From positions 248,001 to 312,000 of the forward strand of contig JASANH010000243.1 in assembly GCA_030248295.1 (NCBI GenBank): a stretch of DNA of 64,000 nt, read 5' to 3'. Below are positions 1 through 64,000 of the stretch, one piece after another. Position 1 is the first letter of the stretch. Every line of letters begins with the position of its first letter. A program made the position numbers and the translations under genes. The DNA comes from Mesodorylaimus sp. YZB2_4 (lineage: Eukaryota; Nematoda; Enoplea; Dorylaimida; Dorylaimidae). The notes under the pieces are model-generated. The model ran no database searches. It saw only the letters and a program-made list of their open reading frames with translations, and had not been told where the DNA came from.

Positions 1-3000
1 CATAAAGGTAAGAGGAGACTCGGCATGGTGCTGGCTTCGAAATACGATCGCGTATCGGCCGATGAATTGTTCCACGTGCACAATAAATATGGGCTACCAG
101 TGGAAGAAATTCGAGCAATGACTGGCAAGAAAGGAATTCGATTCGATGAAAATGCACTGAAACAGAAAATAGATGACCACGCGAATGAACCGCCGGCATT
201 TTTGAACATTGGAACGTTTGACGCGGAGGTAGTAAATGTCATCAGCGAATTAAAGGTAAGAAATAGTCTGACCATGTTTTTTATGTTTTTTCTGGCGGGC
301 CTTAATGGGAGAGCTTCAAAGTTTTCACTACAGGAGCATGGGATGCTGCGACTTCACATGTGACATACATGCTCGTGCGGCGGACGCTCCAAACGCAATT
401 TGAATTCGCCTTTATCTTCTACCGATCATGCGCATTGCACGCTAACATCCAGCTGCTAAGCTCTGGGCTCAGCATCCACTATCAGTCATCGGTCGATACC
501 GATAATGTAGATTTATCAATTTAATAAGCTTTTGTCGAATTTAGGTCTGCTAAGGGTGAGTGATGAGGAAGGTTGCTACAAACTCTGTGCTAAAGAGTGC
601 ATTTTCCAAGAAACGTCTGGGACAATACTAAATCATGATTAATCATTATTTCGCTTGTTGGCCGGCAATGCCATCAAGCAGTTCACGCGTTATACGTAAA
701 TGGCTTCGTTTGCGGGCAAAGGAAAAGGAAGGAGGAAGAACTTGGTCCTCCAAAAGTTGCGTTATATATTACCCTTCCTCAGGTCCCAGCATCGATCCGA
801 CCCCGATCCGATCCAGGGCCTCAATCGGCCTGATCCAGATCCGATCAGGTCGATCCGCTTCAAAAAATTTAGATTGATGGGGATGAGGTACTTAGCACTG
901 CGTCCTCACCAACCTGCTCTATGTCCTCGCTGTCACAGTCTACTCCAAAGGCCACAGGAGAGATAAGCAGAGCCTGAAGTGGGATTGAATGCTGATTTAA
1001 GAGAAAAACGGGATTTTCTCATCATAGTATGCCACACCTATCGTTCTTCAGCAGATACAGAGCGAAAAATTTCAGTTGCCGATCCAGCAGTCATATCGGA
1101 TTGGGAACTGATCCACCCCTTGGATCGGTCGATGCTGGCTTATGTCTCACCAGAAAAAAGCCTTGTAAAGCGTTCTGGGCCTCACGCAATATTTCAAGGT
1201 ATGCATGTTCCTGCTTTACCTTTCAGATTTTAGCGAGCAAAATTTAGCTGGAGACTTTGAATTAAAAGTAGAGAGAGACTTTGCTAACGGATATCCGACT
1301 TTTTCGTCAAGCATCCATGCCAGACCCTTTTGATATTCATACTCACTGCCTGGCAGTGTGACTCGGCTGTTTCTAGAAGTGTCATGTGTCAATTATCGGC
1401 GATAATCAGTATCGGCCGATAACTGATAATGCTATTATCAGCCGGATCTGAATGGGAGTGTTCAGGGAACATCAACTGAACTGCTCCTTCAGTTGATGTG
1501 TAATTTATCTTTAGCCAGTCTCTAAATAAATCTTTGACTCACGGTCAACGAGAAACGACCGCTAGCCGCTTCGGTGTTGCAAGGGGGGGAAGGTATGCGG
1601 TATAATTTGTTTGGCAGTGCTGGAAGCTAGTCGACCTGTCCAATTCTGGACTTCAGGGGAGAGAAATTCTCTTTCCGCCTTGCGTACTTACGCAACCAGC
1701 ATTCCTGTTGGTCGTGAGAGCGGTACTCTCCCCTGGCTGGAAGATGTCAAACCCTCTGGTCAGCATCGATTGATCCACCGTTCTGGCCGATCAAATCCGG
1801 CTGCTGGATCGGCCGAATCAGCAACTAAAAGTTTTTGTAGTGTATCTGCTGGAGGAGAATGATAAGATGTGGAATACTATTATGAGAAAATCCCTTTTTC
1901 TTCTCACAAATCAGCATTTAATCCCACTTTAGGCGCTTGTTAATTTTTTTGTGTCTTTGGAGTGGTCTGAGAGAGAGCAGAGCATGTTGGTGAGGACGCA
2001 GTGCTCAATACGTCGTCCCCACCAATCTTTTTTTGAAGCGGATCAGCCGGATTGGATCGGCATCGGGATCCAGGCTTAGGGTCGGATCGGTCGATGCTGG
2101 CCCTCTGGTTGATGTTTCCAGCAACAAATATTGTAAGAGACTAGCCTCAGTGCAACTTGCCTACAAGTGTAACCTGCCACATGGGTGCGCTGGTTACACT
2201 TGTACTTTGTCCGTTAGGGTCGCTAAACCAGGCCTTATAGGGTGAGAGGCTCTCCAATCTGAATCTCCTCATAGACAGGGCTGGGTATACCCCACTGGAT
2301 AACCGTCGACATCGGGGACTTGCGACTAACATTCGGTCTTGCCCAGCATGCATCCCGGATGGACACTACAGCAGTCGATTTCGAGATAGGATCTGGGGAA
2401 AACCCCAAAAATCTATTCTTGGAATGACCAGCATGGTTGAAAATCATAAAAAAAGCAGCCAGCTGCGGTAATCGAGTCGTGCACTGGTCGTTCAGTTGAT
2501 GTTTCACTGATCTTTGACTCTCAGAAAAGACCGACGCCATCCTGGAAGTGGAGTTGCCGGGGCTGGTGTTGCGTATTAATGTTGGAAGCCTATGCAAAAC
2601 AGGATATCATTGCTTATCAAGCCCAAATAGGTTCCAAATAGCCATCGCTTCAACTATATACAATACATTGGACAGATAATTGCCAAGGGCGGGCTCGATT
2701 CCTGCTCAAGCTCGACTGTTTTGCGCATCTTACTTGATCGAAATTGAAACCTCTTTTCAGCAAAAATTTTTAAAGCTTTGTTTTGAAAGAGTCAGTTTTT
2801 TAGGCACGTCTGACTCTCACAACCGATGATTCTTTGAAATATCAAACGAAGAAAATCGATTCTGGTCGTTACATCGTTCCCTCTTGTCAGGCGAAAATCG
2901 TTGCTGTCGCTCATAACGATAGACTAGTAGACAATGTTCCAATCGATTTGTGTTCGATTATTTTGGACCGCACACCGTTTTATTCAGAAGCTGGTGGGCA

Positions 3001-4218
3001 AGCGGGTGATCGTGGTCTCATTCAGTGTGGTTCGTCTGTTTTCGATGTTGAGGATACACTCGTCCGAGGGCCATACGTTTTTCATCGAGGTCGACTACGC
3101 GGGGGCAATTTGAATTGTGGCGATGTTGTGGAAGCAATGGTGGATGAAAAATGGCGATATGGGTGAGTGAAATGCCTTTTTGGATATTGGTTGGAGGGAC
3201 TACTGGTATAGGTACGGCAGGATATTCAGTATGCTGGACTTCGGAGTAAATATGGCTGGGTATTTGAAGCCGCATAACTGGATGTTAGCTATCTGCTGTT
3301 TCTGAGCTTTTTCTATTCAAACTTTAGACTGTAGGGTGCATCATGAAGAGAAAAAGGCAGCATTACGATTAAAATGAGCACTAATCTTAGTGGTGCAGGT
3401 TCGACTCCCGCGCGGGCACGAGTTTTGCGTTCTGTTTCCATGGTGCAGGCAGGCCTATAACGTTTCTCATGCTTTTTCATTTCCGTTTCGGTTTTATTTC
3501 CAGATGCATGCAACATCACACAGCAACCCATTTGTTCATGTCAATATTGGAACGTCAGTTTGGCAACGTTCGACAACGTTCATCGAAGTTGAATTCGGAA
3601 ATTTCAGAACTCGGATTTTGGGCGTCTGCGCATCTGACTCCAGATTTAGTCAAAAAATTGGAATTTGATGCGAATGAAATTATTCAATGCGATGCAAGCG
3701 TTTTTATTGAGGAGACCAATTTCGAAAAAGCAAAAACAATTCCGAGTGTTCGGTGGATCAGTAGTGAACCGTATCCTGATGTGGTGCGAGTTGTATCGAT
3801 TGGCTCGCCATTTGCTGACATTGTGGGATCAGTCGCCAAACCCCCGTCGTCGCTTATTTCGGCTGAATTATGTTGCGGCACTCATTTGTCCACAATCGGT
3901 GATATAGGCCCGTTGAAGGTTATCAGTGTTGGCAAAGGATCAAATAGTGCAGTAAAAACCATTGAATTCGCAGTCGGAGCCAGTGCAGCAGCTGCTCAAG
4001 AACGAGCAGTGAATGAGCGGGAAAATATGTTGATACGATTGGAAAAACTGAGGGCCAGTGGCGGCGACAAGGATGGATTGAAGGAGGTGGAAGAAAAACT
4101 CTTAGCGGCTATGATTCCTTTTGATATCAAAGGCGAATTGTTGCAGATCATTTCTGAGATTGGAGAGAAAAGTGCCAAGCGTCGGGTGAAGGCGGGAAGA
4201 GCTATTGATGCCAAGTGA
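1..4218 (+). CDS. Alanyl-tRNA synthetase, probably mitochondrial (5' part outside window)
   Basis: Charges tRNA-Ala with alanine; the part seen here covers the end of the tRNA-recognition region and the editing domain. Three exons are visible: 1-255, 2804-3162 and 3504-4218, with matching phases (0, then 2). The second exon carries the typical TPFYSEAGGQAGDRG block. The third carries the zinc-binding editing motifs HHTATH and CCGTH (HxxxH and CxxxH), which remove mischarged serine or glycine. The protein ends only about 110 residues after CCGTH with a short coiled-coil-like stretch, so the large C-Ala domain of cytosolic and bacterial enzymes is missing. That is why I favour the organellar enzyme. 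The gene starts left of the window. Its 2.5-kb intron (256-2803) is far longer than its neighbours and filled with repeats. Family assignment is firm; the mitochondrial assignment is inferred. Confidence 0.9.
785..2100. repeat. Large imperfect inverted repeat in the AlaRS intron
   Basis: A left arm at about 785-1140 matches the reverse complement of a right arm at about 1755-2100, with roughly 610 bp between them. Shared blocks include GTCCTCACCAAC, GCTTCAAAAAA, GGGATTTTCTCAT and CAGCAGATACA. Both arms are rich in GATCGG/CCGATC motifs. The arrangement fits two opposed copies of one dispersed repeat or the arms of a fold-back element. No coding potential was recognised between the arms. Confidence 0.75.
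3380..3425 (+). repeat. Possible tRNA-derived SINE fragment (B box)
   Basis: The sequence GGTTCGACTCCCGC resembles a tRNA T-arm/B box and the same motif in the SINE copies at 51.9, 55.1 and 58.7 kb. No convincing A box was found upstream, so this is at most a fragment. Confidence 0.3.
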
Positions 4219-4586
4219 TGGAAGATGCTGATGTGTTGTGTGGGTTGTGTTCTCACATGGAAACTACACAGACATCGAAGGCGAGAATTCATACTGGAAC
4301 GTTTGAGTGACTTCTAGCATCTTTACTCGCACTGCACCTGGTGTTGTGACCATTGCCGCTTCGGGATGTGGCTCGAGTAGTTGGCTCGGTAAGGTGGAGC
4401 CAAAGCGGTATAAGAGGAGACTGAAATCCTTGGCTCACCATACGGCAAAACTGCTGTAAAGGCTGACCAGAGGATGGCTCAAGCCACAGGAACAGTGCCA
4501 CGCAGCCCGCGACGCCTTGCGATATTGTTTAGCCACCACACCACAAGGACCGTATAGACTCACAATTCGGGGAGCAGCCGCAGGTG
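4219..4586. other. Intergenic, nothing recognised
   Basis: Downstream of the AlaRS stop codon. No coding region, RNA gene or repeat was recognised before the inverted-repeat element begins. Confidence 0.5.
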
Positions 4587-5366
4587 CCGGTGTCATGACA
4601 TAATGCGTCCGCCATCATAATACGTCCGGCCGGACTCATTATGACGTCATAATGAGTCCGAGGGTGTCATAATGCGTCCGGGTGGCTCAAAAGCAACTAA
4701 GTCGATCCAAATGTAGAATGTACTGTCGTAACATCATATATCATACCATATATCATCAAAACAAAGCAAAAGTCACCATGAATACAAAGGCACGAAATGA
4801 TGCGAACGATTGACAATAAAAATCGCTTCATCGGACGAACGAATCTTCGGCTTGAACTGGACCCAAGCAAACCCACTGACCTGTGGACCGTAACACCAAA
4901 TTTCGGTCTCCAATAGATCCGCAGCAACTTGCAACTCGACATCTGAGCCCCACGAGTGATTCTCTCGCATCTTTGTCTTTTGGAAGTAGTCCTCGGCGGG
5001 CTGTTGCAGGTATCGGGCTTTCGTTCTGGCTGATTTCATCGCAGATCAATTTGCGAAGAGCCAAATGATGTTTCTCGGAATTGGTAATAACATGACTCAA
5101 GGTTCGGAACAGACAGTTGCCATCGCCTTTGATCTCTGTCGTCGGTTGAGGTGGGGCATTGATGGCGGATCGATTTTTCGGCTTGAGTTTTCGTCGTGTG
5201 CTGTCGCACGTAAAGCCAAGTTTTCGGGATGTGTCCAGGTCTTTGTTCTCAACACTGACCCCGGACGCAATATGATTGCCTCGGACGCATTATAATGACC
5301 GCTGGCCAATCATAATGAGTCCGGCCGGACGCTTTATGATGAGGACGCATTATGACGGGACACCGG
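4587..5366. mobile_element. Terminal-inverted-repeat DNA element carrying an OTU fragment
   Basis: The ends are near-perfect inverted repeats of about 60 bp: CCGGTGTC, then ATAATGCGTCC, then CGTCCGGCCGGACTCATTAT on each side. Inside each end lie further copies of a 12-mer of the form ATAATGNGTCCG in both orientations, about ten in all. Such subterminal arrays are typical transposase-binding sites of DNA transposons (established knowledge; not shown here). The element is about 780 bp and has no recognisable transposase, so it is non-autonomous. Its interior encodes an OTU-like protease fragment on the minus strand. Confidence 0.8.
4773..5283 (-). pseudogene. OTU-type cysteine protease fragment, frameshifted
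   Basis: On the minus strand, one frame (about 5283-5060) contains GDGNCLFRTLSHVI, the Asp-Gly-Asn-Cys catalytic block of OTU deubiquitinases. A second frame (5039-4773) contains NHSWGSDVELQVAADLLE and ends near NRSHHFVPLYSW, the usual position of the catalytic His. The two parts align with one OTU domain if a single frame change is allowed near 5040, just after LICDE. All three key positions are present, but the frame break and lack of an obvious start suggest a decaying or spliced copy. OTU proteins cleave ubiquitin linkages. Here the domain is cargo of the inverted-repeat element that surrounds it. I cannot tell whether it was captured from a host gene or is part of the element family. Confidence 0.7.
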
Positions 5367-5639
5367 TCGTCGAAGGGGTTCCTTCGCCCGAAGTGCTCGC
5401 GGAGCAAGTTCAGATCAGGAACTCAAGACCAGTTCTCTACCGATGCCTGCAATCAGACCAGTCACTCGACCTCGCTCTCGGTCTCGTGCTGACCCTGACT
5501 TAGAAGAGGCGGACCGGTTCCCTGAACCAGTGCACACATAGGCCAAAAGGCATAGACATGCCTATTACAAAACCGCTGGGACAGATTAGGGCTCTCCCGT
5601 GCTTGTTCTCACTCGTTTCGTTTCCATCTGTGTTCTGAA

Positions 5640-5840
5640 TTTGTGGGGAGCCACCCCCTTGTGTAACCCTCGCGCCTGGTAGGCCATGGCGAGTGGGAGA
5701 GAGTAATCGATACTCTCCCCTGGCTGGGAGACGTCAACCCCTCGGGTTGATGTTTCAGCCGTAGGTATAGTCGTAAAACTTGCCCTATTGCAGTCGGAGT
5801 TTTTGTCCCGCCGACTTCGGTTGGCCACCTCCTTCCTACG
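5640..5840 (-). repeat. Hairpin-core dispersed repeat, copy 1
   Basis: Member of a family of about 190 bp also seen at 59975-60125 and 61840-61990, with a partial copy near 1680-1770. Shared landmarks are GGGAGAGAGTAATCGAT, CTCCCCTGGCTGGGAG and a palindromic core of the form ACATCAACCC...GGGTTGACGT. The core could fold into a stem-loop. No coding capacity was seen. Confidence 0.75.
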
Positions 5841-5880
5841 CCCGCCAGGTTTGTTACAATTGTGTTGTCCACCCCAGCCT

Positions 5881-6185
5881 GTGGCAGACCTGAGGGGCGA
5901 GCCAGGTGCCGGCTAGGGACTTCGATTAGCATACTCTCAAAGGGCCTCTGCGGTCGTCGTTTCCTTTGGTTCATACTGGAAAATTCCAGGCGTTGACTCC
6001 AGGGCAGATACTTGGTTTGTCTGTGGATTTGTCTGTGGGTAAGATCTGGGACTGTCGAGACATCGTCGTGCCATTTTGTGCTTCGTAAAGGATCCTCTGA
6101 TGACCGAAGTCTTTACTGCGCCATCGACAGTGGAGCTGTTCGCCAGCGTAGGCATCTTAGGACCGGGTGCATTCGACTAGCAGCC
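5881..6185 (+). repeat. Dispersed repeat, inverted with respect to the 9.3-9.7 kb copies
   Basis: This segment reappears as its reverse complement at 9326-9625 and, in part, at 9668-9746. On its minus strand it holds a reading frame of about 72 codons starting MPTLANSS (6155 to 5937) that is also open in the second copy. It begins immediately beside the hairpin-core repeat, so the two may be parts of one longer element. Confidence 0.75.
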
Positions 6186-7578
6186 AGGTTGCGTATCATT
6201 GCACCGGGGAGGCACGGCATACACGCCTGAGGGGTTTGTTGCAGGAATCAGGGTTTTGGTGATCGATGCAGAAATTAGCCCCTCTATTGGGCTATTGAAG
6301 ACCTGGGACCGCTCGCTTGTAAGATCAGTCCAAGCCCGCTGCTAAGAGAGCGGAGAAGAACTGTCGCTCGCTCAAACTAACAACATATAACACTGGCAGC
6401 AAACAGCGCGATTTTGACCAAGAAAACGGCAAATACGCTTTTGATACACCTTTCGTTCTGGTCATGTCGCATCAATCAGTGTGATGCACGTCTGGGGCTC
6501 TCTTGCTGGTGGGAGTGACCAGTGGATCGTTTGCATCAAAAAAACTGGCAGTCAAGCAAGTTCTCATAATCAGACGTGTTGCAGCTGCAATATCAGGGAA
6601 TGCAGAGAATCGACTGCCAGACGGCTTCTACAGTACATGGGACCGGCGCCATCAATCCTGCATAGTGGTAAAATGTCCTGTTCATAACTGGCCACCATTA
6701 CTTAGCTCGAGGTCAAATGTCTGAGGTCGATCCTTGGTTATCACTGGCCATCTATGAGTACATGGCTAAAAAGGAGCTTCAACTTTTCTGAGAGCGCTCA
6801 CTGGCACTTGCTTGCTGGCGGTCGAGTTCAAGCTTCTCCTATTTCATGAGTCAGATTGCATGAAAGCTTATATAAAAACTTGAGCATATGACTGTACGTC
6901 TTCTACTGCAGGGGCGCTATGCGATGATGACCTAACCAGCTCCAGTCAATCCCCCCGTGCTCATTATCTGATCGAGCTCGGAGCAATCAACTGAGCTGCT
7001 AGGCAACTTCTTCTGCCTCGTCGATTTCCTCGGCGATGCTGTAAGTAAGCTTATGCTCAATAAATTCAGCTGTGCAGACTCGACTGGCAGTCGATACTTT
7101 GCGTTGAGCCAGTAGCTGGGGGGCGTCACTCGTCAGGATGATTCAGCCATGGACTAGGTTGGAAGACTTGGCTGGCCTTCCTGGGTTTTGGGTGGTGCAA
7201 AAGCTCCGCTGGTCACTCTCTGCAGTCATACATACCCAGTCGTATTATGCTGTACTGTAGCTGCGCAAAACTTTCTCTAAAACCTTTGATTTTAATTCAA
7301 TCAACTTCACAGGGAGGTACTCGTAGTCTACTTCGATATCCTACATAAATAGAAGAATGGAAGGAATCTGAGATAGCCGACCGAGGATTCACGCTTAAAG
7401 CTTGCATCGTTTTACTAAGTTCAGGTGCACTAAAGTGTCAGGTCTCCACGTGAGGTATGTTAGCGATTCATATCATCATAGTGCCACGTGAAGTCTGTAG
7501 CTCATAAGCGAGTTCGCATTCAAATATTAAGTGAATAAATCTGAAATTTTGCAATGGTTGCCCCAGCTGACCCTACTC
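6186..7578. other. Intergenic, nothing recognised
   Basis: No coding region, RNA gene or repeat that I can name. The right end is the 3' flank of the gustatory-receptor-like gene on the minus strand. Confidence 0.5.
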
Positions 7579-10500
7579 TCACACACGACAATTCTCATAA
7601 CAAAACGCTGTGACGTTGTGCGTCGCGTTGCCTAAAATTCCCAAATCCACAGAAACGGTTGCCGTTGCAAATTGAAGAATGACCAAGAAGTAAGTCACGA
7701 CAACTGATCCCACCTGAAACCTTCAACTATGCATATTTCTCAGAACTTTTCTCAGAAGTGCTTACGTTTAGCAACAAAGTAGCGTCAAATTTTGCCAGAG
7801 ATAAAACTGTTATCCCCACATCCTCCGACGCCATCCACTGCATCAACTGCATCAACGCGCGTCTACTTGCCTAAATAGAGCACCTAAGAGTAAGCAGAGT
7901 TTTTAAAAAGATTATTCTCACGTCGTTTATAGAAACACCAGAATCTTCGCAGGCTTGATCCTCATAAACTCTTCATAAACCAGATTCGCAATAATTGTTT
8001 GGGCTTTTGACTCTGAAACAGAAAAGGACTCCTGATGCAAAAAAGCTAGGTCCTAGAATAGGGCCAATATTCGACAGACCCAACCCAAAAAACCCACCTT
8101 TAAAAAAACTTGGCCAAAACGCCTGAAAACAGCTTTTGGTACATTCTGCAATGACACGTTTTTGAATCACATCTGTTTTGCTATCTTTCTTGGCTAAGAA
8201 GCACAAGATAATGCGTTCAAGAAGTATGTATTGTGTGGTAACTCGAAAACCTCTCTGGGAGAGTTAAAATCCTTGGGTTCCAGATGATGAAATCAGAAAG
8301 TCACTGAAAACTTTCAGCAAGGATCTCATCGTCAGTAGATGCGTATGTGTCGCTGGATTAAGATTTTTGGTGATGTGCAACCCGCAAAACATAATCCTGT
8401 GCTGCACGTCTCAAAAAGGCCTAAAACTGGAATCAGCCATATTTATATAAGTTTCTGTTGTCTGACCACTCGCCCGCCATTTCTGTACTTTATGACTTCA
8501 GAAACACTGTTTTACTGAGAATATATATTCTTTACATTTGTTAAAGATTTCTTCGGGCCTCAAATTTTAGGGGCCCTGGGGAACATTGACTGTAAGTGTA
8601 AAAAAGGAGCACAGGTAGCCAGGACGGCCAAGGTGACCGCAAGCTGCTTTGCAGTCTTTCAGAGTCCGAACTGTCGATCGTGTCAGCAATGATCTCGTGA
8701 ACTGATTGAACTCCATGCGTGAACACTAGAAACCATCACTTCCAGTGCTGGTCCAGTTTCATAAATTTTATCATGGTAGGCTCGATTACCCGAATACTTC
8801 TTTCAGACATGTATGGGGGCCTGGTAGGAGGATGAGTGAAAGAGTGAGCAAAGAGCACTGTTTTTGCCTAAAAATAGCACTAGGGGCCAAGGCTTTTGAG
8901 CAGTGCTTTGAATTTTCGACCATTATTTTATGGAACAAATTGAGTTCTGAATATTGGCGTGGACATACTGTACAGCGCTGATGTTTTTAGACAGGGTCAT
9001 TCGAGTGCCGCTTTGTAGTGTGTTCTTTGACTGATGAGCTGCTCATGCTATATTTCCTGTGTGTCCCACGATAGGAATAAACAGTATACAGTACAGTACA
9101 GAAACTGCCAGCGGCAGCGGTTTGGGATTTTTCTACCCGTATTGTTTGTTACTGCGTGACTAAACTCGATGCAGCGATTTGTGAACCATTAATCAATGCG
9201 CCAGGCCGTCGGTGACTCATTCAGAACCGTCGAGGTCCTCCGAGTGGAGACGGAAGCTGCTGCGGCGACGTACGATGCTCTACGCTCATGACGGTGGGTT
9301 TGGGCTGATCTTACAAGTGAGCGATTTCGAATGCACCCGGTCCTAAGATGCCCACGTTGGCAAACAGTTCCACTATCGATGGCGCAGTAAAGACTTCGGT
9401 CATCAGAGGATCCTTTACGAAGCACAAAAAGACACGACGGTGTCTCAACAGTCCTGGATCTTACCCACAGACAAATCCACAGACAAACCAAGTACCAGCC
9501 CTGGAGTCAACTCCTGGACTCTTCCAGTATGAACCAAAGGGAACGACGACCGCAGAGGCCCTCCGAGGGTATGCTAATCGAAGTCCCTGGACAGCACCTG
9601 GCTCGCCCCACAGTTCTGCCAATGGGCCTGCAAGGAGGCCTGCAACTGCCATGCAATCATACATTAGCCTGGCTGCTGGTCGAATGCACCCAGTCCTAAG
9701 ATGCCCACGCTGGCAAACAGTTCCACTATCGATGGCGCAGAAAGATCGAAGTCAACCAGAGGGTCCCATACACACCCACTCTGCAAAAAGGCTGGCCCAA
9801 CCCAACCTAAAACCTAAAACCTCAAAACCTGACTGGGTTTTGTGACTTTATGTCGGAGCCAGCGAATAAAGTGCCCTAATAGCTTGTTGTGATGCTCACC
9901 TCAGCTTTGAGTAGAATGGCTGGCGCTGCAGTGAATGCAAAAAGACTCGAAATCATAATCAGCCAATAAGTCAGGGAAAAGTAATTGGCTGAATTATTGC
10001 CACTGAGTGTCAGAACGAATAAATTTAAACACGCCGTTGTGATGAACAGAATCAATTGGAAAAAGCAAGAGTGTCTGAATGCATTATCCAGACACTCGAC
10101 TAAAAGTGACAAATGCGCGAAATCGCTCTGATACACTGCGATATTACGAGCTGTAAAAGAAGCTTCTGTTTCGTTTTCCAATTTCTTGCAATATTTTGTG
10201 AAATGCGCTCTGGCTAATTCGCACGAGGTGAAGAAGAAGATAATGTGGAAGATGGCGTGGATACCACCCGCGGAGCTGACCACTTGAATCAGGATTGTTA
10301 ATGCTATTGGTGGCAGAGACGTCCAATAGGCCGTTCGATCCCGTCGTTGTGGGAATCCACTTGTAATTATAGAAAAATTCTGCAGCGTGATCAAAATAAT
10401 AGTAGTTGCGCCATATGTGCCAGCAAACATGATGATCCCCAGTGTGCCACGCCGCCAACGATCTAGATCTCTTTTGGTCATCTTTGAACGAAAGATAAGC

Positions 10501-10886
10501 TGGCGCGATTGTTCGTAAAATCCTCCTGGGCGTACTAGAACACTGTTTGCATAATTCAAAGCCACAAAGCATGCTAATTGGTCCAATGTGAAAAAGCAAA
10601 TAATAAGTGCGCATATTGTATGGAGATCAAAATCAATACCCTGATAAACTTCACTCGGGTGGGGTATCATGGATAATATCATCAGCACTACACCCAGCAA
10701 GTAAATAGCAACAATCGCCGTGAACGTAAGCAGACGAAGGGCCGAGAGACAACGTGACTGGGCTTTGTTGTTTTGACCGCACAGTAAATGACATCCCGCG
10801 ACAGCGCCCAGGAAGTCTAAGACTTGATGTAGTCTTTCTGTGGTGTCAATAGCTGAGAGTTGCGCCAGTTTCGTGGACGAAGCCAT
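7579..10886 (-). CDS. Gustatory-receptor-like seven-transmembrane protein
   Basis: Three exons in phase: 10886-9900, 7870-7766 and 7713-7579, about 408 residues, the usual length of insect-type gustatory receptors. The long first exon holds six hydrophobic segments. The last exon contains VVVTYFLVILQFA, matching the C-terminal TYxxxxxQF signature of this family of ligand-gated channels. I chose the ATG at 10886 (MASSTKLAQ) because the frame above it lacks another ATG. A related degenerate copy at 15961-17379 has the same exon layout and supports the model. The 2-kb intron (7871-9899) holds a LINE 3' end and dispersed repeats. The weakest point is assigning the two small exons to this first exon rather than to a lost neighbour. 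The ligand is unknown. Confidence 0.7.
8600..9080 (+). mobile_element. LINE (non-LTR retrotransposon) 3' end fragment
   Basis: The translated stretch at 8745-8981 contains LVQFHKFYHGRLDYPNTSF and TIILWNKLSSEY, features of the C-terminal end of CR1/Jockey-like LINE polymerases. The first block is closely similar to LKLVQFHEFYRGRHDSP in the minus-strand LINE at 11.5-12.6 kb. It lies in the intron of the receptor gene on the opposite strand. Confidence 0.65.
9326..9746 (-). repeat. Dispersed repeat, two tandem partial copies
   Basis: The segment 9326-9625 is the reverse complement of 5881-6185. The segment 9668-9746 repeats its outer end (CGAATGCACCC...GATGGCGCAG). The plus-strand reading frame starting MPTLANSS (9348) stays open for 165 codons. 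The repeat sits inside the receptor intron. Confidence 0.75.
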
Positions 10887-11474
10887 GCCTGCGATAGAGG
10901 GATGGGAGTGACGGCGATTATCTGCACTCACAAACTCTAATGGAGCGCAGGAAATGCAAAGCCTTATGAACCCTTTGTGTGCGAAAATTAAAAACCTTTT
11001 ACTTTAATAACCGTGTTAGTAATATTGGACCTAGTAAATGATGCAATGATAATTTCAGAAATTCTGTGTCCGTCATGCTCAACGATAATTAAGGTTCCGA
11101 ATGTTAAAGAACGTCTGATGTCCGAACACGATTTCCCACGCTTGTTGACAGGATGAAAGAAAAACCTCACTCGTCGTCAGTGGCTGCATACAGTAGGCAT
11201 CCCGATACTGTAACAGACTGGATATAGGATAAAATTTTATGGAATCCGTGAATAATTTGGTTGCGCTGTCCCCAAAATGTTTTTTTTTAAATCTCATCCG
11301 GTATTTTCGGTATGAAAAAGCTCGTTTTATCACGTTTTGAGGGTTTTATACATGCAAACAGAACTCTGCGCACTTTGGGAATATGAAATACGCCGTCAAC
11401 GATCAGGCGGGTCTCTTAAACGGAGTTCGTGTTTGTTTAGGCTGTCTCGCGCATCTTTCTGCAGGGCTGATCAT
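10887..11474. other. Intergenic, upstream of the receptor gene
   Basis: No gene recognised. A minus-strand frame of 84 codons (11333-11079) shows no recognisable domain and I do not call it. Confidence 0.45.
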
Positions 11475-12640
11475 CTACAGTAGTTTATGGATGCAGCGAT
11501 CGTGGAGATTGGCTGGGCTCGTCCTGGATTCAACCGAGTGAGTGACAGAGATGTGATCCATAAACTCTGGCTTACCAGGCCACCGTCGAGATGCTCTGAG
11601 TGGAGAGGCGGCAGCCAGACGAGTGGGCTGTCCGGCTCTCGAACAAGAACATGGTTCAGCCATCCGGCCATTGTCCAAGGATTCCTTGCTTATAGCCTTG
11701 CTTATAAAGTTCGGCTGCTGGCCAGCTTGGCAAAACGGGGAATCGTGCCTACCACGATAAAATTCGTGAAATTGAACTAGCTTTAGTTCCTGTCGCCTCC
11801 GAGCCAAAGGCTGCCATCCCACAACTGCTAAAAGGTCGTCAAGTTCACCGGACCAATCGTTGATAAGAAGACGGAGAGCGTATCTCTGGGCGCGCTCCAA
11901 GTCTCCATGTCAGCCTTCAAAATCGGATCCCATGCCTGACAGGCGCACTTCAATTTGGATCGAATACAAGCCGAGTACACCTCTCGAAGAGCATGAGGTG
12001 ATGCGTGCTGACCAATTTTGCGACCAAGTGCGCCCAACACTCTCCGTGCACTAAAAGAAATTTTCGCCACGTGCTCAGAAAATTTCATGTCCCCCCAGAT
12101 ATTGTGACCCCAAATAAGTGACTTCATCAACGAAAACAAGCCGCTGTCCATCAAGGGTCAATGCAGGCATCCGGTCGAAGGCAACATGGTTGTACCGAAA
12201 CGCAATGGCCTGACTTTTCGACACATTGAAGTCCAGGAACAGGCGCACAAAAACTCCATAGCTGGTTGAATCGTATTTTCAGGGCGCTCCATAGAAGGCA
12301 ATGGGACGAATAAGCATGTATCGTCCGCGTAACACTGAAATCGAAAATCAGGGAATTCCGATTAGAAGGCTCGCAAGACCCGAGAAGTATCCTGCTTATA
12401 TCTCAACGACCATTCCATTTTCGAGCTGCAGGTTTCAAATAACAAAACCCCAGCTGAGGGACCAGCTTCACCAGGACACTAATCTTACAAGCCGTTCCTC
12501 GAACAAGGAGATGCTGGTCTCCCGTCATCATGTTCACCCACCAATAGAGCTGCAGTGGCTCACGTCAGTTCACTCGCGTACGCAGGATTTTGGGGTCATA
12601 GGAATCCAACAAAACAATTGCGTGAATATGCTATAATTTA
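11475..12640 (-). mobile_element. LINE reverse transcriptase fragment, frame-broken
   Basis: The minus strand encodes the C-terminal half of a non-LTR retrotransposon polymerase in several frames. Near 12340-12315 is CYADDTCLF, the YADD catalytic motif of reverse transcriptases. It is followed by VSKSQAIAFRYNH and VTYLGSQYLG, then by FSEHVAKISFSARRVLGALG and a block ending ALRLLINDW. Frame changes between these blocks show that the copy is dead. It is related to the fragment at 8.6-9.1 kb. Confidence 0.8.
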
Positions 12641-12689
12641 GAAATCAAGGATGAGCGCCAATCGTCCGAGTGGGGGTGGGGTGACCTGA

Positions 12690-13075
12690 CCTGACCGACC
12701 TGATCTCTGACTGTGAGTCGACAAGAGATCCGGTCAGAGCTCGATGTCATGTGCTAACAGATGATTTCTCAGTTCCATCACAGTCAGACTGACATGCCGA
12801 GTCAGACTAGCTGGGGGCACTGGGTGCGCTTTTGAAACGCCAGGATCTGTCGACTCGAAACCAACAGGCATCATGTCGCAGTGTCTTCAAAACGCTGTGC
12901 CGACATGCTCATTGCTGACGATAAAGGCTGACCCCAAGTGGAAAAGTAATCTTTTTGGGTTGGGTTTGAGAAAAAGTTATCTTCCACAACCCAAAACCAC
13001 TCTGCCGAAAAACCCAACCCAAAAACCAAAAAACAATGGGTTGGGTTTTGGGACCCAATGTCGGACCGGGGTCAA
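12690..13075 (+). repeat. Dispersed repeat matching 52605-53025 in inverse orientation
   Basis: About 390 bp including TTTGGGTTGGGTTT, CCCAACCCAAAAA and GACTGTGAGTCGACAAGAGAT. The reverse complement occurs some 40 kb away at 52605-53025. The CCCAACCC-rich part also echoes short stretches near 8080 and 9790. No coding sequence recognised. Confidence 0.7.
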
Positions 13076-13079
13076 ATGA

Positions 13080-13851
13080 GGCAGTGCGTTAGAAGACCAA
13101 GAGTAGTGGAAGCAAGTTTGATTCGCCGAATCGATCACTCGTCAAAAGGGCTGACGATTGCGCAGTAAAAATCTTTCCAAAATGAGCCCAAGTATTACGA
13201 GGAATGATCGTAAGAAGTATCAGCTCATAAAAGAGATATGTTTTTTCACACATTCGGACAGTCAGTGACTTGTATTGCTGCAGAATATCATTGACCGCTA
13301 CGCTGCAAGCTTCTGAAAGCTAGACTGGAACGTTTTGTAAGAAGCTCATCAGTCAGTCATTTGGGTGCGTCTGCGCCACTAAACGAGTCTCCGCTAGGTT
13401 TATTAGAATTTACAAGAAGCCAACGCTGACAATAACTTTTCGGAGATAATTCGATTTTGAACGTTGTTGATTTACAGGTCCGGAGAGAGAGATCATGAAG
13501 AAACATTCAGCAGAATCAGCCTCTGACAAACTTGGAAAGAGCGCTGACCTCCGGGAAACAGACTCGTAAAGGCATATCCTAGGTGAAACAATAAATGAAT
13601 GGAAACAGTCATGTTGCAATTTTATGCAAGTTACAAGCTTGTTACGCGATTATAATAACACTTATCGCACATTTCATAATGGACTCCTGCAAGAAAGTGT
13701 AAAATTCCAGCAAAGTGTACAGTAATCAATGCAGGCGCAGCTGCACATTGCAACCTCAGTCGGGTGATGATATCCGCAGCTGGAAGGCTGGTCATCAGCG
13801 GTCGCTGTGAGGGCTTCAGTTCGGTGAGCAGACGCCGTTCCACAAGTCGTC
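13080..13851. other. Intergenic, upstream of the REEP gene
   Basis: No gene or repeat recognised. It should contain the REEP promoter and 5' UTR, but I see no clear core promoter element. Confidence 0.45.
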
Positions 13852-14764
13852 ATGGCGGCCCTTCAGGAGCAGTTGGCGGCGGAATTGAATGCCTACTTGC
13901 AAAAGTAAGTAACTGTACTTGCCGCGATCAGTTCTCTGACAGTCATGTGTACGTTGTTCCAGAGAAGACCGTTATATTTCCAAGACTTTAGCCATAATCG
14001 AGAGTCTAACGGGCTACGACCGCGAGTGCATTGCCTATGCGTTTTTGTCGGGCGTTACAATCTACTTGATCCTCGGCCATGGAGCAGAGCTTCTGTGCAA
14101 TTTCATCGGCTACGCCTACCCGGTTTACGCTTCGTGTAAGTAATGTGAATTATACGTGTAGGGTTTCGATCAGAAATTCAAATTGATGGCGGGGAATACC
14201 ACAAGGAGTGTAACTGCACTGTCTCTGTGTTTCAGTCGTAGCCCTGGATTCCGAGGACACGTCGGACGATGTTCAGTGGCTGACCTATTGGACGGTGTTC
14301 GGCACAATCTCGCTGGTTGACTTTGCCTCAGACAAGATCATGGGCGTCTTTCCCATCTACTGGCTCGTCAAGTGCATCTTCCTCTTGTGGCTCTACTTAC
14401 CATTCTTCCGAGGGGCCGAGTATTTGTACGTGCACTACATCGGACCCATGTACGCTCACTGGCGCCCTAGTATCGAAGAAACGGCCACCGAGGTAAGTCT
14501 GTTCTCTAGAAATGCTGACCCTCTTTCTTGGCTCTTCAGCTGTTCGGCACTCAATACCCGCAACCAGTCTCCGAAACTGTGCCCGCTGAAGAGGAAGAAT
14601 TGTCCATGCTAATGGAAGACGACTCGATAATATTCAGTGACCAGGCCGCGGTTGCAGAAGACCAGTCCATGGTGGCAGAGGATCCGCAGCCAGCATACAA
14701 CGACGAGCAACCACCCGCGGATGACCTGATGAGCCACGACGAAGAACAGAATGGAATATTGTGA
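13852..14764 (+). CDS. REEP5/6-type (DP1/Yop1) ER membrane-shaping protein
   Basis: Four exons joined in phase: 13852-13904, 13963-14135, 14236-14492 and 14540-14764, about 235 residues. The protein belongs to the TB2/DP1/HVA22 family, whose hairpin membrane segments curve ER tubules. Visible hallmarks are GFxYPxY-like IGYAYPVYASF, then DDVQWLTYWTVFG and GAEYLYVHYIGP, which align with REEP5. Hydrophobic stretches lie at about residues 40-70 and 95-130. The C-terminal 75 residues form an acidic tail with the repeated pattern xxAEDxxSM/xxAEDPQ. This is more acidic than the lysine-rich tail of vertebrate REEP5. The start is the first ATG of the frame, with a short N-terminal helix before the first splice site. 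Confidence 0.9.
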
Positions 14765-15229
14765 TGCCTCTTGATCGCCTCAATGCGCATGTTTGTATGA
14801 ATTCCGAATGCATATGTGATGTGTCGAGTAGGATGGTCTCCCTCGCTCGATCACCATGATCCTTTTTGTCCTTCAATGCGTCTGCTTGCTCCTTTTTAAT
14901 GTTTATGTGCCGCAAGATGTAACCTGCCTGCTTACAGCATCCTCAGAGCACCTTATCACAGTTCTTTCCCTTTCGCGAGACCCACAGTATTCCTGATCTT
15001 GTCAGGAATGACCGCCGTCTCGGCATTTGTCAACCTGACCATCGAACGCTTCTTTCGCTTCGTTCCAAATGCGCCAAATGTGTCGGCAATCCGTGGCTTG
15101 TCTCCAAACGATCGATCGATTCCAGTTTTTAGTCGACGATTTTGATCGCCCCCTACTTCGTCATGCGGTAAAAGCCAATTCATTGAATCAGCAATTTTTC
15201 ACAAATTTTTACAAATTTTACAAATCTAC
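14765..15229. other. 3' flank of the REEP gene
   Basis: Contains the REEP 3' UTR and then sequence leading into a LINE remnant. No separate gene recognised. Confidence 0.4.
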
Positions 15230-15545
15230 GTTCGAACAGTGCACCAGGCGATAACGAGCTAACATCTCGAATTCTCAAAAATATTGCGATCCCGCCAGCA
15301 TTGACTGCTTTGTTCAATCTAACGATTCACGAAGAGCAATTCCTGATTCGTGGAATTCAGCTAAAGTCATCCCGATTCCTGAACCTGGAAACAAGAATAG
15401 TATTAAGTCGAATCGGCCAATATCTTTGCTTTCTATTTTGTCAAAGTTATTGGAGAAGCATGTTGACCATCTGACTCGCTCAACAAGGAGTCTGTCGGCA
15501 TGGATTCTGCAAAAGAAGAGGGACGAACCCCGCCCTCATTAATGC
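15230..15545 (+). mobile_element. LINE reverse transcriptase fragment (finger/palm region)
   Basis: The plus strand reads SRILKNIAIPPALTALFNL, then, after a one-base frame change, IPDSWNSAKVIPIPEPGNKN and NRPISLLSILSKLLEKHV. This is the xxWKxAxVxPIxKPGxK...YRPISLLxxLSKxxEK block of non-LTR retrotransposon polymerases. It is truncated on both sides and frameshifted. Confidence 0.8.
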
Positions 15546-15960
15546 ATCGCAATTCATTCGCGAGCTCCAAGGGATTTTTCCCTGTGAGCTCGAAGGAAAG
15601 TTCGAGAGGCCTTCAAAGAAAAGTTTCCTTTCACCTCGAGGTTTCCTTCGAGTTTCTGGCATTCGGCCTCAGATTTCCAAAACGGCTGTAGATATTTGGA
15701 ATCAATGTGCGTTACTGCGTAGAGAATCATAGCATAATGAAGTGACAGAAAAGTAGAATCCCTTTTCAATTTTATTTATAGCGATATTACCTTGTTGTAT
15801 ACTGCACTGGAAATAAAAATCCCACTCTAACTACTCTTTAACACCTAGAAGCATAGTGTATTGTCGCTACTGTATATGCTGGACGGGCCTGTGATTGAAA
15901 CAGAATGTGCTCAGCCTCAACTAACACAAAAAATTTGCGGTATTTACGAAGCTGCAGTTT
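15546..15960. other. Intergenic, nothing recognised
   Basis: Follows the LINE fragment. Short duplicated GAGCTC/CTCGAAGG motifs only; no gene recognised. Confidence 0.4.
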
Positions 15961-17379
15961 TTATTCGACAGTGGGACCCCTATCTGTTGATCCGACGGCA
16001 AATTGGAGAATAACCAGGAAATACATTAAAGCAACAGAGCCGATCTATGAAAAGCGTTGAATCTCTGTATTGAAGCTTACGCTTAAAAGTAAAGGGGCGT
16101 CAAATTTCGCCAGTGCAGAGACAGTGATGCCCACATCATCGGTCGATATCCATTGTGATAATACAAATTGTGACAGTACATCAACTGCTTGCCAGATCTC
16201 GTAAAAGGTCACCAATAATAAAACTGCTTTCTCACTAGGGTCTGCTTACATGATTGATAAGAGCTTTGGCATTTTTGCACGCATTTTCGTATTGTAAAAG
16301 CCATCGAAGAACCAGTTCCTTCGGCTTCTTACTCTAAAATTCTATGTTAGAATGGTGAGGCGCTTTAGCTGCAAGTGATAAGTTCTTTGCAGGCGAACTG
16401 AAAAATCAAGCCGACGGGTTTCTTGGGGGGGGGGGGGGATCGTCACCCAGAAATGCTGGCGCTTACTTGGGCCTTCAATGAAATGGCTGGTGCCGATGTA
16501 AGCACGAACATGGATACGATCACAAGCAACCAGTAAATCAATCCGACATCCGTAATCACATCGGTGCAGCTTGTGACTAAGCCAAATAACTCTAAGCAGG
16601 CTGCGGTACGAAGAAAAATAAAAAAAAAAACAACAATTAAAACACCCCCCAAAAAAACAAAAATAGGCGGTATATTCATTACTGGCGTCCATGACACTCA
16701 ATGCCCTGCCAGGTTAGGCTTTCAGCCTTTGACAAAAATATGCTAATTGGGATTTCGCCAGTTCGCAAACGCTGAGAAAATAAAGAGCATAATAGGCTGC
16801 GTGAACACCACCCATATAAAATCCCACTAATACAATACAGCGGAGAGTGGTTGCTGGTAACAACATCCATCGGCCCGACCGCGTGTACTGGATACTTAAT
16901 CCATCAAAAACGTAAAACGGGTTTAAAACCAGAGTAATTATTAATAAACAGGAAATAAACGCGGTGCAGCCAATCATCATGAGTTTCCGATGTCAAAGCC
17001 TGTTCGAATTCATTCTCGAACGAACCATCAGTTCTCGAGATAAGTCCAGAAATCCATCCTTTCTTGACAATAGAACAACGGCATAATTCGAAGCCACTCA
17101 AGTGGCCAATTGATTGATGGCAAAACATGTGTACGTCAAGGCCATAATAGTGCCGATATTCAGAGTGCTTCTACGACTTCCTTCCGAAGGATGAGGTACG
17201 ATGGACGCCAGCATGATTACACTCCAAATTACATAGATAGAAACAAGTGTCGCGAAAATTGCTATTCTTATCCGGCGTTGACGACGGGACTGGTGTTCCG
17301 TGGTGAAGAGACGGCACCCGAAGCTCGTGCCAAACATGTTGAAAGGTCGAAACACTCTTGCTGTCTCTGCAACAGCCAT
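15961..17379 (-). pseudogene. Degenerate gustatory-receptor-like gene
   Basis: A paralogue of the receptor at 7579-10886 with the same order of parts. It begins at 17379 (MAVAETARVF) and shares IVPHPSE and GGVHAAYYALYF-type blocks with its neighbour. It ends with ALMYFLVILQFAVG at 16044-15961, the family C-terminal signature. Disablements are visible. Two in-frame TGA codons occur near 17096 and 16990 and a TAA near 16709. About 45 residues of the neighbour are missing where an A/T-rich simple stretch (about 16618-16665) now lies. Donor sites GTAAGC after LKAQ and after LLLS are preserved. I call it a pseudogene, not a working receptor. Confidence 0.75.
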
Positions 17380-18309
17380 ACTCGTACTTTGTCAGGCGTC
17401 CATTTATGCCTGGGTGCTACCGTTGAATATGTCTGCACACTAATGGTCAGTAAACTCATCACTGGAAGATACTGTTAGGCAAGGTGTCTGGACGTTACAA
17501 ATAGCGTTCTTAGATTAAACGCGACCGAAAAATCGACCTAGATACTCTGCTCGCTTAAAATATGGGGCTCTGCATAAAAACTCATCTTTTCTATCTTTAA
17601 ATTTTCCGCAGCACCAAAGGCGCTTCTCCCTGGGGTTGCAATTGAAACTGGAGTGTACATTTATATTTCTAACAGTCGGAACCCCCACTAGACACCGGAT
17701 CAGGTCGGGTTGAACCCGGCGGGTGGGTCCCGATCCGGGGTCTGACCCCCCTGACCATTAGAAACTGATGGAGTGCATTGATGGTTTGATCGAGAATAAA
17801 TTATAACATGCTTGACATTGGAAACGCATGATAATAGGCTGCACCGTGTGCCCTATCACAATGCCAGGATGAAGAAGCCTCAAGTGCCGCACATTTGTGA
17901 GAATTTCCTTTTAAATTAGGCCACATGTGAGATAAGACGCTGACCACTGGAAACTATGGTGACTATGAAGGATAAATACATAGATTTATTGGACTATGAA
18001 ACTACTATATCGCCAGCCGCTCTCTGTTGAGGCAGCAATTCCATCAAAAAGCCAATTACAGGCAGATATCGATTGCTTCATTAAAAACGAAGAACTCTTT
18101 GTTTTGTATCTCCTATTGTATTGTTAGGATCGAGCTTGAGCCTCCCACGGAATATTCCTCCGACTCCTCGATTGACGATGACGAGAAAAAAATAGCTACC
18201 CTATGACCACGCAATTAGCGTAACTGCCAATACAAACTGTAACTCTGACGCAACTTCAAATTTGGGTCATGGTATCAGTACTGTTGGCTATGGAGGTATG
18301 TATGCGTAC
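17380..18309. other. Intergenic, nothing coding
   Basis: A GC-rich patch at about 17690-17755 (GGATCAGGTCGGGTTGAACC, GGGTCCCGATCCGGGG) resembles the GATC-rich repeats of the AlaRS intron. No gene recognised. Confidence 0.4.
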
Positions 18310-18695
18310 TCGTGTATAGATCATTTCACGGGCTTCGCACAGTGCAAAATTTAAATTTCCCGCTTCAAGCCGCTTATAGCAATTCACGTAAATAGAAAGT
18401 CCCGGCATTGTAAAACTTGTGTGCTAGCTACAAGCAGAAATACTGACAGAAATTTTCCGTTGACAGTTTTCCAGACTCATGGCTTTAATTGTTTCTTTGG
18501 TTTTCTTTTTAAAAAGTGGCCAGAAGATGTTGCTATTCTGTTTAAAAAAGTTTTCAGGAGCGGGACGTGCACAAGCTTTGAAGTTAGGAACTTTTAATGT
18601 GCAATATGTATGTAACTGTCGCAAGCGGCTTGCAGCGCGAAATTTAAATTTTGCGTCGTACGAGATCCGTGAAATGGTCTATATCTACATAATCA
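18310..18695. repeat. Fold-back element (short inverted repeat pair)
   Basis: Left arm at about 18312-18395 (CATTTCACGGGCTTCG, GCAAAATTTAAATTTCCCGC) matches the reverse complement of 18610-18690. The loop is about 215 bp. A related single arm occurs at about 28070-28130 in an intron. It fits a small non-autonomous element. Confidence 0.6.
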
Positions 18696-20083
18696 TCGTT
18701 TAATCCCGCCTTGGGGCAGATTACATTTTGCTCAGTCCATCTTGTGGACACTTTCACTTCCCTCATTTTTGCTCTAAAGGTGTTCGGCAATCTTTTTCAC
18801 CCGAGTCGTCGTTTTCACTTCGAACTTGTAAAGTCGACCTCGTCGTTGGAAAGTGATTGCAACTTTGTCTAATTGCAACTCATTCTGGCGTTCGGATCAG
18901 TTGCAATCATCCCAGGTCGACTGTAGTACTGCATGCGAGTATGACATAGGTTTGCGGAAAAAAAGCGAGCAAGCCTACAGTATTTGTATCCTTGGAGTAG
19001 CACCCTGATGTCATAGGGTATTAGTTTTGACTGGTACGCTGCAGCATATCATGTCCAAGAATAGATTTAGCTGTTACTCATTAAGATTGTCAGAAATTCG
19101 AATACCCCTTCATGCAGTCAAGGATGTTGGATGTCGACGTCAGCGTTTGTAAAATCAAAAGCTGTCTACTGTATAGAAGCATGACATTGGGCGGGGGACG
19201 CATGCAATTAACAAATGCCTTTTTGTGACAGAGGTCGGTAGACTATGATGGTGATATAGCCATAGTCGTGAACATGATTCATTTCGAGAACACTCTGTGT
19301 AGCGAGATCTCTGAGAACACATGTCAGCCACCTTGCATTCCAAAAGCAGATAGCCTGTTTGGTGCACTGGAATTTTTACGCCTTTTTCAGGATTGTGGAT
19401 CTCAGAGGTATCTGGGCAGCGAATACACAATGAGTGAGGGACGACATCCAACGAAGGGACGACATCCAACGACCCTACCGGGATTGGTGGATAAATTATT
19501 ATTCGCTGCATGTACCTCTACTACGCCTACCGCTGGGGACAATCTAAATTTAGTTATTTCCTTCCCAGAGCATTTTTCATTAAAAAGTATTCTGCATTCT
19601 TGATTAGGTTATCGTACTGTACATATGTATGGCAGATATATAATAACTAATCCCACGCCCTCCCGACCAACTCTCTATGAGCCAACCCCACGTAGCACGA
19701 GAGACTTTTGTCCCAGAAAACTCTCTTTGGGGTCGACCCATGCAAACATGGGTGTGAATACTAGACGAATTTCGACGGGGGGGGGGGGCTATCACATGCA
19801 TAAAAATCATGTTTTATTTCTCAAGAAGTGGTTTAAAGTTTACTATTTGACCCCTTTCATTTACTATATCTCATCCGTGTCCAAGTCTGGAAATGCCACC
19901 CTTTGCTGGGGATTTTTGAAGAAGACTACGTTGGAAAAGTAAACCGCGATGCACTGCTCTCTCACTGTTTTTGGCCCGAGCCAGGTTCAGAATGTAGGAT
20001 TTTAGGCATCAATTTTCTAGTTTGCAATAAAAATTTAAACATACGTGCACTGTACATATAGGAATGATGCATTCTCTACCTTG
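18696..20083. other. Intergenic, 3' flank of the cuticlin-like gene
   Basis: No gene recognised. An 18-bp tandem duplication (GGGACGACATCCAACGA) lies at about 19437-19471 and a run of about ten G at 19776. Confidence 0.45.
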
Positions 20084-23000
20084 CTAGACCGTCCTCCTCC
20101 TCACCCTCACCCACACACATACACTGGCAAACACAAAGACATGGAATAAAATGATAGACACGATTAAAATGGTGAAAACGCGATAAGTAAAACAAGTCTG
20201 ACTAGATACCTGAGTACTCGCATTGAGCCTCGGCGAAGAGTCTGAAATACAAATCGATCATGTTTTGTTTTTTGTTTCAATTTTTTACCTTTTGTCGCCG
20301 ACTCCACATCGAAAACTGTGATTGGATCAGAAACAACATCGAGCGATTCGTATTCAGAATTTTCGGCAGGCGGCAGCGAAAAGTGTGAATTCCGTCTCCT
20401 CCGATTCCTCGAACACTCGGGCGGCTGCAAAGATGACAAGTCGAAATGTGAATACCATTTGTTACCTGACACCCGTACTGTGATTTTCGAACATCCGCCA
20501 TCCACCTTTGAGCAGATGGTCACCTGGCATTGGAACTGTAGGACGGGTTTGTCAGCGAACTTGAATACGTGTGTTTCTTGGTAAGCAACTCGAAGATTGT
20601 CGCCTTCGTCGTAAATAGGGGTGGCCAGGACGTGAATATCCAATCCACACCTAGTTTTGTAAGGAAATTGAACATGCTTGATGAAAACACATTTTCTCGA
20701 GACCTTACCCTTTCGAATCGAGCAGCTGTACTTTGTTTCCTTCTCCATCTTCGACGTAGCAGCTATGTACTAGCATACCGAACAAGTCTTGATTTTCGTC
20801 TGAATAAAGATATCACGACAAAAATGAACAAGTTTGCGAAATCGAAAGGCTGCCTACTTTGTTGTACACACTCCCATCTATGGAATATGGCCTCACCAAT
20901 GATGGCATATCGAACAAGTGGTCCATTGGGACCTTCTTTCCTGAGTGAGTAGAAGCAGGTAGGCATGGGCACCGTCCGCGTGATAAAGTCTGGTGTCAAC
21001 ATGCTAAAAGCACTAGGTGACGTCAGGTTTCATCCAAATGCAATGCGGGTTCGATCCCCTCCTGAGTGTAAAAACGCATAGGTTTTCTGTGTTCCCATGC
21101 AAAAATGACACGCTCGGGGCTCGAGGGCACATGTCACAGGCACTACTACTTGGTACACAAAAATTTAAAATCACGCAGAAACATTTTACCTGACTTCTAA
21201 ATCTGTTTGCACCGTTTTTTGTGCTTCCATATAGAAGCACTGCACTTTTATGGCTTGATCGACTTTGGTTAAGAATCGAGGATGAAAACTAAACACAACA
21301 ACCGTCTCCACAAAAACGCCTCGAGGATTCAGCTAAAGAGGTAATTTTACAAACAGCGAATCCAGAAAAGATGCATTCTTACTGATCGATATCGACGAAC
21401 ACCACAATTATTGAAGGGTACAGTGATGCCTATCAAGGTCGGATTTGAAAGGTACGAGTCGGCAGACATACGACACGCCTTGTTGTGGAAGAATCCCTTG
21501 ACAAATACATTGCCTTCGAAGGGGTATTTCGTCCGGGCTTGGATACCAATACCATCGTTGGCGCACGAAATATCGAGCAGGTTGCCTTCTGAAAGAGAAT
21601 GCATTCAAAAGCAGGGACATAGCTCCCTTTTTTGAATGACATTTTCCAGTCATGATTCATCGACATATACTGTACTTTATTCTGTCAGTTCTTTGGTTCT
21701 GTACGCGTGTGTGCAGTCTAACTGCTTCGCTGAAAGTGAAATCAATCAGTCATAGCACACTGGGGAGCCTAAGAATTGTGGCTACAAATATGAACTAATG
21801 GGCGGGAAATTCCATCGCCTTCGTCTGGCTTCTCTTTTTCTCTTTGTTTCGTTTCCTGTTTAAGCACATCACCAAACTCTGACCAGACTTTTTCGATCAG
21901 GGAAATAATATGACGCTGATATAAAGCTGTTTTGCCTAGGCGCTACCAACAGTTTTCGTCGGCCAAAAATGGCCTATTGAAAGTACTCATGATCAGATCC
22001 CCTCTTTCAGTTCCTCCTCGAGTGGACTTACCTTGACGTATGCATTTGGATTTAAAGTTTCTACGCAACTGCTGTATGCAGTTCCTCTACGGAGAGACAT
22101 TCATGTTCTGTGGCAGTATGTTCAGTCACCATGTCGTGGGTGCACTTACTACATGAAGTTTTCGCTGGAGAGGAGGGACTGGACTGGAAAGAAACATTTT
22201 TTAGTCTATTCCCTGTCTATTCAAGCTCTTCCCTGTCTGGCATCATCGAGATCTCCCCAGGTCCTATGCATACAGTATGTAGATATTTACACTGGGCCTA
22301 CAGTACAAGCCGCCTGTTCAAGTAACCAAATACACCCCAACTTGATCACTAGTAGATGTCATACTCACGATATGTGGTTTTGCACAGCTCCTTGGCCAGT
22401 AAAGCTGAGAAAGGTTGGTCGAGGTTTTCGAAAGATTCGACAGTGAAAACTCGCTGGTGTACACCACCAGTGATTTGCAGCAGTTGTTCCATATCGATGA
22501 AATTCGTAACTCCAACTGCGTACACAAGCACACCCATGGATCGAAGCTGTTCAGCGGGCTCAACGACATCGTCCTGTGCTCTACCATCCGTGATGACAAT
22601 GGCAGTTTTCACAGGCCCTCCTCCACCAGACACCGAATCGCTTTGCACAAGTTCATAAACGTTTTCAGATGCGAATCGCAACGCTTCACCCGTCCTCGTC
22701 GTACCAGTCATATATTTCAAGCTGGCAATGGCAGGCTAAATAAGGTTTGATTTGATAAGATCGCGCACAAAAAGAAACAATGCATTTTACTTTCATCGAA
22801 CTCGCGTTTAGATGTTTATCAAAACCAAATTCGAGAACTGGCTCGTCGCTGAACTGCACAACGGCCACACGTGTGCCATTCCAGCCGATATTCATCCGAT
22901 CGACAATCATTTGGACAAAATCTTTTTGATGCTCGAATGTGGCGTCACCAATCGACCCGGACCCGTCCAAAATAAATGCCAGATCAATAGCTTTGCCGTT

Positions 23001-23331
23001 TCTGCATTCTGAAAGACGAAATGTGACCTCACCTCTGCTGGGGCCCTCAGCCATGATTCAGGCTCATGATTTATGGGGTCGTCCCTCAGTTCCAACGGTA
23101 CCCTCCTCACAAACCAAAGACTCACCAGTTTTATTTTCGCTGCCAATCAATGCGTTATCGATAGGAATGGAGAAACTTGCAGAAGATAAGGCGAATATTA
23201 TCTGAAGAGAAAATTCAAATGATTTCCTTTGGTTTATTGAAAAGAGGAAAACTCACCAAGAAAAAGTAAAGATAATTTTTGTCGACGCGACGTCTGCCCG
23301 TCGCGTTCGTCGGCTGCTTGAAGGCAGTCAT
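20084..23331 (-). CDS. Cuticlin-like protein with vWA and ZP domains (CUT-6 architecture)
   Basis: Eleven exons on the minus strand: 23331-23257, 23201-23126, 23014-22791, 22735-22369, 21588-21383, 21332-21190, 21003-20870, 20799-20709, 20650-20479, 20424-20289 and 20241-20084. They sum to 1782 nt (593 residues) with all phases agreeing. A hydrophobic signal (KNYLYFFLIIFALSSASFS) is at about 18-36. The vWA domain spans about 55-240 with MIDAS motif DGSGS (65-69), a Thr in TRTGEAL and ITDG. The ZP domain follows (about 255-500: ISCANDGIGI, NPRGVFVETVVV, MPTCFYSLR, FGMLVHSCYVEDGEG). A furin-type site RNRRRR (502-507) and a C-terminal transmembrane segment (about 561-583) complete a secreted, matrix-polymerising ZP protein. 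The vWA-plus-ZP layout is that of nematode CUT-6, which acts in the cuticle. One ZP cysteine may be lost at the exon 7/8 junction. Confidence 0.9.
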
Positions 23332-25744
23332 GAAACATAGTCCCACGCTGGCCCCAATGGTCAGGACTAGGCGATGCGTGGTCGCACGAATGAGCACTGA
23401 TACGCCCACAAAGTCCGATATTGACCGTTCACCGGACTCAGACTGCCATCTTTGGCGGACCGAGTTTGGTTCCGACCCAGTGCGTTCTAATTTTCACCAC
23501 TTGCACTTAACCGATCAGGAGTGGGGCCTGAATTCCGAATTATGCACACTCGTTTAGAGCCCTACCAAATATGGGCGACACGACACGAAGAAAAGGACGA
23601 CACGATTCGCGGCTGCCGTTTCTTCAAGGCAACCCGATAACCCTGGACGTAAATCATCGTTTTGTCATTTTCCTGGGCCAAACATTCGAGTATTCGACCT
23701 TAGGCCACCCTCGTTCAACAATTCTCACGCGAATGCGAAAAGTTTTAGAAACTTTACAAAGTTTTCTGGGCCAAAGTGGAAGTGGCAGCGCGCGATTGTT
23801 CACGTTCCACTTTGATTCGAATCAAGGCCCGAACTAAAGGATGACTCGAATTCTTGTACAGAGTGGCTCGAGCGAGCGACCAAGGGCTGCTGGTGTTCAT
23901 AAAATCGAGACCGTTTTCATTTCAACCTCCTTCACTTTGATGCCAATTTCGGCCCTTTCCTATTCAGAATCGTTTCACCGAGTGGCGTCTGCCCTGGCTG
24001 GTACGTCTCACCCGTTTGTCAGTAATACATTACAAAAGGGTTCAAAATCATCTTTTCTGAAAGAGAGCACAATAAAGAGAAAAGTGGGCGAAGGTCCATG
24101 AATGAGTGACAATGCAGTTCGAGTCAGGTGGTTTGGACAACCTTGACGAGGCGGGCCACTGGGTTGCCAAATCGGGCGGGGAATTGAGAGAATGGGCAGG
24201 GCGTGTAGATGACATGACATAATTGCCAACCAACGCCCTTGTAATCTTTATGAAAGAAGACAATACCTTCGTTCTTCGAAAAACAGAATAAGTGTGATAG
24301 GAACCAAAATATCGGGTCAGCCAGCCATGGATTTGTAATAAATACACTTTGTGCTGTACGCTATACTGTACTGTCTGTTTTCTTTGGCAATGTACACGCG
24401 GCACTAACGTTATGCGGTATTCTCAAAGAGAACAGGTTATATAGTGTCTATAAAGAGGATGTCTGTTTTGTAAAAAACGCCTGAAACTACAAAAATAAGG
24501 CTATCCACATGGATTCTGACTGATCAAATCAGTTCAACCTGGTTTGTCAGTCATCAATGAAAGACAGCTGTCTGGCATCATTGCACTGCTCCAGTCTGCC
24601 AAACCAAACATACTTTTCTAACTGCCCACTTGATTCGCGTCCCACGAACAAATACCGCGGCGGAATGCTACAGTCAACTCTGCAGCTGGAAGTATAGTTC
24701 GATGCGATGCGTCAAATAAGCTTGCGATGCGACGTTTTAGGCACCTTTTTACATCGTCAGGACCCAAAGGCCGCCCCCCCCCCTCCCCCCCCCACACCTC
24801 GGGCTGTAGTCTGTAAGTTTTAACATAAGATTCGTTACCGTACTTAATTTCGCAAAACCTTTCAAAAAAGGCAAATCTTGTGAGCCGAGTGCGAACTTCT
24901 CCACTCGTGCGCTCGTGCTTTTAATATCCCCAAATGGATATGCCACAGTTTTATTGACAGCGAAATACTGTTCCTCGGGTGGAGTTTCTGACAAAATAGA
25001 CCATTGGTGTCCCCTCCAGGGTAAGTCCATCGAACAAGGGGGTCATGCGTGTATTAATCCTTATCGTGTATTAATCCTTATCACACACACGCTGCATCTT
25101 ATGTATGTCTAAGGTGTCATCTGATCACTACACAGGGGTCACCAAACGTCAATCCAGTATTGTCATCTTGTGCATCGCACGCTCATCGCCGATAGGGTAC
25201 GGGGTCATGGCAACTTTCTCGTTCGCTCCAGTGGGTGCTGAGGCCAAGAGTCTTATTAGCTCCAAAGGAATTGGAGAAAATGAATTAATAACAGCCAAAA
25301 TGAGCTCCTAGGGCAAAGAAAAGTAAAGGCTTGGGCGAGTCAGACACGGTTCTTTCTTTTGCAAACAACTGCTGTCATGGCACCGTTACAATAGATTACA
25401 TCGTTAGATGCCTAGGGAATTGGTGGAGCCCATTTGTTAAAAACATCCTTGACCTTTTACAGCACGTTTGGTCTCGTTCCCTTGTCAAACGACACGTCTA
25501 GTGAGCCGTGCAGCGCATGGGAGCTCCTTCTAGGCTACATTTTCCAATACATCTGATAATAACGCCCGAAGGAAGACTTGCGAAAGATAAATGAGCTAAT
25601 GTAGGTGAGTAAAATCCCGTTGGTTTTCTGTTTAGCAAGTCCATGAAAACCTGAGACACGCAGATTCCTTTTTCCATTGCTGGCAGCCGATTTTCATGAT
25701 TCTTTTCTTGTTTTAGACCAAAAAAATTATTGATTTCCGTGATC
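23332..25744. other. Intergenic region between two divergent genes
   Basis: The cuticlin-like gene runs left and the DEG/ENaC gene runs right, so both promoters should lie here. No gene was recognised. There are C runs at about 24773-24792 and a duplicated GTATTAATCCTTATC at about 25050-25081. Confidence 0.5.
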
Positions 25745-28700
25745 ATGGATGATCTGAAGGCTGACTTTTCGCAGTCTTCTCTTCATTCAATATTTTCACC
25801 TGGGTTTGCCACAAGAACATCGGCAAAAGTGGCCTGGGCTCTTGCCTTTTTTGCCTGCCTGACAGTATTCGTTACTTTTGTTGTCCAGTCGACACTGTTC
25901 TTCTTCACGTACCCTGTCGGAACGTCAACCAAAGTAAGCCATGAGTCTGCGTGTTGTTTGTTGTGAAAGGACAGAGAAAAAAGTTTCAGATCGAAAATGG
26001 TCCATTGGAATTCCCATCTGTGTCCGCGTGCAACTTGAATCCGTACAAGGTCTCTGCTCTGAAGCAGAAAGCACCCAACGTTTATAGAGAGGTAAGTTAT
26101 TTCGTATTCATATGTTAGTTACATTCACTCTGTTCGAGATCTGTTCAAATCCTATGTCGAAACCATATTTGCACTGCATTGGCTGGCTTCAGTAGAGTTT
26201 ATACAATACAATCATGCGCTCTGTGCACCAGCAACTCTGTTGGCCTTTTCTAAATCTTTCCGTTTTTCAAAGGTTCTAACTAGCTCGAGTCAAACAGTGA
26301 ACAGAGAACGGTAGGAGACAAGACAGAGAGGCTTTTGCACAGATGCAATCAGTCCACATGACTAGACTCCTGCATTCTGTTTCCATCGTCACCGCACTAC
26401 ACTCTCAACTTTGCACTCACGCTGTAGCAAACGGACAGGAGTGGTTTGCTGGACAGTGTGCAGTAAAAACAGTCTCCCCACCCCGAAACAATCACATCCT
26501 CTCATGAAGGCAAACAAACATTGATTTTGCGCTAAAAAACTCTGGATGACGTTTGCTTTTACAGCTTCAACAATACAGCGCACAAATCATCGCGAAAAAC
26601 AAGTCGTCTCGAAAAAAGCGACAGATTGAACATGCAGTCCGAAATATAACAGAAGAGCGAAGTTCGCAAAACTCCGCAGCCGTACCCATCGAGGTCATTG
26701 AGAATGAAAGAGCCTTGGCGAACACAGAAACATTTTGGCTTGAAACTGAGGGAAACATCCGACGTCGCCGATCGATATCTGCTAGTCAAGGTATGACATG
26801 TAATACCCGTTTGTTACAAAGGCCGACTGCAAGACGCCAACTACTTGGCTATGTCATTGGCTCCCCAAACTACAGTATAGGGTCGTAGCAAAAGGAAGCT
26901 GTATGTTTTACTGATATACAGTCGTCTCCGCTTAATTAATGTGTTTCGCCAGGGAATGAGACTGAAGGTGGCTATGATTGTAATACTGTACAAGTACAGT
27001 AGATATTATTCCGCTCTCCGTCCCTTAAAATTATCTCACAGCTCATGTCTTGCAGATGTGCCAGACAATGTTGGCAAGGTATTTTACACCGCATTTGCGC
27101 CAAATCCATACAATTGCACAAGAGAGCTAGCGTTAGCGACCACATACGCCACTCCATTCAACGTGACTATCACGACCCGAGACAACAGTTTTACATCGGT
27201 GACAAAAATCGATAGCTCGAAAGTCTACATTGTCAAATTTACGTCTGAGTCATCAGTGGGCATAAAACTGGTAGCCGATTACGACTTCATGGTTTACAGT
27301 ATGTTGTATGAGAAGAGTGGTTCGGCGGAAGGCTTCCTGGTTCTGCCAGTTGATGTACTCGGCACAGAGTACATTGTAACTGGCATCGATAAATACAGGG
27401 ACAACAACATCCTGATTGTGGCCACTCAAATCGGAACATCGATATCAGTGTCTGGCGGCCTCAATGGAAGCTTCTTGGCGAACGAGAGAGATGTAGTTGA
27501 TTTGAGGAATCAGACTGATCTCACAGGAACAAGAATAACATCGAATTATCCTGTAGCAGTCATTATTAGCTACGGATGTCTCTACTTTCCTGCCGGCTGC
27601 AATTGGTGTGATCATGCGGTTGAACAAGTAGGTCTTGTGCAATGTGCTGAACCCTTAGGATGATAAGATCTCCGAATATGTCATAAAAATTTGACTGAAC
27701 TTTTTTCTTATCCTGTCAGCTTACACCAACAATCAAATGGGGCATGCGGTTCGTGCTGTCTCCATTCCAAGCAACGTGCACGTCAACTCCGACTTGCTGC
27801 AAGAACGCAACGTATTGCGCGCAGTGCTACGAATTCTTCAAGGTTGTTGCTTACACTGACGGCACAGTTGTGAACAGGATTGGAACGTTTTCCACGGAAA
27901 CTTTCACTCTGAACACTCGCGAATGGCGGATGGTCTTGACGAGGCAAGGCGAATATTCGTACCTATCTGCGAACAAACCATTGCAAATCGTCCAGATTAT
28001 GACTGGAACGTTTTATATTGATCCAGGTATACTTTGCTGTGTACAAGTACAGTGGCTTGGAATAGGGCTTCACAGCACAAAGCTTCGAATTTGAAATTCC
28101 CGCTTAGGCTGCTTATGACAATACCTACATAAAGGATACATATGACAATACCGGATAGAGCAGATCTTTGCGCGATCTTATGCAAATTTTGAATGAGGCG
28201 GCAAAGATCAATTTTTATTACTAAATTTATCGAGGAGGGATTATTAAGTGAATTTTCAAATACATACGCTCGCGATGATCTCAATTATTAATTTGGATCG
28301 CTAGATCAAATACTTTAGATCTGCTCACCAATCTGCTGTAGATCCGTGATCAGATTGTCATAAGCAAACTCCCTAACATAATTGCGCTGCTCAAATCTTT
28401 GCTGACACTGAAATAATCTATGGGGTATGGACACAGAGATGTCATCATTAGAGTGCTCTGCATCACTCATATTTTTATTTGCATGGGGCTCGTGACTTTC
28501 TTTGCACTAGGGTGTGTGGACGGGACCTTGAGTCATGGCCTGAGCTATTGCGCCAGCTTTTGATCACACATCCAAATTCAAAGGTTTTAACAATAAGGGC
28601 ATGACGCCAGCCATTTTTCACGCCTGATTTATCTGGGCACAAACTTTGCTTTTTCTCTTGCCATGATACTGTGGAAGAATAAGCCTCATGAGTAACTCAT

Positions 28701-31700
28701 TAAATCTCAGCTCGATATCCCGAGCCTCATCGTGATTGATAAAGCTATTCATCAACGAAACGTAAATTGCTGTGAATTTTGCGTGATCCAATTCTTGAAG
28801 CCCAGCTGCGGGGAAACTCAACGAACTGATGGCTAGACGATTGTCTGAAGAACAGCAACCAATCAGTTCGCTTAGGATACCAATTTATCTGAATCAGACT
28901 GGATTCGGCAATCGATCGAATCCACCTAAATTGCGACCACCGATCCGACCGACCGATCGGATCCACCTAAACATACACACATATACAAAAAGCATACGGT
29001 GTCTGAATTTTCTGTGCAAAAGTTTTTCTTTCTCGTTCAAGGGAATGGATCCCTATCAAGCGATCCATCTTTGCTGATGATACCTCCAACTGACGGATTC
29101 ACCAACATTTACCACATTGTTTCTTGCAACAAAAAGTTCACCGACCACTACCTCAGACTCGCGATTGACACAAGCAAGGCGACAGGGCTCCTGTTAAATG
29201 GACTGCCTTTCCTTGGTCTGACTCCCGCAAATCCTGTCCCAAACACAACCCTGAGCGTTTACCAGTACCGGATCCCATGCTCTGGCGTGTCCGAGTCCTT
29301 TGTCATATCACACAACGATGTCGACGTCCTCTTTGGGGTCACAGCGTACGGCTTTGGGGACGACATCAGCTACGCTTACGTGGCTGGAATGCGTTTGGGT
29401 GATGGCTCATTCTTTTGCACGCCTGTTGCCGACTCTGATCCACCTGATGGGCTCGACAACGACTGTGATGGCTGGGTGGATGAAGAAAAACGCAACTTTA
29501 TCGATGATGACAATGATGGCAGAATCGACGAGGACCTTGCAGCAGTGATTCCAGTCATTAGCATCAACAATTCACTGATCACAACTTGCGATCTCATCAC
29601 TATCCCACCTCCCGTCAACAATTCAGAGCCTGATCTGGCCGAGGCGTACGGCGATCCAAGATGCACCCCGTTCAACCTAACGTACAAGGACATCAGTGAC
29701 AACCAGTCCAACTGCTCGACAGTCATCAGCCGCATGTGGCTACTAATCGATGACTGTGGCAATGTTGCAGACAACGTCACCCAGGTGATCACACTGATAC
29801 CACAAATGGACAACTACACAGCGCCTGCCCAAGCCTACTTAAACACAACAGCGGACTTAGCCAACATGAATGCCACGGGGATACCGAGTGTAGTGGCGGC
29901 TTGCGACTTGATTACGGGCGGAACGATCGTGCAGCCGTGGACAAACACCTACACTGACGTATTTGTAAATGCCACTTATGTCAATCGCACGTGGACAGTG
30001 AAACCAATGTGCTCAAACGTGACCACCGAATTGCATCAGGATATCTTCATCAGTAAGCAGAGTACATTTCACACAGTCGCCTCTTTTCGTGCTGACTTGG
30101 TTATGGTTTTTAGAAATGGAGACGACGACCTCGAGTACAACCACGTCAACAGCTACAACGACCACCGTTGCAACTACTACAACTACGTCCTCCACCACCT
30201 CCACTGTCACAACCACGACAACAGAGGCCACAACGGTCTTATCGTCAGTCACACCTGTCAGCACGAGCACAGCACCAACCACAGCACCAACCACAGCACC
30301 AACCACAGCACCAACCACAGCACCAACCACTATTACAACAAGTACAAGCGTGCCAATAGCAGCGCCCACCACGTCTGACGGCGCGATCTCTACAACAACT
30401 ATGCTGACAAGTGCGCAAACCTCACCAATTAGCGCAAGCGCAGGATCAACCACTGTTCTGACAAAGACAAGTGCGCCACCAACAACAGGGCCCACAACAT
30501 TCGCCAACACGAGCACGACATCAACAACTGTGATGACACGTACGAGTGCGCAAACCTCGGCCTTTGACTCAAACACAACACCAACCATTTTTTCGACCAG
30601 TACGAGTGCGACAGCGGCATTCACATCTATAAGCACAAGCTTTGCACAAACTACTGAGTCGAGAATTATGAGCGCACAAACCTCGTCTGTTGGCTCTAGC
30701 TCCGCATCAGTCATTTCTGGTGCAGGCAGTACTAGCTCATTATCGCCCTTCAAATCCTCGAGCACAGCCACGAGTACATCCAGTCAAAGCACAAGTGCCT
30801 CTCTGATGACATTTGCATCAACAGACACTGGTAGCGACACAACAGCTTCGACAGAAACAACCTACAGCAGCCCCGTGTCAGTCGAACAGTCTAGTTCATC
30901 GATGGCCGCATCCATCACCGCCTCAGAGAACACGTTCACAACCTCCAGCAACAGTGCCGCATCAATATCAGGCGCAGTCACATCTACTTCATCGACACTT
31001 TCAAATAGTGTCGTTTTCACAACCATATCCACAGTCCCTAGGTCATCGAGTGAGCCAAGTACCACGAGCAGTACAGCCATGCTAGCTTCGAGTGCAATGC
31101 AGAGCGGCAGCACTGTTTCTTTCCAAACCTTCCAACCAGCTTCTGCAAATTCTACAATCATGACATCATCGCTACCACTCAATAGCCATTATTCAAAGCA
31201 AGCCATTACAAGCACTCCACGGTCAACTGATCCGGCATCGCAGACCATCGCAACTTCCACACCGACTAAACCCACGGTCCCGCTATCTAGTGCGAGCAGT
31301 GCACACTTCACGTCTTCTCCCGCTTCCTCAGCAACCTCCTCTCCATTTACCGGATCGTCGGGTGCTACTGTGTCAAATCCATTGTCAGCAGCGACTTCGA
31401 AAGGCTTCAGTGCAGCTGTTACTTCAGAGGCTCCCACATCGAGATCCAGTATAACCATCAAAATCACGTCGGAATCAGCTATACTCTCTGCGACAACCTC
31501 AAAGTCACAAGCAGCATCTCCTCAAATCATCAAATCCACAAGCGACAGCTTATCAACAATCATAACCACTTATGCTCAAAAATCATCCCCGTCATCATCA
31601 TCAAAAGCTTACAGCAGCAGTGCAGCCAGTACAGTGTTCGCAGATAAAACCACAGTTAGCTCAGCAACGTCCACACCTCTAGAACGACTTGCCAGTAGCT

Positions 31701-34700
31701 CAGCCGCAGTGCCGACAACGCGGCTGCAAACTGCTAGCTTCTCATCACTCACCTCAACGCACAGCCAGTCTGTTTCAAGTACGCCGTCCACCACGCAACT
31801 AACCAAGCAAACTGCATTACCGTCCGCTGAGACCACACATATTCCATCATCTATTGAGAGCAAAAAGCAAACAACATCAAATGCTGACTCAAATTTTATG
31901 AGCAATGCAGTGCACACATCCAGCGCGGCCAACTTACCCAGTAGTAGCAGCCCCGAGACGATGGTTTCACTGACAAGCCTTCGGTCAAGTCTTCACGACA
32001 CAGGAACAACTAGCACATGGCCAGCAGCGTCGACATCGGGAGAAAGTAGCAGCCCTCAAACACTTCTAGCCAGCAATTTTGAGTCAGCAAGCAAACCATC
32101 TAGCGTGTCGGCAATGCTCAGCAGCTCCTCATTTCCAAGGTCTGTTCTTTCAACAGCATCGCTGTTCAGTTTGGCCTATCCAACAACTGATCGTGATACT
32201 ACCACGTGCCCATTTACACACTTCCTGTCAACAGTCAGCGCCATAAGCTTGCCGCTCAGTCAATTGCACTTTCCAACGTCTACATTCAAAACACCAAGGC
32301 GCAAAACACATCCAACAGTGGCAGTTCTGCAAGCAGAGGATGGACGAGCAGTGTCAACACTAGCTGTGGAGTCCAGTATGAATCCCACAACCCCGCAAAG
32401 CACCAGAGGGGAGCAAACAGAAAACCTTGGGGCAGCCACGACTGGTCCTGTTTTCACAACTGAAGAGTCGCCTGTCCTTGAACCATTCTCAACCGACATA
32501 GCGTCATCAGTTCCATCAGAGAGTCCAACAACGATCAAGCTAGGCATAAAGAGAATGCGCACACCAGGAACCAATGTGCAGCCACAAATCTTCGCTGGAA
32601 CTGCTAAGTCGACCACAATCGGCCGGAGCGCTCCAACTGATACGAATGAGCAGACTAGCATAACGACAGTTTCCTTACCATCAACTCAGCCGCTCAGCAC
32701 AGATGAGCTAATAGCTATAAGCGACTACGATGAAGCTGTGGGTTTGAATATTGATGTCGAAAGCTTGACCGACCGAGCAACCTCATTTGAGCATCCATCG
32801 TCTCTGCCAGCAAACGTTGTTGGGCTTACTTTTTCAAATCAAGAACAGACATCAGCTCATTCAACTAGAAAACTTGGTGTCATGAGAAAGGCAACTCCAG
32901 GATTCATGCTTAACTTAGTCGACGAGGCCCAAATTACAAACTTCGAGAGGATAGGAAGCACAGTTCCTGCTCTGCAATCTCTGCTGGACTCTTCGATCAG
33001 CGCCAATCAAAGTTATGAGACAGCGCAGGCACAGGCAGCTCTTCTGTCAGACGCTGACTCGACCAGAGCTGTTGGAAATGCTGGTTTTCTGCATGAAGGT
33101 GAGGCTCCCAACACCAGCTTTCCTCATAATCCCTCGACGTCGCCACAGGTAGATTTGGTGACATCGACCTCACCCAAACCCCCCACCGGATCTGCTGGGA
33201 CATTTGAATCAACAGTCCCGCATATTAGAACCACACCTGCGCCCACCCTCACTGCACTTGTAGACACCAAATCAACTTTATCTTCCCGAACATCTGCTGG
33301 AGATATTTCACCAGGCAAAACAGAACCTTTTGAGCCTCCACCTGTCTTTGCGACTTCTGCAGTAACCAAACTTTCAAGCTCCCATTCAATCCTTCAAACG
33401 AAACAGCAAGTGCAGAGCTTATTTGATATTTTCGCACCGAGTGGCACTGTGCTATTCGGTCTAGAGGAAGCTACAAGTGCAATAATTGACCCAAAAGCTA
33501 AATTAACTGGGGCCGAGCAAGAGATGTCGGCGTTCTCAAACCCACTATACACCGACAGTGATGTCACACCCCTTTCCACATCGCCAGGCACACGGAGGTC
33601 CAGATCCGCCATTCGTCACAGCTCAAGCACAAGATCAATTTATAACGATGTCGACACTTCCAGCACAGGAGGGACAAAAGCAGCAAGTTCACAGGCCATG
33701 AAATTAGGAGCATCAAGGCCAATAATCACGCCTTATACTCAGTTATCCGAACTGACTGCGCTGTCATCAGGGCCTGATGTGCCTTCCGCAGCCCCGACTT
33801 TCAAGTCAAACACCATCATCCACCGCAGGCTCACAGTGCAGCCGAATGCAGAAAGGTTCTCAGCGCATGTTTCTAATAGTGCACCATACATGTCTACAGA
33901 AGGGCTTCTTTCCTCAGTTGGTACATCGAACCAGCCGATAGAACTGCCATGGACACCTCGAATGAAATATACCTACTCGAGTGCACCACTTATTGCCGCT
34001 GCACTAGCAAACCAATACAGCAACATCGTATCAGTGAAAACAACAACTTCACTCTCTCCCGCGTACCTCCTCCCTGGACAGCCATTGCTTAGGCGGCCCG
34101 TTAAAGGACGCACTTTATTTTTTGCCATTGAAACATCCAACCCGCCTGATCTTATTCCAACTGTTCCTCCGAGCCCACGCAAACTCCCTGTTCTTTTCTC
34201 TGCCGCAACTAGCCTTTCCGATGCATCTGGACAGTCTAAGCCAGACAATGAGTTGCAAGGCATGAAAGCTATGAGCCCTCGTGTAACAGATTCAATCCAA
34301 TTAGTTTCAAATGACACACACAAAAATGACCCTATGATCAGCAATGCTGCTCTGAACCCCACACCTGAAGAGACAGAGCAAAAAGAACCCAGCAGTCAAA
34401 ATAGAGGCATCCCAGGAGCCGCCAGTATTGATCAAAGCGCAGGTCCAACAGCAACTGCAAAGACTGATTCCAGTATTTATGCCGATTATTCCAAGCCAAA
34501 AGACACAGATCCAGAAGATCCCGACCAACAGAACCAGGGATCAGCAACTACAGTCGCATTGCAACAAATGGCGCCATCAATCGTGAATGCGTCGTTGCCC
34601 ATACTTGCTGCAACCATGACCCAGCCAGATTACCTGACTCAAAGCGAGGCCGCACCAGCTTTCGATGCAAGTATTGACGAGGGCAAACTGCTGATTTCTA

Positions 34701-36473
34701 AGCAACAGCCTTCGACCCGAAACTTTGGCATCAACGACCAGGTGCCAGAAGATCGAGCGAAAGAACGTCGGACGACAGACGGAGATCCTAACATACCTGA
34801 CATTGCGGACGAAACTAGAGAGCTTACCGGCAATTTTGGCGAGGACGACTTCAATCTGACGATTAGTGTAAGTTTATAAACTTCTTAACCACTGCTTTCA
34901 AAAAGTATCAGCTTCCAAGCTGCGCATTCTATGGCTTCTTGTTTTCTCAGGCGGACGACATGGACACATTGGCATGGGCGAGCCAGATGCAAGATGCACT
35001 GGCCTACTTTATGAAATCTGACGACCCCGACAGCACAATAGCATCACTGCTTGGATACCAGCTCGACGAGTTCATCTTCTGGTGTCGATACGCGGGGCAG
35101 AAATGCGCGCTGTCCAAGTAAGGTTGCCATCCTCCTCTAGCTGCCAGCCATAATTCTGCTCTGTTGAGCAGGGAAGTCAAAATGTTTTCTGACGCAAACT
35201 ACGGAAATTGCTTCACCTTCAACTGGATTCCGCAATCACATTTCGCAAGTCGAGCTGGCCAAAGGCTCGGTCTGAGAATCATCTTCAACACACCCTCCGA
35301 CGATTACTTGCCCTTCACGTTGCCAACGGGCTTTGCATTGGCCTTTCATGAAGCGGATGAAGAACCCATGATCCAGTCTCTCGGAATCAAAGGCTCTCCT
35401 GGAGTGCACTATATTTATGCAGTGTCAAAAGTAAATGTTACACAGAATAACCAGGCCGACGTGACGGGCGACGGGCGACGGGCGATCTGAATTCTGATCT
35501 GATCATCCTTTCAGATGACAGTGTCCCGTGCCGGCGATCCATATTCTCCCTGCATAAATAGCCAAGGCGATTCAGAGAACTATTACGTAAACAAGTCCTA
35601 TTCGGTCGAGGTGAGCTGAAAAGTTTGTTGATCACTTCGCCTGTGACGATGGTTTTTTAATCCCAGACATGCCTGGCTACTTGTTATCAGAGAACTGTCA
35701 TCATACACTGCGCATGCGGGGATCCTCGCTATCCCTTGCCCGCTGGTCACTCCTATTGCAATATCTCTCAAAGTAGGTTTTTTTCTCGCTTCGACAACTG
35801 ACGTTACAGTAAATTCATGTTCTGCATGGTTACAGAGTCATGTGTCGACCAAATGGCAGCAAACGCGTCCGATTACATGACGGTTCATCGATGTGGATGC
35901 AAGTCGGCGTGCAGGTGCCGCTAAGGTTTTTAAAGATGTTTCGAGAAATCAAATCCTGCAATTTTAGCAGCACTCATTTCGAATTCGTGCAAACCAGAGC
36001 TTTATGGCCAACAGATGGTTTCACAGTATGTTTAATATTGACAGCTTTTAGAAATCTGTGACGACATTCTTCGTTTTTTCAGCCTCCTAAATGCGAAGGC
36101 AAAGTGTTGTCGGACCTTGACGAGTGCAAGAATAGTTTCAGGTAAGCTGTTGTGCTGATCAGCCATCGACTCAGTTTTATCGCCTGCATCTGCTTTCAGA
36201 GCAAATTTTAGTCGAGTGGACATTTACTTCAGTTCAATGGTTGGCACAGGCTTGGAGGAATATGCTGAATATACGGTACTGTAGTCACATCCATCCAGTG
36301 TGGCCTATTTGGGGAATAAGGTGCTTTTGTTTCAGATAGCAAATATTGCCTCCGACCTTTTCGCCAATTTCGGATTTTGGCTGGGCTGCTGTGCCATTTC
36401 TGTTATCGAATTGGTTGTCTTCCCTGCCGTGGCCTCATTCAAAGCCATATTTACAACATTGCAAAAGAAGTAG
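25745..36473 (+). CDS. DEG/ENaC sodium-channel subunit with giant IgGFc-binding and mucin ectodomain
   Basis: Sixteen exons join in phase into 8199 nt (about 2732 residues): 25745-25933, 25990-26091, 26565-26790, 27056-27627, 27720-28026, 29042-30052, 30114-34867, 34951-35117, 35172-35430, 35515-35610, 35667-35772, 35836-35914, 35968-36025, 36083-36141, 36200-36275, 36336-36473. Residues 1-97 are a DEG/ENaC start: SSLHS, TM1, then FPSVSACNLNPYK. Exon 3 has basic sites RKKR (113-116) and RRRR (163-166). About 173-590 resembles the IgGFc-binding N-terminal domain. 597-635 is acidic (DSDPPDGLDNDCDG, DDDNDGRIDED). 803-2387 is Ser/Thr-rich mucin. 2388-2732 is the rest of the channel: GNCFTFN, DPYSPC, IIHCACGDPRYPLP, cysteine-rich part and TM2 FGFWLGCCAISVIEL. 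Trimeric sodium channels of this family open to ligand, acid or force. The mucin implies a glycosylated apical coat. The join across the mucin rests on phase and needs RNA. Confidence 0.85.
30271..30330 (+). repeat. 12-bp tandem repeat in the mucin domain
   Basis: Five perfect copies of AGCACCAACCAC at the DNA level, coding for TAPT units. It lies at the start of the Ser/Thr-rich domain of the channel and is a likely site of length polymorphism. Confidence 0.85.
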
Positions 36474-37400
36474 GACAAGGAAAATAATGCATGTCGAGAA
36501 TGTGGCAAAACCTGACCCGCCTGCTATAAAAATCCAAAGTTTGGATTTTAGGAAAAACTGTCATAATGGTGTCATATTATTTAACGCTATCAAACTATGC
36601 GTGGATTTGTTGCCTTCGCAGTTTTGAGCTTTTCAAAATGTGTTGGCCAAAAGTGGCTTGGATAAGAATGTATGTTGGACTCAAGAACAGCGAGATCCAT
36701 TGCAAAGCTTCATCAGGCAACGTGGCTTAAAAATTGGAGTGCAAAGTTTGAAATCCCAGACACGTGCGGGTAAACCTAAACTTTTTTTCTGGGCTTTTTA
36801 TGGCCCGTGAACACATAATATGATGTTATAGTCCTCAAGTGTTTGACCATGTTGAGCTTACCATTTTTCCCTTAGCTGCAAACTGGTGGTGATGGAGTAT
36901 TTTGAACGACATTGCTGGTGTCTAACTAAACTGTTCTTTAAAAAATGTTTTTGATCTCTCCTGCGCAAGCTTAACTTAACACACATTACACGCACTAGGA
37001 TAGTACACAGGTGCATAGAATTCATGACGAAGGACTTATTCTGCCAGCAACACATGAAGAAACAGAAACATAATGAAAACCATGAACCCAGAGCGGGAGT
37101 CCAACCTGCACCCAACACATGGATGTTCCAAACGAGATCAACCTCGTGTAGTATACAGCATCCATGCAGAGCATGCCATCAATGTACAACATATGTCGTC
37201 AAAGGATGTTACTAAAAAAATTTATTTGAACCTTTTGCATTTCTTTAAAATCTAGCAACTACAGTATTTAGGACCAATTCATGGCACGCAGACAAATGGC
37301 AGTGAAATAATAAAAATTGTAGCGTGATTCAACCATTCTCCGAGAAACGGACTAAAGTAAATCAATTTCTACATAGTTGCACTTGATGGCAGCACGATGA
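36474..37400. other. Intergenic between convergent genes
   Basis: The 3' ends of the channel gene (+) and the collagen gene (-) face each other. No gene recognised. A stretch near 37085-37105 resembles a degenerate B box in reverse and may be a SINE remnant. Confidence 0.4.
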
Positions 37401-45914
<8,514 letters not shown>

Positions 45915-46504
45915 TACGAAATTTCAAAGCCAAGTGTCATCACCCGAGTTTAGTAAGCTAGAACCAAAAAGTTCGAAATATGGTACTTTAGCCGGTCACA
46001 CTTCGTCGCAGCTCGAGCACTTGTACAGCCCGAAACGCTGCTTCCGACCGGGTTTGTACGCAGCTCAACTGGCTCGCTGGGGTTGCCGAGAGAGTAGGTT
46101 GAAATTTCTTACCGTTTTTCCAACGAAAACATTTCCCTACGCTCGCCTATTAGATCCCGTCAGTACTTTGCTCAACCTACGTCTGTGTTTATGAGACGGT
46201 CACTTTGCTAAGCCTCCGATCCACACGTGCCTCACTGGCACACCCGCCCGTGGCGAACACGGATTTTACGACTTGGTACCCAAGATTTACGCAGAGGAGT
46301 TAAGAGATGCGAAAAGCCCCCGGGTCATGCTCACATGAAGTCCAGAAGCAGCCCGTAAAGCGGACTGCCTGCTCGAACATTAGCCTCTGGTTTAGGACTT
46401 TCTCAATCCGGGCTCCAATGTACATACGTACACACAGTCAGACTACAGGCATATGCAAAAATCATTCTGTTTCTGCCATAGAAAATTCTGTGATATCGAT
46501 TTTT
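45915..46504. other. Upstream flank of the collagen gene
   Basis: Expected to hold the collagen promoter. No clear core promoter element, gene or repeat was recognised. Confidence 0.4.
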
Positions 46505-47176
46505 CTATGCCGTGTGATTTCCGCCGCGAGACATTGAAGAACCGTTTCCAAACCATGCCAAAGATCTAAGGACCAACCATTCGGCGACCGAAGTTACGAT
46601 GAGCTGGTGGACCACGGTTATACGTTTGCCTCGTGAAAAGGTTTCGTCGATTTGCACGACTTGGCCCGGTTCGCCCATCGCTGGTGCTTCCCCCCGATCG
46701 ACTGAACAGGATTTCTCGGATGTAGTTGAACCAGTCGACGAAGACGCGATTGCTGCCCCAGCAACGGGTACAGGTGCCTGCGTTATGCAACAGTTCTTGG
46801 GCCAGCACCTAAAAAGCAAGATGATCGTGGAGATCTGCAGATTCGAGTTGGGCCGTCCGCTCTGATCAATTGATGCGAACCAAGTCGTGTTAGCCTGCCC
46901 ACCAACCACAGCGGTACCCGCTCGGAGGCTCTTGGTGCTTTTGCATTTCGTACAACGATAAATCGCACGAGTCTTCCCTCGTTGCTTCAGCTCGGTTTCA
47001 TAGAGCAACCCGGTACAGTTGGGCGTCAAGATGCTGGGGAAACGGTTGCCGTGATGGTCAGGGAGCAGCCGCTTTTCCTTGGCGAAGTTAATGGCTGAGC
47101 TTTCAGTTTGACAAGCGAGCGAAATCTCGACCATGCTTGGATCCCGCCGGACGGGCACATTGACTCTGCCAGGCAT
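46505..47176 (-). mobile_element. Degenerate Merlin/IS1016 (ISXO2-like) transposase
   Basis: A minus-strand frame of 223 codons has a zinc-ribbon-like start (RAIYRCTKCKSTKSLRAGT) and then GQVVQIDETFSRGKR, the first catalytic Asp region of ISXO2-like DDE transposases. The continuation is broken: a second frame at 46808-46566 carries part of the middle region and the later catalytic residues are not found. Cut-and-paste elements of this type are known in several invertebrates. The copy is unlikely to be active. Confidence 0.65.
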
Positions 47177-49702
47177 GATACAAGAGCGCAGTCACAATCG
47201 CGAAAAAGCGACCAACTCTGATCGTTACTTCGTTGAGGAAACCATATATGTATACTCTAATTCAGCACTGTTTTTCGACCTTTCCATGCAGAACCGTTTT
47301 TGGATAGACCGCCATTTGACCTGTGTTCGCTCTCTTCTCCCATAGGGCCTTTGTTTCTACAACCCAAACTCACTTGTCTTGGTGTTGCCACTATGCACCG
47401 CTGAGTGTTGCCCCCAGAACGGGGGTGTTGCCATAATGCACTAATACCGTAAGCTTCTAGTTGCATACTAAAAACGTCTCAGGTGGGTGTTCGCTCTTTG
47501 CCCGAGTTTTAGAGAATACAGTAGAGCTCCCCAAATGTGTCCACGGATCACTGAGTGCCAGCCTGGGCTTGCTGACACAACGGCACCCTGGTCAATCTGG
47601 CCATCCCGCAGTTTTTGCTACAAACCATTCCCGACCAAGGGCACCAAGAAATCTGACCCGCAATACTTTGGCTGGAATTAATGAGCCATGCAGAAGTCGA
47701 TCTACAGGAATAGCTAATTGACCCAAATCTGGACCGGGAGCAGCTAACTAGGGCCCTGTATGTGTACTGCACTGTATACTGTTTGCACACAATTTGAATT
47801 CGCATGCCTCCATCGATGAACGCCTGACGAAAAGAAAGGAGATCCTTCACAAACGGCTGGATCGATCAAGAAAATACGAGATCATGTACACGTATGTGCG
47901 CTAATGAGTGTCTCTGTCATAAATGCCGACGAAAAAGGCAGTAACGGCGCGTAATTCAAATTCAAAACAATGCCTGATATTCTCCATAGTCAAATGACTG
48001 AACAACAGGAACTGCAAAAGATATTCTCGCCACTTTTCAGCAATGTTTTCAAGGAATTTATGACGTATTATACGTATTTCCAGGCTTTCGATGACTAATA
48101 AGGTTGCAGCTACCTTATGTTGACTTTACAGCTTACGCACCTCGTTGCGTCATCACCAACTTGTTATGTGTCTTTTCGGATCTTATGAAGTCCTACCTTG
48201 ATTATTGCGCATCACCCACTGACTCACCATGTGCTGAAAGTCAGCTGCAGCTTTTTCAGAAATATACGAGTCTGATACAATGTTTATTCTTGGGGGGGCG
48301 CAGTTCCTATTCTTAGGCCCTATTCCAAGTCAACGTCGCCTCAAAGTAGCCAATCGAAGTCGAAAATAAATGCGAAGAGTTTGTAATGCGCAACTTCGAG
48401 ATTTCAGGGCTTGACATATTTTTGGATGAATCTCGCTAATTCAAGCGCAAGTGGGTGAATCGCGGGCATAAAGCAAATCCAGTTGCGAAATAACCTGTTT
48501 TTGAAATACAATTCTTATTCAGAAGGAATAAGTTTTTTGAAAAGTTTGAAGAGAGCTTATCAGCTTAAAGAAAAAACGTCAGGAACTAGCCATAAGCAGG
48601 TTATGAAACATAGGAATAAGAAATTATGCTTACTCATCTAGTGCGCTGAGAAACAAGAAAATCCCGTGCTTGTCATGCCTAGGCCAAGCTTATGACAGAT
48701 CTTGCGACAGACTTTTCGCCAAGACGCTTTCTATTAGGCTATGAAAAAGATTCGTTTGGAAATTTCTCTGTTGCGTAGTACACAGTCGAAACGGTGTTGT
48801 TTCAGGGGTTATTTTTTTGAAAAATTCGCATCAGGCGGTAGACGAAATTCTCTGCTCTCTTAGACGCCTTAAACTCGACACAGATCCTTGTCCGACGTCG
48901 GCGGGTGTTGAAAAAGTTAGTTTGCGTGAATTTATAAATAGTACTTGAAATCTGGTCGGTCGGCCCTCGCTCGGTCTTGACGGTTTAGTAATAAGCCCCT
49001 TCGAGCACTCGGCTGGCGCTAGGCGCCGAGTCATGGCCTCAACAGGCGCTCGGTGCTTCCTGCCAACGCAGGCCCGGTAGCTACTTGCACGCACTATATA
49101 TTTTCATTTTACCTGACTACGCGAAGAAGTTGACGAACTCGAACTTCTGACTCGCGCCGTTTCGTGAAAAGTTTGCTCGTTTGGACGGCAAAGAGAGGAT
49201 CTCGGCTTTTCCACTTTACTCATCCTCTTTTCCTTCGAGTCTAGCCCCTCGCGTTTTGTTCTAGTGTGTAATATCGGGCTTTCTCCCGAGACGTCGGCTC
49301 CGCGTGATTTCGGCCTCCTTCATCGACTACGGTAGCAGTTTTCGTTGCAGTCTACGAAAGTAAGCTTCCAATTTTCCATAGTTTGCATCATAGAAGTTGG
49401 GGATGGCACAGGCTTTTGAGTTTTCCGAAGGCAGATTTTATATTACATTCTTCCAAACTGAATTACGGCTGGTTCGCCGTGGGCCTTGACCCGCATTCTT
49501 CATCATTGACTGCTGGGCCACAAACGCGTGTGGACTGCGACGCGTAGTAACCTTTTATGGCTGGACTGTGTCTGCCTACTTTTTGTATGGTCGAAAAATC
49601 TCGACATAATCGCGTAAATTTTGTTTCTCTTTTAGATTTTTCGTGCCAATTTTAGTGGTGCTATTTGAGTTTTATTTTCGGTAGCTTCGAGTGATCCAAA
49701 AA
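47177..49702. other. Intergenic; probable 5' UTR exon of the LIM gene at the right
   Basis: No gene recognised up to about 49.2 kb. Two near copies of GTGTTGCCAxxATGCAC occur at 47373-47435. A possible untranslated first exon of the LIM gene ends at about 49360 (CTACGAAAGTAAGC, a good donor). Confidence 0.4.
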
Positions 49703-50995
49703 ATGCCTTTCAAGCCTATCGAAGTCCCAAAATGTCCGAAATGCGGCAAATCCGTCTATGCGGCCGAAGAAATGGTTGCCGGCGGCTATAAATGGCATAA
49801 ATTCTGCTTCAAATGCTGTAAGTATGAGTGACACCAGCCTGAATCATCTGCATGACTTTTCTGTTTTTTGGATTTTTAAACATTGTTTGTGCTGGTGCGA
49901 TAACATCTGCGGTTTTGAGGATTCGACTGATGATTCAGCGGGGTTTTTGTTCGAGTACAACTTCTACAATTCGGAACAGTTTAACCTTGTATTTCCACTT
50001 TGAAATCCTGCCTCATAGAAAACTCCTTCGTCCCTCCAAACCACTTTGTTCTCCCGGGTTGTGTTTTTCCTCAAAATCTATTCAGGCCCCTGGGAGCTGT
50101 TTCTTTCCTGCACCCAGACGCCCGCACGTCTCAGTTGGTAGCAAGTCTGCAAACATAAGCGGAAACTGGCATCAGGTAGTGCCAGTGCTTTTCTGCCTCC
50201 TACTCACAATTTAGCCATGAATCCGTCCGACTGGTTAACACGTGTGTTTTACTAGCAGAAATTGAATAATTAGCACGAATTTGTTACGTTTGCATGGACA
50301 TGTCTTTTTGGTTATGTTGCAGCTATGTGTAATAAGTTACTCGATTCGGTGACTGTGGCCGAGCACCAGGCCGAACTGTATTGTAAGCAGTGCCACGGAC
50401 GACGGTACGGACCAAAAGGTGTGGGGTTCGGGATCGGTGCCGGTGCTTTGACCATGGACAGTGGTGAACAATTCGGCAATAAACGAGTCGAAATGACGTA
50501 AGTGCATGCTGTCTACAGTTACTAGCAATGCACGTTTCGCATGCTGCCAGAAATTTCAATGATTTTCTGTGTTCGTCGCTGTCCTCGTCTTTTATTTTCG
50601 AAAGAAGCCCAAATCTTTGCTTTACGGAATCTTTGCTACACTTGACGTTTCCTTTCATTTCTGTAGCCATGTGCAATAAATTATTGGATTCGACAAATGT
50701 AGCTGAACACGGAGCCACACTTTTTTGTAAAATTTGCCATTGTCGAAAACACGGACCGAAGGGTGTTGGATTCGGTTTGGGTGCCGGCACGTTGACAACT
50801 GACATCGGGGAGCGATTTGGAAATACTGAATGCGCCATGAAGTATATTTCACTTTCTTTCCATTCTTTCCTATTTTTTCACAAATTGTACAGACTTTAGG
50901 GAAATGTGAATTTACAATGGGGTCGTGTATTTTTTAGGAACAGTACATTGATGGCCGAAGCTTTCACGGCTCCAATTCAACCAACGCACAAGTGA
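49703..50995 (+). CDS. CRP/MLP single-LIM muscle protein with two alternative exons
   Basis: Exon 49703-49817 starts [20 protein letters not shown] and ends WHKFCFKC. Then come two related exons of exactly 175 nt, 50323-50497 and 50667-50841. Both begin SMCNKLLDS and both end the LIM zinc finger and the Gly-rich [12 protein letters not shown] tail. The last exon is 50938-50995. Using either middle exon gives 115 residues in frame. Using both would shift the frame, because each enters in phase 1 and leaves in phase 2. The LIM ligands (CxxC, HxxC, CxxC, CxxC) are complete with either exon. Proteins of this family (Mlp60A, CSRP) sit on Z-discs and bind alpha-actinin. The short form with one LIM domain resembles insect Mlp60A and nematode MLP-1. 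Confidence 0.93.
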
Positions 50996-51914
50996 ACGAA
51001 CGTGGACGGGCTAAAAAATACAATGGAGCCTTTTGCCGCCACAACGAAAACGCGGAGTGCGGCTCTTTTTTCCTTGAAACTTTTATCCGTTGTTTTTATT
51101 ATCTCGTCCTGTTTTCTTATTTATAACATTCACATTCTTAAATTATCTTAAAATTAAAACGGTGCTGTTTCATTATTTATAACTTATGATTATTGTACTT
51201 TACACATTACAACTTTTTTATTTTGTTACCTTGGATTTTGAAAAAAAAGTAGTCCTACAGCAGATTTCTGGGAATGTTGTTGTTTTTTAGATGATAGCTG
51301 AAGTCTTCGAAGTGTAACTCGATTACTTGATTGGTACGATACTATCACATGCCGTAAATGCTTGGTTATCTCCCAGGTCGAACACCATTGAAATCATGGA
51401 TCCCCTTGTAGCGAGAGCGGCGTTGTGGAAGCGTAGTTGAAGAGAGCGACGAGAGAACCGACTGCTCAGGTCGGCTAGAGGAGAGAGACTGAATATATCA
51501 CAGCTTCGTTACACTGTCTTTTACGGACAAAGATAAGCAGGCGACCACTCTGGTCGGAGACAGAACGAAGAATCTGAGCCACAGGAAAGCGAACTAAGCA
51601 TAAAAAGGAAAGAATCACATCGTAAAGTCACAAATTGACGATGCTTCTCCTGGGCAGTAATGTGAGCCTTGAATTCCATCGCGCTCCGTCGCGACACCCC
51701 TGGAGTAAAACCTGGGACCTGGGACCTGTAAAACTATTATGAGTACCTAAATCATAACATTGACTTTGAGGACCTGCTGGTTCTTTTTGCAATTTTCCCC
51801 TCCCTTATGGTCTTTCTTGTTAGCTCTGCAGAACTGTTTATTATTAGGGGCCCCTTGCCAATGTGGCATTCGAGTGGGCCCTCAACCAAAACCGTAGACA
51901 TTTTCCTGGTCATA
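50996..51914. other. 3' UTR of the LIM gene and intergenic sequence
   Basis: A/T-rich 3' UTR with AATTAAA-like signals near 51155. No further gene recognised. Confidence 0.45.
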
Positions 51915-52075
51915 CTTCCTTTATCCATAGACAAGCACTACCTGTACAGCACACGAGGGCTGAGGAACACCTCGTATTCGACATTCATTTTTTACCCGTG
52001 CGGGGGTCGAACCTTCCCATGTAAGTGCCTGCCCAACGTGAGAGGTACGCCTTAATCCGCTTGACCCCTTTTAAA
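51915..52075 (-). repeat. tRNA-derived SINE, copy 1
   Basis: Read on the minus strand, a tRNA-like head has a weak A box (TCAAGCGGATTAAGGCG) and a B box (GGTTCGACCCC) ending near GGGTA. It is followed by a body with ACGAGGTGTTCCTCAGCC and a GTGCTTGTCTATGG-type stretch that recurs in the copies at 55.1 and 58.7 kb. Confidence 0.6.
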
Positions 52076-52604
52076 CCCTCTCCCAGGTTGCGCGAGGATT
52101 TTTGGTAGCCCTTAACCATCGATGCATCTACAGTCAAGCAGTAGAGAGTCAACGAGATTTCTGACGAAAGATATGGCATAATCAGATTTGATTTACGTAA
52201 TCAGGCATATTGGATTTTGATTTCGGACGTTTTGGTGAAGTTGCTGTTGATGATACTGTCGCGGCCGTCGGCAAATCGCCCTGATACACTGGTACTGGCA
52301 CAGGATGATTTCCAATGAGGCCCTCGTGGTTGGCATCGGACAGTTGGTTGCCTCGCCACCCCGCTCAGCACGTCATGACTGCTGGCCAGATACAGGCAAA
52401 TCGGGTTGGAAATCCTTTGGGGGGGGGGGGGGGGCATAAGGCCCTGCTGTAAAGACGCAGCTTGATTGGTTTGCGCGACCGATATGAACACAGAAGTAAA
52501 GGCCTTCAAGAATAGTGAATTTCTGTGAGGTAACTCCACCTGGAATTGCTCCGCTGCCGGTGTGAAAGGGTCGAGATTTGTATCTCCCACCTCCCTCTAC
52601 TAGT

Positions 52605-53025
52605 ACTAGTGTCACAGCCTGACTCCAGATCTGACATTCGGTCCCAAAACCCAACCTAACCCATTTTTTTGGGTTGGGTTGGGTCTGGTTTTTAGGCAGG
52701 GTGGTTTTGGGTTGTGGAGCTTGACCTTTTTTCGAGCCCAACCCAAAAAAACTACTTTTCCACTTGGGGTCAGCATTAGTATGTGGCTGATCGGCCCAGC
52801 GTGTTGAAACCATCACGATTTGATGTCTGTTGGTTTCGAATCGATAGATCCTGGTGCTTCAAAAATGTACCCAGTGCCCCCAGCTACAATCTGTTTTCTT
52901 TGGGAATGTTTTTCAATTCGACATGTCAGTCTGGCTGTGACGGAAATGAAAAATCGTCTACCAGAAGATGATATCGAGCTCTGACCTGATCTCTTGTCGA
53001 CTCGCAGTCAGAGATCAGGTCTGTA
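52605..53025 (-). repeat. Dispersed repeat, inverse copy of 12690-13075
   Basis: Shares AACCCAACC/GGGTTGGGTT blocks, TTTTCCACTTGGGGTCAGC and TGATCTCTTGTCGACTCGCA with the first copy, in reverse orientation. A run of about 18 G lies just to the left near 52420. Confidence 0.7.
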
Positions 53026-54546
53026 AGGGCCTAATTTTGAAAGTTTGAAAGCTTGGCTAGTCAGAATCCATGAAGAAACCTCCTGCTTTTTGGCAGGAGG
53101 CGGGCTTAAGTTTTAGTGGGTTTAAGAGTGTGATATCTTGACTTGAAACAGGTACTTCCTGCAAATTAATTGATAGACTAGTCAGAAATTATGTCCGCGG
53201 GAGGCCAATCTTGCAAAAATTTTGTCTCAAGCGGAGCAGGGGCCTGTCTGGCAGAACAAAATTAAACATTTGATGTTAAGTTAGACTTTGATTAAAAACA
53301 CGTGCTCGTCAGCGACGTGGGCTACTGATTTATGCTCACTATACCACTGACAATGAGTGGCTTTATTGAAAACTGCCTGGTTTAAGTTTCGAGTTGGGTA
53401 AAACTCAGAAATTTTACTGCTTGTCATAAACTGACTGAGTCTGAAAGTCGAGTCTGAGTCTATTCCGTCTTTGAAATAAGCAATTCACAGAGTTAGGTTT
53501 TACTGGACCCGCCTAGGGAATCTAATCGTAAGATTTTGTTGTTGAGGGGGCGCCCATTGCTCGGAGAAACGTTGTCCGTTTAATCGAACCCCTCCGTCCA
53601 GACGTACAGTATGTCGGAAAATGCGAGCAGATCGTGTCAGACAGTGAAGGCCAGTATGTGCATGATGATCTCATTAGTAGACTTTCGACAAGTTCTCTCC
53701 TGCCAGCATGGCACAGATAAATTTCATACTTCCTTACAGGACGCGGTCACAGTAGACAGACAGACACCTTTGACCTCATAAGGCCCCAAACCAGCAGGTC
53801 CTTTTGGAGTTTGCCAAACCCAGTTTGACGTCTTTCGGCTAACAACGATTGTCGCTTGTCGAATACAGCTTTTGGGCGTTGACTAAATCCTTTTCTCCTA
53901 TTTCATTTGAACAACCATTTGTCCATGTGCTAGAAGATTGGGTTTGCGCAATTGCGGTGTTAAAGTTCTAGTGCAATCAAGCTCCTCTCAGGTGACGATG
54001 CCAAGTAGAATGCACTGATCGTGAGATACCTACAGCATTACACCATCAGCGAACCCAAATGTTCATGTCGAATGCGCCCAAAATGTCCTGAACACTGAGA
54101 TCTCCACAAACTAGTGGGCGAATCAGACTGGAAAATGGCAAAAAATATTTTAATTCACCAGCTTATGCACCACCTTCTAATGCATGGGCTTCCATATTGA
54201 GCATCTTCGACAGAAAGAAGCCAGGTGATAGAAAATGATTTTCAATGATCTATTTGCACTGAGGGTATCAGAAGCGTAACGGGTCCGGATTAGAGCCATT
54301 TTATTTCCAACCTTATCCTCCTTCGCCTTTGCGATGCCTGACACACACACGGGGGTGGGTGAATGGGCGAAGATTTCGAGAGCGGTCGAGCTTTGATCTG
54401 CTAGTCGCGCCTACTGTAAACAAACTTAACCCGAAGATTCGTCAATTCACCGAAGCCTATGTGTAAACGAAATTGAAGTGCCAGTCGGCGAGCTAATGTG
54501 CTTGCGTGGAAACGTTCGACAAGTAGGCTATAGATTGCCAGCAGCT
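53026..54546. other. Intergenic, upstream of the Mesh-like gene
   Basis: No gene or named repeat recognised. The Mesh-like promoter should lie at the right end. Confidence 0.45.
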
Positions 54547-57500
54547 ATGTGCCGATTGCTCATTTGGACAATCGTCATCGTATCTCTTTGTTCCACGGTT
54601 CGAGCCCAGTTTGGTCCAGTCAGGAATAACACCCAATTCCAACCCCAATTCCAATCGCCATTCGGCCCGCAGCCATTTCAACAAACTCAGTTCGGCCAAT
54701 TTGGTCAATTCGGCCAGTTTAACCAGTTTGGTCAAGCTGGCCAGTTTCAAAGGACGCCATGTATTTTTATGGGCGATATGAGAATGGTTGATCGAAGGGC
54801 TGAGGACGGTAAAACTGAGTTTTTGCATCTTCTCTTTTGGGAATGCAAACCTTACAAAACCTCGAAACAAAAGTATACAGGCTGGTCGATGAGTCATTTG
54901 TGTATGAACCCTACTTGTAGGATGGTGGAACCTTTATCCATTTGGGGAACGCTACAACGATGTGGACATGTCAGAGAAGCCGTGGAAGGATTTGCAAATT
55001 GATCTCGATTTTTATTTCCCATTTTATGGATTCCGCTACAATTATACGTTTGTGAGTCTGAGGCCGTACCACATCATGTCATGCATACTTATTCATAGCC
55101 GAGCACCATACAGCGCACTCGAGTTCCAGGGGACACATATTTTACCCAGGCGGGAGTCGAACCCTTCCCTCACCCTCACCTAAGTGAGAGGCAGACGCTG
55201 TAAGCGCTAGGCCACAACCCACGGTATATCCATATTCATCGATCGGTTTCTCGCATGCTTTCTGGTTAGGTGACCGTCCCGCAGTAAGGGGACCACGTTA
55301 TTGTGCTTACTTGGTTTCTACCATTTCTATATTTCTGATCACGTCACACTAAAAAGTCATTATGTCCTATAATCACCGGCCCTAAATACGGCCTCCAGCT
55401 CCAGCTCAGTCTCCAGCTTTTCAGCTAGCTTTAGTTTCAGGGGGATCAGCTTGAATGAACTCTACTCGCAATCATTGTTATACTGGAAAAGTTGTTTTGT
55501 CAAATTAGCTCTATCAGATTATCAGTTAGTTTTGTCCTGCCGAGAGATGCACGAGCTCAATGGTAGATGAGAGACTTGTTAAAAAGAGCCACTGCAAATT
55601 AAATCCAGCTGATAAGCTTATATATCGGAATGGACTGCAGAGCTATCGTGCAGTATGATGAGTTGCACTCGTCAACTGAGTTTCATCCTGCCCCTGCCCT
55701 GCCTCTGATGCTAGTGGTTTTGCATACAAGCTCCATGTCGTGTCGTCTCGTGCAACACAAAGTATGACCTCGTGCAGTAAGCCTCGCATCGAGTGGAAAA
55801 CATGAGACTATTTTGACCCAAGTTACAACATTGAAAAGTGTACTTTTTCTGCAGATTTACCCCGAGGGTTTTATCGCCTTCAACCGACCACAGTTCATTC
55901 AACCACCCTATCAATTTCCCCATCCTCGATGGCCCGACGACCCAGATCCAAGTTTTATCGCGGCTTTTCTCACTGAACAAACATTTGCTCACATCGGCGA
56001 AACTAAAATCAGCCACATTTGGTATCGTGTAGTCACCAGTCCAGCGTATCGATTTCGATTGCCAGATTTGCAAATTCAGACATCACAAGCAAACCTGCTA
56101 TCGTATCCTGGTCGTGTAGAGGATCCTGAACTGCTGATGCAGATTACGAGGTAAGCCTGTCATCTGTGTACAGTGGACTTGATCTACAAGTAATGTTGTA
56201 TTGGCTGACATATCAGCCCATAGTGCCTCTAATTGTGAGTGTGTGAAAGTGATCAGCGGAAAAAACCGGGGTCCTAAAGTCTTCCGACCTGATCCATGGC
56301 TGAAACATCACCCTGACGGGTGGTGTTCCTGGCTCGTGGCTCTGTGAATGGACTGATTGCTGTTGGCGGGGAGCAGTGTAGGACGCGCAGTGTGTCTTCT
56401 CTGCAGAGACCTACGGGATGGCATGGTGGGCACGCGAGGGTTCACAGCACAGTTTGCGTTGATCGTCACCTGGGAACGGATGGGATACGGAGGACAGCCA
56501 AAGTACCTGCGCTTAGAACAGTGTCGGCAATTCAAAAAATGGGTAAGCCATGTCTCTAATTTCTTATCCAACCCCATTCAAATGTTGAATCATCCTGTGG
56601 GTTGCTTTTTAGCTGAACACTTATCAAATGGTTCTTGTAACTGAGGAAATTCGCTCTTATGTCATTCTTAATTACGCCCATATTAATTACACATCGTCAG
56701 TGGCTGCTGGAGGCTGGGGTGGCAGAGGCGGCCGCCAGTCAGCTCTGGTAAGTTGCGGTGAATCCTTAAAAACATAGTTTGGACTGCTCACCTGTGTTAG
56801 CATCAGTGACGAGTGCAAGTCAACCTACAGCTGTCCTCTAGGTTGGTTTCAACGGTGGAAATGGCACTGGATTCTGGCAGCTGCCTTACTCTGCGCAGGG
56901 GGACTCTTACAAGCTGGTGCAGTATGGCAGCACCGAAACAGCTGGTCGATGGCTGGCTAGAGTGGACGAAAGCCCTCAATATGGAGGGTGCTCGAATTCT
57001 AGCAATGGTGAGCATGTTCTTCATAAAAACCTTGCTTCCAGGACACCCTTCGAGTTTTAGGCAAAGTCACATTCGATACACCTTACATCAACATGGTCGG
57101 TGGCACTGTTTTCAATGTATCAGGGCCCTGTTTCCGACCAACTGACTATATCACCATGGAGATCGATGAGGAGATATTCGACTGTGGTTATGTACTGTCC
57201 AAGACGTTCCATCAGCTTTTGCTTCCTTTTACTGCTAGTTATTTTAGCTGAACATGGTCAAGGCCACGTGCGTCCTCCCATTTCAAGGCATTTTCAAAAC
57301 GGGTTTTGTCACAATACAAATTACGCAAGACGGAAAAAATTACGCTTGGGTCAGCGCCTTGTACATTCGTAAGGCCTACTTTAGCTGTTTTTTGCCAGTT
57401 TTATTTCACTTTTTGAATTTTAGATTTTCCCGCTTTGGGTACACCTGGGCAGATCACATTGGCGAATTCTATAAGCGAGTCAACGAACGTGTGGCAAACT

Positions 57501-60500
57501 GATTGGCACAAGCTCGACGTGGAGAACCTGACATTGCGATGGAAGGCCCCAAATATATCCAGCTTGCCCAATAGTCTGATCGATATTAATTTATTTGGAT
57601 ATTGGGAGGACGTGATGGACAGAGATTTCGTCAAGGTAGGGGCTGATGCTAAACTCCTTTCCCAGGTCAGCATGTCAAGGCAACGTGCACTGGGGCTCAT
57701 GCACCTAAGCACTGATTAAGAGACTATGCTGCCCTTGCGGCTGAAACTATATTTTACCCACATCATGCTATAATTTGGCACTTCCTGTCAAGATGGGCGG
57801 CCGACGAGTAAACTAAAGTTTCTGGGTCCTTTATTGCAAACGCTTACTTGCCTCGGAGTCTCAGCTACTGCGATAGACTGTCTGCGTGAAACCCACGTTC
57901 CTAAACTGAGATGACCTGTGGCCATACTTGACTTGATTGATCAAATTAATACCCAAATAAATGCAATGTCACAAAGGCATTGTTGGAGTGTTCAATCTGT
58001 TTAGGTCGGCAGTATCGCGACTTCCATTCCCAACACTGGCGTTTATTCATTCAATCCAAAAATGTTAGTCAAAAACGACATCGAGCCCGATGCATGGCGT
58101 AAATTTTGGGGCGGTGTTATCCAGATTCACGTGGCTGATCATCAAAAACACGACCGTGGCGACAGACTAGTATGGTCAAAGTTGATCCCTTTCGGATGGT
58201 ACTTTCAAGATGTCTGGAGGCGGGAGTACGGCCCCGATTGGGCCTTGCATATGTGTATTGAGTGGTTCGATTTTGATGGGAGAAGGGATAACTTTATGAT
58301 GGAATTAGAACGTGATAGCCCGTGCCCGTGTACTCTTAATCAAGCTGATGCAGATTTCGGACGATTTCTACCACTTCCCGAATGCGACATGTACGGCGAC
58401 GCCTCCTGCTTCTATTCGAAAGGAGCCCAGCATTGCGTTGTGGCAGCAGCGGCTACGTAAGTCACAGCTAAGGACAAACAGAAAGCTAGCAGAGGCGTCT
58501 GGTCCCGAAAGCAGAGAGCTAAGAGCTCCGTAAAAGGCACGCACCCACGATTGAGGAATCGAGTAGGAAGAGGCCTAGAATATTGAATAGACTAATCTCT
58601 GAGCCTCAAGGGGGACTTGAACTCTGACCTCTCTGGCAAAAAAACCAGGCTAAAGCTTTTTGTATGTCATGTCATACTTTATCCGTAGCCGAGCACTATA
58701 CTCGAGGGCTCACACAGGATCACGAGGATCACACAGATTGACAACCATGCGTTACCCAGGCGGGAGTCGAAGCCTTCCCTCTAAGTGCGCTCTTAGCGTG
58801 AGAGCCAGACGCCTAACCTGCTAGGCCACCCCCCAGGCGGGGCATAATGCATGATGACCGCATCATTGATTGTCCAGTTTATGCCATGTGCCAAATTCGC
58901 CCTCTTGATGGCAGGACTCTAAAGAGCCACAACTATTGTCACCTCAGGTTCCAAATACTGTCTGATCCAGAAAGGATTCGCATGGATTCCACAAGGACAG
59001 TACATACTGACCCACATGCATCTACGCTTTTTTCGGATGTAGCCCAGATGGATCCTCGACTTTTGAGGATTCTTGTTCGAATGTTCCTCGATCCTCACTT
59101 CACCTTCTTTTAGGGTTCGTGGAGCAACTCAAGTGTGCTGTTACGATTTCAGTGGTTGGCTCATGTTTTCCCAAGACTATGAGTACAACATGGACTATTT
59201 GCGTTACGCATCGGCCGGGGTGCCATATCGTGCTCATCCCTGGGGTGGCTATCGATATAAGAAGCCTCCCCACGTACCCTCGTGGTCAAATTTTTACAAC
59301 GACCTGTTACCCTACGACGTGTGCTGTCGATGGGCTGGTCGATGCGAGTTCTATTACTGGCGCAGAATCACATCGGGATGCGAGAATTATAAACCTGTCG
59401 CACTGGGTAAGTTCTGAAAGGCAATCCATCGGGTGCAACTTGCCGTTTACTCAAAAGTTTCCCCAGGGTCCCGGCGGGATCGATTGAGGTCTATATTTCA
59501 AGGTTGACGTCAATTTTTGTAGCTCACAAAGCGAAATCCAGACGGGTTTCGCAATCAGAGGCCGAATCAACTCATGATGATAATGTCAGCCGCAAAACTA
59601 AACCTGCGGCCTGTGTGCGCCCTGAGGCCCCAGGGGCCGTATTTGAGGAGAGACTTTGGAGAATAGTTAAGTCCGATTTGAGGTGCATAGGCAGCAGGAG
59701 AACATGCTTGAATTTTAAAGCATGAACAAGTGTATCCTGGTGGGCCAAGGCAGGTTAAAGATAATAATCGCCCTTGGCTGTGAAACGTTCAGCCAGAAAC
59801 GCAGAAACGCGCAGTGGGAATGTAGGCCGCATTTTCTCCTGTACCTGCCAGCCTTGGCTACATAAACGATAATTGTGAAACTATTGGGAGTCTGCTGAGT
59901 AGTCTACGTCAGATAGATCATGGTGAGTGGGTGCAACCCGTGCAGACAAGCGTGGGAGAGAGTGTGGTCGATCAAAGTCGGCAGGACAAAAAGTGTGATT
60001 GGAGGTAGGAGTCTCGCGCTATACCTGCCCTAGGAACATCAACCGAAGAGGTTGACGTCCCAGCCAGGGGAGAGTATCGATCACTCTCTCCCACTCGCCA
60101 TGGTCTGCCTGGCTAGGGGTTACATGGCTATCTCGTGCCTTCTAGGCTCGGTGTATGGTCACGGGCATTACATCACTTTCGACAATACCAAGTTCACATT
60201 CGCTGGCCGTGGTTATTATACTCTGGTGGCTTATAAATCGCCCCACCACGATCTGAAGATTCAGATTCGTACGGAACAGTCACCCAAAACATTGTGTAAG
60301 TCTCGTGAATTCATGATTTTGCAGTCCAAAACAAGGCACTTTCAGACAACACTGCTGTGCCCGCCACAGTGGTGACAGGAGTTGCCATGCAAGACAACGG
60401 CTCGTCGATCGTTCAGGTGTTCGCCAGAAAAGAACATCGTCGATGGCGATACAAGACCGATCTCTACGTGGATGGCTTGCGCGTCTTCACTGACCTGACC

Positions 60501-63145
60501 AAAAAGAAGTTACAACATTTCAATCGGGTCACAGTCCGTTCGCCGCACATGAACATGAACCAGTCAGAATTGGACTTACAGTTTGCCACAGGAGTCGGTG
60601 TCAAAGTCTATGAAATGAATGGATATCTGCAAGTTATCGTGTCCTTACCACCTAATTACAACGAAACTGCCATGGTAATATTTAACTTTTTGTAACCATA
60701 ATTACACTTTTATGTCAATTGTAGGATGAAAATCGACCAGAGGCCTATTTTGGATCGTCTAGATGTCAGAATTTCTATCGGACAACTGGTCTATTAGGCC
60801 CGTATAATGGAGAGCCGCGCGACGATTTGACAAATCCGAATTGCCAGACATTAACTATCCGGGGGCAAACTGAACAAGATCTAAGAACTATATTTTACGA
60901 ATTTGGAGAAAAATGTAAGTTAGTCTTTTTTCTCTCACAGAAACCCCAGTGACCTTCCTGGCGGTCGCGATCGTCGGTTTTTTCTGGCTGGTCAACCACT
61001 ACAGTTGATGCTTCAGCGGCAGGCGGTCGAGAGACTTGCCTCCATCCCTCAGTTGAAGCTTTGGCTGCCGCCTGAGTGCACTGGCTACATGGCGGGCTTA
61101 CCAGGCGCCGGCAGAGTACGAACATAAAAGCTTTCATTTCGTGGTTCCTTCTCGAGGATTTATAAGTTTTTAAATCGGAAGCGTTATACTATTGAAAACT
61201 TGCGTTATCTTCAGGGCGCGTCACAGCCGGATCAGAAATCTTGTTTGACCGCCGTCGTGCTCCTCTCTACTATCCACTGGGATGGGCATCCAATTTCACC
61301 CCTAGTTTCGACCCGTGGCAAGACTATAGCAACATCGACGAGGAGTCACTGATTTTCAATAGGGCCACTGAAGTTGCAGTACGTTGGTTTTTTCGCAATA
61401 ATTTAAAATATCGTAGAAATAAATTTTTAGTCCACATGCCAAAATCTTTTTTCTTGCGAATACGACTTTCTGGTGACTGCACGACGAGAAGATGGTTTGG
61501 AGACATTGTCAACTGAAAAGAAATTTGAAGGAATGAAGCAACGCGGGCAACAAAAACGTACATTTTTGTTTCCCATACCGTCAATTTATTGACTACCCTC
61601 TCCTCCTTTTAGTGACTAGCTGTGGACCACTGCAGAAAAATGACGGAGTACTCAAATATCCGATCGGGAATAACTATCTGGACGGGGTGACAGTGACTTT
61701 CAGTTGCAAAGTGGAATATTTTCTTCACGGAGCTTCGCAACGCACATGCCAAAATGGAACGTGGTCACCCGGATGGTGGAATTGGTGCAGAAGTAGGTGA
61801 TTGAACAGCGTAACCAAGCATGGCAGGCATAGGAGGAAGGAGTGTGACAAGAACTGCGACTAGAGCGGGCAAGTCTTGCGGCTATACTTGAGGCTGAAAC
61901 ATCAACCCGGCGGGTTGACGTTTCCATGCCAAGGGGGATAGATTACTCTCTCAAAATCGTCACGGCCTGCTAAGCACGAGGCTTACATCAGACTGGCCCG
62001 AGTCAAAGTGCTTCAAGTTCGAGTATGGATTTCAGGTCGAAACGAAGAATTAGCCCTTAAATGGATAACAGGTCTTCTGGTCACTGGCTGTTTCGTGGCC
62101 ATGATAGCCGGTTTCTTCTACTGGTTGTATAAAGGACGGTTTGACAAGCAAAGATTATGGGGAGGCAAGGTAGCGCCAGAAATCACGGCAGCAAAGCGTA
62201 TTGATGGCCCGGATGATGAATACAAGGAGTCGTCAACGCCAGATGACCAGACTGTGACTGACCAGTACGAGCCATCACCACCTCAGTCTATCCGATCTTT
62301 CGATTCGACACCAACGTTGCCTAAAGTGAGAAGGGCCGTGCGGAGGTAAGTGCGCACCCCGCTTTTATTGGCTTGTTATATACAAAGTAACGAGACTTGC
62401 ATATTTCCCTCAATAATTTACTGTAGGGTCTCCTTTTTGGTTTTATTGTGGAGCACTTGCATGAAAATCGTTCTGGCTGTATTTTGTGCATTCATTTAGG
62501 GTCTTTGCTGTAGTAAAGATGGGCCATGTTACACAGAATGATAGAAGGTGAAGGATAGGCAATGCTGAAGGATAGGACATGGTGAAAGATACTTAAAAAA
62601 GTAGTGACACAAGGATGACTCCAGTGAAAGAAAACTGATTTACACCGTCTTTTTCTTCTAGAATTATTCGCAAAATCTCTGAAGTTGCTAACCCGCCTCC
62701 CATACAACCAACCATGACTACTCCGAGTCCACGCGCGCTAGAACGCCCCGTAATCGCCGTTTCGGATTTCTCAGAACCTCAACAACCGAGAAATGTGCCA
62801 ATTGTGGAAGAGGATACAGTTTCGGAAAGGGCATGGTCCTTTTCTTCATTTTTCGGTCGTCGTCCATCAGCTGCGAGCCCTACCGGAACGAATTTACAGT
62901 TGCCTGAGGAGAGTCTCGCTAGACCAATGCCCAATCCGAGGCGATCGATGGCTAGAGCACCCGGTCTGGCAACGATTAGTGAGACAGTGCCACCACCTTG
63001 GATACCACCTCCTGAAGCCATTGCCCGACCAGCTGAACTGGCGCCCACCCATCGTCAGATGGATAGTCGCGATAGCGTGTATACAAGCGTGAATAAAGGC
63101 GCTAAACAACCAACCAGGACCCTGTTCACGGAAAGCAGCTTTTGA
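54547..63145 (+). CDS. Mesh-like septate-junction protein (NIDO-AMOP-vWD-sushi-TM)
   Basis: Nineteen exons, about 1435 residues: 54547-54808, 54921-55051, 55855-56150, 56407-56542, 56613-56747, 56842-57007, 57042-57191, 57248-57368, 57424-57635, 58005-58456, 59114-59406, 60146-60295, 60325-60674, 60725-60914, 61215-61378, 61431-61557, 61613-61792, 62036-62345, 62662-63145. Order: signal peptide; QFG-rich repeat; NIDO (about 90-310; WWNLYPFGERYND, FPFYGFRYNYTF); GGTVFNVSGPCF block; AMOP (about 625-785; PCPCTLNQADADFGRF, AQHCV, DVCCRWAGRCEFYYWRR); vWD (about 785-1070); CEYDFLVTARRE; sushi (about 1113-1170); transmembrane segment (about 1179-1203). The cytoplasmic tail is Pro-rich and ends ESSF, a possible PDZ ligand. 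Mesh organises smooth septate junctions in gut epithelia. All phases agree except one base at the 57007/57042 join. I prefer the ATG at 54547, directly before the signal peptide. Confidence 0.88.
55070..55225 (-). repeat. tRNA-derived SINE, copy 2
   Basis: On the minus strand: TGGCCTAGCGCTTACAGCG (A box), then GGGTTCGACTCCCGCC (B box), then a body ending near TATGAATAAGTATGCATGAC. It lies in the second intron of the Mesh-like gene, opposite to the gene. Confidence 0.7.
58665..58835 (-). repeat. tRNA-derived SINE, copy 3
   Basis: On the minus strand: TGGCCTAGCAGGTTAGGCG (A box), GGCTTCGACTCCCGCC (B box), then CTCGAGTATAGTGCTCGGC and GGATAAAGTATGACATGACA. The head looks like a tRNA with a long variable arm. 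It is intronic and again antisense to the Mesh-like gene. Confidence 0.75.
59975..60125 (+). repeat. Hairpin-core dispersed repeat, copy 2
   Basis: Contains AACATCAACCGAAGAGGTTG, then CCCAGCCAGGGGAGAGTATC and ACTCTCTCCCACTCGCCATG, as in the copy at 5640-5840. It ends about 20 bp before a Mesh-like splice acceptor (60145). Confidence 0.75.
61840..61990 (+). repeat. Hairpin-core dispersed repeat, copy 3
   Basis: Contains GAAACATCAACCCGGCGGGT, then TTGACGTTTCCATGCC and GATAGATTACTCTCTC. Together with its flanks it makes up most of the 243-bp Mesh-like intron 61793-62035. Confidence 0.7.
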
Positions 63146-64000
63146 AGCCAAGATACTGTAATTTCGAAGTGCGTTTATTGTTTTTTGTATTCCAGAGAAT
63201 CGGTATGATAGTATTTATGTATCTTATTCTGAGGTATGGAGTCTGGGTGCTGCTCCTTGATAATATCAAGTCAGGCCTCAACTTCATGCCGTATTTTCTT
63301 CGTCAGTCTGGTAAGGTTGGGAATGAAATCGAAGCATGAGAGGTCATTTCAATTGAGCAGCTCGAAGATTCGAATAGCAAGCGAGAATTCAAGTGAAATA
63401 TCGAGGAGGCAATATCTGGCTGACCAGTTTTATGGCTAGTTGCACAGACTGTACTTCATGCACTGTACTTTGGCCCAATGTTCCCGTTTTCCCACATCAA
63501 ACGCTTGCTCACCAGAGGGTGAAAGGACATGTCACATACGAAATGTCTTCCCTTGAATCCCTGAATGGCATACCGAAGTGGGGAATGGTCCCTCTGATCT
63601 TGAACCAAGCCAACTATGTTTTACGCCAGTATTTAATTTGGGCTGGACTCTCGTTTTCCCATGCGTCTACCCTTAAACGATCCTTCCGTATGTCGACTAC
63701 CGGCAATACCACTGCACGCATTGAGTACATCCGCACTGGTCTACTTTTAACGACGCAAGAAGTTCGATTCATGAAGGTGCATATGATCGATCGCAGCGTT
63801 GCCTTTGTTGCAAACGTACTGCTAGATAAACACAGACTGCCTACATTCGTGTTCTTTTTCCTGACCAGCAACTTGATAAGGACAACTTGAGTGCCAGCTG
63901 GTAGTGTATGTTACGAGTATTCTTGTGGCCTCCTTGGAATAGAACAAAGACCGGACGGGTATTTTTTGCTGGTCTCATTTAGAGCACGCCAGGGGTTGGT
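63146..64000. other. 3' flank of the Mesh-like gene
   Basis: Includes the 3' UTR. A 165-codon open frame at 63393-63890 shows no recognisable domain and is not called. Confidence 0.45.

Follow-up and report, generated by a model that had tools for sequence, protein, structure and literature searches.

A family of predicted DEG/ENaC-type channels in a nematode with an IgGFc-binding-type domain and a long Ser/Thr-rich leash inserted in the ectodomain

On the forward strand of the window, the 64-kb stretch of nematode DNA analysed here, 16 exons (25745-36473) were rebuilt one by one into a frame of 2,732 aa followed by one stop, with phases matching at every junction. This agrees with an earlier note on the same DNA, which had joined sixteen exons into one frame without a phase error. 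The parts of the gene are listed below.

25745..25933, + strand: exon 1, cytoplasmic N-terminus and TM1 (aa 1-63), with SSLHSIF where ASIC1 has HG
25990..26091, + strand: exon 2, post-TM1 palm strand FPSVSACNLNPYK and beginning of finger alpha1
26565..26790, + strand: exon 3 (aa 98-172), rest of the alpha1 region and furin-site linker, entered in phase 0 and left in phase 1
26610..26621, + strand: proximal furin-type site RKKR (aa 113-116)
26760..26771, + strand: distal furin-type site RRRR (aa 163-166)
27056..27627, + strand: exon 4, first part of the IgGFc-binding-type domain (Pfam PF17517)
27720..28026, + strand: exon 5, middle of the IgGFc-binding-type domain (Pfam)
29042..30052, + strand: exon 6, end of the IgGFc domain (to ~29352), one MopE+HYR_4C-type unit, then ~85 residues
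29446..29487, + strand: MopE-type acidic motif DGLDNDCDGWVDEE (Pfam, below cut-off)
30114..34867, + strand: exon 7, Ser/Thr-rich tether of 1,585 aa with one Cys
34951..35117, + strand: exon 8, alpha2-like helix LAWASQMQDALAYF and beginning of the DEG/ENaC C half
35172-35430, 35515-35610, 35667-35772, 35836-35914, 35968-36025, 36083-36141, 36200-36275, + strand: exons 9-15, rest of the Cys-rich ectodomain
36336..36473, + strand: exon 16, TM2 GFWLGCCAISVIELVVF, short cytoplasmic end and stop

The start codon lies in the context ATC ATG G. Splice sites of the model, scored with a leave-one-out matrix, were mostly good; poor scores fell on three donors (introns 7, 12, and 15) and one acceptor (intron 8). 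Despite these scores, donor 7 reads GTAAGT on its intron side, and ENaC homology continues across junction 12. The Pfam match to the IgGFc domain spans exons 4-6, which therefore belong together. Canonical AATAAA was absent up to position 36900 (including between the exons), so the transcript 3' end is not fixed. An Rfam search of the window returned zero matches at the gathering score.

A Pfam domain search bore out the proposal that both ends of the protein are of DEG/ENaC type, with ASC profile positions 5-125 matched in exons 1-3 and positions 136-455 in exons 8-16, above cut-off. Exons 1-2 joined to exons 8-16 encode a complete 442-aa channel (ASC 4-455 of 455) that scores 210.5 bits, versus 47 + 164 bits for the halves apart. 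There are 19 Cys in the channel core, the FPxVTxCNxNP-type motif after TM1 is present (FPSVSACNLNPYK) and aligned with ENaC and ASIC1, and the closest solved structure to the C half was beta-ENaC (1.5e-37). The core, made up of exons 1-3 and 8-16, shares homology with ENaC/ASIC, and by sequence alignment the insert is predicted to sit between finger helix alpha1 (exons 2-3) and the alpha2-like helix of exon 8, which is the position of the ENaC GRIP domain. The alpha2-like helix opens exon 8, with its Trp conserved at 8 of 9 loci; the alpha2 Trp of ENaC is described as touching the P1 segment of GRIP (PMC6197857).

The insert itself comprises exons 3-7 (6,870 nt, 2,290 codons, phase 0/0). An IgGFc-binding-type domain had been proposed between the channel ends, and Pfam places IgGFc_binding (PF17517) there at aa 265-569 (2.5e-43; 148.9 bits against a cut-off of 25.6). 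Sequence searches found no solved-structure homolog of this part at E 1, and none of 33 pattern matches to prokaryotic relatives was confirmed. The acidic DxDxDG segment that follows, also noted earlier, is present as a sub-threshold MopE-type motif (16.6 bits against a cut-off of 27; 18.8 bits in a second search), and an NCBIfam search returned only an acidic repeat, likewise sub-threshold. The acidic stretch and the part after it make up a single unit of a type that recurs 27 times at the paralog C11.

Exon 7 (4,754 nt) encodes 1,585 aa with 36% Ser/Thr and 7.8% Pro. The earlier description of a giant Ser/Thr-rich mucin holds for this length and composition, but strong mucin character is limited to the first half of the exon (50% Ser/Thr in the first 698 residues). 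A chance open frame was rejected: the exon's own frame has 0 stops, the other forward frames have 59 and 77 and the reverse frames 30, 100, and 108, with a log10 probability of no stop of about -29.5 at the same base composition.

The genome, 145 Mb in size and assigned to a nematode by 133 matches to cuticle collagen, was surveyed for paralogs. The survey showed that the gene, first described as a single channel with an unusual arrangement, is not a lone oddity but a member of a family. At least 13 loci carry the N half, IgGFc, and C half in the same order on one strand, and an N-half match lies upstream at 13/13 loci having IgGFc followed by the C half. At junction 7-8, the leash frame ends in a GT donor and exon 8 is preceded by a pyrimidine-rich AG in all five copies looked at; splice signals at junction 6-7 were found in the window and C79, and paralog exons are also compatible with the phase of exon 3. 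The joined exon frame, the Pfam matches, and the paralogs support the earlier view that a single gene encodes a DEG/ENaC channel interrupted by IgGFc and mucin. Exon 6 is under purifying selection, with a dN/dS of 0.165 (window versus C79). Open frames running from the end of IgGFc into the mucin in C79 (2,199 aa) and C90 (2,090 aa) were considered as single exons; they are probably open introns, as intron-6 splice signals are kept in C79 in the stretch between the IgGFc end and the mucin, and C90 looks alike. An open frame of the same kind in C387 (12284-13705) is probably also an open intron.

In six mucin-type copies the leash is Ser/Thr-rich and ~1,450-1,850 aa long, its length and composition being kept while its sequence is mostly unalignable. 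In 4/5 copies, identity to the window leash differed by no more than 0.5 points from that of locally shuffled controls, the C79 leash being 31.3% identical versus 25.8-27.6% in shuffled controls. Between C1a and C90, leash dN/dS was 0.74, but dS was low (0.12 versus 0.41 in exon 6), possibly through gene conversion, and no weight is placed on this ratio. At C11, 27 tandem MopE/HYR units of ~143 aa each take the place of the mucin. Neither the full leash length nor the IgGFc head is universal in the family, since the C1b leash is short (an open frame of 195 aa) and IgGFc was not detected at C233e.

A feature absent from the earlier note is a furin-type site predicted before IgGFc in most copies. 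The distal RRRR of the window lies 10 residues before the IgGFc homology, and a distal RX[KR]R just before IgGFc occurs in 9 of 11 loci, compared with 0.84 expected from shuffles. These 11 are the loci with exon 3 delimited without using the motif (C233a, C233d, and C233e were left out as unsettled); the exceptions are C233b, with RRPR only, and C233c, with none in its best exon 3. The proximal RKKR aligned with SRKRRE of gamma-ENaC (phmmer). Because a furin-type site precedes IgGFc, the mucin may have a single fixed end rather than being looped at both, and a looped tether as the only topology is made less likely.

We consider it possible, with a rough probability of 0.48, that the gene encodes one subunit of a trimeric channel of DEG/ENaC type that has its own extracellular tether built in, through which force is delivered. 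The insert has the order furin-site linker, IgGFc-type head, MopE/HYR unit, and long Ser/Thr-rich leash. In the secretory path, furin-type convertases would cleave behind the distal RRRR, so that the leash, anchored at alpha2, would have the IgGFc head as its free N-terminus; where a proximal site exists, a second cut would free a short peptide, as in ENaC. The presumably glycosylated leash, with a maximum contour of ~0.4-0.6 micrometre (0.25-0.36 nm per residue), would let the head bind matrix, cuticle, or mucus, and tension on alpha2, which in ENaC is a gating element, would then open or modulate the channel. More tentatively, the family may represent a class of force-gated channels whose pore polypeptide includes a matrix tether of its own, in which a convertase cut yields a free adhesive head and the leash material (mucin or 27 MopE/HYR units) is interchangeable if the distance is spanned.

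The pore motifs are altered. HG, a gating motif that is a hallmark of the DEG/ENaC superfamily but does not define it, is HS in the window and was missing from 11/11 family N halves read, and the G/S-x-S selectivity filter, also a hallmark, is replaced by GCC in the window, with Cys at the third filter residue in six of eight loci, Gly in one, and Ser in one. Conduction is therefore uncertain, and a membrane-anchored mucin, in which the DEG/ENaC part is a non-conducting anchor for a glycocalyx or an adhesive or protective coat at the cell surface, stays a serious if rather unlikely rival. In favour of an anchor, HG disruption is reported to lower the open probability of ENaC (PMC10178586), and the insert is far larger than the channel. 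Against it, the C halves are 38-84% identical in the most conserved exon block and have recognisable alpha2 and TM2, exon 8 shows a dN/dS of 0.23 (C1a versus C90, 52 codons), an entire ectodomain would be superfluous in a plain anchor, and heteromers with canonical subunits are possible. In a crude check of other channels of the same genome, 2/8 loci were readable, neither with HG.

Less probable still is a protease-gated channel, in which the insert would be an enlarged GRIP domain holding the channel shut until cut, with head and mucin as passengers. Such a channel would account for the alpha1-alpha2 position, the alignment of the proximal RKKR with the gamma-ENaC furin site, and the pairing of proximal and distal RX[KR]R sites in the window, C79, C387, C1a, and C11, and ENaC is described as activated by double cleavage (PMC8791634). 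However, these are the only 5 of 14 loci read with a proximal RX[KR]R, and the conserved leash length and the C11 leash rebuilt from repeats imply a role for the leash itself. Moreover, the polybasic pairs of ENaC are described as having evolved within vertebrates (PMC8791634), so the likeness would be convergent.

That an ordinary channel gene hosts a second, IgGFc-mucin gene within one of its introns is very unlikely; this reading, like a fusion of neighbouring genes, was rejected on the paralogs. In favour of two genes, exons 3-7 can be skipped in frame to leave the complete channel, the frame read beyond exon 7 stops after three codons, and intron 3 holds an in-frame Met upstream of exon 4. 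Against them, the order is identical at 13/13 loci, the signals at junctions 6-7 and 7-8 are kept in the copies named above, no convincing signal peptide was seen by eye before exon 4, no AATAAA lies between exons, and the lengths of introns 6 and 7 are 61 and 83 nt. Skipping of exons 3-7 as an extra isoform is possible.

If the more tentative reading of a self-tethered class is true, such a protein would act autonomously as a force-from-filament channel, and GRIP-like processing by convertases would occur beyond vertebrate ENaC. For mechanosensing by DEG/ENaC channels, tethering to the matrix is a standing model that is still open at the molecular level, as presented in PMC7958617, PMC10148893, and PMC9108448, and knowledge of the tethers is described as scarce (PMC7958617). 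Here, a candidate tether lies within the same polypeptide as the channel in at least 13 natural versions, those read including short, long, mucin, and tandem-domain leashes. The force-from-tether model is directly testable, because a single construct allows leash length, head, and cleavage site to be removed separately. The result is also relevant to the view that ENaC alone has a GRIP domain with polybasic regulation.

Searches of the open-licence PMC literature found no article joining IgGFc with degenerin or amiloride-sensitive sodium channel, none joining a mucin-like domain with degenerin, and, by titles and beginnings of abstracts, no such protein under IgGFc-binding/sodium channel or degenerin/ENaC domain architecture. 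FCGBP and other IgGFc-binding mucus proteins are secreted and belong to a mucus or adhesion setting; one study in this setting concerns limpet adhesive mucus (PMC7333891). The window protein shares with FCGBP the IgGFc_binding domain and perhaps that setting, but its domain lies in a membrane channel, and no vWD domain was among the Pfam matches of the predicted protein.

Among channels, EGAS-1 to -4 of C. elegans are likewise nematode DEG/ENaC proteins with an extra module (EGF plus ASC), and in PMC10424705 they gave, when expressed alone, no current above water-injected controls. They differ in having EGF, which was found in the window protein neither by Pfam (E 1 for exons 1-6 and 8-16; E 10 for exon 7) nor by pattern search. 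ENaC is described with an insert at the same alpha1-alpha2 place and with polybasic cleavage-type sites (PMC6197857, PMC8791634), whereas in the window protein the HG and GxS motifs are altered, and the insert, 2,290 codons long, carries an IgGFc head and a leash, with no GRIP similarity seen beyond the proximal site. The MEC-4/MEC-10 touch channel is also a DEG/ENaC channel with a matrix tether model; as described in PMC9108448, its matrix proteins MEC-1, MEC-5, and MEC-9 are separate, whereas the putative tether of the window protein is part of the channel polypeptide.

The earlier note's 16-exon model of the window gene proved exact (positions 25745 to 36473, plus strand; 2,732 residues and one stop; phases in agreement at 15/15 junctions), with introns of 53–92 nt save introns 2 (473 nt), 3 (265 nt) and 5 (1,015 nt). 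The domain search that the note had proposed (Pfam ASC and IgGFc_binding), run on the window protein, found both domains.

Features of the window protein
Residues 11-129: ASC, profile positions 5-125 (Pfam, 2.5e-12)
Residues 113-116, exon 3: RKKR, proximal furin-type site
Residues 163-166, exon 3: RRRR, distal furin-type site
Residues 265-569: IgGFc_binding (Pfam, 2.5e-43)
Exons 8-16: ASC, profile positions 136-455 (Pfam, 7.9e-48)

Among solved structures, the N part matched gamma-ENaC (1.3e-6) and ASIC1 (4.5e-6), and the C half (exons 8–16) matched beta-ENaC (1.5e-37). Homology across the whole ASC domain places the predicted protein in the DEG/ENaC family, with two pore hallmarks changed. 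Exon 7 encodes the Ser/Thr-rich leash in one frame of 1,585 codons; a chance origin of this frame was rejected, as chance does not explain a single frame of that length. The summed length of exons 3–7, 6,870 nt, is divisible by three, and the block is entered and left in phase 0. Joined without them, exons 1–2 and 8–16 encode 442 residues that match ASC positions 4–455 of 455 (210.5 bits, approximately the sum of the two separate halves) and match ASIC1 over residues 5–425. Hence, the gene resembles an ordinary compact channel opened at a single point. By sequence alignment, this point lies 3' of the post-TM1 strand and alpha1, and 5' of an alpha2-like helix, LAWASQMQDALAYF, so that the insert appears to occupy the position of the ENaC GRIP domain, which is located between alpha1 and alpha2 and is described as unique to ENaC (PMC6197857; PMC8791634).

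The window gene is one member of a family. A search of the genome (G000; 145,146,385 bases, 1,067 contigs; window at C114:248001-312000) that used PF00858, PF17517 and three segments of the window protein as queries identified at least 13 loci where an IgGFc match is followed by a C-half match on the same strand (for C233c, at 58–66 kb, only a short one). Every one of the 13 is preceded by an N-half match upstream. Besides the window gene, C79, C1a, C90, C387, C1b, C11 and one C233 copy (C233b) were read approximately whole, and the five remaining C233 copies and C233e in part. Identity to the window in the most conserved C-half block ranged from 84% (C79) down to 38% (C11). At least seven other loci carry IgGFc with no C-half match inside 40 kb of any; the insert may have come from such a free-standing gene.

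IgGFc loci in the genome
With C half: C114 (window gene), C79, C1 at 1.96 Mb (C1a), C1 at 2.50 Mb (C1b), C90, C387, C11, six on C233
Without C half: C14:758617-760673, C175:77829, C151:21777, C41:351772, C49:373576, C257:63083, C18:674325

The C233 copies form a tandem cluster (C233:3935-94248; six IgGFc-channel copies and two partial, all minus strand). Two further N halves occur there, one at 21.4–21.7 kb without an assigned C half and one in C233e (C233:41001-49800), whose N and C halves are accompanied by an open frame of 2,087 aa with 29% S/T; a Pfam search of the two long frames of C233e did not detect IgGFc. Elsewhere, a 1,015-aa open frame (C215:88704-91418) matches ASC 6–289 and 292–452 with approximately 490 codons between, and is apparently a further DEG/ENaC protein interrupted by a large insert, though not at the same site. 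DEG/ENaC open frames of 733–992 aa (C617:25268-27595, C64:153457-155244, C223:65252-67726) have ASC matches without roughly profile positions 180–275 or more, possibly reflecting other domain replacements.

Exon continuity across the insert was assessed in the window gene and paralogs. In all five loci examined (window, C79, C1a, C90 and C233b), the leash frame ends at a GT donor (GTAAGT, GTAAGG or GTGAGT) and a pyrimidine-rich AG precedes exon 8. The intron 6 donor, GTAAGCAG, and acceptor, TTTTTAG, are kept in the window and C79. The introns of the window gene contain no AATAAA and a single ATTAAA, located in intron 5, within the IgGFc-coding part. Exon 6 is under purifying selection (window versus C79, dN/dS 0.165 over 336 codons).

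Two other genes and a receptor-like frame were noted in the window, all on the minus strand. One (20164-23057), upstream of the channel gene and directed away from it, encodes a VWA then a cuticlin C-terminal domain, reminiscent of C. elegans CUT-6. Another (37853-41833), its end towards the channel gene, is a fibrillar collagen gene (COLFI, collagen-like repeats), to our knowledge not expected in a nematode. The third (9876-11003) is a multi-TM receptor-like frame with a sub-threshold 7tm_6 odorant receptor match (20.1 bits, cut-off 25.8). The genome has 133 matches to PF01484, the nematode cuticle-collagen N-terminal domain, which identify the animal as a nematode.

The main leash exon is 34–40% S/T across six loci; lengths other than that of the window are open-frame lengths, and hence upper bounds.

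Leash lengths
Window: 1,585 aa
C79: ~1,840 aa
C1a: ~1,700 aa
C90: ~1,750 aa
C233b: ~1,450 aa
C387: ~1,310 plus about 370-420 aa

Identity to the window leash was 26.6%–28.3% for C1a, C90, C387 and C233b (locally shuffled copies, 26.0%–28.6%), of which only C1a scored higher than all three of its shuffled copies, the margin being 0.5 points. The C79 leash was 31.3% identical (shuffles, 25.8%–27.6%; one local match of 129 aa, 2.3e-4), despite exon 6 being 82% identical. C1a and C90 are recent copies (79%); between C1:1960-1969 kb and C90:226-238 kb, leash dS (0.12) is below exon 6 dS (0.41), as if homogenised by gene conversion. The C1b leash is short at most (195-aa open frame). In C11 (C11:1108975-1123519), a 4,016-residue open frame holds 27 DNDC motifs every 141–145 residues and 221 Cys; these are tandem copies of the MopE and HYR_4C unit present once in the window, and replace the mucin. 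The Pfam match to HYR_4C, the part behind the acidic motif, is 7.1e-11 summed over the C11 repeats, with no unit passing singly, and 0.4 for the window unit. In the leash, length and composition are kept, sequence is free and material exchangeable, as predicted for a spacer or tether.

The two exon 3 sites are the only RX[KR]R motifs in the entire protein (two or more in shuffled exon 3, P 0.005). Paralog exon 3 was delimited by splice score and homology alone, disregarding the motif. It was the top-scoring candidate in C11, C1b, C233b, C233f, C233g and C233c; in C79, C387 and C1a it was second to an unrelated candidate, yet starts like the window exon, and tblastn also located it in C79 and C387. 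For C90, the longer form was taken because of its likeness to C1a; a shorter form lacking the site outscores it by 0.7. A distal RX[KR]R lies 4–6 residues from the exon 3 end in 9 of 11 loci, window included (shuffle expectation 0.84/11; nine or more in 0/200,000 simulations), the exceptions being C233b, with RRPR, and C233c, without any. C233a, C233d and C233e, whose exon 3 boundaries are not fixed, stand outside the 11 and have the site in a fitting open stretch. The proximal motif occurs in the window, C79, C387, C1a and C11; C90 has GKKR. As paralogs are not independent, these counts reflect conservation inside the family, not repeated origin.

Cleavage at the distal site would yield a TM1 fragment (166 aa) and a remainder (2,566 aa) beginning 10 residues ahead of the IgGFc homology. 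Both would remain associated via the palm, as the pieces of cleaved ENaC do. The IgGFc domain would thereby become the freely exposed end of the leash, the opposite end being alpha2, which in ENaC contacts the main gating elements (PMC6197857). With cleavage, binding and gating all putative, a free tip and a leash fixed at alpha2 would have the geometry of a force tether. Tethering to the extracellular matrix is a current model of how MEC-4 and ENaC sense force, in which the molecular identity of the tethers is open (PMC10148893; PMC9108448; PMC7958617).

Pore residues count against the force-tether reading: none of the 11 N halves read retains the HG motif, which is replaced by HS, RT (in four), RI (in three), RA, RP or NA, and the third residue of the selectivity filter is Cys in six, Gly in one and Ser in one of eight loci. 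Disruption of HG reduces ENaC open probability (PMC10178586). The IgGFc-channel proteins may depend on partner subunits, have altered conduction or be non-conducting; C. elegans EGAS-1 to -4, expressed alone, gave current not above controls (PMC10424705).

Among open-licence PMC papers, we found none tying an IgGFc or mucin-like domain to the DEG/ENaC family, and we therefore regard the form bearing them as new within DEG/ENaC; there is a chance that databases already contain unnamed members. The closest named precedent for an added module in a nematode DEG/ENaC is EGAS, whose EGF feature the window protein lacks.
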